DNA from: Pseudomonas costantinii
GTDB taxonomy: Bacteria; Pseudomonadota; Gammaproteobacteria; Pseudomonadales; Pseudomonadaceae
Assembly: GCF_001870435.1 (NCBI RefSeq)
Contig: NZ_MDDR01000066.1
Coordinates: 124,001-188,000, forward strand
Reading direction: 5' to 3'
DNA length: 64,000 nucleotides
Part shown: positions 1 to 64,000 of the stretch, in pieces
Position numbering within the stretch: position 1 is the stretch's first letter
Layout: the number at the start of each line of letters is the position of its first letter
The notes under the pieces: generated by a model
What the model was told of the DNA's origin: nothing
Seen by the model: the letters and a program-made list of their open reading frames with translations, nothing else
The model's database searches: none
Program-made: the position numbers and the translations under genes

Positions 1-33
1 GAGCGCTACGGCTTCAAGAAGAGGGCTGGTCAA
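1..33 (-). CDS. ccmA: CcmA, heme exporter ATP-binding subunit (5' end only)
   Basis: Only the first 11 codons lie in the window. Read on the minus strand from a TTG start they give (M)TSPLLEAVAL, the usual N-terminus of Pseudomonas CcmA, the ATPase subunit of the CcmABCD heme-handling transporter in cytochrome c maturation. The gene diverges from the fliK-like gene across about 200 bp that must hold both promoters; I see no clear sigma-70 boxes there. The call rests on a short match, and the start codon is inferred from the family N-terminus rather than from a strong ribosome binding site. Confidence 0.65.
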   Translation of the reverse strand, partial: MTSPLLEAVAL

Positions 34-233
34 AAGATCGCGGGCCTTTACGGTTCAAGTCGGCGGTGCAGCGGCCGTTATAGAGAGATGCACAATAACG
101 GCTTTGGCGACCGATTTTAGAGAGCTGGATCAAATAGTTGTGAGGTTTTTACCGCTCTCTTTGCAGACGGGCGGCATTATACATGTGATGCCCTACTCTA
201 AAGAGGGCAATTTCCCCTGAGACGACGCGCACG

Positions 234-1811
234 ATGACCGGTGAAATCAACCTTCCTACGCTTGCTCCAGCACCCGTGGCCGGGCCTGCCCCGCTGCCTG
301 CGACCGGTGAATTGCTCAAACTGCTGGAGCCGCAGATAGGGTTGATCGACCCTGGGAAAACCGTGAATGCCGAAGTCATCGCCCTTAAACAAGGCGGCGA
401 TGCGTTTCAGTTATTGCTCAAGTTGACCCTTGAAGGCGGCCGCCAGACGTTGGTGCAAGCCAGCAGCACCCAACCCTTGCCGTTGGGCAGCAATGTGGCG
501 GTGAGCCAGACCCCGGCAGGTAACCTGACCCTCAGCTTGCAGCAAGCCTTGAGCGCCAATGTGGCCGCCCTCACCCGCATCGACACCACGCAAATGCCGG
601 TGGGCACGCTGTTGCAAGCCAAGGTGCTGACCACCCAAATGCTGCCCCAAGGCACCACGCAACCGGCGATTTACCGCTCGTTGGTGACCGTGCTCACTAA
701 TGCGCTGGCCGGTGCGACTTTAACCGTGGAAAGCCCGCAGCCGCTGCGGGTCGGCAGCTTGCTCAGCGCCGTGGTGCAGAACGCGCAAACCTTGAATTTC
801 GTGCCGTTGAGCGGCCGCCAGGATCAGTTGGCGGTCAGTCAGCAACTGGGCACCCAGCAAAGCCGCCAGGGCTCGCTGGATGTGGTCTTCACCGCCTTGC
901 AAAACCTGCCCGCTGGCGACACCACGTCCACCGACCTGCGCGCTGCCGCCGATCGCTTGCTCGCCGCCCTGCCCGACCTGGCACAGGTGAGCAACCCGAA
1001 GGTGCTGGCGCAAGTGATACAAAACAGCGGCGCCTTTCTGGAAGCCAAATTACTGGCCGGGCAAAACCCGCAGATACCGCCGCTGGACATGAAGGGCGCC
1101 TTGCTACGCCTGGTCGCCGAATTGCTGCCCGCCCTGCCCACCAGCACCAACCTCAACGCCATTCTCGCCGCCAACACCCTGGCCCAGGTGCTGCCGAACT
1201 TCGTGCGTAACCCGCTGAGCACCCTTGGCCAGATCGGCGCCCGTCAGGCACCCGCGGGCTTTCCGCTGCCGGACAGGCTGATGCAGCGCCTGGAAGGCGA
1301 AGGCGACCTGGAAAACCTGCTGCGCCTGGCCGCCGCGGCGATTTCCCGGTTGCAAAGCCACCAGCTGTCGAGCCTGGAGCAAACCGGCACCACCGCCGAT
1401 GGCCGCCTGCAAACCACCTGGCAGCTGGAAATCCCTATGCGCACCTTGCAGGACATCGTCCCGCTGCAGGTCAAGTTCCAACGCGAAGAACCGGCGCCGG
1501 ACAAAGACCAGCCCGAACGCAAAGACAAGAAAGACCCCAAACAGATGCTCTGGCGTGTCGAGCTGGCCTTCGACATGGAGCCATTGGGGCCGTTGCAGGT
1601 TCAGGCACAACTGACGCTGGGCAAACTGTCCAGCCAGTTATGGGCAACTCGACCGTTCACCGCCAGTTTGATCGAAAGCCATTTGGGCAGCTTGCGCGAG
1701 CGGCTGGTGACATCGGGTATCAACGTTGGCGATTTGGATTGCCACCTCGGCACCCCACCACGCGGGCCAAGAACCGGACTGGAGCAACGCTGGGTGGATG
1801 AAACCGCATGA
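234..1811 (+). CDS. FliK-like flagellar hook-length control protein
   Basis: A 525-residue Ala/Gln/Leu-rich protein with a low-complexity N-terminal two thirds. The C-terminal domain, about residues 410-510, has the FliK C-terminal pattern MLWRVELAFDMEPLGPLQVQ followed by a region ending near GINVGDLDCHLG. In flagellar assembly FliK-type proteins measure hook length and switch the export gate FlhB from hook to filament substrates. The last codons overlap the next gene by 4 nt (ATGA), and that gene encodes an FlhB C-terminal-like protein, so the two are probably co-translated partners. This copy lies away from any flagellar cluster, so it is probably a paralogue and not the main fliK. Confidence 0.85.
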   Translation: MTGEINLPTLAPAPVAGPAPLPATGELLKLLEPQIGLIDPGKTVNAEVIALKQGGDAFQLLLKLTLEGGRQTLVQASSTQPLPLGSNVAVSQTPAGNLTLSLQQALSANVAALTRIDTTQMPVGTLLQAKVLTTQMLPQGTTQPAIYRSLVTVLTNALAGATLTVESPQPLRVGSLLSAVVQNAQTLNFVPLSGRQDQLAVSQQLGTQQSRQGSLDVVFTALQNLPAGDTTSTDLRAAADRLLAALPDLAQVSNPKVLAQVIQNSGAFLEAKLLAGQNPQIPPLDMKGALLRLVAELLPALPTSTNLNAILAANTLAQVLPNFVRNPLSTLGQIGARQAPAGFPLPDRLMQRLEGEGDLENLLRLAAAAISRLQSHQLSSLEQTGTTADGRLQTTWQLEIPMRTLQDIVPLQVKFQREEPAPDKDQPERKDKKDPKQMLWRVELAFDMEPLGPLQVQAQLTLGKLSSQLWATRPFTASLIESHLGSLRERLVTSGINVGDLDCHLGTPPRGPRTGLEQRWVDETA

Positions 1812-2137
1812 AAAACCCAACCCCGCCGCGCCAGGCGATTGCCCTCAAGTACGACGGCCAGCAAGCGCCGACCCTGACGGCCAAGGGTGACGACGCCTTG
1901 GCCGAAGCCATTCTCAAATTGGCACGGGAAAATGAAGTGCCCATCTATGAGAATGCCGAGCTGGTGAAGCTGCTGGCGCGCATGGAACTGGGGGACAGTA
2001 TCCCGGAGGAGTTGTACCGCACCGTGGCCGAGATTATTGCGTTTGCATGGACGCTGAAAGGCAAGTTCCCGGTGGGGTATGACCCGAATGCAGAGCCGGT
2101 GGAGCGGGATGTGACTGAGCGTGGGGATGACTACTGA
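1808..2137 (+). CDS. FlhB C-terminal-domain-like protein (EscU/YscU/HrcU family)
   Basis: A 109-residue soluble protein that matches only the cytoplasmic end of the export-gate protein FlhB. Recognisable stretches are AIALKYDGQQAPTLTAKG, LAREN.VPIYENAELVKLLARMELGDSIPEELY and VAEIIAFAWTLKGK. The NPTH autocleavage site and the membrane domain of full FlhB are absent. Free-standing FlhB-C proteins (FhlX/YlqH type) are known in many bacteria and can partly replace the FlhB C-domain. It overlaps the fliK-like gene by 4 nt, a pairing that supports a shared role in substrate switching. Confidence 0.85.
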   Translation: MKNPTPPRQAIALKYDGQQAPTLTAKGDDALAEAILKLARENEVPIYENAELVKLLARMELGDSIPEELYRTVAEIIAFAWTLKGKFPVGYDPNAEPVERDVTERGDDY

Positions 2138-2164
2138 GTTTTCGCAGACATATGTAGAACCAAA

Positions 2165-2253
2165 TGTGGGAGCTGGCTTGCCTGCGATAGCAGCGTGTCA
2201 GCCCACACATGTGCGACTGATACACCGTTATCGCAGGCAAGCCAGCTCCCACA
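2165..2253. repeat. REP doublet (REPIN-like inverted pair)
   Basis: Two inverted arms, TGTGGGAGCTGGCTTGCCTG at 2165-2184 (match continuing to about 2190) and its complement at about 2229-2253, are separated by some 40 bp. GTGGGAGC(T)GGCTTGCC is the hallmark of Pseudomonas REP sequences. The pair lies between the end of the FlhB-C-like gene and the convergent moeA stop, the usual intergenic position for such elements. Confidence 0.85.
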
Positions 2254-2264
2254 GAGGATCGCGA

Positions 2265-3491
2265 TCAGTTCAGGACTTCACTCAGCGGAATGAAGTTAAC
2301 TCGATCGCCGATCGCCAACGTCGTCCCTTCCAGTACCTCCACAAACCCTTCCGCCCACGCTGCGCTGCGCAGCACGCCGGAGCTTTGGTTACGGTAGATG
2401 ATCGCCTTGCCCTGCTCGATGCGCCCGCGCAGGTACTCGCGGCGGTTACCCGGTTTGGGCCAGACGAACCCCACCGGCACCTCGAAACGCAGCGGCTCCA
2501 CGTCTTCCACACCTTGGCGGCGCAGCAGATAAGGGCGAGCCAGCAGCGCAAACGTCACCAGCGTCGAGGCCGGGTTGCCGGGCAGACCGATCACCGGCAC
2601 ACCCCGAAAGTGACCGAAGGTCAGTGGCTTGCCCGGTTTGATCGCGAGCTTCCAGAGGGCCAGTTCGCCCTCTTCACGCAAGGCGATGCCAAGGAAATCC
2701 GCTTCGCCGACTGATACACCACCGGTAGACAGAATCAGGTCGACACCGCCCAAGTCTGCCAGCCGTGTGCGGGTTTTTTCCAGGTCATCCGGAAGAATCC
2801 CGGCATCGATCACTTCGCAACCCATGCGTTCCAACCAACTGCACAACACGCGGCGGTTGCTGTTGTAGATCTGGCCCGGGCCCAGCGGCAAGCCGGGCTC
2901 GATCAACTCGTCGCCGGTGGACAGCACGGCCACGCGCACGCGGCGCACCACGTTCAGTCGGTCATGACCCAGCGATGCGGCAAGACCCAGTTCAATCGGG
3001 CCTAGACGTGTACCGGCCGTCAATACCAACTCGCCCACCGTGGTTTCCTGGCCTTGGGGCCGGATGTTCTGATTCACGTGCAACGACTCGGTGAAGCTCA
3101 CGCGCTCGTCGGCGTGAACCACCGCGTTTTCCTGCATTTCTACGCAGTCCGCGCCTTCCGGCACTGGCGCGCCAGTGAAAATTCGGGCGCAGGTGCCAAC
3201 AGCCAGAGGTTGCGGCGCCTGGCCTGCAAAAATGCGCTGGCTGACCACCAATGGCTCGCCCGCCCAGTCCGAAAGGCGCAGGGCATAACCGTCCATGGCA
3301 CTGTTGGGCCAGGGCGGCAGGTCGAGAGTGGAGATCAGGTCTTGCGCCAATACACGACCATCGCAATCAGCCAGGGGCAACTCTTCCTGCTCACGGATCG
3401 GCGCGGCTTCGGCCATGTCCAACAGTTGTTGCAACGCGTCTTCCACCGGCATCAAGGCGCCGGTCTTGCCGGGCTTATCCACGGGATTCAC
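2265..3491 (-). CDS. moeA: MoeA, molybdopterin molybdenumtransferase
   Basis: A 408-residue protein spanning the full MoeA fold. Motifs include LPPWPNSAMDGYALR near residue 60, FTGAPVPEGAD near 110, the MoCF-domain stretch LSTGGVSVGEADF near 255, and KPGKPLTFG with VIGLPGNPAST near 300. MoeA inserts molybdate into adenylylated molybdopterin to make the molybdenum cofactor. The start is GTG, 17 nt inside the 3' end of moaB, so the two genes are translationally coupled. mobA diverges on the other side of moaB, so three late steps of cofactor synthesis sit together. Confidence 0.95.
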   Translation of the reverse strand: MNPVDKPGKTGALMPVEDALQQLLDMAEAAPIREQEELPLADCDGRVLAQDLISTLDLPPWPNSAMDGYALRLSDWAGEPLVVSQRIFAGQAPQPLAVGTCARIFTGAPVPEGADCVEMQENAVVHADERVSFTESLHVNQNIRPQGQETTVGELVLTAGTRLGPIELGLAASLGHDRLNVVRRVRVAVLSTGDELIEPGLPLGPGQIYNSNRRVLCSWLERMGCEVIDAGILPDDLEKTRTRLADLGGVDLILSTGGVSVGEADFLGIALREEGELALWKLAIKPGKPLTFGHFRGVPVIGLPGNPASTLVTFALLARPYLLRRQGVEDVEPLRFEVPVGFVWPKPGNRREYLRGRIEQGKAIIYRNQSSGVLRSAAWAEGFVEVLEGTTLAIGDRVNFIPLSEVLN

Positions 3492-4014
3492 AGGGTTCAG
3501 CCTGCTTCAGGTGAGGAACGAAGTTGCACGGGCGGTGGCGGTTATCCAGTTGCTCAGCAAGGATGCCATCCCAGCCGGTCCGCACAGCGTTGGTCGAACC
3601 CGGCAGGCAACACACCAGCGTGCCGTTGGCCAGGCCGGCCAGGGCACGGGATTGCACGGTGGAGGTGCCGATGTCGGCCACGGATATCTGGCGGAACAGT
3701 TCGCCAAAACCGTCGACCTGCTTGTCCAACAGGCAGCTCACGGCTTCGGGCGTGCTGTCGCGGCCGGTGAAGCCTGTGCCGCCGGTGATCAGTACGACCT
3801 GCACCACGTCTTCTGCAATCCAGTGGGCGACTTGGGCGCGAATTTTGTAGAGGTCGTCCTTGAGCAGTACGCGCTCGGCCAGGCGGTGGCCGGCAGCGGT
3901 CAGGCGGTCGACGAAGACTTGGCCTGACGTGTCAGTCTCAAGGGTGCGGGTGTCGCTGACGGTCAGCACAGCAATATTCAGGGGTACGAAGGGCGCATCA
4001 GCCTTGGCTTTCAT
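3475..4014 (-). CDS. moaB: MoaB/MogA-family molybdenum cofactor biosynthesis protein B
   Basis: A 179-residue MoCF-domain protein. Diagnostic stretches are [13 protein letters not shown] near residue 14, [17 protein letters not shown] near 76 and [14 protein letters not shown] near 135. Members adenylylate molybdopterin before molybdate insertion; in Pseudomonas the moaB-type gene is usually paired with moeA. It is the first gene of a moaB-moeA unit and diverges from mobA across 76 bp, which presumably holds both promoters. Confidence 0.93.
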
Positions 4015-4090
4015 GGCTCGGTCCGGTTGTCGAAGGAACAGCCCGATGTTATATCACAGGGCCCTATTTACCTGCCGCAGCGGAACCGCC

Positions 4091-4693
4091 ATGCCTCTTG
4101 ATTCTTTGCCCCTGCCTTGTTCGATTCTTCTGCTCGCCGGTGGTCGTGGCCAGCGCATGGGCGGCCAGGATAAAGGCCTGCTGCAATGGCACGGTCAACC
4201 CCTGATCGAGCAGTTACAGTGCCTGGCCCGACCGTTGACGGATGACCTGATCATCTCGTGCAACCGCAACCATGACCGGTACGCGCCTTATGCCGACCAG
4301 TTAGTGAGCGACGACAGCCCGGACTTCCCCGGCCCATTGGCAGGCATTCGTGCAGGATTGGCCGCCGCGCGTCATGGGCACCTGCTGGTGCTGCCGTGTG
4401 ATGTGCCGAACATTGACCTGCAACTGCTCACCGCGCTGCGGGGGATGGCGCAACGCAACCCGCTGCTGCCGGTGATGGTGCGCCATGGTGAGTTCTGGGA
4501 ACCCTTGATTTGCATCATCCCCACCGCGCTGCAAGGTCAGGTGGAACGTGCATGGGAAGCCGGTGAGCGCAGCCCGCGCAAAATCTTCCTGCAACTGGGT
4601 GGCGTAGGTCTGGAATGCCCGGCCGAGGACCCACGCCTGGTCAATCTCAATACACCTGAGCTGTTGCAGCCCGGCTCCGGCGTGTCAGAATGA
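4091..4693 (+). CDS. mobA: MobA, molybdenum cofactor guanylyltransferase
   Basis: A 200-residue nucleotidyltransferase. The N-terminal loop [19 protein letters not shown] is the GTP-binding signature, followed by [18 protein letters not shown] and [13 protein letters not shown]. MobA transfers GMP from GTP to the molybdenum cofactor to give the bis-MGD form. An open frame extends about 230 nt further upstream, but the protein family starts at [13 protein letters not shown], and earlier starts would run through the moaB promoter region and into moaB, so the ATG at 4091 is chosen. Confidence 0.93.
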
Positions 4694-4772
4694 ACCTCGC
4701 ACAAGGAACTTTGTCGACGTCACACACGTCACAAGGTCAGCAATCAAAAAGTATTCTCTCGGAGACAAACTC

Positions 4773-4994
4773 ATGACTCAACGGACCATCGCCGCTTTCA
4801 TGCTTGCACTGGGCCTCGCTACCCTTGCCGGTTGCGCCTCGCCTGCAGTGATCACCCTGAATGACGGTCGCGAAATCCAGGCCGTCGACACCCCTAAATA
4901 TGACAAGGCTTCGGGCTTCTACGAGTTCGAACAACTTGACGGCAAGCAGACCCGTATCAACAAGGATCAGGTTCGCACCGTTAAAGACCTGTAA
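4773..4994 (+). CDS. YgdI/YgdR-type small lipoprotein
   Basis: A 73-residue protein with a lipoprotein signal ending in the lipobox LAGC at about residues 18-21, then SPAVITLNDGREIQAVDTPKYD and a GKQTRINKDQVRTV tail. This is the YgdI/YgdR (DUF903) fold, a small beta-barrel lipoprotein of unknown role. CGGAGA lies just ahead of the ATG. A strong stem follows the stop codon. Confidence 0.9.
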   Translation: MTQRTIAAFMLALGLATLAGCASPAVITLNDGREIQAVDTPKYDKASGFYEFEQLDGKQTRINKDQVRTVKDL

Positions 4995-5010
4995 GTCTTA
5001 GCGTTTGCCA

Positions 5011-5037
5011 ACAAGGCCCGCCTCGCGCGGGCCTTGT
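5011..5037. terminator. Stem-loop between converging genes
   Basis: ACAAGGCCCGC pairs with GCGGGCCTTGT around a 5-nt loop. It lies between the lipoprotein stop and the end of the convergent pseudouridine synthase gene, so it could stop transcription from both sides. The U-tract is short (CGTTTCC), which lowers certainty. Confidence 0.6.
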
Positions 5038-5048
5038 CGTTTCCGGGG

Positions 5049-5939
5049 TTACCAGTCGAGGGTGATCCGGCTGCGGAAACTGCGCTCTTCACCGGTAACC
5101 GGGTCGATAAAACGCACGCCCTGGGCCAGCAGTTTGAGTGGGTTGGCGTAATCGTCCTCGGCGTCCTTGATCACTTCGGGGTAGAACGGGTCGTTGCAGA
5201 TACTCGCCCCAAGCGCGGTCATGTGCACGCGTAGCTGGTGCTTCTTGCCGGTGACGGGGAACAGGCCGTAACGCCATAAATCGCCATTTTTTTCGCGCAC
5301 TTCCACAGCCGTTTCGGTATTGCTGACGCCGGGCCCTTCCTGCATGCGAAAGAACGGTTCGCCCTCTACCAAACGGCTTTTGTGCACCCTCGGAAACGTC
5401 AGCCCAGGCAAGGCCGGGGCGATAGCTTCGTAGAATTTGTCGATGCGACGCGTGGGAAACAGCTGTTGATACGCCGAACGGCTTTGCGGGTTGGCAGAGA
5501 ACAACACCAGCCCTGCTGTGTGCCGGTCGATGCGATGCAGGGGCACCAACAAGGGGTTGTCCAGACGGCGAATCAGGCGACGCAGCAGGGTTTGCTCGAC
5601 ATATTCACCGGCGGGCGTAACCGGCAGGAAGTGTGGTTTGTCGGCCACCACCAAGTGCTCGTCGGCGTACAGGATGGTTTCCTGCGCCGGAATAACTTTC
5701 TCGTTCGGCACTTCGCGAAAGTAATAGATGCACAGGCCTTCCTTGTAGGCCAGGCCCAGGCTGATCGGGCTGCCGTTAATGTCGAGTACCCGACCACGGG
5801 CGACACGGTCCAGCCAATGTTCACGGCTGATAGCCGGGAAATGCTCGCACAGGCAATCCAGTACCGTCGCCCAAGGGCCAGGTGGCAAATACAAGGTGCT
5901 GGCTTGGTGCTCGGACGCGGAGAAACCGGATGTGGACAT
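5049..5939 (-). CDS. RluA-family rRNA/tRNA pseudouridine synthase
   Basis: A protein of about 296 residues. The catalytic motif HRIDRHTAGLVLF carries the conserved Asp; GKKHQLRVHMTALGASICND and a region with DPFYPEV near the C-terminus also fit the RluA/RluC fold. ILYADEHLVVADKPHFLPVTP marks the start of the catalytic domain. Such enzymes turn specific RNA uridines into pseudouridine; the target here cannot be read from sequence. The frame opens at 5984, but MSTSGFSASEHQ at 5939 is the more likely start; neither has a strong ribosome binding site. Confidence 0.88.
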   Translation of the reverse strand: MSTSGFSASEHQASTLYLPPGPWATVLDCLCEHFPAISREHWLDRVARGRVLDINGSPISLGLAYKEGLCIYYFREVPNEKVIPAQETILYADEHLVVADKPHFLPVTPAGEYVEQTLLRRLIRRLDNPLLVPLHRIDRHTAGLVLFSANPQSRSAYQQLFPTRRIDKFYEAIAPALPGLTFPRVHKSRLVEGEPFFRMQEGPGVSNTETAVEVREKNGDLWRYGLFPVTGKKHQLRVHMTALGASICNDPFYPEVIKDAEDDYANPLKLLAQGVRFIDPVTGEERSFRSRITLDW

Positions 5940-6011
5940 GAAGATGCTCGAAACCTGGAAAAACAGGCGGGCATTATCCCGCACAGAGCAGGACTCAGCC
6001 TAGGGCGGATC

Positions 6012-6347
6012 TCAAGCCTTGGCCAATTCGGCCCGCAGGATCGGAGATGCACTGGCGGCGTCGGTGAACTCCTTGAGCCAGCGCAGCACATCTACCGCTT
6101 CCCAGCGACCGGGATCATAGAGTGCGTACAACAAACCCTGGTAACCCACCACATCTAATTGCTTGTGATAACCGGCACGCTGAAACAACGCCTCGATCTC
6201 GGCAAAGCAGGTATTGAAATGCACTTTGTTAAATGGCGTCTTGCCTTCCGTGACCAGGCCATCGAGGCGCAGCTCATTCACCGCGTCGCGCACGATGTCG
6301 GCGGACATGCGATTGACGCTGCTTTTCAGTTGTTCAACATTCACCAC
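6012..6347 (-). CDS. Conserved hypothetical protein under LexA control
   Basis: About 111 residues beginning VVNVEQLKSSVNRMSADIV, rich in charged helices, with no signal or membrane segment. I do not recognise a named family. The open frame starts at a GTG at 6362, but a strong GGAGGG lies inside those first codons, so the GTG at 6347 (or 6344), 8-11 nt after it, is the likely start. A perfect LexA box ends 22 bp upstream of this start on its own strand, so the gene is probably DNA-damage induced. A role in the SOS response is inferred from the operator only. Confidence 0.75.
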   Translation of the reverse strand: MVNVEQLKSSVNRMSADIVRDAVNELRLDGLVTEGKTPFNKVHFNTCFAEIEALFQRAGYHKQLDVVGYQGLLYALYDPGRWEAVDVLRWLKEFTDAASASPILRAELAKA

Positions 6348-6369
6348 GGGCGTTCCCTCCACTCAGTCA

Positions 6370-6385
6370 CTGTACAAATATACAG
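6370..6385 (-). promoter_or_regulatory. LexA box (SOS operator)
   Basis: On the minus strand the site reads CTGTATATTTGTACAG, a perfect CTGT-N8-ACAG. The flanks extend it to ACTGT...ACAGT, close to the E. coli and Pseudomonas consensus TACTGTATATATATACAGTA. It sits just upstream of the small minus-strand gene and 37 bp past the stop of the upstream glutaredoxin-like gene. Confidence 0.88.
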
Positions 6386-6421
6386 TAACTTAATATTTGG
6401 AAACTCGCCATCGGATAAAGC

Positions 6422-6658
6422 TTAACGAAGGAAGGCAACAACCTGCTCAGTGTCAAATGGCCAATCCAGCTCCGCACCCGTGTCCACCCGGCGAAGTACC
6501 GGAATCCTTAGCCCATAGGCTTCTGTCAGGTCTTCGGGATCGGCGATATCCACCAGTTCCACGAGCAGCCCATGTTCGACGAGCGGCATAACTTCAGCTT
6601 CGGCAATTTCACACAGGTGGCAACCCAGGGTGCCGAAGAACTGGCATTCAGGAAGCAT
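6422..6658 (-). CDS. Glutaredoxin-family (DUF836-type) thiol protein
   Basis: A 78-residue thioredoxin-fold protein with a CHLC redox motif at residues 13-16 (FGTLGCHLCEIAE), the cis-Pro segment RIPVLRR near 52 and a C-terminal DTEQVVAFLR helix. The family (PF05768) is made of short glutaredoxin-like proteins; the substrate is unknown. It is preceded by AGGTCC 8-13 nt before the ATG. The next gene downstream has its own LexA-box promoter, so the two need not be co-expressed. Confidence 0.85.
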   Translation of the reverse strand: MLPECQFFGTLGCHLCEIAEAEVMPLVEHGLLVELVDIADPEDLTEAYGLRIPVLRRVDTGAELDWPFDTEQVVAFLR

Positions 6659-6761
6659 GACGAAAGGACCTAATCAGGGGTAGGCGCCCATTTTAGGCGC
6701 ACTTAGTAACGGTGGCGAGCCGATAAACCCTGATCCAGATCATCAAACGAAGAGGCACCGA

Positions 6762-7970
6762 TTAATCCTGGCTGACCGCGCCGATCTTGTGGATCGACAA
6801 GTCCGCGCCGTAGTACTCCTCTTCCTGGCTCAGGCGCAGCCCGTGCACCCGCTTGATCACGCCGTACACCAGCAGGCCACCGACCAGCGCCACCACCACG
6901 CCGAGCGCGGTACCGATCAATTGGCTGATCAAACTGACACCTCCCAGTCCACCCAGAGCCGTCTGGCCGAAGATGCCGCAGGCGATGCCGCCCCACACGC
7001 CGCACAGGCCATGCAGCGGCCATACGCCCAGCACGTCGTCGATCTTCCAGCGATCCTGGGCCGCAATAAAACACCAGACGAACAGCCCTCCGGCGACTAC
7101 ACCGGTAACCAGCGCGCCCACCGGGTGCATCAGGTCGGAACCGGCGCAGATCGCCACCAGCCCGGCCAACGGACCGTTATGCAGGAAGCCCGGGTCGTTG
7201 CGGCCAATCACCAAGGCCGCGACAGTGCCGCCGACCATGGCCATCAGCGAGTTGACCGCCACCAGGCCACTGACGCCATTCAGGGTTTGCGCGCTCATCA
7301 CGTTAAAGCCGAACCAGCCAACGATCAGAATCCACGACCCCAGCGCCAGGAACGGAATGCTCGACGGCGCGAATGCCACCAGACGCCCTTCCCTGTATCG
7401 CCCGTTACGCGGCCCCAGCAGCAACACCGCCGCCAGCGCCAGCCAGCCGCCCATGGCGTGTACCACCACAGAACCGGCGAAGTCATGAAAGCTGGCACCA
7501 AAGGTCGCGAGCAGCCAGGCTTGCAGACCGAAATTGCCGTTCCACACCATGCCTTCGAAAAACGGGTAGATAAACGCCACGATCAGCGCGGTGGCACACA
7601 GTTGAGGAGCGAACTTTGCACGCTCGGCAATACCTCCGGAAATGATCGCCGGGATCGCCGCCGCGAATGTCAGCAAGAAGAAAAACTTCACCAGGCCATA
7701 ACCGTGATCGGCGCTGATCACCGCCGCGGGTTGCATGAAGCTCACGCCGTAGGAGATCCAATAGCCTATAAAGAAATAGGCCAGGGTGGAGATGGCGAAG
7801 TCGCTGAGGATCTTCGACAAGGCGTTGACCTGGTTTTTCTGGCGCACGGTGCCGACTTCCAGAAACGCGAAGCCGGCGTGCATGGCCAGAACCATGACCG
7901 CACCAATCAGAATGAACAGGGTGTTGGAGCTGTGAACAAGAGTGTCCACTGCACTTTGCAAATTTTCCAT
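6762..7970 (-). CDS. amtB: AmtB-type ammonium transporter
   Basis: About 402 residues with some eleven hydrophobic segments. Family stretches include ALMHAGFAFLEVGTVRQKNQ-like MHAGFAFLEVGTVRQKNQVN near residue 30, ISGGIAERAKF, FAGSVVVHAMGGW (channel His) near 165 and HGLCGVWGGIACGIFG near 310 (second His). It conducts ammonium across the inner membrane. The frame opens at a TTG at 8009, but MENLQSAVDTL at 7970 fits the family better. No glnK lies upstream, unlike the usual glnK-amtB pair, so this is probably an extra amt gene, and amtB is a family name here. Confidence 0.9.
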   Translation of the reverse strand: MENLQSAVDTLVHSSNTLFILIGAVMVLAMHAGFAFLEVGTVRQKNQVNALSKILSDFAISTLAYFFIGYWISYGVSFMQPAAVISADHGYGLVKFFFLLTFAAAIPAIISGGIAERAKFAPQLCATALIVAFIYPFFEGMVWNGNFGLQAWLLATFGASFHDFAGSVVVHAMGGWLALAAVLLLGPRNGRYREGRLVAFAPSSIPFLALGSWILIVGWFGFNVMSAQTLNGVSGLVAVNSLMAMVGGTVAALVIGRNDPGFLHNGPLAGLVAICAGSDLMHPVGALVTGVVAGGLFVWCFIAAQDRWKIDDVLGVWPLHGLCGVWGGIACGIFGQTALGGLGGVSLISQLIGTALGVVVALVGGLLVYGVIKRVHGLRLSQEEEYYGADLSIHKIGAVSQD

Positions 7971-8316
7971 GGAGGTTGGCAGGCCTGCATTAAAGGCAAA
8001 AAGCACCAAAGCGGTTCAAGCCGGCGTTTCGCGCACTAAATTGGCACCACCGGTCCCACCCCTCTTCAGAGGGTGTGAACCGCTTTAGCGCAGCGATCAA
8101 CGCAACAGGCCTTTCCCGACAGGGTTTTTCCGCGAGTTTCAGTTATTTAGGGTAAGGTTTTTGGAGGTTTGCGACCCGACCGCCCAGATTCAGCGCAAGC
8201 CTTCGAGCATGCGCACCAAGGCAAAGCAAAAGCTGTACCAGAGAACCGCACTGAACCTTCACCGATGCCGGTGACTCGAAACCACATGTACAGATCAGCC
8301 ACTCACGGAGATAACC
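7971..8316. other. Divergent intergenic region amtB / DUF883 operon
   Basis: No gene is visible in these 346 bp. Two 11-bp inverted arms, AAAGCGGTTCA (8008-8018) and TGAACCGCTTT (8076-8086), bracket the stretch just upstream of amtB and could form an operator or a leader stem. ACGGAG precedes the ATG at 8317. I found no convincing sigma-54 box for amtB. Confidence 0.5.
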
Positions 8317-8631
8317 ATGGCCAGAAAAACAGCAAAGACTGCTCAAGAAATACTGTTGGAAGATTTTCAAACCCTGGTGAGTGACACCGAAAAACTGCTG
8401 GACGACACCGCCGTCCTGGCAGGTGACCAGGCAGACGAGCTGCGCACCAAGATCCACGACAGCCTGCTCAAGGCCCGCGAAACCCTGCAGCTGACCGAAG
8501 ACTCCTTGCGCGAGCGCGGCCAGGCAGCCGTGACCGCCACCGAAGATTATGTGCAAGCCAACCCTTGGCAGTCGGTCGGCATCGCCGCCGGCGTGGGCTT
8601 TTTGATCGGCCTGCTGGCTACAAGGCGCTAA
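8317..8631 (+). CDS. DUF883 (ElaB/YqjD-type) membrane-anchored protein
   Basis: A 104-residue protein: a long charged helix up to about residue 75, then ANPWQSVGIAAGVGFLIGLLATRR, the C-terminal hydrophobic anchor with terminal arginines typical of ElaB/YqjD. These proteins bind ribosomes and sit in the inner membrane in stationary phase in E. coli. It opens a three-gene operon with a YqjE-like and a YqjK-like protein, the same order as E. coli yqjD-yqjE-yqjK. Confidence 0.9.
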   Translation: MARKTAKTAQEILLEDFQTLVSDTEKLLDDTAVLAGDQADELRTKIHDSLLKARETLQLTEDSLRERGQAAVTATEDYVQANPWQSVGIAAGVGFLIGLLATRR

Positions 8632-8633
8632 TC

Positions 8634-9020
8634 ATGTCTATCGGCGAAACCGGCTCGTCCACGGGCCCAAGCTCCACTTCACGACGCCTGGGCGCGGCGG
8701 TGCTGGGCTTGCTGCACAGCCATGTCGAGTTGTTTGGCATCGAGCTGCAGGAGCAGAAGTCGCGCACCGTCAGCCTGCTGCTGTTTGCCGGCCTCGCTCT
8801 GGTGTTTGCCCTGTTGTTGCTGGTGGGGTTGTCGGCGCTGGTGATGATCCTGGTGTGGGACACCTACCGCCTGACCGGGATCATCAGCCTCTGCGTGTTC
8901 TACATTCTGGCCGCAGGGTTCTGCGGGTTGCGCCTGAAAGCGGCGATATTCGATGAGTCCACGCCCTTCCACGCCACCCTCGAAGAGCTGGCCAATGACC
9001 GGGAGCGCCTGTTGCCATGA
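8634..9020 (+). CDS. YqjE-like phage-holin-family membrane protein
   Basis: A 128-residue protein with two closely spaced hydrophobic segments: TVSLLLFAGLALVFALLLLVG and an ILVWDT loop then IISLCVFYILAAGFCGL. This matches the holin-superfamily-III/YqjE family. The ATG at 8634 follows the previous stop by 2 nt, and an earlier start would run into the DUF883 gene. The role in the envelope is unknown; the holin name reflects topology only. Confidence 0.88.
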   Translation: MSIGETGSSTGPSSTSRRLGAAVLGLLHSHVELFGIELQEQKSRTVSLLLFAGLALVFALLLLVGLSALVMILVWDTYRLTGIISLCVFYILAAGFCGLRLKAAIFDESTPFHATLEELANDRERLLP

Positions 9021-9358
9021 GCCTGACTGAAATCCCGCAAAACACTTCGCGCCGGGAAATGCGCAAGGCGTTGATTCGCCTGCGCATGGAAATGCACCGT
9101 CAGGAAATCCGCCACGAAACCCAGCAACTGATGGCGCCCCTGAACAAGGTGCGCAACATGGGCCAGAACTGGCAGGACAGCCTGGGTATCAAGCACGCTC
9201 CGCTGTGGGGTGTGGCGGCGGTGACACTGATAGGTTTCTTGACCGGCAAGGGCGCCAAGGGCGGCAGTATCAGCAGCCTGACGCGCCTGGTGCGACTGGG
9301 TGCCGGTTTGATCCCGCTGATCAAATTGGCCATGCAAGGCGCTTCGCGTAAAGGTTGA
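9017..9358 (+). CDS. YqjK-like hypothetical protein
   Basis: A 113-residue basic protein: an N-terminal charged helix rich in Arg/Met/Gln (MRKALIRLRMEMHRQEIRHE) and one or two weakly hydrophobic segments, WGVAAVTLIGFLTG and LGAGLIPLIKLAMQ. It overlaps the YqjE-like gene by 4 nt (ATGA) and occupies the YqjK position in the operon. Sequence similarity to E. coli YqjK is weak by eye, so the name rests on position and general character. Confidence 0.75.
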   Translation: MSLTEIPQNTSRREMRKALIRLRMEMHRQEIRHETQQLMAPLNKVRNMGQNWQDSLGIKHAPLWGVAAVTLIGFLTGKGAKGGSISSLTRLVRLGAGLIPLIKLAMQGASRKG

Positions 9359-9392
9359 GCCCCTCTGGCTGCATTCTTGCAGACAGAATCGG

Positions 9393-9426
9393 CCCGGCCC
9401 TCGAAAACGAGGGCCGGGTCTTTTTT
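9393..9426 (+). terminator. Rho-independent terminator of the DUF883 operon
   Basis: CCCGGCCCTCG pairs with CGAGGGCCGGG around an AAAA loop, followed by a TCTTTTTT tract. It ends the three-gene operon 35 bp after the last stop codon. Confidence 0.92.
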
Positions 9427-9450
9427 CGCCAGTTCAATTAAGGAGGCCCT

Positions 9451-10614
9451 GTGATCGACGGGCAACCGCTCGCCTGCTTCCAGCCATTCATCGATACCGC
9501 CACCGGGCGCATTGCAGGCGTCGAAGCCCTCGGCCGCCTGCGCCAGGCTGATGGCCGCTTGCAATCCGTAGGCCCACTGTTTGCTGACCCGCGTACGCCC
9601 GGCGCGACTTTGCGTCGCCTCGACCGGCAGATCCGCGACAATGCCTTGAGTCGCTTGCATGAAGCCCCTGAGGACTGGTTTCTCAGCTTGAACATCTCGC
9701 CACGCTGGATCAACCGCCTGCGTCCCGGCCAAGCCTTGCCCAGCCTGAAACAGCTGCACGCGCATGGCGTCGATCCGCGACGCATTGTGTTCGAGATCAC
9801 CGAGTTGGGCGGCGACATCCAGCGCCTGGCCGACGTGGTAGCACGCTATCGCGAAGCCGGTGCACGTATCGCCATTGATGATTTCGGCGCCGGCTACTCC
9901 CAGCTTGATCGAGTGTTGGCGTTGCAGCCGGATATTCTCAAGCTGGACATGCGCCTGTTCCAGGAAGCCGCTCGCGGCGGGCCGAGCAGTGAGGTGGTGC
10001 GGGCGCTGGCACAAATGGCCGAGAAGACCGGGTGCTGGATCATTGCCGAAGGGGTGGAAACCGAGGCCCAGTTGAACTTCGCCCTGGAGTGCGGCGCGCG
10101 GTATGTGCAGGGTTATCTGTTTGCCCAGGCACAGCTCGATTGGTTTGCCACTGACGCCTTCGTGCCACGCTTTGCCCAACTGCGTACGGCTTATGTCCAG
10201 CAAAAGCTGGCAGAACGCGGACGCGTCATGCAGTTGCGCCTGCAATTGGTCGAGTTGATGAAGATCCTGCAAACCTGGGCACAGGGCCAGGCACCGCTCA
10301 GCCAATTGCCACAACTGCCGGATTTCCCCTGGTTGTTGCGCTTTTACCAATGCGACCGCCATGGCACTCAACTGACGCCCAACTTCGAGTGGCGCCAGGA
10401 TGCCTGGCAGGCCGACAGTCGCTACCTGGGCCACAACTGGTCGTGGCGACCCTACTTCTATCACCTGCTCGCTGAAGGCTGGGAGGAGCGGCGCCTGACT
10501 CTTTCCTCGACCTACCGCGATGCCACCACCAATCAGTACTGCCTGACCGCCGGACAATTCTTCGATAACGGTCAGCGTTTGCTGTTAATCGATATCGACG
10601 CAGCCGGCCTGTAG
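9451..10614 (+). CDS. EAL-domain c-di-GMP phosphodiesterase with YkuI_C-like sensor
   Basis: A 387-residue cytoplasmic protein. The EAL domain fills residues 1-240 and keeps the catalytic set: EALGR (E-x-L-x-R), the Asn in LNISPRW, EITE, IAIDDFGAGYS (DD), ILKLD and AEGVETEAQ, then QGYLF. It should therefore hydrolyse c-di-GMP. The C-terminal 130 residues (from about LPDFPWLLRFYQCD to LIDIDAAGL) resemble the PAS/Cache-like YkuI_C domain that follows EAL in YkuI. The start is GTG behind AAGGAGG. It stands alone between a terminator and dgt. Confidence 0.9.
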   Translation: MIDGQPLACFQPFIDTATGRIAGVEALGRLRQADGRLQSVGPLFADPRTPGATLRRLDRQIRDNALSRLHEAPEDWFLSLNISPRWINRLRPGQALPSLKQLHAHGVDPRRIVFEITELGGDIQRLADVVARYREAGARIAIDDFGAGYSQLDRVLALQPDILKLDMRLFQEAARGGPSSEVVRALAQMAEKTGCWIIAEGVETEAQLNFALECGARYVQGYLFAQAQLDWFATDAFVPRFAQLRTAYVQQKLAERGRVMQLRLQLVELMKILQTWAQGQAPLSQLPQLPDFPWLLRFYQCDRHGTQLTPNFEWRQDAWQADSRYLGHNWSWRPYFYHLLAEGWEERRLTLSSTYRDATTNQYCLTAGQFFDNGQRLLLIDIDAAGL

Positions 10615-10686
10615 ATTTTCGCTTGCCCCGCCAGGACGGAACCGGGAAGCTGGGCGGTGTCATTCACCGCACGGAGAGTACCCGCC

Positions 10687-12018
10687 TTGGATTGGCCCAC
10701 CCTGCTTACCCGAGAACGCCTTGGAAAGCCCCTGCACAGCCCTGAAGAGTTGGGCCGCAGCCCATTTCACAAGGACCACGACCGCATTATTTTCTCCGGC
10801 GCGTTCCGTCGCCTGGGCCGCAAGACGCAAGTGCACCCGGTGTCCAGCAACGACCATATCCATACCCGCCTGACCCATTCCCTGGAGGTCAGTTGCGTCG
10901 GCCGTTCCCTTGGCATGCGTGTAGGCGAAACCCTGCGCAGCGCCCTGCCCGACTGGTGCGACCCGAGTGACTTGGGCATGGTGGTGCAATCGGCCTGCCT
11001 GGCCCATGACATCGGCAACCCGCCGTTCGGGCACTCCGGTGAAGACGCCATTCGCCACTGGTTCCAACAGGCTGCCGGGCGCGGCTGGCTGGATGATATG
11101 AGCAGTGCCGAGCGTAACGACTTCCTCAATTTCGAAGGCAATGCCCAAGGCTTTCGGGTGCTGACCCAGCTTGAGTACCACCAGTTCGACGGTGGCACTC
11201 GACTGACTTACGCCACATTGGGTACTTACCTGAAATACCCCTGGACCGCGCGCCACGCCGACTCTTTGGGCTACAAGAAACACAAGTTCGGCTGCTACCA
11301 GAGCGAGCTGCCGATCCTTGAGCAGATCGCCCACAAGCTCGGCCTGCCACAGCTGGAAGAACAGCGCTGGGCCCGTCATCCGTTGGTCTACCTGATGGAG
11401 GCCGCCGACGATATCTGCTACGCATTGATCGACCTCGAAGACGGCCTGGAAATGGAGTTGCTGGAATATGCCGAAGTCGAGTCGTTGTTGCTGGACCTGG
11501 TAGGTGACGACCTGCCCCAGACGTATCGGCAACTGGGTTCGCAGGACTCCCGCCGACGCAAGCTGGCGATCCTGCGCGGCAAAGCCATCGAACACCTGAC
11601 CAATGCCGCGGCGCGAGCCTTTGTTGAACAACAGGACGCTCTACTCGCCGGCACACTGCCTGGCGACCTGGTAGAGCACATGCACGGCCCCGCCAAACGC
11701 TGCGTACTGGATGCCAAGGACATGGCGCGTAAGAAAATCTTCCAGGACAAGCGCAAGACCCTGCATGAAATCGGCGCCTACACCACGCTGGAAATTCTGT
11801 TGAACGCCTTTTGCGGTGCCGCCCTGGAACAGCATGGCGGACGCACGCCATCGTTCAAGAACCGGCGCATCCTCGATTTGCTGGGCAACAGCGCGCCTAA
11901 CCCCGCTTGGCCGTTGCACGCCTCGTTCCTGCGTATGATCGACTTTATCGCTGGCATGACCGACAGCTACGCAACCGAGATGGCACGGGAGATGACCGGG
12001 CGTTCCAGCCCGCAGTGA
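10687..12018 (+). CDS. dgt: dGTPase-like deoxynucleotide triphosphohydrolase
   Basis: A 443-residue HD-domain protein. Metal-binding motifs are [10 protein letters not shown] near residue 60 and [16 protein letters not shown] near 105; [20 protein letters not shown] follows near 238. Such enzymes cleave dGTP, and often other dNTPs, to the nucleoside and triphosphate. The frame is open from a GTG at 10657, but GGAG sits 10 nt before the TTG at 10687, which gives (M)[14 protein letters not shown], the usual N-terminus of the Pseudomonas dGTPase. The TTG start is therefore preferred. Confidence 0.92.
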
Positions 12019-12180
12019 AGATGACGGTCACGCCGCCTGTTCCCCGAACGGAATCTGCCTACGACGGGAACAGAGCGGCCTGATCGAGTTCGCACAGCCA
12101 TTCGAGGAATAATCACGCACGCTTCCGGCTGACTTGGCGAGTAATTCCTACGCCCCCCCATCGATGTTTGACTGACCTGT

Positions 12181-12582
12181 GTGCCCTCTATGCTCAGACA
12201 CCCTCTTCGAATCCTATTGGTGGAGGATCATCCTTTTCAACTCCTGGCCACTCAATGCCTGCTCAAAAGCTTCGGCTTCGATCAACTGACACTCGCAGAA
12301 AATGCCGAACAGGCCATCCGCTCGATGTCACAGTCCGAGGAGCCCTTCGACCTCATGCTGTGCGACCAATGCCTGCCTGATTTACCAGGGCTGGATCTGG
12401 TGGAAATTGCCAGTCGCCGACAGTTTATAACCAGCGCCATTCTACTGAGCGGACTCCCCCCGACAGAACTGTTCAACCTGACAACCCAAGCCTTGCAACG
12501 CGGCCTGCCACTGCTTGGCTATTTGTCGAAACCATTGAACAAAGACGAACTTGCAAAGCTCATCGCTCCAATATTCCGATGA
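12181..12582 (+). CDS. Stand-alone RocR-type receiver domain
   Basis: A 133-residue CheY-like protein with nothing but a receiver: acidic pocket in LLVEDHPFQLLA, phosphoacceptor Asp in FDLMLCDQCLPD, Thr/Ser position in ILLSGLP and the Lys in YLSKPLNKDEL. By eye the stretch VEDHPFQLLA...LLSG...GYLSKPL resembles the receiver of the P. aeruginosa phosphodiesterase RocR, but the EAL domain is missing. The start may be GTG 12181 or ATG 12190. It lies 256 bp upstream of a RocA/RocS-like pair. Confidence 0.85.
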   Translation: MPSMLRHPLRILLVEDHPFQLLATQCLLKSFGFDQLTLAENAEQAIRSMSQSEEPFDLMLCDQCLPDLPGLDLVEIASRRQFITSAILLSGLPPTELFNLTTQALQRGLPLLGYLSKPLNKDELAKLIAPIFR

Positions 12583-12838
12583 TGAATGTAGGACTTTAAA
12601 CACCACCCACCTACGAAAAATCGCCTGAAAGCCACATCCCCCCTTGGCACTGCCACTGACTGCGCTGATTCAAAATTTACTTACAACCGACCTCACAAAG
12701 CCTTAACAAGTGGTAGGCAGTTACCTTTTTTGCCGTAGGATTTCTCCTGTTTTATACCTACTCCCCCCAAGGTTCATACTCCCCCCCAACTTCTGAGCTA
12801 ATGTGCCCGCTTTATTTGCACTTGCATGGAATGTGATT

Positions 12839-13462
12839 ATGAACACAGTTTTTATCATTGATGACCACCCCGTTATCAGGCTGGCAATTCGAATGTTGTT
12901 GGAACACGAAGGTTATAAAGTCGTCGGCGAAACAGACAACGGTTGTGACGCGATACAAATGGTTCGTGAATGCCTCCCAGATTTGATCATTTTAGATATC
13001 AGCATTCCGAAACTGGACGGCCTGGAAGTGCTTTGCCGATTCAATGCAATGAACACCCCGATGAAAACACTCATCCTGACCGCCCAGTGCCCAACGCTGT
13101 TCGCCACCCGCTGCATGCGCTCGGGCGCAGATGGCTATGTGTGTAAAGAGGGTGATCTGAGTGAACTACTAAGTGCGATCCGCGCCGTATTATCCGGCTA
13201 CAACTACTTCCCCAGCCAGGCGTTGAATACCAGCGGACTGGAGAGTAACTCCGAGGAACTGGAACTGTTCAAGACAGTGAATGATCGAGAGTTAATGGTC
13301 CTGCAACTTTTTGCACAAGGCCGCACCAACAAGGAAATTGCCAAAGGTATGTTTCTAAGTAACAAAACCGTCAGCACCTATAAAAAGAGGCTTATGCAAA
13401 AACTCAAAGCCACATCCTTGGTAGAACTTATCGAGATGGCAAAACGAAACGCGCTAGTGTGA
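12839..13462 (+). CDS. BvgA/RocA-like LuxR-family response regulator
   Basis: A 207-residue regulator. Residues 1-118 are a receiver with IIDDHPVIR, phosphoacceptor Asp in LIILDISIPKLDG, and Lys in VCKEGD. Residues 143-205 are a LuxR/NarL helix-turn-helix: RELMVLQLFAQGRTNKEIAKGM and LSNKTVSTYKKRLMQKL. It overlaps the sensor kinase gene by 4 nt (GTGA), as in bvgAS, evgAS and roc systems, and is probably its partner. The open frame reaches 12803, but MNTVFIIDD at 12839 is the family start. The leader upstream is rich in C-runs; no promoter was assigned. Confidence 0.92.
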   Translation: MNTVFIIDDHPVIRLAIRMLLEHEGYKVVGETDNGCDAIQMVRECLPDLIILDISIPKLDGLEVLCRFNAMNTPMKTLILTAQCPTLFATRCMRSGADGYVCKEGDLSELLSAIRAVLSGYNYFPSQALNTSGLESNSEELELFKTVNDRELMVLQLFAQGRTNKEIAKGMFLSNKTVSTYKKRLMQKLKATSLVELIEMAKRNALV

Positions 13463-16400
13463 GAAATCGGATGCCCAGGCGTATAAAGGACTATTTGATT
13501 ATATTGATTGCCGGTGTGTGCATCAGCACTGCCGTGTCCGCAGCCTCTGAAGCTGGCCCGGTACACTTCACCTTATTGAGCCGCGCAAGTCCCGTTCAAT
13601 TGGACATTCAACTGGATAAGGCTCAGCGCCAGTGGCTGCAGAACAAACGCGAGTTGGTGCTAGGTACTGCGGCACCCGACTACCCACCCTTTGATCTGAC
13701 CTCCAGTGGTCATGACTACGAGGGTCTCACCGCCGATTACGCAGGGCTGTTGGCCAAGACTCTGGCCTTGCCAATAAAAGTGTTGCGCTACCCCACTCGA
13801 GAGGCGTCGATCCGTGCCCTTGAAACCGGCGAAATTGACTTGCTGGGCTCCTCCAACGGCTTTGAGGCGGCGAACCCGAACCTTACGCTGTCAGAACCGT
13901 ACGCCGTGGATCAACCGGTACTGGTCACCCGCGAAGGCGAAACACGCAGCCTCAGTGAGGGCTTGGCCGGGCTACGCGTGAGCCTTGTCTACCATTACCT
14001 GCCGCTGAACGAAGTGGCGAAGTTGTACCCAAAGGCAATCATCCGAGCCTATCCGTCTTATCAGAATGCCTTGAATGCGGTCGCGTTCGACCAGGCCGAT
14101 GTATTCCTGGGGGATACCATCTCCACCCACTACATGATCAACAAGGGCTACCTGAAGAACATCCGTATGGCTAATTTCGGCAAACATGAGGCTTATGGGT
14201 TCAGCTTTGCCATGCGTCAGGACCAGCGCATTCTCTTGAGCATCGTCGATGCAGTGCTGGCAGCCGCCCCCATCAACGAACGGGACAGCATTGCCAAACG
14301 TTGGAGCGCTGGAAGCGATATCTTGCTGACCGACCAGAAGCTGCAACTGACTCAGCGCGAAGAACGCTGGTTGAATGACCATCCAGTCGTAAAGGTGATC
14401 GTCAACGAGACATTCGCGCCCCTGACGTTTTTCGACGCCGATGGAAACTTTCGCGGTATCACCGCAGACTTGTTGGAATTGATTCGCCTGCGCACCGGGC
14501 TACGTTTCGAAATCCAGCGCGGCCGTGAAGTCAATGCCATGATCGAACAGATCGGCAGCGGCAAAGCCGACATCATCGGGGCCATCGTTCCCAGCGCCGA
14601 ACGAGAAACTCAACTGAGTTTCAGCCGCCCTTATCTTGAAAACTCCTACGTGCTGTTGACACGCAAGGAGCCCGGCGCGCCCTTGAACCTGGAACAGATG
14701 GCTGGTAAACGCTTGGCGATCACCCAAGGCAACCCACTGAAAAAAATCCTGCACCAGGATTTCCCACAGATTCAACTGGTGGAAGCCAGCGACACCTTCA
14801 AGGCATCGGAGTTACTGGCCCAGGGGCAAGTGGAAGGCGCGGTGAACTCGCTGGTGATCGCTAACTACTTCCTGTCTTCGCAAGTGTTCCAGGACAAACT
14901 GCAGATCAGCACCAGCGTCGGCACCCTGCCGGCCACCTTCGCCCTGGCGACTTCGCGCAAGGCTACCGAATTGAGTTCGATCCTCGACAAAGCGTTGCTC
15001 AGCATTGCCCCGGACGAACTGGGCATCATCAATAGCCGCTGGCGAGGCTACACCTCCGCCTCCGACAGCTACTGGCGCAACTACCACCAGTTGATCGCGC
15101 AAATCATCATCGGCACCGGGCTGCTACTCCTGATTTCCCTGACCTGGAACGCCTACATGCGCCGACAGATCAAACACCGGAAAATGGCCGAGCGCGCCCT
15201 CAACGATCAGTTCGAGTTCATGCGCGCGCTGGTCAACGAGACCCCGCACCCGATCTATGTGCGAGATCGCAGGGGCTTGCTGCAGACCTGCAACGACAGC
15301 TACCTGCAAGTGTTCAACGTCAAGCGTGAAGACGTGATCGGCAAAAGTGCGATCCAGATGAACATGGCCCTGGAAGCGGAAGCGGCGCAATACCATGCCG
15401 ACTACCAACGGGTAGTGGCAGAAGGCAACCCGCTGATTCTCGATCGCACCCTGCATATTCACGATAAAAAACTGACTATCTACCACTGGATCCTTCCGTA
15501 CCGTGACTCCGTTGGCGAAGTCCAGGGCATCATCGGTGGCTGGATTGATATCAGTGAGCGGCGCCAGCTATTCGATGAGTTGCGCGCCGCCAAGGAACGC
15601 GCTGATGAAGCCAACCGGGCCAAAAGCACCTTCCTCGCCACCATGAGCCATGAAATCCGTACGCCGATGAACGCTGTGATCGGCATGCTGGAACTGACCC
15701 TCAAGCGGGCTGACCAGGGCCATCTTGATCGCCCGGCCATAGAAGTGGCCTACAACTCGGCCAAGGATTTGCTGGAGTTGATCGGCGACATTCTGGACAT
15801 TGCACGCATCGAGTCCGGCCGCTTGAGCCTGGCGCCGGAACGCGTGAACCTGCGAGAGGTCATCGAGTCGGTGGTGCGCGTGTTCGACGGCCTGGCACGC
15901 CAGAAAACCCTCAGCCTACTACTGGAATTCAAGCCCGAGCTCGACGATACCGATGTGCTGATCGATCCGTTGCGCTTTAAGCAGGTGCTGTCCAACTTAG
16001 TGAGCAATGCCATCAAATTCACCGAGCGCGGGCAGGTGAAAATCAAGGTAGACGTGCAAGTCACCGACATACCACAGCAGGTCGAAATGAAACTGGTGGT
16101 GGAGGACACAGGCATCGGTATCAGTCGGGACGACCAACTGCGCCTGTTCGAACCCTTTGCCCAGGCCGATAACTCCGGGCACCTGGCCAGGAGCGGCGCA
16201 GGCCTGGGACTGGTTATCTGCCGCAGCCTGTGCGCGATGATGGGCGGGCAACTGAGTCTGAGCAGCGTGCCCATGGTCGGCACCCAAGTGCACATCAACT
16301 TGAAAATGACCCGTCTGCAGCCGGTGCAAGCCGTGGACGAGCTCAAGCCGGCGCCCCCCGCACCCGCCCCGGTACTCAACGTACTGGTGGTGGATGACCA

Positions 16401-17109
16401 CCCGGCGAACCGCTTGCTGATGTGCCAGCAATTGGGCTACCTGGGACATCAGTTCACCGCCGCCCAGCACGGTGCAGCGGGGTTCCAGGCCTGGCGTCAG
16501 GAACGTTTCGACCTGGTCATAGCCGACTGCAACATGCCCATCATGAACGGCTATGAGTTGAGTCGTTCGATCCGTGAGTACGAGCAGCGAGAACAACTCC
16601 CGCCTTGTGTCGTGCTGGGCTTTACGGCCAATGCCCAGCCAGAAGAGAAATTACGCTGCGCTGAAGCAGGCATGGACGACTGCCTGTTCAAACCCATCAG
16701 TCTCACAGCGCTGGAGCGGCAATTGTCGCAGATCAAGCCGCAGTCTTCCGGCATACAGCTGGACCTCAGTAGCCTGGATGCCCTGACGGGAGGCGATCCA
16801 CAGTTGAGCCGCCGCCTGCTTGAGGAGTTGTTGAGTAGCAGCAGTCATGACCGCCAGGAACTGGTCACCTTATTGTCTCGGCAGGCTTCACATCAGGACA
16901 TTATTGACCAGGCCCACAAGATCAAGGGCGCCGCACGCATCGTGCAGGCCGGCGAGTTGGCTGGCCAATGCGAGGCGCTGGAGCAGGCGTGTGCCCGGGG
17001 AGATGATCGGCCAACGATCGAAACCAGCATCAAGACCTTGGAAAAATGCATGCTTGAATTAGAGAGGATGCTACAAATGCGCCTTAATGGCCTGCACTCC
17101 CCGCAATAG
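13459..17109 (+). CDS. BvgS/EvgS/RocS-like unorthodox sensor histidine kinase
   Basis: 1216 residues from GTG 13459 (MPRRIKDYL from ATG 13471 is possible). In order: signal peptide to about 30; two tandem periplasmic solute-binding (SBP_bac_3) domains, about 55-275 and 300-530; membrane segment IIIGTGLLLLISLTWNAYM near 548; PAS about 585-700; HisKA with MSHEIRTPMNAVIGM near 730; HATPase with DTGIGIS near 890 and GAGLGLVIC near 915; receiver with VVDDHPANRLL near 974 and DCNMPIMNG; Hpt with HKIKGAARIV near 1152. This is the full four-step phosphorelay of BvgS. Double Venus-flytrap domains suggest it senses a small ligand; which one cannot be told. Confidence 0.95.
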   Translation: MRNRMPRRIKDYLIILIAGVCISTAVSAASEAGPVHFTLLSRASPVQLDIQLDKAQRQWLQNKRELVLGTAAPDYPPFDLTSSGHDYEGLTADYAGLLAKTLALPIKVLRYPTREASIRALETGEIDLLGSSNGFEAANPNLTLSEPYAVDQPVLVTREGETRSLSEGLAGLRVSLVYHYLPLNEVAKLYPKAIIRAYPSYQNALNAVAFDQADVFLGDTISTHYMINKGYLKNIRMANFGKHEAYGFSFAMRQDQRILLSIVDAVLAAAPINERDSIAKRWSAGSDILLTDQKLQLTQREERWLNDHPVVKVIVNETFAPLTFFDADGNFRGITADLLELIRLRTGLRFEIQRGREVNAMIEQIGSGKADIIGAIVPSAERETQLSFSRPYLENSYVLLTRKEPGAPLNLEQMAGKRLAITQGNPLKKILHQDFPQIQLVEASDTFKASELLAQGQVEGAVNSLVIANYFLSSQVFQDKLQISTSVGTLPATFALATSRKATELSSILDKALLSIAPDELGIINSRWRGYTSASDSYWRNYHQLIAQIIIGTGLLLLISLTWNAYMRRQIKHRKMAERALNDQFEFMRALVNETPHPIYVRDRRGLLQTCNDSYLQVFNVKREDVIGKSAIQMNMALEAEAAQYHADYQRVVAEGNPLILDRTLHIHDKKLTIYHWILPYRDSVGEVQGIIGGWIDISERRQLFDELRAAKERADEANRAKSTFLATMSHEIRTPMNAVIGMLELTLKRADQGHLDRPAIEVAYNSAKDLLELIGDILDIARIESGRLSLAPERVNLREVIESVVRVFDGLARQKTLSLLLEFKPELDDTDVLIDPLRFKQVLSNLVSNAIKFTERGQVKIKVDVQVTDIPQQVEMKLVVEDTGIGISRDDQLRLFEPFAQADNSGHLARSGAGLGLVICRSLCAMMGGQLSLSSVPMVGTQVHINLKMTRLQPVQAVDELKPAPPAPAPVLNVLVVDDHPANRLLMCQQLGYLGHQFTAAQHGAAGFQAWRQERFDLVIADCNMPIMNGYELSRSIREYEQREQLPPCVVLGFTANAQPEEKLRCAEAGMDDCLFKPISLTALERQLSQIKPQSSGIQLDLSSLDALTGGDPQLSRRLLEELLSSSSHDRQELVTLLSRQASHQDIIDQAHKIKGAARIVQAGELAGQCEALEQACARGDDRPTIETSIKTLEKCMLELERMLQMRLNGLHSPQ

Positions 17110-17148
17110 GCAGGAACGAATGAGTCAACTCGCCCCTGCCACGACCGA

Positions 17149-17631
17149 TCAGCAGTCGGTCAAGCGCAGGAAAATCGCCGCCAGCTGCTCGATACCCACC
17201 TGGTCCTGCTGGGTAAAGCGGGCCAGCGACGGGCTATCGAGGTCAAGAACGCCAATCAGTCTGCCGTCCTTGACCAACGGCACCACCAGCTCGCTGTTAG
17301 AAGCGCTGTCACAAGCGATGTGCCCGGGGAACGCGTGAACATCTTCCACCCGCTGGGTTTGTCGCGATGCCGCCGCAGCCCCGCACACTCCACGACCGAA
17401 TGGAATGCGTACGCAGGCGATCTGGCCCTGGAACGGGCCAAGTACCAACTCTTCATTGCGGTTGAGGTAGAAACCCGCCCAGTTCAGGTCGTCCAACTGG
17501 TTAAACAGGAAGGCAGAGAACTGCGCGCTGTTGGCGATGAAATCGCGCTCATCGGCCAGTAGCGACTCCAACTGCGCACACAACATGGCATAGCCATCCA
17601 GACCGGTGCCGGCCTGCTGCAAATCGATCAT
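17149..17631 (-). CDS. Free methionine-(R)-sulfoxide reductase (GAF-domain fRMsr)
   Basis: 160 residues, one GAF domain. The three cysteines of fRMsr are present: CVRIPFGRGVCG carries two and GHIACDSASNSELVVP the third. The enzyme reduces free methionine-(R)-sulfoxide using thioredoxin-type electrons. The frame opens further upstream, but MIDLQQAGTGLDGY at 17631 fits the family and overlaps the DUF815 stop as ATGA, so the two genes are coupled. It converges on the end of the large sensor gene. Confidence 0.88.
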   Translation of the reverse strand: MIDLQQAGTGLDGYAMLCAQLESLLADERDFIANSAQFSAFLFNQLDDLNWAGFYLNRNEELVLGPFQGQIACVRIPFGRGVCGAAAASRQTQRVEDVHAFPGHIACDSASNSELVVPLVKDGRLIGVLDLDSPSLARFTQQDQVGIEQLAAIFLRLTDC

Positions 17632-18518
17632 GGTTGACGCTCCAGCAACTTGAGGCCCACCCAGTAACGGGCAAACTGATACGCACAACGGCCGTTGCGG
17701 TTGCCACGCCCGGTGGCCCAGCGTACGGCAAGGATGTCGAGTTCTTCATCGCGCTGCCACTGCAAGCCAGCCTTGTTCGCCAGCTCGCCGATCCAGTGCT
17801 CCACCACATCCAGGAAATGTTCCTGGGTGAACGGGTAGAACGACAACCACAAGCCAAAACGGTCGGATAAGGCGATCTTGTCTTCCACCGCCTCGCTGGG
17901 GTGCAGTTCACCATCCACGCGCTTCCAATTGTCGTTGTCGCTCTGGTTTTCCGGCACCAGGTGGCGACGGTTGGAGGTGGCATACAACAGCACGTTTTCC
18001 GGCGCCTGCTCCAAGGAGCCGTCCAGCACACTCTTGAGCACACGGTAGTCGCCCTCGCCGGCTTCGAACGACAAGTCATCGCAGAACAGGATGAAACGCT
18101 GTGGCAGCTTAAGCAGCTGCTCGACCACACGTGGCAGGTCAGCCAAGTGGTCGCGCTCGATCTCAATCAGGCGCAAGCCGGCCTTGGCGTGCTGGGCGAG
18201 CAAGGCGCGCACCATGGACGACTTGCCGGTGCCACGCGAGCCCCAGAGCAACGCATGGTTGGCGGGCAGGCCATCGAGAAATTGTTGGGTGTTACGGGCA
18301 AGTGTTTCACGTTGCTTGTCCACACCGATCAGGTCGGACAGGCGCATATCCAGGCTCACTTCCAGCGGGAGCAAAAAACCACTACGGCCTTCGCGCTGCC
18401 AACGAGCGGCCAGGCACTGACTCCAGTCGATGGCTTGGCGCGGCGCGGGCAACAAGGGTTCCAAGCGGGCGAGCACTGCATCAGCCCGCTCAAGAAAGGC
18501 ATTCAATCGAGAATCCAC
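17628..18518 (-). CDS. DUF815-family AAA+ ATPase
   Basis: About 296 residues. GSRGTGKSSMV near residue 100 is the Walker A loop and FILFCDDLSF near 145 the Walker B; LLYATSNRRHLVPE follows as a sensor-like element. This is the DUF815 family (PF05673), predicted AAA+ ATPases of unknown function. The frame opens at 18581, but AGAGGAAT lies just before a GTG at 18518 giving (M)DSRLNAFLERADAVLARL, which is the better start. The fRMsr gene follows with a 4-nt overlap. Confidence 0.85.
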   Translation of the reverse strand: MDSRLNAFLERADAVLARLEPLLPAPRQAIDWSQCLAARWQREGRSGFLLPLEVSLDMRLSDLIGVDKQRETLARNTQQFLDGLPANHALLWGSRGTGKSSMVRALLAQHAKAGLRLIEIERDHLADLPRVVEQLLKLPQRFILFCDDLSFEAGEGDYRVLKSVLDGSLEQAPENVLLYATSNRRHLVPENQSDNDNWKRVDGELHPSEAVEDKIALSDRFGLWLSFYPFTQEHFLDVVEHWIGELANKAGLQWQRDEELDILAVRWATGRGNRNGRCAYQFARYWVGLKLLERQP

Positions 18519-18667
18519 GATTATTCCTCTGGCAAGTTCTTGCAAAAGATGGCGTATTGGCAACCCTGCGGCAGACCGCACGAGGCTGCGTAAAAAAACG
18601 ATTTATGCCGGGCAAGCTGGAGCCTGTGGATGTTCAGCTATGCTTGCCGGGCGAAGGGAAACGTGAA

Positions 18668-20992
18668 GTGGCTCAACATCCGATGGATATCAAGTTCGCC
18701 CACCGCTTGTCTTATAAACAAGCCCGATTGACTGTGCTGGTCGGTTTCGTCTTGGGAACCTTGCTCAGTCTGATCCAAATCGGCATTGATTATGCCAGCG
18801 AAGATGCCTCCATCAACCGTGAAATAAGCTCGCTGATCGAAATTAGCCATAATCCCGCCTCACGTATTGCCTACAACATCGATGCCGAACTCGCTCAGGA
18901 GCTGACCCTGGGCCTGCTGCACTCCCCGGCGATTACGCGCGCACAACTGATCGACAACAACGGCGTGATCTTGGCCGACGTTAATCGCCCACGTAAAGAA
19001 AGTACTTACCGGCCCATCAGCGACTTTCTGTTTGGGGCTAACCGTCAGTTTGAAGATCGGCTGTTTTTGAGCCACATGCCCAATGACGCCCTCGGTGTGC
19101 TGCGCCTGGACGTAGACACTTATGCCTTTGGCAGCCGCTTCCTGCACCGCGCCGAGATCACCCTGCTCAACGGGTTCGCTCGTAGCCTGTTGCTGACCGG
19201 GATCTTGCTGGGCCTGTTCTACGTAATGCTGACCCAACCGCTGGTGCGCATTATTCGCGCACTCAGCACCAGTAAGCAGGCCCATCTGGACTGCCCGCCG
19301 GGGCACGAACACGATGAAATAGGTGTACTGGTGAGCGTCGCCAACAGGCAATTCGAAAACATGGAGGCCGAGATCCAGCAGCGTCGCCACGCCGAGGACC
19401 GCCTCACCGAATACCTGGGCCAACTGGAAGATATCGTCTCCGCGCGCACACTTGAGCTTAAGGCCAGCAACCAACGCTTGAGCCAATCCAACGACGAACT
19501 GGAGGCGGCGAAGATGACTGCATTGGGCATGGCCCAGGCGCGGGCGGCGTTCCTGGCCAATATGAGCCACGAAATTCGCACGCCGCTCAATGGCCTGCTG
19601 GGCATGATTGCACTGTCGCTGGACAGCCCGCTGAATACCGATCAACGTCAGCAACTGTCCATCGCCCATGACTCCGGCAAGGTGCTGGTAGAGTTGCTCA
19701 ACGATATCCTCGACCTGTCCAAGTTCGACGCCGGTCAACTTGAGCTGGAAATGATCCCGTTTGATCTGGGCTCACTGGTAGAAGACACCGCCAACCTGCT
19801 GTCACAAAACGCCGCGCCGAGCGTCGAACTGACCTGCCTGATCGACCCACTGTTTCCCGCCCAGGTGATCGGCGACCCGACGCGTGTGCGGCAAATCGTC
19901 AGCAACCTGCTCTCCAATGCCTTGAAGTTCACCCGCTTCGGCCGAGTCGACGTGCGCCTGAGCGCCAATGAGGGCCGGGTAAAAATTGAAGTGTGCGATA
20001 CCGGTATCGGCATTGCCCAGGAAGCTCAGGTTAAAATCTTTCAGCCTTTCACCCAGGCGGGCGCCGGCATCACCCGCCAATTTGGCGGCACGGGACTGGG
20101 CCTGGCGCTGACACATAACCTATGTGAAGCGATGAAGGGTCGCCTAAGCATCAGTTCGGAAGTGGGCTTTGGCAGCCAGTTCTGCGCCGACCTGCCGCTG
20201 CCTGCGCATTTACCGACAGCCCGACACGCTCCCTTGGTGGGTGACGTGATTGCCATCACCAGTGCCGACAACGGACTGACGGAATTGCTGACCACCCTAC
20301 TGCCGCATTGGGGGCTTACACCACGCTGCTATTCACTCGATGACGATTTAAGCGGGCAAACCCCCGACCTGCTGATCACTGATTGCCCGGAGTGCCTGTT
20401 CCGCCTGCGCCCTACGATCAGTGCCCCAATCTTGCTGGTCACCGCCTATGGCAACTTCATGCCCAGTGAAGAAGTGGCGGCCCTGGGACCGTTGCAACAA
20501 CAGGCACGCCCCTTGAGCCGCAACGCGCTGTATCAGATATTGCAACGCAATTTGCGCAGCGACACGCAACTGATCCTCGACCCCATACAGATGGAAGCCG
20601 TGCCCCTGCTGCACCGGGCGCGCATCCTGCTAGTGGAGGACAACCCGGTCAATCAACTGGTGGCCAAGGGCATGCTCAGCAAACTCGGGTGTGAAGTGAT
20701 CGTGGCCGCCCATGGCGGCGAAGCGCTCAAACGCCTGGAAGAACAGCACGTCGACATGGTGTTGATGGACTGCAATATGCCGGTGATGGACGGCTACGAG
20801 GCCAGCCGGCAGATTCGCCGCAGCGGGCGCTGGCCAGACCTGCCCATCGTTGCCTTGACCGCCAACGCCCTCTCGGAGGAGCGCGAACGGTGCCGCGCGG
20901 CGGGAATGGATGATTACCTGGCCAAGCCGTTTCGCCGGGAAGAACTCAATGCCTTGCTGGACCTCTGGGTACCTAGGACGACAAAACTCTGA
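18668..20992 (+). CDS. Hybrid sensor histidine kinase with degenerate and intact receivers
   Basis: 774 residues from GTG 18668, chosen because AAGGGAAA precedes it; MDIKFAHRLSY at 18683 is the alternative. In order: membrane segment about 25-45; periplasmic domain to about 165; membrane segment LLLTGILLGLFYVML near 175; HAMP and coiled coil to about 285; HisKA with MSHEIRTPLNGLLGM near 297; HATPase with DTGIGIA and GTGLGLAL; a receiver-like segment about 530-645 whose acidic pocket and Lys are not recognisable; an intact receiver with LLVEDNPVNQL near 653 and MDCNMPVMDG near 698. No Hpt is present, so a separate phosphotransfer protein would be needed. The 3' end overlaps the convergent ohrR-like gene by 20 nt. 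Confidence 0.9.
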   Translation: MAQHPMDIKFAHRLSYKQARLTVLVGFVLGTLLSLIQIGIDYASEDASINREISSLIEISHNPASRIAYNIDAELAQELTLGLLHSPAITRAQLIDNNGVILADVNRPRKESTYRPISDFLFGANRQFEDRLFLSHMPNDALGVLRLDVDTYAFGSRFLHRAEITLLNGFARSLLLTGILLGLFYVMLTQPLVRIIRALSTSKQAHLDCPPGHEHDEIGVLVSVANRQFENMEAEIQQRRHAEDRLTEYLGQLEDIVSARTLELKASNQRLSQSNDELEAAKMTALGMAQARAAFLANMSHEIRTPLNGLLGMIALSLDSPLNTDQRQQLSIAHDSGKVLVELLNDILDLSKFDAGQLELEMIPFDLGSLVEDTANLLSQNAAPSVELTCLIDPLFPAQVIGDPTRVRQIVSNLLSNALKFTRFGRVDVRLSANEGRVKIEVCDTGIGIAQEAQVKIFQPFTQAGAGITRQFGGTGLGLALTHNLCEAMKGRLSISSEVGFGSQFCADLPLPAHLPTARHAPLVGDVIAITSADNGLTELLTTLLPHWGLTPRCYSLDDDLSGQTPDLLITDCPECLFRLRPTISAPILLVTAYGNFMPSEEVAALGPLQQQARPLSRNALYQILQRNLRSDTQLILDPIQMEAVPLLHRARILLVEDNPVNQLVAKGMLSKLGCEVIVAAHGGEALKRLEEQHVDMVLMDCNMPVMDGYEASRQIRRSGRWPDLPIVALTANALSEERERCRAAGMDDYLAKPFRREELNALLDLWVPRTTKL

Positions 20993-21437
20993 TCTGAGCC
21001 AGCAACTGGTCCAGACCGTCGCGTAACGTGTCGGCCTGGTTCAGATCAACGCCGCTGTCACACAGCAAACGGGTCTTCAGACCATGGGCCTGTTCTCGTA
21101 ATTGCACGCCAGCCTCGCTTAGACTCAAGTGCACTTCACGCTCATCGCGCGTGCTTCGTTGACGCTTCACCAGCGCGAGTTGCTCAAGGCGCTTGAGCAA
21201 CGGCGTCAGGGTGCCCGAGTCCAGCATCAGGCGCTCACCCAGGGCCTTGACCGTCGGCTGCAATGGCATTGTGTCCTGCCATTCCCACAACACCAGCATC
21301 ACCACATATTGCGGATAGGTCAGACCCAACTGATCGAGCATCGGCTTGTAGGCACGGGTTACAGCCCGTGAGGCGGCGTAGAGCTTGAAACACAACTGGT
21401 CGTCGAGGGCCAGGGACACATGGGGTACGTCGGTCAT
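20973..21437 (-). CDS. ohrR: OhrR-like MarR-family peroxide-sensing repressor
   Basis: A 154-residue winged-helix protein. The N-terminal [21 protein letters not shown] carries the conserved reactive Cys of OhrR at residue 16, and [12 protein letters not shown] plus [14 protein letters not shown] and [15 protein letters not shown] give the DNA-binding helix and wing. OhrR-type proteins repress peroxide-defence genes until the Cys is oxidised. Its start overlaps the glutathione peroxidase stop by ATGA, so the regulator is made with its likely target. A candidate operator lies upstream of the pair. Confidence 0.88.
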
Positions 21438-21919
21438 TTGAGCAGGGCTTCGATCTCTTGGGTCAGGTCCTGAGGCTTGGTCGTCGGAGCAAAGCGCTTG
21501 ACCACCTGACCCTCGCGACCAATCAGGAACTTAGTAAAGTTCCACTTGATACCTTTGGAGCCCAGCAAACCCGGAGCCTGTTTCTTAAGCTGCACGAACA
21601 GAGGGTGAGCATCGCTGCCGTTGACATCGATCTTCTTGAACAACGGGAAGCTGACACCGAAATTCAGTTCGCAGAACTCGGAAATAGCGCCTTCGTTACC
21701 CGGTTCTTGTTTACCGAATTGGTTGCAGGGAAAGCCCAGCACCACCAGGCCTTGGTCCTTGTATTGCTGCCAGAGTTGCTCAAGACCCTTGTACTGAGGG
21801 GTAAAGCCACATTTGCTGGCGGTGTTGACCACCAAAATGGCCTTTCCGGAAAAATCGGCCAAAGTCTTTTGCTCACCCTTGATGGTGGTACACGGGATGC
21901 TCAGCAGTTTGTCGCTCAT
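21434..21919 (-). CDS. Glutathione peroxidase family enzyme
   Basis: 161 residues starting [33 protein letters not shown] holds the peroxidatic Cys (Cys rather than selenocysteine), [13 protein letters not shown] the conserved Gln and resolving-Cys region, and [12 protein letters not shown] the Trp/Asn of the active site. Such enzymes reduce hydrogen and organic peroxides, in bacteria often with thioredoxin. The frame opens at 21979, but that would start inside the candidate operator, so MSDK at 21919 is chosen. It forms a two-gene unit with the ohrR-like gene. Confidence 0.92.
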
Positions 21920-21961
21920 GGCAGTGCCTCGAATGAAGAAGATGGGTAAAAACATAGCTTG

Positions 21962-21987
21962 CAATTCAATTGTACGCAATTGAATTG
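21962..21987 (-). promoter_or_regulatory. Candidate OhrR operator (tandem CAATT-N-AATTG)
   Basis: CAATTCAATTG at 21962-21972 and CAATTGAATTG at 21977-21987 are each an 11-bp palindrome around one base and are also complements of each other. CAATT-N-AATTG is the core of known OhrR sites (TACAATTNAATTGTA type). The pair is 43-68 bp upstream of the peroxidase start in a promoter position. Confidence 0.7.
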
Positions 21988-22013
21988 ACCGAACTGATAC
22001 CCCGTTATAGATC

Positions 22014-22036
22014 GTCCCCGCGCATTCTGCGGGGAC
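22014..22036 (-). terminator. GC-rich stem after msrB
   Basis: GTCCCCGC pairs with GCGGGGAC around a 7-nt loop, 11 bp beyond the msrB stop codon. There is no U-tract on the minus strand, so it may only be an RNA-stabilising stem. Confidence 0.45.
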
Positions 22037-22046
22037 GCTTCGAGGC

Positions 22047-22439
22047 TTAGCGCGGCACTAAGTCCAGGCACACCGAGTTGATGCAATAACGCAGGCCGGT
22101 CGGCGCAGGACCGTCCGGGAACACATGCCCCAGGTGTGCGTCACATTTGGCACAGGTAACCTCGGTGCGGATCATGCCGTGGCTGACGTCACGGATTTCG
22201 ATCATCGCGCTGTCGGCAATCGGCTCATAGAAGCTCGGCCAGCCGCAGCCGGCGTCGAACTTAGTCCTGGAGTCGAACAACGGCTCGTTGCAGCAGATGC
22301 AGTGGTACACGCCGTCAGTGGTGGTGGCGTTGTACTTGCCGGAAAACGGGCGCTCGGTGCCTTTGAGTCGACACACGTTGTATTGCTCTGGGTCGAGCAT
22401 CGCTTTCCATTCATCAATGGTTTTCTGCAGCTTTTCCAT
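22047..22439 (-). CDS. msrB: MsrB, peptide-methionine (R)-S-oxide reductase
   Basis: A 130-residue protein starting [15 protein letters not shown]. The zinc cysteines are in CICCNEPLF and [10 protein letters not shown], and the catalytic Cys is in [13 protein letters not shown]. MsrB repairs oxidised methionine (R-form) in proteins. The frame opens earlier, but the family start and a CGAGGTG ribosome binding site place it at 22439. It lies next to the peroxidase-ohrR pair, which together read as an oxidative-damage block, and diverges from alaA. Confidence 0.95.
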
Positions 22440-22641
22440 CGGTACACCTCGGCAACTGAAAAACCCTGATCTGTGTCTTTTCCGTAGATCAGGTGGCACG
22501 TATGATTGCGCCTCTTCAAAACGCCAGTCTGGCACCCGCGCTACCGGCATTCAAACGTATTTATGGGTGCAGGCCTCGCAGGATTAGCAGTACGGTTGTC
22601 TCTACACCGTCTGGATCGTTCATTTTCAGGATCACATCGCC

Positions 22642-23853
22642 ATGCAGGTCAGCAAATCGAACAAGCTCGCCAACGTCTGCTACGACATTCGCGGCCCAGT
22701 GCTCAAGCACGCCAAACGCCTGGAAGAGGAAGGCCATCGCATCCTCAAGCTGAACATTGGCAACCCGGCACCCTTTGGTTTCGAAGCTCCGGACGAAATC
22801 CTCCAGGACGTAATCCGCAACCTGCCGACCGCCCAAGGCTACAGCGACTCCAAAGGTCTGTTCAGCGCGCGTAAAGCGGTGATGCAGTACTACCAGCAGA
22901 AGCAAGTGGAAGGTGTCGGCATCGAAGACATCTACCTGGGCAATGGCGTGTCCGAGCTGATCGTGATGTCCATGCAGGCTTTGCTCAACAATGGCGACGA
23001 AGTATTGGTACCGGCGCCCGACTACCCGCTGTGGACTGCCGCCGTGACCCTGGCGGGTGGCCACCCGGTTCACTATCTGTGCGACGAAGGCGCCGACTGG
23101 TTCCCGGACCTGGCCGACATCAAGGCCAAGATCACCCCAAACACCAAGGCCCTGGTAATCATCAACCCGAACAACCCCACCGGCGCGGTGTACTCCAAGG
23201 AAGTGCTGCTGGGCATGCTCGAGCTGGCGCGCCAGCACAACCTGGTGGTGTTCTCCGACGAGATCTACGACAAGATCCTCTACGATGATGCCGTGCATGT
23301 GTGCACCGCCTCCCTGGCGCCGGACCTGCTGTGCCTGACGTTCAATGGCCTGTCCAAATCCTACCGCGTGGCGGGTTTTCGCTCCGGCTGGATCGCCATT
23401 TCCGGCCCCAAGCACAACGCCCAGAGCTACATCGAAGGCATCGACATGCTGGCTAATATGCGCCTGTGCGCCAACGTGCCGAGCCAGCACGCGATCCAGA
23501 CCGCCCTCGGCGGCTACCAGAGCATCAACGACCTGGTATTGCCCCAAGGCCGCCTGCTGGAACAGCGCAACCGTACGTGGGAGTTGCTCAACGCGATCCC
23601 GGGCGTCAGCTGCGTAAAGCCTATGGGCGCGCTGTATGCATTCCCGCGGATCGACCCGAAAGTCTGCCCGATCTTCAACGATGAGAAGTTCGTGCTTGAC
23701 CTGCTGCTGTCGGAAAAGCTGCTGGTGGTCCAGGGAACAGCATTCAACTGGCCGTGGCCGGATCACTTCCGCGTAGTAACGTTGCCGCGCGTGGATGACT
23801 TGGACATGGCCATTGGTCGCATCGGTAACTTCCTCAAGTCCTATCGCCAATAA
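22642..23853 (+). CDS. alaA: AlaA-type alanine/glutamate-pyruvate aminotransferase
   Basis: A 403-residue fold-type I PLP enzyme. ILKLNIGNPAPFGFEAPDEI near residue 34, VPAPDYPLWTAAV near 124, INPNNPTGAVYS near 174, DEIYDKILYDD near 207 and the PLP lysine in FNGLSKSYRVAGFRSGW near 240 follow the AlaA/YfbQ family closely. It makes alanine from pyruvate and glutamate. The ATG at 22642 gives MQVSKSNKLANVCYDIRG, the family start. It stands alone, diverging from msrB. Confidence 0.95.
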   Translation: MQVSKSNKLANVCYDIRGPVLKHAKRLEEEGHRILKLNIGNPAPFGFEAPDEILQDVIRNLPTAQGYSDSKGLFSARKAVMQYYQQKQVEGVGIEDIYLGNGVSELIVMSMQALLNNGDEVLVPAPDYPLWTAAVTLAGGHPVHYLCDEGADWFPDLADIKAKITPNTKALVIINPNNPTGAVYSKEVLLGMLELARQHNLVVFSDEIYDKILYDDAVHVCTASLAPDLLCLTFNGLSKSYRVAGFRSGWIAISGPKHNAQSYIEGIDMLANMRLCANVPSQHAIQTALGGYQSINDLVLPQGRLLEQRNRTWELLNAIPGVSCVKPMGALYAFPRIDPKVCPIFNDEKFVLDLLLSEKLLVVQGTAFNWPWPDHFRVVTLPRVDDLDMAIGRIGNFLKSYRQ

Positions 23854-24158
23854 CGGATGTTGCGCTGTACGACTGGTATTCGGTCGTACAGCGAGTATCT
23901 GGCAACACTTCTTTGCCTTTCCTCCCCTCTGCACCTATCGCAGTACACCACGGGCCGGTCAGCCCCCTATAATTACAGGACGGCAAGGCAAGAGAGCGGT
24001 GATCACAACCTGTTTTCCTGGTCGGAAAATCCTTTCAAGGCTCTACATTCAGGCTGTAGGACACAGTTTGAAATAGTCGCTCGGTTGAATCACCCCATGC
24101 CGCACCTTATATACCCCGCAGTACGCGACATATTAAGCATGAGGAGAACTCTACAACC
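23854..24158. other. Intergenic region alaA-htpX
   Basis: These 305 bp hold no convincing gene. CGCTGTACGAC (23863-23873) pairs with GTCGTACAGCG (23883-23893) just after alaA and may act as a weak terminator, without a clear U-tract. The rest is the htpX leader, ending with a GAGGAGA ribosome binding region 15-20 nt before the ATG. A CCCCAT at about 24093 resembles a sigma-32 -10 box, but its upstream TTGAA is badly spaced. Confidence 0.45.
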
Positions 24159-25046
24159 ATGATGCGCATCCTGCTGTTCTTGGCCACTAACCTGGCGGTC
24201 GTGCTGATTGCCAGCATCACCCTGAGCCTTTTCGGCTTCAACGGGTTCATGGCGGCCAACGGGGTTGACCTGAACCTCAATCAGCTGCTGGTTTTCTGTG
24301 CGGTCTTTGGTTTTGCCGGCTCGCTGTTCTCGCTGTTCATCTCCAAGTGGATGGCGAAGATGAGCACCAGCACCCAGGTCATCACCCAGCCACGCACCCG
24401 ACATGAGCAATGGTTGCTGCAAACTGTTGAGCAGCTGTCCCGCGAGGCCGGAATCAAGATGCCTGAGGTCGGGATCTTCCCAGCCTATGAAGCCAACGCA
24501 TTCGCCACCGGCTGGAACAAAAACGACGCGCTCGTTGCCGTAAGCCAGGGCATGCTGGAACGCTTCTCTTACGATGAAGTCAAGGCGGTACTGGCCCACG
24601 AGATTGGCCACGTGGCTAACGGCGACATGGTCACCCTGGCACTGGTACAAGGCGTGGTGAACACCTTCGTGATGTTCTTCGCGCGGATCATCGGTAACTT
24701 CGTCGACAAGGTGATCTTCAAAAACGAAGAAGGCCGCGGTATTGCCTACTTCGTGGCGACCATCTTCGCTGAAGTGGTACTGGGCTTCCTGGCCAGTGCG
24801 ATCACCATGTGGTTCTCGCGCAAACGCGAATTCCGCGCAGACGAAGCCGGTGCCCGCCTGGCCGGTACCGGGGCGATGATTGCAGCCTTGCAGCATCTGC
24901 GCTCCGAACAAGGCCTGCCGGTGCACATGCCGGACAGCCTGACCGCCTTTGGTATCAACGGCGGCATCAAACAAGGCTTTGCGCGCATGTTCATGAGCCA
25001 CCCGCCGCTGGAAGAGCGAATCGACGCACTGCGTCGCCGGGGCTGA
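24159..25046 (+). CDS. htpX: HtpX, inner-membrane M48 metalloprotease
   Basis: A 295-residue protein. Two N-terminal membrane segments ([21 protein letters not shown] and [19 protein letters not shown]), the zinc motif [14 protein letters not shown] near residue 147, two more hydrophobic segments near 165 and 200, and the third zinc ligand in [10 protein letters not shown] near 225. HtpX degrades misfolded membrane proteins together with FtsH. A strong bidirectional terminator follows. Confidence 0.96.
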
Positions 25047-25062
25047 TAGTCGGAAGCAACGC

Positions 25063-25090
25063 AAAAGGGGCGATTGAATCGCCCCTTTTT
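25063..25090. terminator. Bidirectional rho-independent terminator
   Basis: AAAAGGGGCGATT pairs with AATCGCCCCTTTTTT. A-run and T-run on either side allow it to end both htpX and the convergent tpm transcript. Confidence 0.92.
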
Positions 25091-25102
25091 TGTGGGCGCG
25101 AT

Positions 25103-25759
25103 TTACGCCTTGGTCAGTCGATAGACACGCTCATCAAGTTGGGTGACGCCGTCCTGCATGGCCTTCCAGCTCTCACCCAGGATGTCTCGCTCTTCCAGCA
25201 CACGAAGGTTCCAGTGCGACCCCAGCAGTACCTTCACTTCGTCATCCGACACCGCAAACGGCGGGCCAGCTTTCTTTACCTGGTCATAGTCCAAAGTGAT
25301 CAGCAAACCCTGACAGCCAGAGCCCAACAGCGTATTGAGATGCTCTGCATATTGCGCCCGCATCAGCGGGGGCAAGGCGATCAGCGCGGCGCGGTCGTAG
25401 AGTGCAGTGCAATCGAGCAAAGCGTCGGCGCCTAAATCAAAGAAATCACCGCACCACACCTCGATCAAATCGGCCCGGTACACGTTGAAGGCGCCCTGCC
25501 GGCTGATCCGTGGCGTGAGCGACTGCTCACTGAAAAACGCCTCGACAGCCTGCTCCGACAGCTCCACCCCCATAACGCGATGCCCAAGACTGGCCAACCA
25601 CATCACATCCAGACTCTTGCCACACAACGGCACCAGCACCTTTGCGCCTTCAGCCAGCGTAAGTTGCGGCCAGTATCGTTGCAGGTAAGGATTGACCTCG
25701 GGTAAGTGAAAGCCGATCTGATTGCGCGCCCAACGCTCTTGCCAAAACTTAGGCTCCAT
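25103..25759 (-). CDS. tpm: Thiopurine S-methyltransferase
   Basis: A 218-residue SAM-dependent methyltransferase. The N-terminus MEPKFWQERWARNQIGFHLPEVNPYL is that of bacterial Tpm, followed by VLVPLCGKSLDVMWLASLGHRVMGVELSE (SAM-binding) and CGDFFDLGADALLDCTALYDRAALIALP. The bacterial enzyme methylates thiopurines and also selenium and tellurium oxyanions. It converges with htpX and diverges from the dioxygenase gene. Confidence 0.95.
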   Translation of the reverse strand: MEPKFWQERWARNQIGFHLPEVNPYLQRYWPQLTLAEGAKVLVPLCGKSLDVMWLASLGHRVMGVELSEQAVEAFFSEQSLTPRISRQGAFNVYRADLIEVWCGDFFDLGADALLDCTALYDRAALIALPPLMRAQYAEHLNTLLGSGCQGLLITLDYDQVKKAGPPFAVSDDEVKVLLGSHWNLRVLEERDILGESWKAMQDGVTQLDERVYRLTKA

Positions 25760-25862
25760 AAATCACCCTGAAAATTCGATCAAAAGGCGCTAAAACTTAT
25801 ATTAGATTTAGATCAATGATCTGATTGAAGATGGGACCATGTTAACGCTCAGGACCCTACTT

Positions 25863-26630
25863 ATGTTCCCCAGCCTGTTTATCTCCCACGGTTCGCCCAT
25901 GCTTGCCCTGCAACCCGGCGCCAGTGGCCCGGCGCTGCAGCGCTTGGCGGCTGAACTGCCACGCCCAAAAGCAATTGTGGTGGTGTCGGCTCACTGGGAA
26001 AGCCAAGAGTTGCTGGTCAGTGGCAGTGCCGCACCGGAAACCTGGCACGACTTCGGCGGCTTCCCCCGCGAATTATTTGCCGTGCAATACCCTGCTCCTG
26101 GCGACCCACAGTTGGCGAATGAAATTGTCGAGTTGCTCCACGCCGATGGATTGAATGCGCGCATAGATAATCGCCGTCCCTTTGACCATGGCACGTGGGT
26201 GCCGCTGTCGCTGATGTACCCGGCAGCGGATATTCCAGTGGTCCAGGTTTCGTTACCCAGCCGCATGGGCCCTGCCCTACAGACCCGAGTCGGGCATGCT
26301 CTTGCCAGCTTGCGCGGACAAGGCGTGCTGTTGATCGGCTCCGGCAGCATCACCCATAACCTGGGTGAATTGAACTGGCAGGCCGGGCCAGAGAGCATTG
26401 AGCCTTGGGCGCGCGACTTCCGTGACTGGATAGTGGATAAACTTACCGCTAACGATGAGACGGCCCTGCACGACTATCGCCGCCAGGCCCCACATGCCGT
26501 GCGCAGTCATCCGAGTGATGAGCACCTGTTACCACTATATTTTGCGCGAGGCGCCGGTGGCGACTTCAGCGTGGCGCACCAGGGGTTCACCATGGGCGCG
26601 TTGGGCATGGACATTTACCGCTTCGGCTGA
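25863..26630 (+). CDS. LigB-type extradiol dioxygenase (4,5-DOPA dioxygenase family)
   Basis: 255 residues from MFPSLFISHGSPMLAL. Metal ligands and family stretches are ISHGSPM near residue 8, VVVSAHWES near 43, FDHGTWVPLSLMYP near 109 and GSGSITHNLGELNW near 160. YgiD/DODA relatives open catechol rings next to the hydroxyls (on DOPA for YgiD); the physiological substrate here is unknown. The frame opens 8 codons earlier; MFPSLFISHG is the family start. Confidence 0.88.
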   Translation: MFPSLFISHGSPMLALQPGASGPALQRLAAELPRPKAIVVVSAHWESQELLVSGSAAPETWHDFGGFPRELFAVQYPAPGDPQLANEIVELLHADGLNARIDNRRPFDHGTWVPLSLMYPAADIPVVQVSLPSRMGPALQTRVGHALASLRGQGVLLIGSGSITHNLGELNWQAGPESIEPWARDFRDWIVDKLTANDETALHDYRRQAPHAVRSHPSDEHLLPLYFARGAGGDFSVAHQGFTMGALGMDIYRFG

Positions 26631-26653
26631 CCCTCACACCTTAAAAAGCAGGC

Positions 26654-26686
26654 AAAAAAAATCCCCGAACCAGTCGGGGATTTTTT
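26654..26686. terminator. Bidirectional rho-independent terminator
   Basis: AAAAAAATCCCCGA pairs with TCGGGGATTTTTT around a short loop. It lies between the dioxygenase stop and the end of the convergent helicase gene and can serve both. Confidence 0.92.
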
Positions 26687-26714
26687 ATGTGCGATCAATC
26701 AGCCCAGGGGCGGA

Positions 26715-28388
26715 TCAATCTTCGCGGTAGCGACGCAGCTTCAGCTGCTTACCGGCAACGCGAGTGTCTTTCAGCTTGGCCAGCAGTTTTTCCAGACCGT
26801 CTTCCGGCAGCTCCACCAGGGAGAAACTGTCACGGACCTGGATACGACCGATGGCTTCACGTGCCAGGCCACCCTCGTTGAGGATAGCGCCCAGCAGGTT
26901 CTTGGCAGCGATGCCATCACGCGCACCCAGCGCGGTACGGCAACGAGCACGGCCTTCAGCCAATGGAACCGGAGCGCGACGCTCGCGATCACCGCGGTCT
27001 GGACGGTCGCCAGTACGCTCTGGGCGATCACCGCGTGGCGCGTTGTTCGGGACCAGTGGACGTTCTTTCTCGATCGCAGCCAGGGTCAGGGCCTGACCGT
27101 TGGTAGCTTTGCGCAACAGAGCTGCGGCCAGAGCACGCGGGGTGCAACCGATATCGGCGGTCAGGCGGTCCAACAGGTCGCCGTGGGTCGATTCAGCGTC
27201 AGCCACCAGCGGCGACAAGCTGTTGGTCAGTTTCTTGATGCGAGCATCCAGAACGGCCTGAGCATCCGGCAGACGGACTTCGGCAACTTTCTGACCGGTT
27301 ACACGCTCGATCACTTGCAGCATGCGGCGCTCACGTGGAGTCACCAACAGCAGTGCACGACCTTCACGACCGGCACGGCCGGTACGGCCGATACGGTGAA
27401 CGTAGGACTCTGGATCGTAAGGCATGTCAACGTTGAACACGTGGGTGATACGTGGAACGTCGAGGCCACGAGCAGCAACGTCGGTCGCTACAACGATGTC
27501 CAGACGGCCATCCTTGAGGGAGTCGATCACGCGCTCACGCTGGTTCTGGGCAATGTCACCGTTCAGCGCAGCGGCTTTGTAGCCTTTGGCTTCCAGGGCA
27601 CTGGCCAGGTCCAGGGTCGCTTGCTTGGTGCGCACGAACATGATCAGGGCGTCGAAGTCTTCAACTTCCAGCAGGCTCAATACAGCCGAGGTCTTCTGGT
27701 CAGCGTGAACCAACAGGTGAGCCTGTTCGATCGCGGTAACGGTCTGAGTCTTGGTCTGGATCTTCACGTGTTGCGGATCGCGCAGATGGCGCTCGGCAAT
27801 GGCACGGATCGACTGCGGCAGGGTGGCCGAGAACAGTACGGTCTGACGGGTTGGTGGCAGCGCCTTGAAGATGACTTCCAGGTCATCCATAAAGCCCAGC
27901 TTCAACATTTCATCAGCTTCGTCGAGAACCAGGTGATTCACGGTCGCCAGGACTTTTTCGTCGCGACGCAGGTGGTCGCACAGACGGCCCGGAGTGGCGA
28001 CAACAATCTGTGCGCCATTACGAATTGCTTTGAGTTGTGGGCCCATAGGCGCGCCGCCGTAAACGGCCACAACGGTTACACCCGGCATTTGCTTGGCGTA
28101 AGTTTCAAAAGCGGTTGCTACTTGCAGCGCCAACTCACGGGTTGGCGCCAGGATCAGGGCTTGCGGCTCGCGCTTGGCAGGATCGATGCAGTGCAGAATT
28201 GGCAGGGCGAACGCGGCGGTTTTACCGGTACCGGTTTGCGCCTGGCCAATCATGTCTTGGCCGGCCATGATGATCGGGATCGATTGCTGCTGAATAGCCG
28301 AAGGTTCTTCGTAGCCAGTCGCGATGACGGCAGCAAGAATGTTCGGGTTAAGATTAAAAGCGGCGAAGCCGCCGGTTTCCTGGGTCAT
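26715..28388 (-). CDS. deaD: DeaD/CsdA-type DEAD-box RNA helicase
   Basis: 557 residues from MTQETGGFAAFNLNPN, with AGAGGCAG before the ATG at 28388. All helicase motifs are visible: AQTGTGKT, PTRELALQ, TPGRL, DEADEML, SATLPQ, ARGLDVPRI and HRIGRTGRAGR. The C-terminus has an Arg/Asp-rich linker (RGDRPERTGDRPDRGDRERR) and a DbpA-type RNA-binding domain ending KQLKLRRYRED. It unwinds RNA in ribosome assembly and cold adaptation. A long leader precedes it. Confidence 0.95.
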   Translation of the reverse strand: MTQETGGFAAFNLNPNILAAVIATGYEEPSAIQQQSIPIIMAGQDMIGQAQTGTGKTAAFALPILHCIDPAKREPQALILAPTRELALQVATAFETYAKQMPGVTVVAVYGGAPMGPQLKAIRNGAQIVVATPGRLCDHLRRDEKVLATVNHLVLDEADEMLKLGFMDDLEVIFKALPPTRQTVLFSATLPQSIRAIAERHLRDPQHVKIQTKTQTVTAIEQAHLLVHADQKTSAVLSLLEVEDFDALIMFVRTKQATLDLASALEAKGYKAAALNGDIAQNQRERVIDSLKDGRLDIVVATDVAARGLDVPRITHVFNVDMPYDPESYVHRIGRTGRAGREGRALLLVTPRERRMLQVIERVTGQKVAEVRLPDAQAVLDARIKKLTNSLSPLVADAESTHGDLLDRLTADIGCTPRALAAALLRKATNGQALTLAAIEKERPLVPNNAPRGDRPERTGDRPDRGDRERRAPVPLAEGRARCRTALGARDGIAAKNLLGAILNEGGLAREAIGRIQVRDSFSLVELPEDGLEKLLAKLKDTRVAGKQLKLRRYRED

Positions 28389-28812
28389 GGGTCTGCCTCT
28401 AAGTGCATCCGCAAAGACCCATGCTCCAAAGCTGCGCATGCCGTGTTGAGACTCAAGAGTCGCCCTGGCTGCTTTGTCGGCGGGGATTTGCGAAAACGAA
28501 TGAATGGAAAAAGATTCGTCAAGGGAGAGTCCGCTGTGCGGACGTGCAGCCGAAGCTGACTTCGGGGAATTGCGCTACCTAAACGCGGCCCGGTTAAAGG
28601 CCGGCGCGCACTATACCGGAAATACCTGAAAAAGGGAGCTTTTTTTATCGGAAAACACCGATAAACCGCGCTGCGTCGCAGTCTTTGCAGATAACACCGG
28701 CAGGGTCTATTTTTCAAAGGCCCGCCCCTGTTGGTCACAACACTTAAACGGTTCACCTACTTATTAAGACCCTTTGGTCTGAAACCCTTACCCAAGCCCG
28801 AGGGCACACCCG
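28389..28812. other. Divergent intergenic region deaD / crotonase
   Basis: These 424 bp show no convincing gene. On the minus strand much of it is likely the long 5' leader of deaD, common for cold-shock helicases. TTATCGG (28645-28651) pairs with CCGATAA (28658-28664); the T-run precedes it on the plus strand, so it is not a terminator in that direction. No promoter boxes were assigned. Confidence 0.45.
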
Positions 28813-29604
28813 ATGAAACAAGCCAGCAGCAGTCGCGTCAGCCGTGAATTACAGGGTTATGTCCTGCTGCTGGGCCTGGACCGGGTGGCCAAGCGCAATG
28901 CCTTCGATCTGGACTTACTGAATGAGCTGAGCCTGGCCTATGGCGAATTTGATCGAAATGATGACGCACGGGTGGCCGTGGTATTTGCCCACGGCGATCA
29001 CTTCACCGCTGGGCTGGACTTGGCCAACGTCAGCGCAGTGATGGCGGGAGGCTGGCATCCACCCTTGGGCGGCTGCGATCCTTGGGGCGTGTTCGCAGGC
29101 CCCAGGGTCAGTAAACCGGTAATCGTCGCGGCCCAAGGCTACTGCCTGACCATCGGTATCGAGCTGATGCTGGCGGCAGATATCAATATCTGCGCGAGCA
29201 ACACACGCTTTGCGCAGATGGAAGTACAACGTGGGATCTTTCCGTTTGGTGGCGCGACGTTACGCTTTCATCAGATCGCCGGCTGGGGCAATGCGATGCG
29301 CTGGCTGCTCACCGGCGATGAGTTTGATGCACACGAAGCCCTGCGCCTGGGGTTGGTACAGGAAGTAATGGCCAGCGAAGACTTGCTGCCCCGCGCCATC
29401 GAACTGGCCAGCCGCATTGCCCGCCAGGCGCCGCTGGGCGTGCAGGCAACGTTGATGTCGGCACGCCAGGCACGCATGGAAGGCGAAACCGTCGCGGCAG
29501 CCGCGCTACCGCCGATGGTCGATAAACTGCTCAACAGTGAAGACGCCAAGGAAGGCGTGCGCGCCATGATCGAGAGGCGCCCCGGCGTGTTCAAGGGTAT
29601 TTGA
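28813..29604 (+). CDS. Crotonase / enoyl-CoA hydratase family protein
   Basis: A 263-residue crotonase-fold protein. VVFAHGDHFTAGLDLANV near residue 57 carries the first oxyanion-hole region and IVAAQGYCLTIGIELMLAADINICASN near 103 the second; FPFGGATLRFHQIAG follows. The usual catalytic Glu pair of enoyl-CoA hydratases is not clearly present, so the reaction (hydratase, isomerase or hydrolase) is open. It stands alone next to the SpeE-like gene, with which it converges. Confidence 0.85.
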   Translation: MKQASSSRVSRELQGYVLLLGLDRVAKRNAFDLDLLNELSLAYGEFDRNDDARVAVVFAHGDHFTAGLDLANVSAVMAGGWHPPLGGCDPWGVFAGPRVSKPVIVAAQGYCLTIGIELMLAADINICASNTRFAQMEVQRGIFPFGGATLRFHQIAGWGNAMRWLLTGDEFDAHEALRLGLVQEVMASEDLLPRAIELASRIARQAPLGVQATLMSARQARMEGETVAAAALPPMVDKLLNSEDAKEGVRAMIERRPGVFKGI

Positions 29605-29631
29605 ACAACCTGATGACGCCATCGCGGGCAA

Positions 29632-30387
29632 CTAGGTTGCCGGCCGAATCGCCTTGATCAGCGCCTGCAACGAGTAACCCAAGCGCGGTGCCAAGACCTC
29701 GGCGCGGGAGGAAAGTGCATCAAGGTCCAGTTCCTGATCCAGCTCCGAAGGCACCAGCAGAATCACATTGCCCTCCTTCACCGGCAGCTCCCAGTAATGC
29801 CGGTGATACAACCCGCGCAGCAACGCAGCACCCAGCGGTTTGCCATCATCAGTGGCCCACTGATTGATCACCAACCAGCCGCCAGGGTTGAGTTTCTTCT
29901 GGCAGTTTTCCAGGAAGGTCCAGGCCAGGTGCCCGACACCGGGGCCGACATCGGTATAAAGATCGACGAAAATCAGGTCGGCCGATTCGGCGGAGTCAAG
30001 CAACTCCAAGGCATCGCCAATGCGGATGTACAAGCGCGGATCGTCATCCAGCCCCAGGTATTCGATGGCCAGGCGCGGCACATCGGGACGCAACTCGATG
30101 GCTTCAACGTCTTCCAGCGACAGAAACTTGAGGCAAGCCTGGGTCAGCGTACCGGCGCCCAGCCCAAGGAACAGCGCACTCTCCGGCTGCTCATGGCACA
30201 GCGCACCAATCAACATCGCACGGGTGTAGTCATACTCCAGCCAGCTCGGGTCGGCGGTGAACACACAGCTTTGCTCGATGGCATCGCCAAACTCGAGAAA
30301 ACGGTAATCGGCCACTTCGAGCACACGGATCATGCCGAAATCATCATGAACTTCGGCCAGCAGGCGCTCGACACGCTCCTCGGTCAT
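29632..30387 (-). CDS. SpeE-like (spermidine synthase-fold) methyltransferase-type protein
   Basis: 251 residues from MTEERVERLLAEVHDDFG, with TAGGAG 5-10 nt before the ATG at 30387. ALFLGLGAGTLTQACLKFL is the SAM-type glycine loop, VEAIELRPDVPRLA the acidic strand, and DLIFVDLYTDVGPG the next strand. The fold is that of spermidine synthase, but the polyamine-pocket residues cannot be confirmed by eye, so true spermidine synthesis is uncertain. Confidence 0.75.
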   Translation of the reverse strand: MTEERVERLLAEVHDDFGMIRVLEVADYRFLEFGDAIEQSCVFTADPSWLEYDYTRAMLIGALCHEQPESALFLGLGAGTLTQACLKFLSLEDVEAIELRPDVPRLAIEYLGLDDDPRLYIRIGDALELLDSAESADLIFVDLYTDVGPGVGHLAWTFLENCQKKLNPGGWLVINQWATDDGKPLGAALLRGLYHRHYWELPVKEGNVILLVPSELDQELDLDALSSRAEVLAPRLGYSLQALIKAIRPAT

Positions 30388-30508
30388 CACTACTCCTAAA
30401 GGGTTTACCGCACGGCAAAGGCGCGATTGTCGGCCAACCGGCGGCAACAGGTCACGTACTAATTACTGCTAACATTGGTGCCCTACAGTCAATCAACCAA
30501 TCGAGTTC

Positions 30509-31858
30509 ATGATGAGCCACCCTTGGAGCCCCGACAGCTGGCGCGCCCTGCCGATCCAGCAACAACCCCAGTACCCGGACGCTGCACACTTGCTGCAAGT
30601 GGAGCAGAACCTGGCCAGCTACCCGCCACTGGTGTTTGCCGGGGAAGCCCGCGAGTTGCGCCGTCAATTTGCCGAGGTAACCCAGGGTCGCGCCTTCCTG
30701 TTGCAGGGTGGCGACTGCGCCGAGAGCTTTGCCGAATTCTCCGCCGCAAAAATCCGCGACACCTTCAAGGTGCTGCTGCAGATGGCAATCGTGATGACCT
30801 TCGCCGCCGGCTGCCCGGTCGTCAAAGTCGGGCGCATGGCCGGCCAATTCGCCAAGCCGCGTTCGGCCAACGATGAAACCATCGACGGCATCACGCTGCC
30901 CGCCTACCGTGGCGATATCGTCAACGGCATCGGCTTTGATGAAAAAAGTCGCGTCCCGGACCCGGATCGCCTGTTGCAGTCCTATCACCAGTCCACCGCC
31001 ACCCTCAACCTGCTGCGCGCCTTTGCCCAGGGCGGATTTGCCGACCTGCACCAGGTGCACAAGTGGAACCTGGACTTTATCGCCAACTCCGCACTGGCCG
31101 AAAAGTACAGCCAACTGGCCGACCGCATCGACGAAACCCTGGCCTTCATGCGCGCCTGCGGCATGGACAGTTCGCCGCAGCTGCGCGAAACCAGCTTCTT
31201 TACCGCCCACGAAGCGCTGTTGCTCAACTACGAACAAGCCTTTGTACGCCGCGACAGCCTGACCAACGACTACTACGACTGCTCGGCCCATATGCTATGG
31301 ATCGGCGACCGCACCCGTCAGTTGGATGGGGCCCATGTTGAATTCCTGCGCGGGGTGAACAACCCAATCGGCGTCAAGGTCGGCCCGAGCATGAACCCCG
31401 ACGACCTGATCCGCCTGATCGACATCCTCAACCCGAACAACGACCCCGGCCGTCTGAACCTGATTGCACGCATGGGCGCCGGCAAGGTCGGCGACCACCT
31501 GCCAGGCCTGATCCGCGCGGTGCAGCGCGAGGGCAAACAGGTGCTGTGGAGCTCCGACCCGATGCACGGCAACACCATCAAGGCCAGCAGCGGCTACAAG
31601 ACCCGCGACTTTGCGCAGATCCTCAGCGAAGTGAAGGAATTCTTCCAAGTACACCAAGCGGAAGGCAGCTATGCCGGCGGGATCCACATCGAGATGACCG
31701 GGCAGAACGTCACCGAATGCATCGGCGGCGCACGGCCGATCACCGAAGACGGTTTGTCGGACCGCTATCACACCCATTGCGACCCACGGATGAATGCCGA
31801 TCAGTCGCTGGAACTGGCCTTCCTGATTGCCGAGACGCTGAAGCAAGTCAAACGCTAG
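30509..31858 (+). CDS. Class II (plant-type) DAHP synthase
   Basis: 449 residues. [14 protein letters not shown] near residue 66, [14 protein letters not shown] near 109, [17 protein letters not shown] near 392 and [23 protein letters not shown] near 415 are typical of class II 3-deoxy-7-phosphoheptulonate synthase. It condenses phosphoenolpyruvate and erythrose 4-phosphate, the first shikimate step. No phenazine genes are near, so this is more likely the housekeeping class II copy than phzC. Its last 11 nt overlap the convergent ycaQ remnant. Confidence 0.94.
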
Positions 31859-32912
31859 ACACCATCGCCGCCCTTAACCGGGCGGCGCTGGGCCGCCGAC
31901 AATTGAGCTGGACCTGCTCCAGCCCCAGCCAGTCGGCCATTTGCCGCAAGCTCAACGCCAAAGCCCGCATCCCCTCTTCATCAAGCCCCGACTCTTCTTC
32001 GTGCACCGCATGCACCGCCAGACACCCGTTGGCGCGTTCGGCGCGCAAGTCGATGCGCGCGGCGATTCGCTCATTGTGTAAAAACGGCAGCACGTAATAG
32101 CCGTATATCCGCTTATCTTGCGGGGTATAGATTTCCAGCCGGTAACGGAAATCGAACAGACGCTCGGTACGGGTGCGCTCCCAGATCAGCGAATCGAACG
32201 GCGACAGCAACGCACTGGCCGGCACCTTACGCGGCACTTTCGGATCGGTCAGGCAGTACGCCGGTTGTTTCCAACCTTGCACCTGGCACATCACTAACAG
32301 CCCCTCCTCGACCAATTCCGCCAAGCGGTTGCGGCTGTCGGCGGGGTCCAGGCGAAAATAATCACGCAGGTCCTTTTCGGTGCCAACGCCCAGTGCGGTG
32401 GCGCTGTGCAGCAGCAAGCCGCGCTGGGCCTGGGCCTCGCTTAAAGACGCTTGCTGAAGGATCTCGCCGGGGATGACCCGCTCCGGCAAATCATAAAGAC
32501 GCTCAAACCCTCGACGACCGGCGACAGTGACCAAACCCGCGGCAAACAGCCATTCCAACGCGTGCTTTTCATCGCTCCAGTCCCACCATGGACCGGCGCG
32601 CTCCTCGCGGGTCGACAGACTGCCGGCGCCAAGTGCGCCTTGTTGCTCAACAGTCTGCAGAACGCGCTGGATGGTGGCTTGTTGCTCACGACCGAAACGC
32701 GCCATCTGCGAGTAGATCCCCTGCCCCAGCTTTGCTCTTTCCATTCGCCAGCGCATCAACGGGTACAGCGCCATGGGCAACAAAGAAGCCTCATGCCCCC
32801 AATATTCAAATAGCGAGCGCCGCCGGCCCTGGCTCCACGCCGCCTGCTCAAGGATCAAAGGGGAATAATTGCCCAAGCGGGAAAACAGCGGCAGGTAATG
32901 GGAGCGCACCAC
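31848..32912 (-). pseudogene. ycaQ: 3' part of a YcaQ/AlkX-type DNA glycosylase gene, cut by the prophage
   Basis: 354 codons remain, starting VVRSHYLPLFSRLGNY. YcaQ relatives are about 400 residues and have some 50 residues before this point, ending in the catalytic QID motif and then a VN-V/I-x-RS stretch. Here the homology begins exactly at the prophage border, with the first codon GTG at 32912. Later stretches fit well: LFEYWGHEASLLPM, SPFDSLIWERTRTERLFDF and YGYYVLPFLHNERIAARIDLRAER. The enzyme unhooks DNA interstrand crosslinks. Without the N-terminus the protein should be inactive; the missing part should lie beyond the far prophage end. Confidence 0.88.
32908..32912. repeat. Candidate 5-bp target site duplication (right side)
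   Basis: ACCAC immediately precedes the prophage terminal TG. It fits the NYSRN preference of MuA transposase on both strands. The partner copy would be beyond the window. Confidence 0.55.
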
Positions 32913-32921
32913 TGTAAGCCA

Positions 32922-33005
32922 GCGCCGGATTTGGCACCGTTCGGCGCGATACTTGGCACTCCGTGAGAAAAGGCCTGCACGCCTTTATTGCAGGATGTTT
33001 GGCAC
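32922..33005. repeat. Three direct repeats at the prophage right end (R1-R3 transposase sites)
   Basis: GCGCCGGATTTGGCAC (32922-32937), GCGCGATACTTGGCAC (32944-32959) and GCAGGATGTTTGGCAC (32990-33005) share GC-N7-TTGGCAC. Spacings are 22 and 46 bp, whole helical turns apart. The first lies 9 bp from the terminal TG. The layout matches the three MuA sites at the Mu right end. Confidence 0.8.
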
Positions 33006-33028
33006 AGCAAGATAAGACCGAATGGCGG

Positions 33029-33703
33029 TCACCCCGCCAAAATCACAGCGAGCCATTCAGGGGCACCTGGTCGCTTATCCTTTAAGGGGAAGTCGACCGA
33101 CTCAGGCCAGTCGCGCAAGTCCTGTCGATAGCCCTGCAATTGTTTGTACTGCTCAGCAGTAAGGGTTGTAGGGCGCTCAGCCTCCAGCTCGTCGCGGTGA
33201 CGGGCGATCAGCGGATCAGTGAGCAACAGCGTTTTATCTCGCAATGCACGCTCGCGGTTTTTCAGCTCTTCCACCGTAGGCCCAGGTGCAGGGCCAGTAC
33301 TCGGGCGCCCTTTTTTGCCAGGCACAAGAACCGAACCGCCCAGCGCAAGAACGCGGAATATCTCGTCGTGTTCATCCTGGGGAACGTCTACAAGCTCAGA
33401 CTCTGGCGGAAGCAAACACACAGGGTTGGGCACGGTAATCAGCGGTGCTGAAACACTGTTATCTGGCACATCAATCATGGGCGCCACTGCGTCTGCATCA
33501 GGCACAGAAATGGTTTTAGGCTGTGATTCGTTGCCCTCACTCCAGGCAGGGTTTTGAATCGAAACGTTTGGGCGATTCCACTCTGGATCGGGGACAGAGA
33601 CGGTTGGCCGCACCCATTCGGGGTCTGGCACTTGAATAGTCCGTGTACCGTGGAATACCTCATTGAAGAATGTATTGTCTTTTGCGCTATAGAAAATTTT
33701 CAC
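33029..33703 (-). CDS. Tail fibre assembly-type protein with N-terminal 12-residue repeats
   Basis: 224 residues. Residues 23-101 hold about six units of 12 residues built on VSVPDPEWxRP (TIQVPDPEWVRP, TVSVPDPEWNRP, NVSIQNPAW..., TISVPDADAVAP, MIDVPDNSVSAP, LITVPNPVCLLP). The C-terminal part, from TVEELKNRERALRDKTLLLTDPLI to LRDWPESVDFPLKDKRPGAPEWLAVIL, is typical of phage tail fibre assembly chaperones. It is the last gene before the right end and follows the fibre gene by 3 bp. Confidence 0.8.
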   Translation of the reverse strand: MKIFYSAKDNTFFNEVFHGTRTIQVPDPEWVRPTVSVPDPEWNRPNVSIQNPAWSEGNESQPKTISVPDADAVAPMIDVPDNSVSAPLITVPNPVCLLPPESELVDVPQDEHDEIFRVLALGGSVLVPGKKGRPSTGPAPGPTVEELKNRERALRDKTLLLTDPLIARHRDELEAERPTTLTAEQYKQLQGYRQDLRDWPESVDFPLKDKRPGAPEWLAVILAG

Positions 33704-33706
33704 TTT

Positions 33707-34921
33707 TTAAACCCCCCTGGCCTCTACCATTAAAACAAGGCCCGATTGCACTACGGCGGCCCATTCCTCAATTCTTACCGTACAACCGGCTTTTGTAGGC
33801 GGGTAGAAACATAAAGATAGGGCACTCGAAGATCCAGTTGACTGCCTAACACTTGACCTTACGTTTAAACACTGATTTGGAAATTGAAAAGGCCATGTAA
33901 CGTCTACTAATGTGGTCCCCGGACTGTCACTAAGAGCGTACTCAACCCATTGAATGATTTCCCCAGTATCGGCGTTTTTGCTCCAGCCGCTGCTAGCGAG
34001 CAATGCCGTATCTTTTGGCCTTGACGTTTGCAGCAGTACAAGTTCGCCAGTTGCATCAACACGTAAATATGGCGCGGTTTTGTCACCCCCTACCAAACCC
34101 ACCGCTGATATCCAGTCTTTAGTCGGATACTGACTGGTCCAGCCTTTCACAAATGCCGTGCTGGCGGCGCTACTACTGCTATCCGACATGGTTTGAGTCG
34201 GCACACTTGTCGTTCCGGTAATGACCAACGATGGAACGTTAAGTATGCCTTCGGCAGAGTAAGTCATTGACGGGCCGGTCCAGGTGTTATCGGAACTAAC
34301 CGTTCGCCACGAAAATCCGCCTGTACCGTCAGATCTGTTGCAGATAAAAGCCAGAGCCTTGCTTAAACCACCATCACCAGGCCCATACACAATAAATCCG
34401 CCAGGAGAATTGATAGCCGAATAGTTTCGGTTAATACGAAGGCTAGAAAGACTAGGAGAGTAATCTCCCCCAGCAACAGGCATCTTTCCAGCAATGGAGT
34501 TTGCCACAGTCACTGCAAAGTTTGGATCGTTCCCCAGGGCGTCCGCCAGTTCCTTCAACGTATCAAGGGCTGCTGGCGACGACGCTACCAAAGCCGCGAC
34601 AGCATTCTGAATCACAGTGCCTGTTTCTGCTTTCGTAAAGACATCAGAAAGTTTGTAACCGTCGCGGGAGGTCGGTTTACCCGTAATCTTGTCCCAACTG
34701 CTCGCAAGCTCCTGCAACATCTTCACAGCCTTCAAAACCTGCCCATCATCTTCCGACTTCAGATCCTGCCCGGAACCCTGCACTAGGTTAACCAGCTCAC
34801 GCTGCATAGCATTCAACCAAGCCACAGTTATCATGGTGGCATCAATGCCAGAGCCGGGCTGGCCCTGTGTGAATTCGCCTGCACCGTTCGCAGTCGCGGT
34901 GCTACTGCTGATTTTCTGCAT
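33707..34921 (-). CDS. Phage tail fibre protein
   Basis: 404 residues. The N-terminus has a GSGIDATMITVAWLNAMQRELVNLV stretch common in baseplate-attached fibres of Mu-like phages, then ITGKPTSRDGYKLSDVFTKAETG and a Ser/Thr-rich middle. The C-terminal end is the likely receptor-binding tip. It overlaps the gp48-type gene by 1 nt and is followed by its assembly protein. Base composition is more AT-rich than in the head genes, as expected for exchangeable host-range modules. Confidence 0.82.
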   Translation of the reverse strand: MQKISSSTATANGAGEFTQGQPGSGIDATMITVAWLNAMQRELVNLVQGSGQDLKSEDDGQVLKAVKMLQELASSWDKITGKPTSRDGYKLSDVFTKAETGTVIQNAVAALVASSPAALDTLKELADALGNDPNFAVTVANSIAGKMPVAGGDYSPSLSSLRINRNYSAINSPGGFIVYGPGDGGLSKALAFICNRSDGTGGFSWRTVSSDNTWTGPSMTYSAEGILNVPSLVITGTTSVPTQTMSDSSSSAASTAFVKGWTSQYPTKDWISAVGLVGGDKTAPYLRVDATGELVLLQTSRPKDTALLASSGWSKNADTGEIIQWVEYALSDSPGTTLVDVTWPFQFPNQCLNVRSSVRQSTGSSSALSLCFYPPTKAGCTVRIEEWAAVVQSGLVLMVEARGV

Positions 34922-35496
34922 CAGTTATCTCCGTAGCCGAATAGCAAAATGGACTCGGCCGGTTTCATCTGGCCCAGTCGACATTCAAGTAATTTGTTAC
35001 CCCAGGACGCCACCGGATCACCTGCGGCAGTTAAACCAGCCAGTGCATAGGTGACAGTTACAGCGGGAGCATTAACGCGCCAGGTGAAGTCCCAATCACC
35101 GCCGTAAACGCGGTCGCCTGCACGCGCTATACCTGCACGGGCATGGTGAAAGGTCGCAATGGTGATGTCGTAGCCCAGAGACTTAGCCAAGGCGATGTAA
35201 AAGGGTTTGCTCTGCCCGCCACGTGCTTGCAGTTTGCTAACAACCGCCTGGACGCGTTGCCGGATGGATTGCGGCACGCCTATAAGGCACGGATCGGGTA
35301 ACGCCAAAACTCGCTCCCAGTCAGCCAAACCCATACCAGAGTCGGCAAAGATCGCGCTGTAGACTGCCTCTGCCTGGGTGTCAGACTGGGTCAGCGCGTT
35401 AGCCTCGGCCTCAATAGTGGCGGACAGCATCGGCGCATTGCCGTCATAGGACACAGGAGGTAGCAGCATCCGCAGTTGGTCGGCGAGCTGCGTCAT
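34921..35496 (-). CDS. Mu gp48-like (DUF2313/YmfQ) tail protein
   Basis: 191 residues. LADQLRMLLPPVSYDGNAPMLSATIEAEA, then DWERVLALPDP and IRQRVQAVVSKLQARGGQSKPFYIALAKSLGYDI are the standard DUF2313 pattern. The protein is a baseplate or fibre-connector component in Mu and related contractile tails. It overlaps the gp47-type gene by 4 nt. Confidence 0.9.
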   Translation of the reverse strand: MTQLADQLRMLLPPVSYDGNAPMLSATIEAEANALTQSDTQAEAVYSAIFADSGMGLADWERVLALPDPCLIGVPQSIRQRVQAVVSKLQARGGQSKPFYIALAKSLGYDITIATFHHARAGIARAGDRVYGGDWDFTWRVNAPAVTVTYALAGLTAAGDPVASWGNKLLECRLGQMKPAESILLFGYGDN

Positions 35497-36563
35497 TTCA
35501 GCAGGCCCAGGGTAATAATGCCGGGGCGAATCCAGCCAATCAGACTTGCATCATCCGATGCCAATACGTTACCCGTCGGGGCAGTAACGGCCCGATCAAC
35601 CACACCCGCCAAGTTGCCGATCATGTTCTCTATCTGGGAGCGCTTGAGCGTTTCACGAGGTTTGAGGGCTCCCAGCAAAGAGTTGTAACCGGATTGAGCT
35701 GCGACCTGCACATCCGCCAGGGCGTAGCCCTCTGCAAGCTCAACCAGCCCGGCCGAATTGACCCGCCGCTCCGTTGGGGCGTACGCCCATACATTAGCGA
35801 AGACTGAACACACACTAGTGACGTGTTCCAAACAACGAGTAATAACCTCGGCTGATGGGCTGCCAGTGCTGGCGGTGAGAACTAGGTCAATTGAATTACC
35901 ACTGCGCCGCTTTGGCAGTACCAACACATCAGCCACGCCATCCACCTCTTTAGCCCAACGCTTGAAGTCGGCCAGATTGCCTCCGGCTGGTGGTGATTGG
36001 ATGACATCAAGCAATCGGGCGAGCAACGATTCCGGGCTCTCCTGATCTTCTCCGCCGGTGGTTGCACCGACAAAGCTAGCGTTAGCGTCCATGCCAAGCG
36101 GTGGGCTGGTGAGGACCAAGTCGCCTGTCAGCCCATCGAGCGAAGAACCAACGGTGTGAGCCTTTACCTGGACAGTAGTGGTCCCGTCGGTGCCAAGTTT
36201 CGCGCTAGCTAGACTGTCGAACTGCTCTCCAGTCACACGGTGCGTCAATGTCGAACCTTGCAGCAGTTCAACCGACGCAGTGCCCTTTAGGCCAACTAAA
36301 CCTGTAGCCGCAACAGGGGCCTTGCGCTGAACACCACGAATACCAGCGGCGTGCACCAGTTCTTCTACGTCTGCGGTATCCGGAAAGACTTGCCGATAAA
36401 GCCAGGCCAGCTTCTGATAGAGGCCTTCGATAGCGGCAGCAATGGCCGCAGACCGGATGTAGTGGTCGCTGTCGGTGCCGATGTCGGCTTCATCGTTGAG
36501 CGCTTTTATGTCCCGCAGAATGGCTGCCAGGATGGTCTCAAGATTGGGAGCGGAAAAGGCCAT
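35493..36563 (-). CDS. Baseplate J-like protein (Mu gp47)
   Basis: 356 residues. The wedge-protein signature is seen in DHYIRSAAIAAAIEGLYQKLAWLYRQVFPDTADVEELV near the N-terminus and in GVADVLVLPKRRSGNSIDLVLT further on. P2 gpJ / T4 gp6 type proteins build baseplate wedges. The gp46-type gene ends 1 bp upstream, keeping the Mu order gp46-gp47-gp48. Confidence 0.92.
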   Translation of the reverse strand: MAFSAPNLETILAAILRDIKALNDEADIGTDSDHYIRSAAIAAAIEGLYQKLAWLYRQVFPDTADVEELVHAAGIRGVQRKAPVAATGLVGLKGTASVELLQGSTLTHRVTGEQFDSLASAKLGTDGTTTVQVKAHTVGSSLDGLTGDLVLTSPPLGMDANASFVGATTGGEDQESPESLLARLLDVIQSPPAGGNLADFKRWAKEVDGVADVLVLPKRRSGNSIDLVLTASTGSPSAEVITRCLEHVTSVCSVFANVWAYAPTERRVNSAGLVELAEGYALADVQVAAQSGYNSLLGALKPRETLKRSQIENMIGNLAGVVDRAVTAPTGNVLASDDASLIGWIRPGIITLGLLK

Positions 36564-36564
36564 G

Positions 36565-36915
36565 TCAAATCACCCTTACAGGTTGGCGAAACACCTGCGG
36601 ATTGCCGGTGGCGTCGATGATGTCGATTTGCAGCGTGAGCCAGCCGTTGTGGGGCTGAGTGACTGATACGGTGATTGTCTTGGCGCGAAGATCCTTTAGC
36701 AGCGGCTTGAGGGCGTCCTCAGCGTATTGCTTGGCAAGGCGACCGACACGGGGGCGGTCTTTCTCGCGGCGAAGTTCGTGCAGGCGGGAGCCCAAAGTGG
36801 GATCTTTCCACCAGGTTCCGAGGGGAGTCATGAGGCGGATGTAAACGGCGTTTGCCAGCGTACTAATACGCTGGCCCGTCAAGTCGCCTGTAGTTGGGTT
36901 TATGCCTGCGTCCAT
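36565..36915 (-). CDS. Mu gp46-like baseplate wedge protein (gp25 lysozyme-like fold)
   Basis: 116 residues. ISTLANAVYIRLMTPLGTWWKDPTLGSRLHELRREKDRP is the usual gp46/W signature, and AEDALKPLLKDLRAKTITVSV follows. It forms part of the baseplate with gp47. In Mu the gp45-type gene lies directly before it; here an unrelated gene is inserted between the two. Confidence 0.9.
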   Translation of the reverse strand: MDAGINPTTGDLTGQRISTLANAVYIRLMTPLGTWWKDPTLGSRLHELRREKDRPRVGRLAKQYAEDALKPLLKDLRAKTITVSVTQPHNGWLTLQIDIIDATGNPQVFRQPVRVI

Positions 36916-36995
36916 AGTGATGCATGGTGCAGGCTCATGAGGCGAGACTGTATTTCAGGGGGGTTTAAGGTTTGACCAATTACCGCATTACCCAA

Positions 36996-37709
36996 TTACA
37001 TTTTTGGGCTAATGATGAGCGTTTGATAAAAATCTTTCTTATCGCAGCAGTGAGCAATATCAGATAGGTCGCCCACTTTTAGGGTTCTTGCGTCATCACC
37101 CGAAGTTCCGTTGTATACGTAAACCCTATATTCCTTCTGGTGGCTAAAACCGTTTGTCTTTCGCATGACAGCCTCATCCCCTTCAAAGGTGCCATTGAAA
37201 GTGTCGGGGTCAAAATACTCCACCAGACCACGGCCCACCTGGTTACCTAACTGAGATTCTGCCGTAAGAGCCTGATCTATACGCTCGACAAGATCTTTTG
37301 CTGGGACAATTACGCAGTATTCACCTAGATCGCCCTTCTCAACGTCCAACATCATGTACGATCTTAGATCCTCAAATGTTTCAAAGCTTAAGTCGTCGTC
37401 GCCGTAAATCGCTGACATGCAGTAGACATGGTAATCATTGTGGCGATTGAGCCCAATTCTGATTGGACCTGCAAAATCCTTTATTACGTGCTCCTCTCCA
37501 GTATCATTATTTTTTAAAGTTAATGTGACACCTTCGGGCTGATGCCACGATGACGTCCCTTCATGCGCATCGCCGATATTGCAGACGCCGTGCTCTTCAT
37601 AAGCCTTGAAGAATTTCAACCGATTCATATAAAAATTGCCACGCAAGAAAGCGTCACGATGGATTTCTTTTTTAAAAAAGCGAACTAAAGCAATGATTTT
37701 TTTCGACAT
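36996..37709 (-). CDS. Unknown cargo protein inserted among baseplate genes
   Basis: 237 residues, acidic and soluble, with no signal or membrane segment. The N-terminus reads KEIHRDAFLRGNFYMNRLKFFKAYEE, then IGDAHEGTSSWHQPEGVTL and later YCVIVPAKDLVERIDQAL. I do not recognise the family. It lies between gp45- and gp46-type genes with 65-80 bp gaps on both sides, unlike the tightly overlapping neighbours, and has visibly lower GC. That is the picture of a moron-type gene; a role in host defence, exclusion or lysogen fitness is inference only. Confidence 0.75.
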   Translation of the reverse strand: MSKKIIALVRFFKKEIHRDAFLRGNFYMNRLKFFKAYEEHGVCNIGDAHEGTSSWHQPEGVTLTLKNNDTGEEHVIKDFAGPIRIGLNRHNDYHVYCMSAIYGDDDLSFETFEDLRSYMMLDVEKGDLGEYCVIVPAKDLVERIDQALTAESQLGNQVGRGLVEYFDPDTFNGTFEGDEAVMRKTNGFSHQKEYRVYVYNGTSGDDARTLKVGDLSDIAHCCDKKDFYQTLIISPKM

Positions 37710-37774
37710 GGGCAGCCTAAGGTTTTGAGGACAACATTCCAGATAATCGACGCAATTAAAGAAATATCAGAAAG

Positions 37775-38335
37775 TTACTGCTTTTGCGATGGCTTTGCGC
37801 CACCGCCATGATCATGCCCATTGTAGACATCCCTGTCGCCTTGCATCGACCGCGCATGGTCTTCAATCTCGCCATCAGCCTTGATACCGCGCTCGACATG
37901 CAGATCGCCGGACATCTCAACCAAAGGCGTCTCAAACCGCACCCTGTTCTTGACCTTAAACAGCAGCTCATCAGTCACGACCTCGATGACCCTGCCGCGC
38001 TTCATATGCACGTAGTCGCCCTCATCGGTATAGAGCGAAACCTCACCGTCCTTTAGCTGGAGACGATAACGGCCATCCTCACTGGCAACCACGACGCAAT
38101 GGTTGCTGCTACCACCCACGGGGATAACCAGATAGTCGGCCCCGGCCAGAGGCGCCGAGCTGAATCCATAATGCTGGAACAGTTCAGCCGAAACGGACTC
38201 ACCCGCCAAGCCTTGCATCTCGACGCCAATCAACGGCCCATGGGAGTTGCTAACCGCAGTAGCGCGGAACGCCTGACGAACCTTGCTCATCACCCGCCAC
38301 ACCTGGTCGCGCACCAGTTGCGCCATCACACTCAT
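37775..38335 (-). CDS. Mu gp45-like baseplate spike protein (gpV type)
   Basis: 186 residues from MSVMAQLVRDQVWRVMSKV, start overlapping the gp44-type stop as TAATG. An OB-fold stretch (GPLIGVEMQGLAGES) is followed by a beta-rich region and the C-terminal YNGHDHGGG, where HDH is the HxH iron-binding motif of contractile-tail spike tips. The trimer should pierce the outer membrane. Confidence 0.9.
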   Translation of the reverse strand: MSVMAQLVRDQVWRVMSKVRQAFRATAVSNSHGPLIGVEMQGLAGESVSAELFQHYGFSSAPLAGADYLVIPVGGSSNHCVVVASEDGRYRLQLKDGEVSLYTDEGDYVHMKRGRVIEVVTDELLFKVKNRVRFETPLVEMSGDLHVERGIKADGEIEDHARSMQGDRDVYNGHDHGGGAKPSQKQ

Positions 38336-39462
38336 TAGAGCCCCTTGATCATCTGAATAAAGGCCGCGTCCGGGTTGGACTTGCCTTTGTGTTTCTTCAA
38401 CTTGTTGCCGTCCAGCACCCACATTTTGTCTTCACGCAAACGCAGCTCCGTAATAGCCCCTTCGCCACGGGCCAGGCGCAAGGTGCGAGACATCAAGAAG
38501 TAGGTGTCATTGAGCCCATGCGGCTCACTGCGAACGATGACACGCTGGCCTGGGGTCCAGACCTGCCCGTTATCGGCGCGATGCCCTTTGACCACGGCGC
38601 GGATCTCGAAACCCTCCAGACGACTGTCGGCCAAAAGCTTACGGGCGCGGGTTGTTGCCATGTCCTGGTTCTCGCTGGAGCTATCGACTATCACCTTGGG
38701 GCGGAAGATCCCACGACGGGCCAAGGTCTCGTCCTGGACTTGTGAACGGAGATGAGAGCGCTTGGTATCCAGCCCATCATTAGCGTACTGCCCATGCTGG
38801 CCCAGAACCGTGATTTGGCTGTATCGGTTGGCAATAGAGCGACGCACACTTAAACGCTCTACGTTATTGCCGACTCCATCCTCCCGCATCACCAGCACCC
38901 CCACCGGCTGCGTGGTGTAGTCCGGCCCGCCGATGATCAACCGGCCATCTGGTTCCACCCACGGCCAAAGGCCATTGGCCTCGGCGACCTGGAGCAATGC
39001 CTCCCAGGCTGTTTGCCCTGGCTCAATCTGAACACGTCGGCGGGTTTTAGCCTGGTCAGCGCGGATCTCGACTTTGTATGCACCTAACGGCTTAACCACC
39101 TGGTCAAGGATCTGTGCCAGAGACGCCTCACGCATTGATACGAAAGGCGATGAACAATCCACCAGAGGCGCGGCCAGGTCTCGTCCATTGATACGCATGG
39201 AGATGCCCCGGCGGGAAATATCGTGTTCAAACTCGTCAATCTGGCCGGTGAGAACCCGGTCGCCATCCAGGGTCAGCGAGCAAGGTGCCCCCTCTTTGAT
39301 TACGTCAGGCAAGCGGATAGCGTTCTTGGTGTGCAGCTCAAGTTCGAAAGCATCGGCCGGGGTCAGCAGGTCGGATTCAATCGACCAGCCGTCCCAGGTG
39401 TCGTGCGCAAGGCCTCCAATAGCGAGTCGAATAGACGGAACAGGATCATTCAGCGTAAGCAC
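38335..39462 (-). CDS. Mu gp44/P-like baseplate hub (late control D family)
   Basis: 375 residues. IRLAIGGLAHDTWDGWSIESDLLTPADAFELELH begins the hub fold; ISMRINGRDLAAPLVDCS and QTAWEALLQVAEANGLWPWVEPDGRLIIG are typical of gpD/gp44 proteins. It joins the spike to the tube. The start overlaps the gp43-type gene by 17 nt. Confidence 0.9.
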   Translation of the reverse strand: MLTLNDPVPSIRLAIGGLAHDTWDGWSIESDLLTPADAFELELHTKNAIRLPDVIKEGAPCSLTLDGDRVLTGQIDEFEHDISRRGISMRINGRDLAAPLVDCSSPFVSMREASLAQILDQVVKPLGAYKVEIRADQAKTRRRVQIEPGQTAWEALLQVAEANGLWPWVEPDGRLIIGGPDYTTQPVGVLVMREDGVGNNVERLSVRRSIANRYSQITVLGQHGQYANDGLDTKRSHLRSQVQDETLARRGIFRPKVIVDSSSENQDMATTRARKLLADSRLEGFEIRAVVKGHRADNGQVWTPGQRVIVRSEPHGLNDTYFLMSRTLRLARGEGAITELRLREDKMWVLDGNKLKKHKGKSNPDAAFIQMIKGL

Positions 39463-40771
39463 GCAGCACCCTCCCGACAGGAATATTGTGCGGCGTTTTC
39501 AAGTCAGGATTGAGCCGGATCAACTCGATAGCGCGCTCATGGTCGCCATACCAACGATGGGCCAATAGGCGCAGGCTGGCCGATGATTCAACCTCCCGCT
39601 CAATCATCGGCGGGCTCAACAGGATGACTTGGCGAGCGCGTGCCTGGATCAGCGCGGCGGTGTTGCGTAGTGCTTCGATCACCGGCCGGGACGTTTCCAC
39701 ATCGAACAAGCGGCGATGCAACAAGATTGCACCCTGCACCAATGAGCGCACCAGGTTAACCAGCGCCTCCAATTCAACAGGGCTCAAGCTTGGATTTTTG
39801 CTTTCGTCCTCGATCACGATGGCAACCGCCTGGGCATGGGCGGCAGCCAGTTCAGTGATGACCAGGACGACCAAGGCAAAACCACTGGCCTCGACTGGAT
39901 CGTCCGGCATGCGATCAGGCAACAGACTGGCATCTGGTGCAACACCCTGACGGGCACTGATCAAGAACGCGTTGGCCGCACGCGCTGGGCCAGTGGTCAA
40001 GGTATCACCGCCCGGCATGGTTGCAGGGACACCAGAACGAGACAGCAGCGCAGCCGACGTGCTGGGAGTGCTGTCCTGGATGGAGCTGCGGATCTGCGTC
40101 GGCGTGCGGAACAGGTCGACCAGGGGATCGAATGCGGCCGAAGGATTCTTTGCCATGGAGATGACGCCAGACACTACGCCGAGAATCTGCGAGCGCAGTT
40201 GCTGCACCCGCAGGAAGATCCCAGGCAGGCCCAGGGCCTTTTCAATGAGACCCACCCAGCCGCCACCAATCCAAGATTGGATCTCACTCACCAGCGAGTC
40301 AATCCGGCCGAACAGGTCAAAGACCGCGTCTTGCCAGCGATAGGCGTCTTCCTGCTCCAGGACGCCGATGTCGACGAACTCAAATTGCCGAGCAAAAAAC
40401 GGCAGGTCGGGCGTGTCCTCTACAAATACCAGGGTGACCTGGGCGGAGTCCGGATTGTCCGCGTCATGCTTCACATCGACGTTGTGCGAGACCACGCTCA
40501 GGCTGCCATAGATCGGGTGGATCAGTTCACCAGGGCCTCTCTGACCAAGCGCAGCCAACAGGTTCTGTAGTTCGATCTCGTAGTTAACGCCATAGACGAT
40601 GATCTGCATCGGTAGCCGCCGAGCGCCCCGGCCAAGATCGACCACGCTGTCGCCGTCTTTAAAGGGCGTGCCATGCTCTGACAACGCCCGCTGCCATTGA
40701 AGGTTTTCGCTGACGACCTGGATAGGGACGCCGCGAAAAGATGCGTCCAATAGGGTTTCTGCCCAGCTCAT
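39446..40771 (-). CDS. Mu gp43/N-like DNA circulation protein
   Basis: 441 residues. The N-terminus WAETLLDASFRGVPIQVVSE and GDSVVDLGRGARRLPMQIIVYG are the DNA-circularisation N-terminal domain; ALGQRGPGELIHPIYGSLSV follows. In Mu the N protein belongs to the baseplate and ends up with the injected DNA. It overlaps the tape measure gene by 4 nt. Confidence 0.9.
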   Translation of the reverse strand: MSWAETLLDASFRGVPIQVVSENLQWQRALSEHGTPFKDGDSVVDLGRGARRLPMQIIVYGVNYEIELQNLLAALGQRGPGELIHPIYGSLSVVSHNVDVKHDADNPDSAQVTLVFVEDTPDLPFFARQFEFVDIGVLEQEDAYRWQDAVFDLFGRIDSLVSEIQSWIGGGWVGLIEKALGLPGIFLRVQQLRSQILGVVSGVISMAKNPSAAFDPLVDLFRTPTQIRSSIQDSTPSTSAALLSRSGVPATMPGGDTLTTGPARAANAFLISARQGVAPDASLLPDRMPDDPVEASGFALVVLVITELAAAHAQAVAIVIEDESKNPSLSPVELEALVNLVRSLVQGAILLHRRLFDVETSRPVIEALRNTAALIQARARQVILLSPPMIEREVESSASLRLLAHRWYGDHERAIELIRLNPDLKTPHNIPVGRVLRAYAE

Positions 40772-42993
40772 CGGCCGCGCCTCATTTGAATGTCAGTTCG
40801 TCGCTCGACCTCGGCCTGGATCATGTTGGAGTCCGTACGCAACTCAATGACGAGGGGCTGATCAAGCAGGCGTTGTAAGCGAGCTACGGCCGCTGGAGTG
40901 TCGGCGCCTGCGGAAACGGCACGGTTAGCGATACCTGCGGCCCACTGATTTGCTCCGTCGATAGGCAGCCCAGCAGCAGTCATACCGGTTTGTTGGTGCG
41001 CCAGTCGCTGGGCCTGGGACGACAACCAGTCCGAACTCTGGCCTGGGCTCTGCCCGGCCAAATCTAGGCGGTTGCGGTAGAACGCAGTTTGATAGGTGCG
41101 TTCGCCATCATTCAAAAGCTTGCTACGCATGACCGCGTCTAAGCGACCGGCATCCGTGCCCGTAGTAGACGCGCCACTGATTTGGGTGGCCGTCGCCCCA
41201 AGAGCGATAGGGCCAAGCCAAGGAGTGATGAAGCCACCAGGTTTCCCCTTGCCCGCCGTGGAACTGTTGGGAAGATCGGGCATGCCGCCCGGCAGTACAC
41301 CACCCGGCCAGTTGGTAACAAACACTGACGTAACACCCGTGGCTTCCTCCAAAACCTTGCCCACGGCGATGTTTTTCAGGGTCTCAGGCCCGCCCATGAA
41401 CTTATTGAGCAAAGCACCTGCACCCGATTTGGCACCCCGCCCGGCGTAGTAGCCGCCAATACCGAGCGCCGCACCGCCAGCTAGCATTTGCTCACCGGAC
41501 AGGTTCAGATCGTCAAGCAAGTAGCTACCCATATCAGCAAATCCCTTGTTCAACGGGGTCGCCATACGGTCAATTGCCTGGCCGAGGGTTGCTTTCATCC
41601 TAGAGGCTGTCCCGCTGGCACTTTCAGTATTTTCTTTGAGGTCTCGGCCGATTACTGCGTCAGAGCCACCGATGTCCTTAGTCTGCTGACGCATGGTGTT
41701 CAGACGATCCCCAGACAACATGATGCGCATACCACGCACGGTATCTTGGTCCATCCCCTTGAACACAACACCCATGAACTTGGCGCGCTGCTCATCGGTT
41801 TTCATCTTGGCGTATTTGCCTTTTAGATCGCCGAAAACGTCCTGCGGGTTCCGTGAGCTACCGTCCTTGTTAAAGAACGTCACACCACTGGTTTTGGTGA
41901 CCTGGTCCCGATACTGCTTGGTACTGAACACTCGCAACGTGGACTCGGCCAACGTGCCGAGGCGGTCTGGCTGCATCTCAACCGTGGAGAGGGTTTCCGT
42001 GAATGCCAACGCTTGCGCCATGGACATGCCAGCGGCCGCAGCGGCGCCACCAATCTTGGGAAAGAGGTCGGCAAGGTTTTCCAGTTCAGCGTTACCGAGT
42101 CGTCCGGCCACCGTCATTTTTTGGAGCAGATCCAGTGCCGCACCTTCCTTGTTCAGGTCGATGTTGAACGCACTTGCACCCGCAACCACCGCCTTGCCCA
42201 ACACTGCGGAGTCGGCCCCTGTGACTGATGTCGACTGGCCGATAGCGTCGGCGGTTTTCTTCGCCGCGTCATACTTCACACCCGAGGCAATCAAGGTATT
42301 GAAGCCGCTGTCTACGTCTTCACGATTGACGCCATAGGCCTTCGCGATCCGCCACCCCTCGTCACGCCACTCATCCTTTTGATCGGGTGTCATATCGGCG
42401 GTTTGTTTGGTGCGGATCAGTTGACGGTCCAAGCGAGCGTTACCGGTCAAACCGGATACAACGCCGATACCGAGCCCCAGCCCGGCAAGCTGCCCTTGGG
42501 CGCTGCTACCCAGGCCCTTGATTCGGTCGAATTCCTGGCGGACACCGGTCGCAATAGTCTTAAGCACGCGAAGATTGCGGCCGCCGTTCTGTGCCAGGCG
42601 CCGGAACGCGGACTCAGTCCTTTCAACGCTTTGGCGCAGCGGCTGCACGCCCTGCCTGTCCGCGCTGGCAAGTTCGGTTTTGGCATCGCGGGCCGCTTTG
42701 CGAGCAGCGTTAGCCATCACCTTTAACTCTTCGGCAGTCTTGCTGACCACCAACCGAGTTTCGCCACCCGCTTTGGCAGTTTCCCGCATGGCACTGCGAA
42801 TGGTCTTGTAGCTGCTGGCACCGGCCTGGCCGACCTTAGTGACTGCCGAGCTGGCTTTCCAGCTCTCATCAGCCAGGGACTTAGCGCCGTCCTTACCAGC
42901 CTTGCGAAGGTCGCCGGTAAGCTGGGCGATCTCACGTCGACTGTTGCCCGCATGGGCCTGAAAACGTAGTGCGACGCGCAGGTCGGAACTCAT
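40768..42993 (-). CDS. Tail tape measure protein
   Basis: 741 residues with a long helical N-terminus (RKAARDAKTELASADRQGVQPLRQSVERTESAFRRLA), a TP901-type core near 160-440 and a glycine-rich hydrophobic stretch near 505-520. Its length sets tail length. The gene sits directly after the tail chaperone and its frameshift extension, the conserved position. Confidence 0.92.
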   Translation of the reverse strand: MSSDLRVALRFQAHAGNSRREIAQLTGDLRKAGKDGAKSLADESWKASSAVTKVGQAGASSYKTIRSAMRETAKAGGETRLVVSKTAEELKVMANAARKAARDAKTELASADRQGVQPLRQSVERTESAFRRLAQNGGRNLRVLKTIATGVRQEFDRIKGLGSSAQGQLAGLGLGIGVVSGLTGNARLDRQLIRTKQTADMTPDQKDEWRDEGWRIAKAYGVNREDVDSGFNTLIASGVKYDAAKKTADAIGQSTSVTGADSAVLGKAVVAGASAFNIDLNKEGAALDLLQKMTVAGRLGNAELENLADLFPKIGGAAAAAGMSMAQALAFTETLSTVEMQPDRLGTLAESTLRVFSTKQYRDQVTKTSGVTFFNKDGSSRNPQDVFGDLKGKYAKMKTDEQRAKFMGVVFKGMDQDTVRGMRIMLSGDRLNTMRQQTKDIGGSDAVIGRDLKENTESASGTASRMKATLGQAIDRMATPLNKGFADMGSYLLDDLNLSGEQMLAGGAALGIGGYYAGRGAKSGAGALLNKFMGGPETLKNIAVGKVLEEATGVTSVFVTNWPGGVLPGGMPDLPNSSTAGKGKPGGFITPWLGPIALGATATQISGASTTGTDAGRLDAVMRSKLLNDGERTYQTAFYRNRLDLAGQSPGQSSDWLSSQAQRLAHQQTGMTAAGLPIDGANQWAAGIANRAVSAGADTPAAVARLQRLLDQPLVIELRTDSNMIQAEVERRTDIQMRRGR

Positions 42994-43048
42994 GGGGTAC
43001 TCCCGAAAGGCTTAGAGGTGCAAGAAAGGCCCATAAATGAGCCTCGCG

Positions 43049-43246
43049 TTACTTGGGTTTTGGGAGAGGCGTCCGCTTACGCTTTGCGACATAGCGCGTG
43101 TTAGTGGTCTTGCCGACAATGAGGTCGATACGTGCGTCGATCTCAGGCTTAGTCATCCGCCTGATTTCCTCTAGGCGGTAACCGCGCTGGACAAGTCCGT
43201 GCTCGATTCGCCGCCAGTCGACAAGGCCGCGTTCTGCGGCGCGAGC
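43049..43246 (-). CDS. Frameshift extension of the tail assembly chaperone (gp41/gp42-type, -1 frame)
   Basis: In the -1 frame from the slip site an uninterrupted 65 codons read ARAAERGLVDWRRIEHG, LVQRGYRLEEIRRMTKPEID and ARIDLIVGKTTNTRYVAKRK, ending PLPKPK and TAA at 43049. The short form stops at 43171. A slip at 43246-43252 would join 104 residues of the chaperone to this tail, giving a 169-residue fusion. Paired short and frameshifted chaperones in front of the tape measure gene are standard in long-tailed phages. A separate start at MTKPEID is possible but does not explain the coding upstream. Confidence 0.82.
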   Translation of the reverse strand, partial: ARAAERGLVDWRRIEHGLVQRGYRLEEIRRMTKPEIDARIDLIVGKTTNTRYVAKRKRTPLPKPK

Positions 43247-43557
43247 TTTTTTTCCAGTTCCTCATCGGCGTCCGCGATGACGCCAAGGTCACTCTCCGTG
43301 AGGGATGCCCGCAGAAGGTCTGTCGTCAGCGCCTCTTCCGGAATGTCTCCAAGAGAGAGCAACTGGCGGCGGTAGACCTCAACCGTAACCAGTTGAAGCG
43401 GACCGTTCGGATGTTCTTCCTGAGCAGATATAAGGTCACCAGTCACAGGAACGCGCAGGGTGAATGTCTTGTGGAATACTCCGGCGTAATAAACCCCCAC
43501 ATTCAACTCACGCGTGATGGTCAGGCCTTTCCATTGCTTTAGCTGTTGTTCGGTCAT
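43171..43557 (-). CDS. Tail assembly chaperone (Mu gp41-like)
   Basis: 128 residues in the unshifted form: MTEQQLKQWKGLTITRELNVG, a middle VTGDLISAQEEHPNGPLQL and a charged EELEKKLAPQN near residue 100. It would coat the tape measure protein during tail assembly. The A-AAA-AAG slip site lies at codons 102-104 within KK. It lies between the tube and tape measure genes. Confidence 0.85.
   Translation of the reverse strand: MTEQQLKQWKGLTITRELNVGVYYAGVFHKTFTLRVPVTGDLISAQEEHPNGPLQLVTVEVYRRQLLSLGDIPEEALTTDLLRASLTESDLGVIADADEELEKKLAPQNAALSTGGESSTDLSSAVTA
43246..43252 (-). other. Programmed -1 ribosomal frameshift site, A-AAA-AAG
   Basis: On the minus strand the gene reads GAA AAA AAG, which contains the heptamer A_AAA_AAG, the same slip sequence as E. 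coli dnaX. It lies exactly where coding switches from the chaperone frame to the -1 frame that remains open to 43049. Confidence 0.82.
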
Positions 43558-43562
43558 TGCCC

Positions 43563-43934
43563 TTACTCCGTGTAGTAATTCAAGGCGGCAATGGTCAGAT
43601 CGCGGGTTGCCTCACCCTCCACCTGGTATTTGCTGCCCATCTCCATCAACGAGCAGCCGGTCCAAGTCTGACGTTTGCTGCCGCCGTCCTGTGGATAGAT
43701 GGTGAGCTTGGCGTCCAGCAAGGCGCGCCAATCTGGCTCGCCGGATTTCGGAATAGGCACGGAAATTTTCAGGTCGTGCTCTTCAATACCCTTTGTGGTT
43801 CCGGTAGGCCGACCAGTGCGGTTCATCGTCTTGACGATTTTGCGACCGGTCTTGAGGCTCGGCTCTACGCTCGTGACCTCGTAGTCGGTGCCGTTGATCT
43901 CAAGGACGATCTGCCCTACGTAGTTATCAGACAT
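43563..43934 (-). CDS. Tail tube protein (Mu gp40/M-like)
   Basis: 123 residues starting MSDNYVGQIVLEINGTDYEVTSV, with KTGRKIVKTMNRTGRPTG and the beta-rich C-terminus WTGCSLMEMGSKYQVEGEATRDLTIAALNY. Tube proteins stack inside the sheath to form the DNA channel. It follows the sheath gene by 13 bp. Confidence 0.9.
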   Translation of the reverse strand: MSDNYVGQIVLEINGTDYEVTSVEPSLKTGRKIVKTMNRTGRPTGTTKGIEEHDLKISVPIPKSGEPDWRALLDAKLTIYPQDGGSKRQTWTGCSLMEMGSKYQVEGEATRDLTIAALNYYTE

Positions 43935-43947
43935 TTTGAATCACCTC

Positions 43948-45051
43948 TTACAAGAGCAAATCGATACGACCGGCGAACACGTGCAGGCCGTTGACGATAT
44001 CGACGGGAATCGAAGCGTTGAGCCGGTTCGCGTCTTGGAGCGAACGCTCAACCACCAGCCCGTCCGCATTAGCATCGACGTTTTCGACGATCTCCAGTTC
44101 TTCCAGCTTTTTTAGTACATCCAGCAACTCGCCACGGACAGCCGGGGGCGTTTTGCTGGAGAGTTTGGAGCGCGGAAAACGCAAGCGGATGCGGTCGCGG
44201 CAAGCTGTACGCACGTAGTACAAGGTGCGAATGCTGGTCAGATCCAACAGCGACACATCAGTCGCACCCGCCGCTGACTTGATATAGGTCGTTACCGCCC
44301 GGACGATCTGGATGACGTCACCCGCACCGACTTCCAGTGGGGTTACACCGTTAGCCAGGGCCGTTTCCTGCTCGACACGACCGAGCCGCTTAGCCATAGG
44401 CGGCACTTTGATCCCAGTCAGAATCAACGTATTCAGTGGCCGCGCCGGGTCTTCCTCAGAGGCGATCACCGCAGCGTAGGCCGCTGCGACCTGACGGGCA
44501 GTCGATGGAGTACCAGGCAACGACGCCAGACTGATTGCGCCGTTGTTCAAGGACGCAGCCAGGGTAGTAGCAGCGGACAGACTGGCGGTATTGGCTGCCA
44601 CTCCGATGATGCCTTGCTGCTCCATCGAGTTGGTCCAGGTCTCAATATGCGTACGCAACGCAGTAAGGGCTGTCTGGCTGTACCAGGCAGGAACCAGAAT
44701 CGTGAAGCCACCCATGGCCGTGGCGTCCAGCGCCGCCTTGATATCGGGCTCAGCATCGCCCTCAACAGCCACGCCCACCGCAGAGATAGAAGCGTACCGG
44801 TAGGCGCCGATAAAGGCGGCGGCCATTTCTTCGGCCACGGTGCCACCGAACAAATCTCCGGCCTCCGGCGAACTGTAGAACGGTGTTGGGATATTGGCCT
44901 CAACCGTCGCGCCCTCGCCAAGCGGAACGATCAGGCACACGTTTTGTTTGTTGGTCGGCAGGTTCCGTACAGCCAGGCGAAGGTTGAACTCCATGTAAAC
45001 GCCAGGCTTACGAATGGACGCCGGGATCGTGTCGAATTCAATCATGCTCAT
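43948..45051 (-). CDS. Contractile tail sheath protein (Mu gp39/L-like)
   Basis: 367 residues. IRKPGVYMEFNLRLAVRNLPTNKQNVCLIV is the typical Mu sheath N-terminus; TRQVAAAYAAV-like ARQVAAAYAAVIASEEDPARPLN and IRTLYYVRTACRDRIRLRFPRSKLSSKTPP follow. The sheath contracts to drive the tube into the host. It overlaps the DUF2635-type gene by 4 nt. Confidence 0.94.
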   Translation of the reverse strand: MSMIEFDTIPASIRKPGVYMEFNLRLAVRNLPTNKQNVCLIVPLGEGATVEANIPTPFYSSPEAGDLFGGTVAEEMAAAFIGAYRYASISAVGVAVEGDAEPDIKAALDATAMGGFTILVPAWYSQTALTALRTHIETWTNSMEQQGIIGVAANTASLSAATTLAASLNNGAISLASLPGTPSTARQVAAAYAAVIASEEDPARPLNTLILTGIKVPPMAKRLGRVEQETALANGVTPLEVGAGDVIQIVRAVTTYIKSAAGATDVSLLDLTSIRTLYYVRTACRDRIRLRFPRSKLSSKTPPAVRGELLDVLKKLEELEIVENVDANADGLVVERSLQDANRLNASIPVDIVNGLHVFAGRIDLLL

Positions 45052-45242
45052 TCAGCGGACTCCTTTGCGACTTGTTTGGCACTGCCGCGCGATTGCTTCG
45101 CGGGCACCAGAAGTTCTTCCGCAGCCAGACGGCGTCGGTAGTAAGAGGTATCCGGCACGTCGACTGCCTCTTCCCCCTCGATGTATTGGAATGGATCTTC
45201 TTCCATAGGCACCCGATGACCAGGTGCAGCGATTACGTGCAT
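45048..45242 (-). CDS. Mu gp38-like small protein (DUF2635)
   Basis: 64 residues starting MHVIAAPGHRVPMEEDPFQYI, with VPDTSYYRRRLAAEELLVP. This small protein always sits before the sheath gene in Mu-like phages; its role is unknown. Its ATG overlaps the preceding stop as TAATG, which fixes the start although the frame opens earlier. Confidence 0.85.
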   Translation of the reverse strand: MHVIAAPGHRVPMEEDPFQYIEGEEAVDVPDTSYYRRRLAAEELLVPAKQSRGSAKQVAKESAE

Positions 45243-45808
45243 TACACGTCCCTCAATTCGATATGGTCTGTTACCACCGGCTCGGGGTTGCCCGATGGCG
45301 TGTGGTACTCCAGGGACATGCCCAGGAAGTCCGGCAGATCCTCTTTCGGCTTCTCCCAATCCAGCTCGATCACGAACGACTGGCCCAGGACTGAAAGGTG
45401 GTCATTGGCAAACTTTCCGTTGACCAGGTTGGAAAGCTCCGTTGGCTTGATCGCAGCACGGCCCTCCCAGGGCTGCCAATCAACCAGCTTGTGCATGCAG
45501 GCTTGCCATAGGTCATAGCTGCCAATGTCATTGGGGCCACTACCGCGCCGGGTTTCCCGCTCACCTCGGGGGTGGCGGGTGGCGATAATCAGGCGGAAGG
45601 TGATTGGCACCGTGTAACGATCCTGGCTACGCCGTTGAAACGTCGCCTTTGGGACCATGAGCAAAACGGCAGGGCAACGCTTGAGTAAATCGGATAACAG
45701 GTCTGGGTCGCTCAGTTCACCGCCGTAGCTCTGAACCTTGAGGCTCCGCAGTTTGGCGGCCAGCTCGTTCAAGCGGGTCTCGATCAAGTCCTCCAGTTCG
45801 CCCAGCAT
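45242..45808 (-). CDS. Mu gp37-like tail protein (DUF1834)
   Basis: 188 residues starting MLGELEDLIETRLNELAAKL. SYGGELSDPDLLSDLLKRCPAVLLM and YTVPITFRLIIATRHPRGE are typical of the family, which is a tail-completion or terminator-type protein. The start overlaps the gp36 stop (TGATG); the longer frame upstream is out of family. Confidence 0.88.
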   Translation of the reverse strand: MLGELEDLIETRLNELAAKLRSLKVQSYGGELSDPDLLSDLLKRCPAVLLMVPKATFQRRSQDRYTVPITFRLIIATRHPRGERETRRGSGPNDIGSYDLWQACMHKLVDWQPWEGRAAIKPTELSNLVNGKFANDHLSVLGQSFVIELDWEKPKEDLPDFLGMSLEYHTPSGNPEPVVTDHIELRDV

Positions 45809-46299
45809 CACAACGCCCTCAGCGTGCGGCGATCCATCAGCCGGGGCTGGCTGATGATCTGCATACCAGATCGGCCAGCCTCGGCCGCACCACGCTCTTT
45901 GTCCTCCTGGGCCAGGGTTTCCAGGCGCTTCAAGACATCCTTGTAAAGCACCCGCACGGTCGACTCTTCCCGCCCTGCGTCGTCGTACAGGTGATACCGA
46001 GCGATCTCCGCAAGGTCTGCCGTCACCCACTCCGGGGCGTCCTCCCCGGCCGGGCGGAAGCGCAGGTAAAACGAAACCTCACTGCGCGCCCGTGTCACTG
46101 CGTCGGCGATCCGTGCCAACGCCATGACCGCTATTGCCACATCGTCGGCATCCCAACCGTCCAAGGGTTCGCCCGCTGCCGCTGCTGTCAGCAACTCCGG
46201 CTCAATTACCCGTTTGTTGTCAGGCACTGAAACTTGGGTGATGTCCCTGGCACCGAAGCGGATCAAGAGCTGGCTAGCGGACGGCAGTGAGAGGTTCAT
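45808..46299 (-). CDS. Mu gp36-like protein (DUF1320)
   Basis: 163 residues. LIRFGARDITQVSVPD, WDADDVAIAVMALARIADAVTRARSEVSFYLRFR and LAEIARYHLYDD match the DUF1320 family, a head-tail connector-type protein. It overlaps the gp35-type gene by 4 nt. Confidence 0.9.
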   Translation of the reverse strand: MNLSLPSASQLLIRFGARDITQVSVPDNKRVIEPELLTAAAAGEPLDGWDADDVAIAVMALARIADAVTRARSEVSFYLRFRPAGEDAPEWVTADLAEIARYHLYDDAGREESTVRVLYKDVLKRLETLAQEDKERGAAEAGRSGMQIISQPRLMDRRTLRAL

Positions 46300-46829
46300 T
46301 TCGCAGAATCCTTTGCTTTCGGCGAGCGGGCCTTTTCAGGCTTTACTTCCACCGACAGAACCTTACCCACCGGCTCGGTAGCGTCTGCTTGGATTGGCTC
46401 TGCGGGCTGCACCACTGGAGCAGTCAAAGGCGCGGGACCGGTTAATGGATCAACGGCATGGTCACTGGCGCCGCCCAGCACGGGTTCCGTACCTCCAGTC
46501 TCAGGCGCTCCAGCCACATGGACTGGCTCTGCGGCGACGGCCAGTGATGCAGCCACAGGCGTAATGACTGTTTCAGACGCTTGCGACTGGGTAGCTGGAG
46601 CGGCGTCGGGCGCTTGCGAAAGCGCAGCTTTCGAGATGTCTGCATTGGGCTCGTCCTGTACCTGGTCGAATTCATCCTCCTCATAGGCAAGGATCAATTG
46701 AGGCTCTTTGATCAGGGCTTTCAGTTGTTCTTCCGTGAAGAAGTCGTCCGCGTACTTGGTCGGCTGGCTTGGGTGCGCGATACCACAACGGCGGAAACCG
46801 TTGTGCTTTGCCTTAATAATGATGGTCAT
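46296..46829 (-). CDS. Mu gp35-like protein with Ala/Pro-rich tail
   Basis: 177 residues. The first 50 (MTIIIKAKHNGFRRCGIAHP, DDFFTEEQLKALIKEPQLILAY) are the conserved FluMu gp35 fold; the rest is a low-complexity acidic Ala/Pro/Glu linker ending in lysines. In Mu this gene follows the major head gene; its function is unknown. Confidence 0.85.
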   Translation of the reverse strand: MTIIIKAKHNGFRRCGIAHPSQPTKYADDFFTEEQLKALIKEPQLILAYEEDEFDQVQDEPNADISKAALSQAPDAAPATQSQASETVITPVAASLAVAAEPVHVAGAPETGGTEPVLGGASDHAVDPLTGPAPLTAPVVQPAEPIQADATEPVGKVLSVEVKPEKARSPKAKDSAK

Positions 46830-46838
46830 ACCGCCCCC

Positions 46839-47732
46839 TTAGCCCAGCCAGCTCGGCGCCAGTACCTCGGCGGTGCCTGCCCACTCGTTGCCGTTGTCGG
46901 CGTCTTTAACCAGGATCTTGCGGGCCACACCTTCCAGCTGGGACGGAACGACCAACAGGCCTGGATTAACACCGAGAGGACGGCCGCCGTCAGCGCGGAA
47001 GTTCTTCATTGCGGCACGAGCTGCGCCGTAGCTTTCTGCGGTAAGCGGAGCTTTCGAGCAATAAGCGAACTGCCAGAAGCCAAACCCGACGTTGGCGCGG
47101 GCGTCGACGCCATAGCGGTACTCGTCACGCATGAAGACCTGTTCGTCGTCCATGCTGGTCATCGCTTTCAGTGCGTAGTCACGACGCTTCTGAAAGATCA
47201 AAGGCTTGATTGCGCGGCTGACATCGAGCAGATACCAGGCAGGGCCTTCACCATCCTGATAGTTGCTGACAGAGACCGCCGTACCGGTTCCATCGGTATT
47301 TGGATAGACAGGGTGGTCCACGTCGAAGAAGTTCTGGCCGTCGTAACAGAGCGTGGATAGCCCCGCTTTCAGCAGACCAAACACCAGTTCATCAGGGTGC
47401 GCGGTAGATGCTCGCCCCATCTCCTGGAACAGCGGCTTATACACGCCGATCTCATCGTCTTCGATGGAGTCACGCGGAACACCGACAGAAGACTCAAACT
47501 TTTTGTTGGCGATGGAGTAGCTGTGCGCCGCCATGTTCTTGAGGACACGCTCGCCGATCCACTCACGGAAGGTCGGGAACTGGCCCAGCCAACCATAGGT
47601 ATTACTGGCCGAGGACGACGGCACCAGAGTGGCGATGCGCTGCCAGTCGGTAGGGGTTGCGGCCTGGGCATTTTGAAACTCTGCCTTGAACGCGGTGAAC
47701 AGCGCCTGCAAGGCGGCGGTAGTGATAATCAT
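46839..47732 (-). CDS. Major head protein (Mu gpT-like)
   Basis: 297 residues. LQALFTAFKAEFQNAQ, TYGWLGQFPTFREWIGERVLKNMAAHSYSI and GLSTLCYDGQNFFDVDHPV are the Mu gpT signature. It forms the icosahedral capsid. The protease/scaffold gene ends 25 bp upstream and an AGGAAGC binding site precedes the ATG. Confidence 0.95.
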   Translation of the reverse strand: MIITTAALQALFTAFKAEFQNAQAATPTDWQRIATLVPSSSASNTYGWLGQFPTFREWIGERVLKNMAAHSYSIANKKFESSVGVPRDSIEDDEIGVYKPLFQEMGRASTAHPDELVFGLLKAGLSTLCYDGQNFFDVDHPVYPNTDGTGTAVSVSNYQDGEGPAWYLLDVSRAIKPLIFQKRRDYALKAMTSMDDEQVFMRDEYRYGVDARANVGFGFWQFAYCSKAPLTAESYGAARAAMKNFRADGGRPLGVNPGLLVVPSQLEGVARKILVKDADNGNEWAGTAEVLAPSWLG

Positions 47733-47757
47733 GAAACGCTTCCTATATAGAGGGGAG

Positions 47758-48726
47758 TTACGCCTTGCCCTTGATGAATTCCGATTCGCTCATGCCCAGC
47801 AGCGAAGCGACCTTTTGCTCTTCGGTGTTGAGCGCGGTTTCGGTGTTATCGGGCTTACGTTTGCCCAGGTCCGTCGGATCGCCCACCGATGGCGCCGCCG
47901 CTACAAAGTCTTTCAGGCGCTGCAAACCCTCAGCGTCCTGGCAGCTAGCGCGGTGGTACTCCAAGGTCGCAGGAACGATCTTCCCGGTCTGGGTGGCTGC
48001 GGTGAGAACGGCGTCCACTTCCTTGTCGTGGTCAGCTTTCTGGAGCTTGACCAGTGCTTGCTCTGCGTTGGTCGCTCGACCGCTCAAGGCGTCGTAGTCC
48101 GCACGCGGAACGAACAGGGCCAAATTCGGCTGTTCGGAGTTGGCCGCTTGGGCGGTCTTGAGTTTGTTGATAGCCGCAATGGCCTCTTCTTCGGTGGCGG
48201 TCTCGGGCAGGCCGAGCAATGCCAAAAGCGCTGGTGAAAGTTTCACTGGCGTAGTCTCCGGGTCTTCTTGGTTGAGTGCTGTCAGGAGGAAATTCGGCTT
48301 ATTGGTCAGGCCCGCGCTGACTAGGCGCGCAATGCGCATGGTCACGGAGTCGTAGTCGAATACGGGGGAGAGAAAGCGGTACTCGCGGTTGATGACCTGG
48401 AGCGAGGCACGAGGCGTCCAGTCGACCTGGCCCCACAAGGCACCGTCGCGGATTTCCAATTGCTTGATCCAGCCACCGGCCGGGGCGTCTTCGCCTTTCG
48501 TTGCGCGGTGCTGAGTGGAGTGCTCCCAGTCAATCGGTAGATCAATGGCCCGATCAGTGAAACTGGAAAGCACCAGGGCCTGGCCCTGTTCATCGAACAG
48601 CCACTGACGGCCGTCGCGACCGGAAACAGTCGGGCCTGCCGGAATCAGCTCGACCCACTCCGGCGCCTTGCCGTCAGAGACGGTTGCGGAGAGGTCGGTA
48701 TTGAGTGCGAGAAGTGTCTTTTTCAT
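47758..48726 (-). CDS. Mu gpI-like head protease/scaffold
   Basis: 322 residues from MKKTLLALNTDLSATVSDG. WVELIPAGPTVSGRDGRQWLFD and DWEHSTQHRATKGEDAPAGGWIKQLEIRDGALWGQVDWT are the protease part; the C-terminal helical part (ANSEQPNLALF to ESEFIKG) is the scaffold. In Mu the I gene also yields the Z scaffold from an internal start. The frame opens at 48825 inside a 20-bp palindrome, so 48726 is preferred, though its binding site is weak. Confidence 0.88.
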   Translation of the reverse strand: MKKTLLALNTDLSATVSDGKAPEWVELIPAGPTVSGRDGRQWLFDEQGQALVLSSFTDRAIDLPIDWEHSTQHRATKGEDAPAGGWIKQLEIRDGALWGQVDWTPRASLQVINREYRFLSPVFDYDSVTMRIARLVSAGLTNKPNFLLTALNQEDPETTPVKLSPALLALLGLPETATEEEAIAAINKLKTAQAANSEQPNLALFVPRADYDALSGRATNAEQALVKLQKADHDKEVDAVLTAATQTGKIVPATLEYHRASCQDAEGLQRLKDFVAAAPSVGDPTDLGKRKPDNTETALNTEEQKVASLLGMSESEFIKGKA

Positions 48727-48822
48727 GCCGCCAGTTTGGGCGGCCAGGATCAAGCGGAGAGTTTCAGGACGGCTTAAGGTTTTAGCCGTTGAAGAAAGGG
48801 TGATCGGTGTATCGGGGGAGCC

Positions 48823-48842
48823 CATTCTATACGTATAGAATG
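48823..48842 (-). promoter_or_regulatory. Perfect 20-bp palindrome upstream of the I-like gene (candidate late-activator site)
   Basis: CATTCTATACGTATAGAATG is a perfect palindrome 97 bp before the protease/scaffold start. In Mu the C-dependent late promoter PI lies just upstream of I. TATAGA in the palindrome could be a -10 box, with no good -35 at the right distance, as in activator-dependent promoters. Binding by the Mor/C-type protein is inferred from position. Confidence 0.55.
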
Positions 48843-48982
48843 AATTACTGCGCAGCCCCCATGCAGTTTTAGCCCTACGGCCAAATCTAACGCATCTCTA
48901 ACGGTAGTTCGTCAGACTGCCCGCCATGGTTGTACCTGCAAGCCCCCTAAAACGCCGTCAGCGGGCTTTCTCTGAACTCGAC

Positions 48983-49537
48983 CTACAGAGGTTCCGAAAG
49001 GTAGTCGGAGATGATGGCGAGGATCTCAGCATCATCCTCAGACGACAGCCCCAAATATGGACGGGCTGGCATCACCGTGGAGTGCGCCCCACGAGTAACC
49101 CACTGGGCAAAGTTGGACTTACTGCGCTTCACAAAGCGATTGCCCACCGTGCCGTTCTTGGCACTGAAATAAACCTGCTGTGATCGGGCTGCATGGTCGA
49201 TCTTGCCGCCGAGCTGGTGAATGGCGCCATAAGGCCGATCCGTACCGAATTCTAATGTGTTGCCACTAACGTGGTGTCGGATGGTGTCCTGCAAGTCCCC
49301 GCCCTGACGTAGGATCTTGTTATTACCTTTTCTTGCGATGGTTGACGCAGCCAGCGGCGCCCAGGGCGAGCCGTCGGGGGCGACCTGCTGACGAAAGCGA
49401 TTGTCGGTCGACTGGTGCAGGTACTCGGCGATGTCCAGCAGCGGGACGCTCAAGTCCTCCAGCCGGTCAGCCAACTCATTGAGGGCCGCACTTGCCCGGC
49501 CGTCGTCTAGTCCAACATTTAGCATTGCACCCGCCAC
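48983..49537 (-). CDS. Mu gpG-like virion morphogenesis protein
   Basis: 184 residues. LYDIAEYLHQST-type LLDIAEYLHQSTDNRFRQQVAPDGSPWAPL, then IRHHVSGNTLEFGTDRPYGAIHQLGG is the virion-morphogenesis family pattern (PF05069). It acts in tail completion or head-tail joining. GTAGGAGG lies 5 nt before the GTG at 49537, which fixes the start. Confidence 0.9.
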   Translation of the reverse strand: MAGAMLNVGLDDGRASAALNELADRLEDLSVPLLDIAEYLHQSTDNRFRQQVAPDGSPWAPLAASTIARKGNNKILRQGGDLQDTIRHHVSGNTLEFGTDRPYGAIHQLGGKIDHAARSQQVYFSAKNGTVGNRFVKRSKSNFAQWVTRGAHSTVMPARPYLGLSSEDDAEILAIISDYLSEPL

Positions 49538-49640
49538 TCTCACCTCCTACTATCCAGTTACCCCATTGAGTGAGCAGTCCCCGCCAGGACCTCCAGGCCT
49601 ACACTCAGGGTTTAATCGCGTGTGGCGGCGCGCGGTTTCA

Positions 49641-50927
49641 TCACTTCTTATCGATCTGTGGCCTGCGGTACAGCCGAACACCGATCCTCAGTTGTTCCAG
49701 GTAGTCAGGATCATTTGACTCCGGGGAGAACGTCGTTACCCCGTCCCATCCATCGTCACCCACTTCAAATACAGACAGCGCCGGTACTGGCTCACCGTCG
49801 ATCTGGTAGCGCGAGATGTACCGGCGCCGGACCACAGCTTTGTTCCTGGAATAGAGCCATTCCAGCCTTACCCATACCTCGTCAGGGTCTTTGATCGCGT
49901 CGGCCAGGAGTAACAGTTCCCGTGCGTGCCCGCGCTTCCTGATCTTTAAAGCACCGGTTTTGGCATTAGTGAACAGCTCCCGGCCGATCACCACGGCATC
50001 TCCCGTCACGTCCTTGAACACGACAGGCGCCGCCTCAGTTGCGCCGAACTCTGCTAGGAAACGGCCTGCATACTCGGAGTCAGTTAAGCCGGTGGGCAAC
50101 AACCGATTCGCAGGCATCTCGCGGGCTGCTGGAAGTGCACCAGGTGCGCGTCGGTTGGGCAGACCCGCACCCTGCACGCTACTGGCCCGCGCCCCTGGAT
50201 CGGGTAACGGATCGTAAGCTCGTAGCGGTGGCACTGCGGCATTGAGGCGCGATTGACCTGGCGCATAGTCAAAGCCCGGATCAATCCCTTTGGGCACACG
50301 AACAACACGCGGGCCATTGGGGCTGTTCACACCGATGGTCCGATCCTCGTACTCCACAACAGGTGATGGGCCGACCGTCAGCCCCATGCGGTCAACGTCG
50401 CGTTGGCTCGCCATGAACTTCTTGCACTTGCAGCCCCAACCATTCTGGGGCGAGTGGGTCGCCCACCAGGGATCATCCAACGGTAATGTTGTTCCATCCC
50501 AAAACAGATGCTCAGCTCTCGGGTGTGCGCTGTCGCCGTGCCGGTAGACTCCATATGGTCGACGCTTGCGTAACTCTGGGTCGGCCATCTGAGTTTCACG
50601 ACCGGCGTTATAGGACTGACGCAGGTTGGTCTCATAGATCACACGGGAACGCCACCCACGGCCACCTTTGTATTGCCAGCCGTGCCTGCCGACGACCTGG
50701 TCAAAGTCTTTTCTGAACTGTTCCAGGGTCAAGCCTTGGCTGATCGCCTTCTCTACAGCGCCCCGCATGTCGCCCAGCAGATCACGCTTTGTGGCCCCAG
50801 CTACCACAAAGGCCCAGTCATGCTCGACGTTGTAGATGTCAGTCCAGGCCCGAGTCGGGATATCTGTCTTGCCCCGGAAATAGTCGATTTGTTCCTGGAA
50901 CGGAAGGGAGCCATGAGAGACTGCCAT
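49641..50927 (-). CDS. Mu gpF-like head morphogenesis protein with C-terminal toxin-type nuclease domain
   Basis: 428 residues. Residues 1-190 are the Mu F domain: YETNLRQSYNAGRETQM, RHGDSAHPRAEHLFWDGTTLPLDDPWWATHSPQNGWGCKC. After a proline-rich linker, residues from about 300 (VFKDVTGDAVVIGRELFTN, RKRGHARELLLLADAIKDPDEVWVR, RRRYISRYQIDGE) resemble the PBECR nucleases (Barnase-EndoU-ColicinE5/D-RelE-like), known as tails of phage head proteins. A role in cutting host RNA after injection has been proposed for such domains. The start overlaps the portal stop as TAATG. Confidence 0.9.
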   Translation of the reverse strand: MAVSHGSLPFQEQIDYFRGKTDIPTRAWTDIYNVEHDWAFVVAGATKRDLLGDMRGAVEKAISQGLTLEQFRKDFDQVVGRHGWQYKGGRGWRSRVIYETNLRQSYNAGRETQMADPELRKRRPYGVYRHGDSAHPRAEHLFWDGTTLPLDDPWWATHSPQNGWGCKCKKFMASQRDVDRMGLTVGPSPVVEYEDRTIGVNSPNGPRVVRVPKGIDPGFDYAPGQSRLNAAVPPLRAYDPLPDPGARASSVQGAGLPNRRAPGALPAAREMPANRLLPTGLTDSEYAGRFLAEFGATEAAPVVFKDVTGDAVVIGRELFTNAKTGALKIRKRGHARELLLLADAIKDPDEVWVRLEWLYSRNKAVVRRRYISRYQIDGEPVPALSVFEVGDDGWDGVTTFSPESNDPDYLEQLRIGVRLYRRPQIDKK

Positions 50928-52483
50928 TACAGCCCCCTCAGAATATCGGCACGGCCAGCCAGGCTGGCGGCTGCCAGGCCATCCGCCATAGCATCGGCCA
51001 TCTGGTTTGTAGTAATTTCAGGATAGGTTTCGACCAGCCGATCCCGGAACTCCTCCAGGCTGCCGACCGAGTCCAGCAGCTCCTTGATCCGGTCGACCAT
51101 GTCGTCCATGTAGGGACCGGTTACAACCTCCAGAACATTAACCTGGCCATCTACAATGTCTGGCACTGCGGAAGGCTTTGGAGCCGCTTGCTCCCGGTTT
51201 GCAGCCCGCGCCAGTGGCAAGTCTGCACCAGGTGACGCCACGCCTAGCAGCTCGGCCCCCTCGGCAGGCTCAGGAATATTGAGCTTGTCACGGACAACCG
51301 ATTGCTCGACCTTCAACCCCAGCGGCACCAGTTCCTTGAGTGCTTCGATCAGGATCTTGGTATTTTCCGGCTGCGGTACATCAATAATCAAACGTGGGTA
51401 TGGTCGGCCAGGTGCAAAGTTCAGATCGCACCAGGGGCGTACAAAGTAGCGGTTCAGCGTATTGGATTCGGCCTTGGCGTCAGCTTGGAGCAGATCAAGA
51501 CGCACCTCGTTGTGAATCGTAGCCTGTGCCTGACTGGAGCCATCGTCCGTAGACATGGTCTGACCAACCACCGCCTTGCTGATCTGCTTATCCCACCACT
51601 CGGCCAGGCCTTTGAAAAAGTCCCCAGCACCGGCCACATTCGCGGCCTGGGTGAAATCAATGCGCATGCTTTCTGGAATTACCGCCGCCGCATCACTGCC
51701 CAGGTTGGCTACCGCCGACATCAGGGTGGAGATATCTTCCTTGCTGGCTCCTGGTCCGTACCGACCTACGCGCATGGGCATGCCAAAGATGTCAGCGAAG
51801 CCCATCCAGTCTTTCCAGGTCCACGCTTTGCACATGTAGCCCACGGCTGCCAGGCGCGCCAGACCACCCCGGATCGGCAAGCCCGAACGAATACGCGGCA
51901 GGTGGACGATGAACTTGCACGGCGCCAACGCGACGCCATTTACCGGATCTGCCTCATCGAGCAAGCGCAGTTCCCGGCCCGTGTCGCGGTCGAACTGAAA
52001 GAACCGCTGGTCACGCGGCTCAAACCGTAGCGGGTTCCAGATCTTGCCGCTGCGGTCCCACATGATTTCCGAGACGGCATAGCCTTTGCCCATGGCATCG
52101 GTCAAGTCGGCCTGGAGTTCGCCAAACTCTGGGGATGCCACCAGCTCCTTTAGCTGATCGGCTCGGCGAATGTCTTCCGGATCATCGCTTGCAGCCTCCA
52201 CCCGAATATCTAAACCAGAAATTGCGAGCTTGCGGGTGCCTAATACCGAGGCGTAATGCAGATCCCGCTCTTCCATTTCCTCGGCAAGAGTCAGGTAGCC
52301 ATGAGCCGAACCGTCGGCGGCAGCTTGCAGAATGCTTGCAAGTCGCCCAGGTGTCAGGCCGTTAGCGACCGACTGGTGCCAAACCTGGCGCACGCTGGCG
52401 GTGCGAGCGGCTGCCAGCTCTTCGGTGAGCTTGTCGTACTGTATCGGACGACCGTACTGGTCGACGATTTTGGATTGCGCCAT
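50927..52483 (-). CDS. Portal protein (Mu gp29-like, DUF935)
   Basis: 518 residues from MAQSKIVDQYGRPIQYDKL. YLTLAEEMEERDLHYASVLGTRKLAISGLDI, YAVSEIMWDRSG and GLARLAAVGYMCKAWTWKDWMGFADIFGMPMRVGRY are typical DUF935. The dodecamer forms the DNA gate of the capsid. The start overlaps the terminase stop. Confidence 0.93.
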   Translation of the reverse strand: MAQSKIVDQYGRPIQYDKLTEELAAARTASVRQVWHQSVANGLTPGRLASILQAAADGSAHGYLTLAEEMEERDLHYASVLGTRKLAISGLDIRVEAASDDPEDIRRADQLKELVASPEFGELQADLTDAMGKGYAVSEIMWDRSGKIWNPLRFEPRDQRFFQFDRDTGRELRLLDEADPVNGVALAPCKFIVHLPRIRSGLPIRGGLARLAAVGYMCKAWTWKDWMGFADIFGMPMRVGRYGPGASKEDISTLMSAVANLGSDAAAVIPESMRIDFTQAANVAGAGDFFKGLAEWWDKQISKAVVGQTMSTDDGSSQAQATIHNEVRLDLLQADAKAESNTLNRYFVRPWCDLNFAPGRPYPRLIIDVPQPENTKILIEALKELVPLGLKVEQSVVRDKLNIPEPAEGAELLGVASPGADLPLARAANREQAAPKPSAVPDIVDGQVNVLEVVTGPYMDDMVDRIKELLDSVGSLEEFRDRLVETYPEITTNQMADAMADGLAAASLAGRADILRGL

Positions 52484-54036
52484 TACCAAATGCCTTTTCT
52501 GGAGCGCCACCCGGCGCCGATCTGGATCTCTCGATCATGCTGGGATGCAGGTTTAACGCGGTGATATTCGATGATCTCGACTTCCTGGCGTGACGCGTAG
52601 TCAGCCAATACAGCAGCGATACCGGCGTCGCCGTGCCGCTTTGGCCCGGCCTTTTCGCCTTTTTCGTTGGTACGCTTTTCCGGGATGCGAGCCACGCCCT
52701 TGACCATTCGGAAGGCTCGCACGTCGCTGACCACGTCTTTGTCGGCCGGGATGTCGTAGAAGGTGTCGTCTTCCAAAGCAGCCTTGAATGGCGGCATGTT
52801 GTCGCGATACCAACCCTCGGTGAGCATCACCCGCTCAATACGGTTGAAACCAAACTCAATGGCAGTGGCTTCCGATAATTGCGAGCCGTTACCCCTGGCG
52901 TCATCGGCGCCTTTGAGCAAGTTGGGCAAACGCCGAAGGATGTAGAACTTGATCTGCTCCTGTTGCTTGAACGGGACGTTACGCAGCTCGACCACAAAGG
53001 GCGTGCGCTTGCGTAAATTCTGTTCCTTGAGCAACGGCCAGATGACCGAAAGGTCGCCGGTACGCCCGAAGTCCATGCCGTAGAAGCTTTGGACGTCTAG
53101 CGGAATGGCCGAAAGCAGTGGGAGCAAATGCTCTTCGCACCACTCCAGGGACTCAGCTAGACGCAGGTGTTCAGGAATTGTTTCGTAGCCCTGCGGGTAC
53201 TCCAGGCGCAACACCGGCACGTCTCGGTTACTTCGCTGTTCGACCAGGGCCATGCTAAGAAAGGCCCCGCCGCCTTGGGACGGAACGCAATCAAGCTCTT
53301 CATCGGCTGCATCACCGTAGAAGTCGTAGACATCCTGGACCCAAGCGGCTTCCTCCTCGGGCTTGTATTCGATGCCCTTGCGCAGGCATACCCGCTTGTA
53401 GAGCCCGTCGGCCACGGCTTCGCGGAACGGGCAGCGGAACAGCATGCCTTTGCGTTTGCCTGCCCGGATGTCGTTGATCAGCTCATTGAACGCATTCTCG
53501 GTGCCGTCGTGAGTGCTGATCACATGGACTTCCCCGCCCCAGATCAATAGCGCGAGCGCGGCTTTCAGCAGCTCGGCCAAGTCCTGGTGAAACGCCGCCT
53601 CATCAATCACGACCACGCCCTGACGCCCCCGAAGGTTGGACGGGCGGCTGGTTAGCGCAACAATACGGTGCCCGCTGGGGAACACGATGGTGTACGTCTT
53701 GATGTGCTTCTCGGGATCGCTATCCGGCCAAATGCCTTCTTCGATCTCTTCGGCCGCATAGTTGAAGGCCCGCGCCCACATGGCACAGGCCTGGATGTAC
53801 TCGACCGTCATGTCCTGGTTGTAGCCCAGGTAATAGACTGTCTGACCGCCCGCTGGTTTTTCGGCAGCGGCTACCAGGACGTTGTCCGCTGCCTCGGCCC
53901 AGGTGAGGCCGATACGACGGGACTTCTCTCCGACCTTGAGCGGCGCACGGATGCCGATCCAGTCTTTCTGATAGTCGAGCAGAACGGCCGGAGCGCTCAA
54001 GGCATGAGTGCTGTCCAGGACAAGTGGCAGGCTCAC
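52483..54036 (-). CDS. Terminase large subunit (Mu gp28-like)
   Basis: 517 residues. VGEKSRRIGLTWAEA is the Walker A-type region, GVVVIDEAAFHQDLAELLKAALALLIWGG the Walker B with catalytic Glu, and YGMDFGRTGDLSVIWPL the start of the RNase H-like nuclease. It packages phage DNA together with the gp27-type protein, in Mu with some host DNA at the ends. The start is a GTG overlapping the gp27 stop (GTGA). Confidence 0.94.
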   Translation of the reverse strand: MSLPLVLDSTHALSAPAVLLDYQKDWIGIRAPLKVGEKSRRIGLTWAEAADNVLVAAAEKPAGGQTVYYLGYNQDMTVEYIQACAMWARAFNYAAEEIEEGIWPDSDPEKHIKTYTIVFPSGHRIVALTSRPSNLRGRQGVVVIDEAAFHQDLAELLKAALALLIWGGEVHVISTHDGTENAFNELINDIRAGKRKGMLFRCPFREAVADGLYKRVCLRKGIEYKPEEEAAWVQDVYDFYGDAADEELDCVPSQGGGAFLSMALVEQRSNRDVPVLRLEYPQGYETIPEHLRLAESLEWCEEHLLPLLSAIPLDVQSFYGMDFGRTGDLSVIWPLLKEQNLRKRTPFVVELRNVPFKQQEQIKFYILRRLPNLLKGADDARGNGSQLSEATAIEFGFNRIERVMLTEGWYRDNMPPFKAALEDDTFYDIPADKDVVSDVRAFRMVKGVARIPEKRTNEKGEKAGPKRHGDAGIAAVLADYASRQEVEIIEYHRVKPASQHDREIQIGAGWRSRKGIW

Positions 54037-54545
54037 GACGCCATCCCCAGGATCTCGCGGCGGATCTCGTCAACCGTTGCCTGATTCAAGCCGCCTTTCT
54101 TGGCGATTTTCTCAACGCGGGATGCTGCCGCCTCGGCCTTCTCACGGTATTCCGCCTGCCATTTCTTCTGGACGACAGACGCTTTACCCAGTTCGGCCAC
54201 GGCCTTTGCGACCTTCGGCAAGTCCATCTGATCGCCGCCACTCATCAGCAGCTTAAACAGATGCTCCTGGACAAGGCGCATAAGCGCCTCGTTGACCGCG
54301 CCCTCATCGTCTGGCGCCGCCTGGACAACGGCCTTAGCCTGCTCGGATGCCATCTTAAGTGACGCCAGCTTGACCTCAAACTCAGAGCCATAGCGATGCA
54401 AGGCGCTTTTGCCGATGGAGTAGCCACGGCGATCCAACTCTGCCGCAAGCGCCTCATAGCCGGAAAAATTCGACTCCATGAGGGCGTTATCAAGCCACTC
54501 CTTTACCTTGGCCGGAAGCGCGGCCACTTTGCTACGGGGCGGCAT
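54033..54545 (-). CDS. Mu gp27-like terminase small subunit (DUF3486)
   Basis: 170 residues. KVAALPAKVKEWLDNALMESNFSGYEALAAELDRRGYSIGKSALHRYGSE-type pattern (key pieces VKEWLDNAL, FSGYEALAAELDRRGY, SIGKSALHRYG) defines DUF3486, with a helix-turn-helix. It recognises the packaging site. The gp26-type gene ends 3 bp upstream. Confidence 0.92.
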   Translation of the reverse strand: MPPRSKVAALPAKVKEWLDNALMESNFSGYEALAAELDRRGYSIGKSALHRYGSEFEVKLASLKMASEQAKAVVQAAPDDEGAVNEALMRLVQEHLFKLLMSGGDQMDLPKVAKAVAELGKASVVQKKWQAEYREKAEAAASRVEKIAKKGGLNQATVDEIRREILGMAS

Positions 54546-54548
54546 GGG

Positions 54549-54860
54549 TCACGACCAGTACTTTTCAGGGCGAGCAATACCGGGTCGGCATTCAATGGTG
54601 TATTCCGCGATGTCGACGCCGATGTGGGTCAACCCGCAAATCCACGGCCCAGATGGTGACTTGTCCAGCGTGACCAGAGAGCGGTCGGCCAGGTAATCCA
54701 GTTCGCGGCGCAGTTCCAACTGCGTACCATCAGGAAAGATTCCCTGGATCGTAGAAAGCACAACGGCCTCATGAGGATCCACTGGCCGGGAAGTGTTGAG
54801 GGTCAGAAGGATGTACCAGCGTAGAGATTCGCGCCGTACCTTGGCTGGGTCAATGATCAT
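54549..54860 (-). CDS. Mu gp26-like protein
   Basis: 103 residues. MIIDPAKVRRESLRWYILLT and IQGIFPDGTQLELRRELDYLADRSLV suggest a small winged-helix-like protein and match the FluMu gp26 family. Its place between gp25- and gp27-type genes agrees with Mu. Function unknown. It overlaps the DUF2730 gene by 4 nt. Confidence 0.85.
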   Translation of the reverse strand: MIIDPAKVRRESLRWYILLTLNTSRPVDPHEAVVLSTIQGIFPDGTQLELRRELDYLADRSLVTLDKSPSGPWICGLTHIGVDIAEYTIECRPGIARPEKYWS

Positions 54861-55168
54861 TCACGCACTCCTTTGAGTCGGACATTTTCGAGACGCAAGG
54901 CAAGCGCATCGAGCTTGGCCTCAATTACTGTTTGGTTGCGCACGTAGTCCTCACGACGGACGTAGTGCAACGGCATATCTCCCCGCAGGCGTTCAAGGCC
55001 AAGCTCCACCTGGCGCAAACGCTCGGAGTCTTTGGCGAACGCCCCGAAGCGGTCATCCAGACGGCTTTCCATTTGAGCCAACAGAACCTTGACTAGGCCC
55101 GCAAACATCGCGAGCAGCGTCACGGCCGTTCCGACCAATTGCCAAACCGGCATTTCGATAGTCGTCAT
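54857..55168 (-). CDS. Mu gp25-like membrane protein (DUF2730)
   Basis: 103 residues from MTTIEMPVWQLVGTAVTLLA. One N-terminal membrane segment (LVGTAVTLLAMFAGLVKVLL) and then a coiled-coil-like helix with VELGLERLRGDMPLHYVRREDYV. This is DUF2730. It may belong to the lysis group. The start overlaps the zinc-finger gene stop (ATGA). Confidence 0.85.
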   Translation of the reverse strand: MTTIEMPVWQLVGTAVTLLAMFAGLVKVLLAQMESRLDDRFGAFAKDSERLRQVELGLERLRGDMPLHYVRREDYVRNQTVIEAKLDALALRLENVRLKGVRE

Positions 55169-55380
55169 CGGCGGTTCATCCGCTCTTGAATGCACTTGCA
55201 ATCCACACACAAAAGAACGCCAGGTTGCGCAACCCGCCGGCCTTCGGGAATTTCAGTTCCGCACTCTTCACAGTGGGTAGCGGAGACACCGACCGGCTGA
55301 CGCGCCAGTGCCAATTGCGCCGCAATTGCAGCCTTTCGGGTCGCTTCCTCTATGTCGGATGCGCGATCAAATACGTCCAT
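55165..55380 (-). CDS. DksA/TraR-like C4 zinc-finger protein
   Basis: 71 residues from MDVFDRASDIEEATRKAAIA. CEECGTEIPEGRR and GVLLCVDCKCIQE give the C4 zinc finger of short phage TraR/DksA proteins. TraR-type proteins bind the RNA polymerase secondary channel and act like DksA with ppGpp. The 5' end overlaps the Rz gene by 14 nt. Confidence 0.85.
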   Translation of the reverse strand: MDVFDRASDIEEATRKAAIAAQLALARQPVGVSATHCEECGTEIPEGRRVAQPGVLLCVDCKCIQERMNRR

Positions 55381-56008
55381 GGGTGTACCACTCGATAAGG
55401 CTTTTAAGCTGCACACGGCAGGAGGCGTATCCCTCACTGTTGCGTACATGGTTTTTGAGGATGTCCGCCTGGGTCACTCCTGAGTCGAGCTGGTCAGCGA
55501 CTCCGGTGGAGCCAAGAGAATCAGCAGCTCTGCCGGTGGACTGGCTGGTGGCAGACACAGCGACGGCGGCGGGATTGAGGGCTTCGTTCCACACGCGGAC
55601 AAAGCCAGTAGTGAACACGCCAACAGGAAGCGCTTCGGGCTCATCTTTGAGAGTGCGACGGTAAAGAGTCGTGACACGGGCTATCTCCCCCTGGAGTTTT
55701 TCGGTGTTGCGACGATGGCTGGCTTTGGTTTCAGCAAGCTCGGCTGCAAGCACCTGTCGCCTGGCTTGCTCGGCCTGGAGTTCAGCAACAGCCTTGCGGG
55801 CTGCCTCGACGGCGGCTTCGGCCAGTGCCTGCTTTTCCTCGGCGTGCTTTTTCCCAAGCCGCTCAACAACAGCGCTGCCCTCGGCCCGGCCACGCGCCAA
55901 GCCCTCGTCATATCCATCCTGGTGGTTTAAGTGCAGGCCGATAGCGACCGCAGCAATCACAGCGAGATACCAAGTGGCCGGGCTGATCAGGTCGAGCAAA
56001 CCTTTCAT
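55367..56008 (-). CDS. Rz-like inner-membrane spanin (i-spanin)
   Basis: 213 residues from MKGLLDLISPATWYLAVIAA. One N-terminal membrane anchor, then a long Ala/Glu/Arg-rich coiled coil (about 40-130) and an ASCRVQLKSLIEWY end. This is the layout of Rz-type (DUF2514-like) spanins, which bridge the periplasm at lysis. A complete lipoprotein gene is nested in another frame within its 3' half. The start overlaps the transglycosylase stop (ATGA). Confidence 0.85.
   Translation of the reverse strand: MKGLLDLISPATWYLAVIAAVAIGLHLNHQDGYDEGLARGRAEGSAVVERLGKKHAEEKQALAEAAVEAARKAVAELQAEQARRQVLAAELAETKASHRRNTEKLQGEIARVTTLYRRTLKDEPEALPVGVFTTGFVRVWNEALNPAAVAVSATSQSTGRAADSLGSTGVADQLDSGVTQADILKNHVRNSEGYASCRVQLKSLIEWYTHGRI
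55474..55644 (-). CDS. Rz1-like outer-membrane lipoprotein spanin, nested in Rz
   Basis: 56 residues from MSPKRFLLACSLLALSACGT. The lipobox LSAC gives a mature lipoprotein of about 38 residues that is rich in proline (IPPPSLCLPPASPPAELL). It is wholly inside the Rz gene in a different frame. An embedded proline-rich lipoprotein with this layout is the classic Rz1 arrangement of lambda and P2 relatives. Confidence 0.85.
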   Translation of the reverse strand: MSPKRFLLACSLLALSACGTKPSIPPPSLCLPPASPPAELLILLAPPESLTSSTQE

Positions 56009-56640
56009 TGGCACACCCCCTGGCCCCAACCTGCGGCCACATACAACGCTTCCCAACGACGGAGAATGAGTTGTGGGTATTGGCGGTTTTCCTTAAAGGC
56101 TGAGGCCGAGCGGCCAGCGTTAAACCGCTCGACTGATCCGAACCAGGTCAGCGGATCGGCGCCCTTTGCCGATGCCAACTTGCGGTCGCGAATAACCCAA
56201 CCCAGCCCACCGTTATAGGAGGACAGGATCAGCGCCCCTTGCTCACAGGCGTTGCGTGCCTGGATGCGGCTCGCCAGCCAGCGGTCATAGCTGACCAGGG
56301 CTTGCATGGACCAGATAGGGTTAAAAGGCTCGACCTTACCAAGGGCCTTTGGGAAAAGTTGAGCCAACCAAGTAGCGGTCGAGGGCATCACCTGGCCCAA
56401 GCCTTGCGCACCAACCGGCGATTTGGCATCGAACCGCCAGCGGCTTTCCTGATGGATCTGTGCGGCGAAGGTTGCCACCGGAGCATCAAGGCCCCATTCC
56501 GCCTGGGCGATGCGAGTCAAGTCTCGGCGGTAGCGTTCGGCCTGGCTGGGGATCTCGGCCTTGGCAGGCGTGCTGTAGACAGCAATCGCAGCCAGCCCCA
56601 ACGCGACTGCTCCCATATAGAGAAGAACACGTGAGCGCAT
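56005..56640 (-). CDS. Lytic transglycosylase endolysin
   Basis: 211 residues. The N-terminal hydrophobic stretch LLYMGAVALGLAAIAVY ends near AKAEI and may be a cleavable signal or a signal-anchor-release domain. AAQIHQESRWRFDAKSPVGAQGLGQVMPSTATW is the SLT active-site region with catalytic Glu in QES; SSYNGGLGWVIRD follows. It cuts peptidoglycan at lysis. Holin candidate upstream, spanins downstream. Confidence 0.9.
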   Translation of the reverse strand: MRSRVLLYMGAVALGLAAIAVYSTPAKAEIPSQAERYRRDLTRIAQAEWGLDAPVATFAAQIHQESRWRFDAKSPVGAQGLGQVMPSTATWLAQLFPKALGKVEPFNPIWSMQALVSYDRWLASRIQARNACEQGALILSSYNGGLGWVIRDRKLASAKGADPLTWFGSVERFNAGRSASAFKENRQYPQLILRRWEALYVAAGWGQGVCQ

Positions 56641-56642
56641 AG

Positions 56643-56930
56643 TCAGAGTCCCAACGTCAGGCCGAGGATGCAGGCCAGCACGACCAGGGCGCGTCGGATA
56701 CCGGCCATGGGACGGTCATACCGGCGTACTTGATTCGGTCGGGCATAGGGGAACAGCGCCCGGTCGATCCAATAACCGAGCACGCCACCCAGCGTCACCA
56801 GGCCGCACTTGTAGAGCACAACCGGGAGCTTGGTGGGAGCAACGATTGCCAGACACGCCATGATTGCAATGGTGATCAAGGTCCAGTCGGTCATGCGTGG
56901 CGCACGGGGGCGCCGATGGATAGGGGCCAT
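56643..56930 (-). CDS. Putative holin
   Basis: 95 residues from MAPIHRRPRAPRMTDWT. AAGGAAG precedes this ATG, which overlaps the upstream stop (ATGA). Two to three membrane segments: TLITIAIMACLAIVAPT, VVLYKCGLVTLGGVLGYWI and ALVVLACILGLTLGL. Position before the endolysin and small size fit a holin; no family signature was recognised. Confidence 0.7.
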   Translation of the reverse strand: MAPIHRRPRAPRMTDWTLITIAIMACLAIVAPTKLPVVLYKCGLVTLGGVLGYWIDRALFPYARPNQVRRYDRPMAGIRRALVVLACILGLTLGL

Positions 56931-57247
56931 CAACGAGCTTCCTTCATTGGTTTGAGAACGGAACGGATTTCCGCCATCGAGCGCGCAGCAACAACGGGAT
57001 TGCTCCGGGCTGGCGCTTGGTCTTGGTAGGTGCCAAATACTGGCGATGTGGTGAGGTGCCTTGGGCGCAGCTTTTCCTTCTGCCGCACAAACTCGGCGAC
57101 ACGGCGCTCGTGGCTTGCCACGATCAACTCAACGCTTACACGCCACTCCGGTGGGCATTTGTCCAATAGCGTCCGCACCTCAGCATCGAAAGGCGTGTCA
57201 ATAACGAGCTGGGCGTACTGCCTGGATGATCGAGGTGCGGAAGCCAT
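56930..57247 (-). CDS. Phage hypothetical protein before the holin
   Basis: 105 residues, soluble and basic. VIDTPFDAEVRTLLDKCPPEWRVSVELIVASHERRVAEFVRQKEKL is a helical core. It is not recognised. It is the first gene of the lysis-morphogenesis run after a terminator and overlaps the holin candidate by 1 nt. Confidence 0.7.
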   Translation of the reverse strand: MASAPRSSRQYAQLVIDTPFDAEVRTLLDKCPPEWRVSVELIVASHERRVAEFVRQKEKLRPRHLTTSPVFGTYQDQAPARSNPVVAARSMAEIRSVLKPMKEAR

Positions 57248-57325
57248 GGGCGAACCTTGCCGGAGTGGATGTCCGGTCTAGATTCGCCTGGTGAGGGGCA
57301 CTGCTGTGTTTCTTAAACGCACAAG

Positions 57326-57352
57326 AAAAAGCCCCGCACATGGCGAGGCTTT
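57326..57352 (-). terminator. Rho-independent terminator before the lysis genes
   Basis: On the minus strand AAAGCCTCGC pairs with GCGGGGCTTTTTC around CATGT, with one mismatch and a T5 tract. It separates the Mor/C-secreted-protein unit from the late lysis and head genes. Confidence 0.75.
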
Positions 57353-57369
57353 GAGATACGGGCATGAGG

Positions 57370-57867
57370 TTAAGAACGCCTGATGGTCCTCATCAGCTCT
57401 ATATCGCTTTCTGAGGTTCCGGCCTTGCGCTGCTCTGCTTCCCACTCCGCCTCTGACTGATCCTCGGGCGATATGGCCGAAGGGTTCGCGATCTGCTCGT
57501 CACATGCGGTGCGGTCTTGCTCCCAGTTATCTCGTGAATGCTGCAATTCGTCCTGGGTCAGCTTGCCGGTGTAGCAGCCGCCGTTGATGAACAGGATATC
57601 GGTCAACATCTGGCGGCACGCAGAAAACGCGGAATAGCCTGACTGAGCGTGAAGCTGCTTGTTCGCGGCGCTCATGACACCGACCAGTGAGGACGTGTCG
57701 CGGGTCAAGCAAGCATCATTATTCTCGGCCCAAAGACTCTGAGCCAAGGCCCGGTTTGTTGTGGCCTGCCTCAAGTCATCCTTGAGAGCAGCATTAGGGG
57801 TTGTTTCCGAGTAAGCCGTCGATGCGAACAAGGCAGAAGCCACTAATACCGCTCTCAAAACCATCAT
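57370..57867 (-). CDS. Secreted or periplasmic phage protein of unknown role
   Basis: 165 residues with signal peptide MVLRAVLVASALFASTAYS. The mature part has paired cysteines (NDACLTRD, SACRQM, NGGCYTG, RTACDEQ) and a charged C-terminus. Not recognised. It begins directly after the Mor/C-type stop (TAA-ATG) and ends at a terminator, so it is expressed with the middle/late activator and might be a superinfection-exclusion or lysogenic-conversion factor; that is inference. Confidence 0.75.
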   Translation of the reverse strand: MMVLRAVLVASALFASTAYSETTPNAALKDDLRQATTNRALAQSLWAENNDACLTRDTSSLVGVMSAANKQLHAQSGYSAFSACRQMLTDILFINGGCYTGKLTQDELQHSRDNWEQDRTACDEQIANPSAISPEDQSEAEWEAEQRKAGTSESDIELMRTIRRS

Positions 57868-58311
57868 TTAATGGACTGTCCCTTCGTCATAGCCAAATAA
57901 GTCAGGCTCGTTGCGACGGTGCAGGAGCCTTTGGCGCGAGATAATCTCATAAATGGTTGGTGACGCAAGCTTGTACTTACGCACCAACTCGGGTGGCTGG
58001 ATATTTCTGTCGTGCCAATCCTGGAAGATTGCGGCATCCCGCATGGCCTTCTTGAGTGCGTCACCTCGCGGAAGGTAAACCACTGCGCCCCCCATGGTGT
58101 CGCATATCGCAAAAACCACAGAGCGGGCAATTTCGGGCACGACGTCTGGCCGATCCTGGAGCCTCACCTTCAACTCCGCTTCAGCAATCCCCACCATTTC
58201 CTTGATCGTCCCCTCCCAACGGCGCATAACCGTGGGATTCTCCATATGGGCCAGCACCTTGAGTGGGTCCAGTTTGTCAGAGTCATCCTCAAACAACTGA
58301 TCATTGCTCAT
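57868..58311 (-). CDS. Mor/C-family transcription activator
   Basis: 147 residues. VFAICDTMGGAVVYLPRGDALKKAMRDAAIFQDWHDRN and ELVRKYKLASPTIYEIISRQR are the Mor family pattern (dimerisation domain and helix-turn-helix). In Mu, Mor turns on the middle promoter and C the late ones; only one such gene is seen here, so it may do both. It overlaps the gp16-type gene by 4 nt. Confidence 0.92.
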   Translation of the reverse strand: MSNDQLFEDDSDKLDPLKVLAHMENPTVMRRWEGTIKEMVGIAEAELKVRLQDRPDVVPEIARSVVFAICDTMGGAVVYLPRGDALKKAMRDAAIFQDWHDRNIQPPELVRKYKLASPTIYEIISRQRLLHRRNEPDLFGYDEGTVH

Positions 58312-58727
58312 TGTGTCGGCCTCCCGTTGCGCTTCGCGTCATAGGCCAACGCTGAGACAAGGCTCCCCAGTTGCTTAGCGTCCAACCAGTCGACACGCTC
58401 AACCTTGAACATCCGCAACGCCATGCCGTCGGCGTATTCCCATGGGCGGTTCGCCTCTGCCAAGAACGCATGGATCTTCCCGACCAGTTTTCCCCGGCCT
58501 GGCGCAACATTTGGCACCGTGCAACCTCTGCCGTTGGGCTTTGCTGTGGGCTCCCATCCCAAGCGCTGGAACTCGGCCAGCACCGCCGCCGTTTGCATTG
58601 GGGTTATGTCCTTTGCAGACGTGACACCCGCTATACGCTGGAGCAAAGCCCGGTAGGTATCGTCATCTAGGCCCAGGTCTTTCTTGGCGATGTGGATCTT
58701 CGATAGCTGTACATTACGTCGATTCAT
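58308..58727 (-). CDS. Mu gp16-like protein (DUF1018)
   Basis: 139 residues. LSKIHIAKKDLGLDDDTYRALLQRIAGVTSAKDI is the DUF1018 signature, and KIHAFLAEANRPWEYADGMALRMF follows. This family always lies just before the Mor gene in Mu-like phages; a regulatory role is suspected. AAAGGAG precedes the ATG. Confidence 0.9.
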   Translation of the reverse strand: MNRRNVQLSKIHIAKKDLGLDDDTYRALLQRIAGVTSAKDITPMQTAAVLAEFQRLGWEPTAKPNGRGCTVPNVAPGRGKLVGKIHAFLAEANRPWEYADGMALRMFKVERVDWLDAKQLGSLVSALAYDAKRNGRPTQ

Positions 58728-58748
58728 TTTCTCCTTTCTCCCTCACTT

Positions 58749-58823
58749 CCTCGGCAGCTCATCAGTACCCGGCTGCCACACCGGATAGACCGTCCAGTCG
58801 CCTGGAACGGTTTCGCTCAGTGA
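58749..58823 (-). repeat. Imperfect 74-bp direct repeat, copy A
   Basis: On the minus strand it begins CACTGAGCGAAACCG at the stop codon of the 134-residue gene and ends TACTGATGAGCTGCCGAGG. About 70% of positions match copy B at 59228-59301. In one frame it reads LSETVPGDWTVYPVWQPG and on to TDELPRK and a stop, just before the gp16-type binding site. Confidence 0.7.
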
Positions 58824-59221
58824 AGTCTTTCAATAGACGGGTTGTTCGTGACCAGGTGCTTTTTTAGGGAGTTAAAGCTCTTCCAGGACGGATCAAAATA
58901 GATGTGCTTCTTTTCCGCCGCTTTCGTAGCTTCTCGCTTTCCAAAAACCTTACGAAGGGATTCGATCTCTTTTTGGCTGTACATTGAGCGGCTGACCTTT
59001 CGCAAAAAGCGGCGGGCCTCTTCATGTTTCGGCTCGCCCTTTTCAGACGACATCCACTCGCCTTTGAAATAGCCGTCCACGTACACCGTCGTTTGCCAGC
59101 TCTTACTTATCGTCGACACCTGCTGTACCAAGGCGATCTCAAACTGACCACATTGCAGCTTCATAACCCCATAGGGTGTGTCCATCTGCGCCTTAAGCGC
59201 ATCCCAATCCTCTTGAAGCAT
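58817..59221 (-). CDS. Phage hypothetical protein, possible inserted cassette
   Basis: 134 residues, basic at the C-terminus. LQEDWDALKAQMDTPYGVMKLQCGQFEIALVQQ and WQTTVYVDGYFKGEW suggest an alpha/beta fold; not recognised. It is bordered by two imperfect direct repeats that include its own stop and the stop of the next gene upstream, the pattern left by a duplication or cassette gain. Confidence 0.72.
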   Translation of the reverse strand: MLQEDWDALKAQMDTPYGVMKLQCGQFEIALVQQVSTISKSWQTTVYVDGYFKGEWMSSEKGEPKHEEARRFLRKVSRSMYSQKEIESLRKVFGKREATKAAEKKHIYFDPSWKSFNSLKKHLVTNNPSIERLH

Positions 59222-59227
59222 CTTGAC

Positions 59228-59301
59228 CTCGGCTGCTCATCAGTACTCGGCCACCGCGCCGAGCAGACCGCCCCGGTTTCCCGAAGCGGTTTCGCTTAGT
59301 G
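59228..59301 (-). repeat. Imperfect 74-bp direct repeat, copy B
   Basis: Begins CACTAAGCGAAACCG at the stop of the 81-residue gene and ends TACTGATGAGCAGCCGAGG, seven bases before the ATG of the 134-residue gene. One indel separates it from copy A, and the coding-like frame of copy A is broken here. Confidence 0.7.
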
Positions 59302-59541
59302 GATAGTTGGTTTCATGGTGAGTTTTTCGAGCATTGCCTGGCAGATCTCGCAGTTGCAGCCGACATGCTGGCCCGCCCCTTCAAAGGGAATGCGGGCAAC
59401 GAGTCGGCCACCGCAGATCATTGCGTTGGCGATCAGGGCGGCTTTGCTGCCGCTGGCTGGGTTCAGGTTGTCTTTGCTGTTTACGGAGATGGACACACCA
59501 TCGGTGGTGTCGTCTTCGATAGTGATGTGGATCTTGGCCAT
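59296..59541 (-). CDS. Small phage protein with CNCxxC motif
   Basis: 81 residues: MAKIHITIEDDTTDGVSISV, a middle rich in Ala, and GCNCEICQAMLEKL near the C-terminus that could bind a metal. Early-region phage gene of unknown function. Stop codon lies inside copy B of the 74-bp repeat. Confidence 0.72.
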   Translation of the reverse strand: MAKIHITIEDDTTDGVSISVNSKDNLNPASGSKAALIANAMICGGRLVARIPFEGAGQHVGCNCEICQAMLEKLTMKPTIH

Positions 59542-59600
59542 GTGGGCTGTACTCGCAATAGGTATGAGGCAACTGGTGATGTTTGAGGGGTGGTGTCAGA

Positions 59601-60242
59601 TCAATGCAGCGTCGTCGGCGTAGGTTCCGCAACAAAGATGCTCGCGATATCCAGAGGGATAGGCGCGTATTGATCCGAGTCTCCAATCCGCTCATACACC
59701 CGCAGATAGCTTTTAGATCCAACCACCTGGACTGCCTCACCGATGGCCTGCATCGCTCGTTGCCATCGCCCGTCCTGAATCTCCAGCCTGCGAAGGCCCA
59801 GCACACGGCCGGTGCTGATCTCGCCCGCTTTATCCGTGCGGAATGCTTCGTTGACCAGGACGCGAACCTCACTACGTGCGTCTTGCGTCCATTCCGCCGC
59901 GCACTCATCAATCAACGCTCGCGCAGCCTGTAACCGCTCATCGAACTTGATGGAGTCCTGAACGGCATGAATGATCTTGAAGCGACCATCGAACGTCAGT
60001 AGCGTGACATTCCCCTTCTTGCCCCCGATGGCGGCACCATATTGCTCGGCCGACATCTCCACGAAGGCCTTGATGTCGCCGAATGCTGACGCTTTGAATT
60101 CGCCCAACAGTGCGGAAACGGCCTGGGCCTTTTTAACAAGCTCAGTGACCAGCTCGTCGCGAGCCAGGTCAATGGGCTTGATCAGTTCCACCGGGACCAA
60201 ATGGCCCTTGGCGTCTTTGCGATATCCTTCTTGAATAACCAT
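59601..60242 (-). CDS. DUF3164-family phage protein
   Basis: 213 residues. EGYRKDAKGHLVPVELIKPID, VTLLTFDGRFKIIHAVQDSIKFDERLQAARALIDEC and VLVNEAFRTDKAGEISTGRVLGLRRLEI are typical of DUF3164, found in the early operon of Mu-like phages. A link to DNA metabolism is suspected but not shown. A 3-bp gap separates it from the next gene upstream. Confidence 0.88.
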   Translation of the reverse strand: MVIQEGYRKDAKGHLVPVELIKPIDLARDELVTELVKKAQAVSALLGEFKASAFGDIKAFVEMSAEQYGAAIGGKKGNVTLLTFDGRFKIIHAVQDSIKFDERLQAARALIDECAAEWTQDARSEVRVLVNEAFRTDKAGEISTGRVLGLRRLEIQDGRWQRAMQAIGEAVQVVGSKSYLRVYERIGDSDQYAPIPLDIASIFVAEPTPTTLH

Positions 60243-60245
60243 TCT

Positions 60246-60629
60246 TTACTGCTCCATATTCGTGTCTGGTTTGGTGTTGCGGTGCTTAAGGGCGTCGATG
60301 ATCTCGCCGATCCTCATACGGCCATTTGCACGTTGTTGGTCTGTAAGAACCGGTTTAGGTGGCGCCTGGAGGCTTTGCCTAACCGGTATTGCTCTAATCA
60401 ATGTTGCTGGCGCGGGCCATCGTTCACAGCTTGCGAACAAGGCCTCAAATGCTGACCGAACCCGCAACGCGTCTGTTTTTTCGTCCCATCGCTGGGCCTT
60501 TCTCAAGGCCACCATCCAAACGTCCAGGGTGTGAGTAACGGCATCGGCAGCGGGCGCACCATCCAGGCGTAAGGCGACCAGCCCCATCAATCCCGCGATG
60601 ACCTCACGCTGTAGCCAGTCATCAACCAT
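60246..60629 (-). CDS. Early-region phage hypothetical protein
   Basis: 127 residues, largely helical: REVIAGLMGLVALRLDGAPAADAV, KAQRWDEKTDALRVRSAFEALFASCERWPAPATLIRAIPVRQ. The WPAPATLI stretch recurs in early proteins of Mu-like Pseudomonas phages. Function unknown. It overlaps the next upstream gene by 8 nt. Confidence 0.75.
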   Translation of the reverse strand: MVDDWLQREVIAGLMGLVALRLDGAPAADAVTHTLDVWMVALRKAQRWDEKTDALRVRSAFEALFASCERWPAPATLIRAIPVRQSLQAPPKPVLTDQQRANGRMRIGEIIDALKHRNTKPDTNMEQ

Positions 60630-61113
60630 TCAACCGCTCCTGCAATGCTTGCAATGCAAAGGTGGTCTGGCTGGGGCGAGCCAGGGTGGCGGGCTTGACC
60701 TCACTCGTTACAGGCATCAGCGCGCTTGAAGTGACTTCGCCCGGCCACTGGCTCATTACCTGGTACAACCAACCGTGCCCTTTAAGAGGCGTCGCCAGGC
60801 GCCCCGAGTCGCGAGCCCCCAGCGTTTGTTCAATGGCCCAGATCCAACAAGCAGCCGGGGCATTGAACACAACGCCATTACGCTCAATGCGCTGGGCCTG
60901 GATATCCGGCACTACCTCGGCAAGGATCTTGGCGACCCTATCCATAGTCAGTTCCCGCGTCTCCGGCCGGAACAAACCTACATAGCGAATCAGGGAGTTA
61001 CCCAGTTGACCTGAAAGCTTGAAGGCAAGCCCCAGCGCATCGCGGGCGCCGTCATGGGCGATCAACGCATCCAGGCTGATCGTTGTTCCGCAGTTGGGGC
61101 ATCGAGTGCGCAT
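60622..61113 (-). CDS. Zinc-ribbon phage protein of unknown function
   Basis: 163 residues from MRTRCPNCGTTISLDALI. The N-terminal CPNCG gives one half of a zinc ribbon without a clear second pair. SLIRYVGLFRPETRELTMDRVAKILAEV and LKGHGWLYQVMSQWPGEVTS follow. Early gene of unknown role. The start overlaps the upstream stop (ATGA). Confidence 0.78.
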   Translation of the reverse strand: MRTRCPNCGTTISLDALIAHDGARDALGLAFKLSGQLGNSLIRYVGLFRPETRELTMDRVAKILAEVVPDIQAQRIERNGVVFNAPAACWIWAIEQTLGARDSGRLATPLKGHGWLYQVMSQWPGEVTSSALMPVTSEVKPATLARPSQTTFALQALQERLNG

Positions 61114-61295
61114 CAATGCACCTCCCGTTGTTGCTCGGTCTTTTCAAGTTCTTCCGCACGAATGCGGGCGAACTTATAAGTTTCAGAAAACCCGACGCAC
61201 TTCTCTCCCTGGTAGAGCCGAATAAGGCTCCGGCCGGAGATGTAGATCTGAACGACGGGCACTTGTGGTTGAACAATCTCAGTGGACAGTTGCAT
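61113..61295 (-). CDS. Small early phage protein
   Basis: 60 residues from MQLSTEIVQPQVPVVQIYIS, with GRSLIRLYQGEKCVGFSETYKFARIRAEELEKTEQQ. Not recognised. The frame opens at 61412, but the internal ATG at 61295 overlaps the upstream stop by only 17 nt and is preferred. Confidence 0.65.
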   Translation of the reverse strand: MQLSTEIVQPQVPVVQIYISGRSLIRLYQGEKCVGFSETYKFARIRAEELEKTEQQREVH

Positions 61296-61653
61296 TTCCG
61301 GCACCTGCACAGTTGGGGTTGTTGGGGCAATGCTGGCAGGCTCGCCAAAGCTGCATTGATTGCGGGTTATGCGTAGGGGGCTCTTTTTCACGGTAGGTTT
61401 GGCACGCCTCAATTGTCAGAACTTCACCAACCGCAATGCACTCAATGCGCCCAAGAGCATCCAACACGCGCCGCTCCACACCTTTAGTGCTGGGACTGGA
61501 GTATTTGTTGTTCAGTACAAGACTGACGGCCGTTCGACTGATTCCAACCCTCTCCGCAGCCCGAGTACGATTGGTTTCTCCGACCTCCGCAGCTAACAGG
61601 CGGACGAACAACGGCGGTTGGTTGCCCCACTTTGAAATATCGACCTGGTTCAT
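61279..61653 (-). CDS. Helix-turn-helix protein with C-terminal cysteine cluster
   Basis: 124 residues from MNQVDISKWGNQPPLFVRLL. NRTRAAERVGISRTAVSLVLNNKY near residue 28 is a LacI/Cro-type helix-turn-helix. CQTYREKEP and ACQHCPNNPNC near the C-terminus form a possible zinc site. It may regulate the early operon. The start overlaps the upstream gene stop (ATGA). Confidence 0.82.
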   Translation of the reverse strand: MNQVDISKWGNQPPLFVRLLAAEVGETNRTRAAERVGISRTAVSLVLNNKYSSPSTKGVERRVLDALGRIECIAVGEVLTIEACQTYREKEPPTHNPQSMQLWRACQHCPNNPNCAGAGNATVH

Positions 61654-62390
61654 CAAGCCAACTCCAATTGGGCGCGCTGCAAAAGGCTGACTCCAGGACC
61701 AGCAACTCCGGCCGCAACAAACTCAGCCAGTAACTTTTTCAACCTGGTGTTCTGCTCTTGCATATCGTTGGATGGGGAAGACTCTCCCGATACGCCACCC
61801 GACTCCACATTGGAGAACACCACCTTGTTAAGGTTTGGATCGAATACTTGGAGCGATACAGATTTCTGAATAACGGGATGACGCGGCCCGGTGGACATCC
61901 CCGGCGCCAACTTAAAAGTTTGAGGCCCCTGGTAGTCATATTCGCTTGAAAGGAGGTACCCGGCCTTAGTCAACGCACTGAAATAATTAAGCGCATACGC
62001 CTGTGTAACTCTGACATCTCCAATACTTGCCATTTCCGCAGCTTGCGCGGCGGTCATCTCACCCATGATTCGCAAGCTACGCCAAAGGCTTTCCGCGCCC
62101 GCACCTTGAGTTGAGCGATCACCCGACAGCGTTACCCTAGGGTGTTCGGCCCCTTCGTCACGTACGAGGCGCCATCGGTGATCGGCAAACTCTCCAGCAC
62201 CATCAACCAGCTCAATAAGCGCGGCTTTATTGAGTGCACGAATGTAGTTTTTGACACTACCGTCCGATTGCCCAGAAAGCTGCACGATTTCCCGTGACGT
62301 GAAGCCCTTACGGTTATCGCGCACGGCCTCCCACATGTACTGACGTGGCTCTTTACCGCCCACCAAACGAAGTTGTGTTGCCTTACCCAT
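61653..62390 (-). CDS. Early protein with winged-helix domains, downstream of MuB
   Basis: 245 residues. RQYMWEAVRDNRKGFTSREIVQLSGQSDGSVKNYIRALNKAALIELV-type pattern (key pieces FTSREIVQLSG, VKNYIRALNKAALI) is a winged helix near residues 20-65; MTAAQAAEMASIGDVRVTQAYALNYFSALTKAGYL near 115 looks like a second one. Role unknown, possibly DNA binding in transposition or regulation. It overlaps the MuB-like stop (TGATG). Confidence 0.8.
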   Translation of the reverse strand: MGKATQLRLVGGKEPRQYMWEAVRDNRKGFTSREIVQLSGQSDGSVKNYIRALNKAALIELVDGAGEFADHRWRLVRDEGAEHPRVTLSGDRSTQGAGAESLWRSLRIMGEMTAAQAAEMASIGDVRVTQAYALNYFSALTKAGYLLSSEYDYQGPQTFKLAPGMSTGPRHPVIQKSVSLQVFDPNLNKVVFSNVESGGVSGESSPSNDMQEQNTRLKKLLAEFVAAGVAGPGVSLLQRAQLELA

Positions 62391-63112
62391 CAGCGAGTCC
62401 TCCGGGCAGGAGCTTCGCCATTATCCCAGCCACGTTTGCCCCAAGCGGACAGATCGATACGATCAAGCATCAGCGCTGCGGCTTCGGACTGAACCCTGTA
62501 AAGGTTCACCGCCGCACGGCGCAGGCAACCACTAGTTGCACGATTCAGGTCTTCAAGAAGATCATCAGCAATGTGCAACTTCGGATAACTGGCACTGGCG
62601 AGTTGTTTCAGGTCTTCCAGTGTGGCGGCTTGGGCCGGAACCCACTCAAGCACTCGGTTGTGCAGGCGCTCCAGTCGCGACAAAGATGCAGGAACCCGTT
62701 CCTCGCCGATCAGAACAATAGTTCCCTGACTGGCGTTATAGATATCCGTCAATACGTTAGCTGCTGCTTTATCCAGCAGGTATTGAACATCATCAATAAT
62801 CAACGGACGGTTCGATGCAGTGAGTTGTACGGCGATCTGATCAACCATTTCCGACATGGTGCGCGTCGGATGCACCGACATTTCACGAAGGACCGACTGT
62901 AGAAAGGCTTTCTTACTCCAGGTATCCCGGCATTCCACGTAATAGGCACGATGCATATTCGCAGCAAAGGCAGCCGCCGCGCTCTTGCCGAAACCGCTTG
63001 GGCCATACATGGTGACCAGACCCGGAAGCCCGGCCGGACGCACCTGTGCACGCTTCATGGCACCGGCAAGCAAGCCCACATTGGTCAATGGAACGATTTT
63101 GGTTACACTCAT
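62390..63112 (-). CDS. MuB-like AAA+ ATPase, transposition target activator
   Basis: 240 residues. VTMYGPSGFGKSAAAAFAA is the Walker A loop near residue 36 and RPLIIDDVQYLLDKAA the Walker B near 105; NLYRVQSEAAAL lies near the C-terminus. MuB-type proteins form filaments on target DNA, stimulate the transposase and give target immunity. No long N-terminal helix-turn-helix domain like that of Mu B is present, as in D3112/B3-type phages. 60 bp separate it from the transposase gene. Confidence 0.9.
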   Translation of the reverse strand: MSVTKIVPLTNVGLLAGAMKRAQVRPAGLPGLVTMYGPSGFGKSAAAAFAANMHRAYYVECRDTWSKKAFLQSVLREMSVHPTRTMSEMVDQIAVQLTASNRPLIIDDVQYLLDKAAANVLTDIYNASQGTIVLIGEERVPASLSRLERLHNRVLEWVPAQAATLEDLKQLASASYPKLHIADDLLEDLNRATSGCLRRAAVNLYRVQSEAAALMLDRIDLSAWGKRGWDNGEAPARRTR

Positions 63113-63172
63113 TGTGTTGTCTCTCCTTAAGAACGAGCTGGCAGGCTCGTTTACTGCTGTAGAACGCGGGAC

Positions 63173-64000
63173 TCACCCCGCGCGTTGAAACACTTCTTGC
63201 ATCGCTGTGAAGTCCGGGTGGGAGGGATACAACTCCCACCACCTGGCTTCATCAGCGTTCAATTCTTCTCCTGACTTCACGCGCTCATCGAGCTTTATCC
63301 AAAGCCGATATCGAGCTACGTCATCCCCTGGAACAGAGAATTGCGGGCGTTCAGCATCAAGCTCTTGGGCATACTCTTGTGCGAGGGTTAGCGCCTCATT
63401 GCTAAGCGTTGCCGAAGGTCGGGTGGACGGTGCAATCATTTCCACCCGATGCCCTGTCAACGTTTCCAACTTGTCCATCGAACGCTTGACCTGGCCTTGC
63501 TCACGCTTGGCGCGGCTCTTCTCCAGCATGCTCATCGGCATGTAGTCCGAGGCATTGCCTTCCAGCAGCGCTTCACCAACCATTTCACCGTCTAACGTGT
63601 ATGCCCAGACGCGTGCAGCATCTCTAACGTCGTAGGCCAACCGTATTTCTTGTCCGTGCAAGGACCGCAGGTCATCCATGAAATAGGTGTTGTTCATCCA
63701 CTGAACTTCCCCACGATGGGTCTTGCGGATGACTTGTGGGTGCATCAGCGATTCAACTAGCTCTGGTGTAGCGACCACCGGCTCCCAGCCCTGATCCAGT
63801 GCTGATTGCCAGGCTTCGTCGGGGCTTGGGTATCGCTGAAGGCCAGTGAACGGGTCCCTGATCCTTTGGAGGCCGCGATGTGGCGTCCGGTTATAGGTCG
63901 CTATTTCATCCTCGACCCCGGCCATGAACTCCCCGAAGGTAGGCATTAACCGAGTGGTCCCAAGTTCTTTGAGTTGCTTGCGGCCAAGCCGGTGAACCTT
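63173..64000 (-). CDS. MuA-like DDE transposase (C-terminal part, gene runs off the window)
   Basis: 276 codons are inside the window and the frame is open past 64000. EDEIATYNRTPHRGLQ ends the DDE core; LMHPQVIRKTHRGEVQWMNNTYF and LRSLHGQEIRLAYDVRDAARVWAYTLDGEMVGEAL form the Mu-type beta-barrel. The end part (VEDEIATYN to EVFQRAG) includes the MuB-contacting tail. The catalytic Asp, Asp and Glu and the end-binding domains lie beyond the window. It should act on the R repeats at 32922-33005. Confidence 0.92.
   Translation of the reverse strand, partial: KVHRLGRKQLKELGTTRLMPTFGEFMAGVEDEIATYNRTPHRGLQRIRDPFTGLQRYPSPDEAWQSALDQGWEPVVATPELVESLMHPQVIRKTHRGEVQWMNNTYFMDDLRSLHGQEIRLAYDVRDAARVWAYTLDGEMVGEALLEGNASDYMPMSMLEKSRAKREQGQVKRSMDKLETLTGHRVEMIAPSTRPSATLSNEALTLAQEYAQELDAERPQFSVPGDDVARYRLWIKLDERVKSGEELNADEARWWELYPSHPDFTAMQEVFQRAG

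What the first reader, a model, noticed from the sequence alone, without database searches (positions are those of the whole stretch)
36996..37709. Low-GC unknown gene inserted between baseplate genes gp45 and gp46
Seen: 237-residue gene with 65-80 bp gaps on each side in an operon whose other genes overlap, and clearly lower GC. Known: gp45 and gp46 are adjacent in Mu. Inference: a moron. The acidic FLRGNFYMNRLKFFK...IGDAHEG protein is not one I recognise, so it may belong to an undescribed phage-borne defence, anti-defence or exclusion function.
Basis: partly seen in the sequence, partly recalled or inferred. Interest (0 to 1): 0.62.

Follow-up and report, generated by a model that had tools for sequence, protein, structure and literature searches.

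The report
Swappable cargo gene in Mu-like prophage
A Mu-like phage lying in a Pseudomonas genome carries a spare gene at a spot where related phages carry different spare genes or none, and the gene looks like a distant cousin of a suspected anti-phage protein family, so the spot is a good place to look for new phage weapons.

Summary
The gene is real: 237 codons, minus strand, 36996-37709, the lowest-GC stretch of its length in the window (43.7%; gp44 to gp48 57-58%), with 65 and 80 bp gaps, between gp45 and gp46. It is a moron-type insertion. Of 77 related viral contigs with both neighbours, 41 slots are empty, 8 carry this family (X) and 28 other inserts; of 17 Pseudomonas places, 9 are empty, 4 carry X, 3 a small gene, 1 is unreadable. 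Cargo type needs 20 changes on a 44-phage tree.

New here: a conserved element stands 34 bp before gp46, and in relatives also before the gpI protease gene and a holin gene cluster, as Mu late promoters do. So X sits at the seam between two late units rather than inside one operon.

X matches no Pfam, NCBIfam or PADLOC model, but its profile aligns with DUF2971 (hhalign 32.4; decoys at most 16.2) and shares K-x6-[EQ]-x-E-x-R. DUF2971 proteins match PADLOC candidate PDC-S31, and a rough DUF2971 model resembles ADP-ribosyltransferases (ART). Best guess: a divergent ART-like anti-phage effector. Moron nature is close to certain, DUF2971 kinship likely, ART chemistry and defence inferred. No function was tested.

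The parts
36996..37709 (-). X: 237-aa cargo (moron) gene, distant DUF2971-like protein; R/K10, D47, E50, C97, Y165, K184, Q191, E193, R195 invariant or nearly so
37710..37774 (-). leader between the gp45 stop and the X start; holds TTTCTGATATT, a TCTGNTAT sequence shared with an unrelated cargo family of this slot (X 5 of 8, zinc-ribbon-type cargo 6 of 7, empty slots 1 of 23); possible extended -10, not shown
36950..36969 (-). late-promoter-like element CTTAAACCCCCCTGAAATAC, 34 bp before gp46 and directly downstream of X
36565..36915 (-). gp46, baseplate wedge subunit, first gene after the slot
37775..38332 (-). gp45 (Mu gp45 family), last gene before the slot; exact start codon not fixed
48759..48778 (-). 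second copy of the element, CTTAAGCCGTCCTGAAACTC, 32 bp before the gpI gene
47758..48726 (-). gpI, Mu-like prophage I protein (protease); start codon taken as the ATG at 48726

Best explanation
X is a moron: a single-gene cargo at a swap site of Mu-like myophages. The site lies at the seam between two late transcription units: behind gp45, the last gene of the gpI-to-gp45 unit, and in front of the late promoter that starts gp46 onward. Cargo can therefore come and go without cutting an operon. The protein is a divergent relative of the DUF2971 proteins and probably has an ADP-ribosyltransferase-like (ART) fold, with R/K10 and the Q191-x-E193 pair as the likely NAD-handling residues. The most likely role is anti-phage: made by the lysogen, or late in growth, it modifies or drains something an incoming phage needs, by ADP-ribosylation or NAD cleavage. 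Shown: insertion, cargo exchange, purifying selection, the repeated promoter-like element, profile-level kinship with DUF2971. Inferred: promoter activity of the element, ART fold, NAD chemistry, defence, and when X is expressed.
For: Cargo site: 41 empty, 8 X, 28 other inserts of 77 IMG/VR contigs with both flanks (79 found, 2 without gp45); 9 empty, 4 X, 3 small ORF, 1 gp45 not found, of 17 places with near-full gp46 among 398 genomes of the genus. Cargo state needs 20 changes on a tree of gp44+gp46+gp47 from 44 phages; well-supported branches force at least 4 for X. Seam: with at most 3 mismatches the element is within 100 bp upstream of gp46 in 48 of 72 loci examined (of 79), at 32-35 bp, against 0 of 72 stretches inside gp46 (the pattern was drawn from such loci, so this is description, not an independent test); in 11 prophages, window included, it is before gp46 in 10, before gpI in 9, and before a third gene in 6, which in the one tested precedes a holin gene (PF13272; gpI is PF10123 in the window). 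Kinship: X profile (41 rows) against DUF2971 (25 rows) hhalign score 32.4, P 5e-4, against 100 column-shuffled decoys mean 9.6 max 16.2, reversed 13.0, and 11.6-22.8 for four phage families; with the narrower 27-row X alignment 28.1. K-x6-[EQ]-x-E-x-R in 37 of 41 X rows (the 4 misses are fragments without that region), 24 of 25 DUF2971 rows, 18 of 3238 other open frames of 150-400 codons. 22 of 23 DUF2971 proteins match PADLOC PDC-S31; 1 of 9 X-family proteins reaches it, at E 0.012, in the matching region. Fold: X model pLDDT 91.7; of its four rows with 100 or more aligned residues three are DarT, AvrPphF ORF2 and exotoxin A; the DUF2971 model's list is rich in tRNA 2'-phosphotransferase, DarT and cholera-type chains, and its best Foldseek match is DarT1 (E 0.034). 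DUF2971 against DarT: 16.8, above 50 of 50 decoys. Neighbours of relatives.
Against: Pfam's models, DUF2971 included, do not match X (15 members, only DUF7300 at 0.06 for one), nor does PADLOC match P0001. hhalign probability is only 31%, and one unrelated family (gp47) reached 22.8. No structural match has Foldseek E of 0.001 or less; VIA Z is 2.1-2.8 for the ART rows of X, and unrelated folds score as high. The DUF2971 model is poor (pLDDT 62), and non-ART chains (SlgN1, splicing endonuclease, DltA) stand among its best rows. X against DarT and KptA profiles gives nothing (13.0 and 12.4; 16 and 32 of 50 decoys as high), while DarT against KptA gives 20.0, above 50 of 50 decoys. K at the first-strand position in 23 of 39 rows is unusual for an ART (recalled). 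The window shows two copies of the element, not three. If X is read only from the gpI late unit it would be made only in lytic growth, which suits defence by a lysogen badly. In some non-slot loci (L079, L084) I recognised no defence-type neighbour by eye, and no background rate was measured.
Confidence: 0.48

Rival explanations
1. X is an anti-defence protein: an enzyme made during infection that disables a host defence, as the ART AcrIF11 does to CRISPR.
For: X lies in the late region in the direction of the late genes, and no consensus sigma-70 promoter was found around it. X-family genes are on phages and plasmids alike. AcrIF11 is a phage- and plasmid-encoded ART (PMC12421852, title and abstract start seen in listing).
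Against: Late expression is late for counter-defence. DUF2971, the nearest family, is in a library of defence candidates. Relatives beside AbiU2, R-M and BrnT genes point to defence sites.
Confidence: 0.2
2. X is a toxin of a toxin-antitoxin or addiction device that keeps the prophage or plasmid.
For: Relatives lie near TA genes (YhaV/PrlF; BrnT) and on plasmids; RES and DarT show that ART folds serve as TA toxins (PMC9503650, passages).
Against: In the slot X stands alone: no separate partner ORF is seen beside it; the TA genes near relatives belong to other families.
Confidence: 0.1
3. X is an accessory virion or assembly protein of these phages.
For: It sits among baseplate genes.
Against: Absent from 69 of 77 viral slots and 12 of 16 readable Pseudomonas slots; low GC; relatives on plasmids, behind a Zot-like gene and beside R-M genes; slot partners are unrelated.
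Confidence: 0.04
4. The DUF2971 and ART resemblance is convergence of a short K-x6-[EQ]-x-E-x-R motif; X has another fold and an unrelated function.
For: The local hhalign core is 49 columns; structural Z values are low; X shows no profile similarity to DarT or KptA where those two show some to each other.
Against: At a permissive setting the alignment is collinear over 191 columns, with D-x2-E, V-x-Y, K and E/Q-x-E-x-R in the same order; by eye the secondary structures run in parallel.
Confidence: 0.22

Closest known systems
DUF2971 (PF11185) / PADLOC candidate PDC-S31
   Same: K-x6-[EQ]-x-E-x-R, D-x2-E after the second strand, V-x-Y strand, K/R (K/H/R in DUF2971) in the first strand; similar order of strands and helices by eye
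   Different: No match to the Pfam or PADLOC models (one X relative at E 0.012); X lacks the W-x2-Y motif of DUF2971, has an invariant C97, and has Q where DUF2971 has E in E-x-E
ADP-ribosyltransferase superfamily (DarT, KptA/Tpt1, cholera-type A1)
   Same: Possible core fold; [QE]-x-E before a strand; basic residue in the first strand (motifs recalled)
   Different: No sequence-profile similarity of X itself; structural scores low; activity unknown
PHROG 26561 and 13198 (unknown function)
   Same: Sequence families that X matches (2e-32 and 1e-8)
   Different: No function assigned
Accessory genes in regions of genomic plasticity of P. aeruginosa Mu-like phages (PMC4378225, passages)
   Same: Single accessory ORFs between core genes, compared there with morons; some are anti-CRISPR genes
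   Different: Those phages have long flexible tails and other loci; the word baseplate does not occur in that text
Mu late promoters (recalled: Plys, PI, PP, Pmom)
   Same: Element in front of gpI, of a holin gene cluster and of a baseplate gene
   Different: Sequence CTTAARCC-N3-CTGAWAYWC; one copy is before gp46; transcription not measured

Membership tests
Moron | Present in one phage, absent between the same two genes of close relatives | tested here: met
   41 of 77 and 9 of 17 slots empty
Moron | Base composition unlike its neighbours | tested here: met
   43.7% GC, lowest in the window
Moron | Own promoter and terminator; expression from the repressed prophage | tested here: inconclusive
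   No consensus promoter and no terminator in the gap behind X; a TCTGNTAT leader in 5 of 8 X slots; expression not measured
DUF2971 (PF11185) | Matches the Pfam model above its cut-off | tested here: not met
   0 families for P0001 at E up to 1; none of 15 members matches PF11185
DUF2971 (PF11185) | Shared invariant residues and collinear profile alignment (distant kinship) | tested here: met
PADLOC PDC-S31 | Matches the PADLOC models | tested here: not met
   P0001 none; 1 of 9 X-family proteins at E 0.012
ART superfamily | ART core fold | tested here: inconclusive
   X: Z 2.1-2.8 for DarT, AvrPphF ORF2, exotoxin A. DUF2971: Z up to 6.1; 29 of 50 listed rows are ARTs by name or recall, many of them repeats of one protein, with non-ART rows between (low-confidence model)
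ART superfamily | First-strand H/R and [EQ]-x-E motifs | tested here: inconclusive
   Position 10 is K in 23 and R in 16 of 39 rows with a letter there; Q191 37 of 38, E193 37 of 37; place in an NAD cleft not checked, coordinates not at hand
ART superfamily | Profile similarity to accepted ARTs | tested here: inconclusive
   X against DarT and KptA no better than decoys; DUF2971 against DarT above 50 of 50 decoys; DarT against KptA above 50 of 50
ART superfamily | NAD-dependent activity | not testable with these tools
   needs biochemistry
Anti-phage defence gene | Lowers plating of some phage | not testable with these tools
   needs phage challenge

The most novel reading that the evidence does not exclude
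X founds an unrecognised family of phage-borne ART effectors (K/R ... Q-x-E) linked to the unstudied DUF2971 proteins, and the gp45-gp46 seam in front of a late promoter is a defence-cargo exchange site of Mu-like myophages, from which further unknown single-gene defences (zinc-ribbon type, nucleotidyltransferase type, small 90-aa type) can be read off.
Probability: 0.33. Interest if true: 0.7.

Novelty: new variant of a known kind. Interest (0 to 1): 0.52.

Why it matters
If right, it gives a first mechanistic lead (NAD chemistry) for a group of unannotated proteins, and a marked address in Mu-like phages, bounded by two well-known genes and a promoter-like element, where new phage-versus-phage functions can be collected systematically. 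The seam also gives a simple, testable reason why cargo settles there: it is where one late transcript ends and the next begins.

Tried and rejected
Sequence libraries: Pfam, NCBIfam and PADLOC gave nothing for X; PHROGs only unknown families; PDB sequences none for X or DUF2971 profiles; annotated phage records none, with X and with two relatives. Foldseek against PDB and BFVD gave no match at E 0.001 or less; the top families (acetyltransferases, tail tube proteins) superpose badly (TM about 0.1) and were set aside. An IMG/VR scan with one relative (L061) found none.

Structural protein: rejected on distribution and GC. Toxin-antitoxin pair in the slot: rejected, no partner seen. Sigma-70 promoter near X: 0 found, 1.9 expected by shuffling; terminators: 4 found, 2.2 expected, the two on the minus strand lying inside X. 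Profile link of X to DarT or KptA: none. A first run of that test had taken wrong ORFs in several rows (for example L244, L247, L250, L258, L260) and also found nothing; one search replaced it with 8 DarT and 10 KptA rows. Because DarT against KptA then stood out and X did not, I lowered the ART fold from 0.6 to 0.55, the overall confidence from 0.5 to 0.48 and the novel case from 0.35 to 0.33.

Rows dropped: A2 holds the window protein and 26 of 31 loci (left out: L002 identical to the window, L009 and L096 partial, L092 interrupted, L097 long). DUF2971: 25 of 29 loci kept by length for hhalign, 23 for A3. Slot survey: L009 and L150 without gp45; eight distant gp46 places (L067-L074) and one broken one (L042) were fetched or listed but not classed. 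The promoter count used 72 of 79 loci. The tree used the 44 loci with gp46 at 72% identity or more and enough gp44 and gp47. Cargo names 'zinc-ribbon/CoiA type', 'nucleotidyltransferase type', 'VapD-like' and 'HEAT-like' are by eye and recall; the members tested have no library match to support them (the HEAT-like genes were not scanned).

In print: PDC-S31 and DUF2971 together with ADP-ribosyltransferase gave no paper; DUF2971 alone gave one genome re-annotation (listing only). Searches for a cargo site of this kind in Mu-like phages showed none in the titles and abstract starts listed; three of those lists were cut (20 of 34, 15 of 22, 8 of 12 papers). Passages of PMC10689766 held nothing on it. 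The library holds open-licence PMC papers only.

Full report
What is there. The ORF at 37709-36996 (minus strand) is a 237-codon gene with an ATG start, with one match in the genome. It lies between gp45 (PF06890) and gp46 (PF07409) of a Mu-like prophage with Mu-type head and baseplate genes, with gaps of 65 and 80 bp. It is the GC-poorest stretch of its length in the window (43.7%). dN/dS is 0.09-0.14 in four of seven pairs; in three dS could not be computed, and two of the four have dS above 1.5.

The slot. Using gp46 as the bait, not X, I collected 79 IMG/VR contigs. In 77 both neighbours were found: 41 slots are empty, 8 hold X, 28 hold another insert. The other inserts are a 265-278-aa zinc-ribbon-type family (7), a 151-152-aa nucleotidyltransferase-like gene (2), an 83-102-aa family (6), several single kinds, four I could not class, and, in more distant relatives, five AT-rich inserts with genes on the opposite strand: a DUF4145 protein (Pfam 8e-11), an AAA-like protein with a weak AriA match (E 0.0017), a HIRAN protein that matches PADLOC PDC-M03B (2e-10), and two membrane-type proteins by eye. 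Of ten cargo proteins scanned against Pfam, two pass a curated cut-off. In 398 genomes of the genus (Pseudomonas, by the record titles of the same contigs), 17 places have a near-full gp46: 4 slots with X, 3 with the small ORF, 9 empty, 1 without a detectable gp45. On a tree of three core proteins from 44 phages the cargo state needs 20 changes (7 is the least possible; shuffled mean 23.0, as low in 9 of 200), and well-supported branches force at least four changes for X alone. Phages with nearly the same core differ in cargo, for example L141 (X) and L142 (zinc-ribbon type), or L145 and L147 (X) and L146 (nucleotidyltransferase type). This is a cargo-exchange site.

Why here. Upstream of gp46 lies CTTAAACCCCCCTGAAATAC (36969-36950), 34 bp before the start codon. 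With at most 3 mismatches the element is within 100 bp of gp46 in 48 of 72 loci examined, at 32-35 bp, and in 0 of 72 stretches inside gp46. The pattern was drawn from loci of this group, so the count describes rather than tests. The loci without it are the more distant ones plus four with gp46 above 80% identity (L158, L160, L161, L175). In the window the second copy stands 32 bp before the gpI gene (PF10123); by shuffling, 0.17 matches to a stricter form of the pattern are expected in the window and 3 were found, one of them unrelated at 20315. Among 11 prophages, window included, the element is before gp46 in 10, before gpI in 9, and in 6 before a third gene; in the one tested (L219) that gene is a 114-aa ORF followed by a holin gene (PF13272). 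I found no third copy in the window, and the fetched DNA does not reach the third place in all prophages. These are the places of late promoters in Mu (recalled). I therefore read the element as this group's late promoter, and X as cargo placed between the end of one late unit and the start of the next. The leader in front of X carries TCTGNTAT in 5 of 8 X phages and 6 of 7 phages with the unrelated zinc-ribbon-type cargo, but in 1 of 23 empty slots; the small ORFs have CTGTGNTA in 5 of 6; the two nucleotidyltransferase-type slots and three others have neither. Whether these leaders are promoters is open. G139 has two tandem copies of the late element in its empty slot, which may mark the two edges of the exchange; that is inference.

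What X is. X matches only PHROGs of unknown function. It is rare: 10 of 398 genomes of the genus and, with a profile, 8 of 398 across the phylum, both counts including the window's own genome. Relatives at roughly 22-50% identity are on plasmid records of Pseudomonas, Photobacterium, Acinetobacter and Methylobacterium, in prophages (beside terminase and a D12 methylase in L080; near an endolysin in L091; behind a Zot-like gene in L093), 61 bp behind an N-6 methylase and BsuBI/PstI-type restriction pair with an AAA_13 protein on the other side (p58T3), 10 bp behind an AbiU2-type HEPN gene in Duganella (L085 by Pfam; L086 has the same ORF pair), and near BrnT, DUF4268 and DUF3800 genes. In others I recognised no such neighbour. 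I did not measure how often random genes have such neighbours, and I chose by eye which neighbours to scan.

Distant kin. An alignment of 41 X-family sequences compared with 25 DUF2971 proteins scores 32.4 (P 5e-4, probability 31%), against at most 16.2 for 100 shuffled decoys, 13.0 reversed and 11.6-22.8 for four phage protein families. The 27-row X alignment scored 28.1. At a permissive setting the alignment is collinear over 191 columns. The invariant residues of the two sets, found separately, fall on each other: D47, E50, Y165, K184, Q191 (E in DUF2971), E193, R195. K-x6-[EQ]-x-E-x-R occurs in 37 of 41 X rows, 24 of 25 DUF2971 rows and 18 of 3238 other open frames. X is not filed as DUF2971, because the Pfam model does not match it. 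22 of 23 DUF2971 proteins match PADLOC PDC-S31, in a library of known and candidate anti-phage systems; P0001 does not, and one X relative of nine does so weakly (E 0.012).

Fold. The X model is confident (pLDDT 91.7) but has no clear relative: Foldseek nothing at E 0.001 or less, VIA Z at most 3.1. Of the four rows that align 100 or more residues, three are DarT, AvrPphF ORF2 and exotoxin A, ART-fold proteins by recall; the fourth, BesA, is not. The DUF2971 model is weak (pLDDT 62). Its first row is a tRNA 2'-phosphotransferase (Z 6.1), DarT rows follow at 5.5 to 4.5, cholera-type and Scabin chains below; by name or recall 29 of the 50 rows listed are ARTs, many of them repeats of one protein, but SlgN1 (5.6), a splicing endonuclease (5.1) and DltA (5.0) stand among them. 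Foldseek's best is DarT1 (E 0.034, probability 0.60). A Z under 8 can be a common arrangement, so this is support, not proof. By profile, DUF2971 against DarT scores 16.8 (0 of 50 decoys as high; first-strand region), DarT against KptA 20.0 (0 of 50), but X against DarT 13.0 (16 of 50) and against KptA 12.4 (32 of 50). So the ART link rests on DUF2971 as a bridge, not on X itself.

How it works, with likelihoods. Moron at an exchange site: 0.95. Seam between late units: 0.85. Distant DUF2971 kin: 0.8. ART-like fold: 0.55 (lowered from 0.6). Anti-phage role: 0.5; anti-defence role as in AcrIF11 (PMC12421852, listing only): 0.2. The weak point of the defence reading is expression: if X is only read with the late genes, it acts during lytic growth, which would favour exclusion of late competitors or anti-defence.

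Comparison with print. P. aeruginosa Mu-like phages with long flexible tails have accessory genes in regions of genomic plasticity (PMC4378225, passages). KS10, a Burkholderia transposable phage, lists its gp45- and gp46-like genes at 30571-31092 and 31177-31758, so its slot is empty (PMC2628397, passages). A functional screen in E. coli found defence systems in several prophage types, Mu-like among them (PMC9519451, passages). The searches named in Tried and rejected showed me no paper on this slot or on the function of DUF2971.

Noticed in passing
window 49641-50927 (-): The Mu F-like head protein carries a C-terminal PBECR2 nuclease-like domain (Pfam 2.3e-28), a possible toxin-like domain fused to a virion protein.
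   Followed up: no
L142, L148, L167, L169, L171, L172, L186, slot gp45-gp46: A 265-278-aa family with Cys-x2-Cys (zinc-ribbon, CoiA-like by eye) is nearly as common as X in this slot (7 against 8 of 77); the two members scanned (L142, L167) have no Pfam, PADLOC or PHROG match. A candidate new single-gene defence.
   Followed up: partly
L159, L163, L174, L178, L185, L207 and L048, L050, L055: An 83-102-aa family (MSKIxQIxPCxxW type) in the same slot, with a leader motif CTGTGNTA in 5 of the 6 viral loci; one member scanned (L159), no Pfam or PHROG match.
   Followed up: partly
L085 7016-8753 and L086 7016-8753: AbiU2-type HEPN gene followed 10 bp later by an X-family gene in two Duganella species: a possible two-gene system.
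   Followed up: partly
L220 1379-1417 (G139): Two tandem copies of the late-promoter-like element in an empty slot.
   Followed up: no
window 33251-35000: A second lower-GC zone (about 49-51%) over a gene that may be a tail fibre and its neighbour (tail assembly chaperone match PF16778 just below cut-off).
   Followed up: no
L209 and L212, slot: A 254-257-aa membrane-type protein on the opposite strand of an AT-rich slot insert; L209 scanned, no Pfam or PADLOC match.
   Followed up: no
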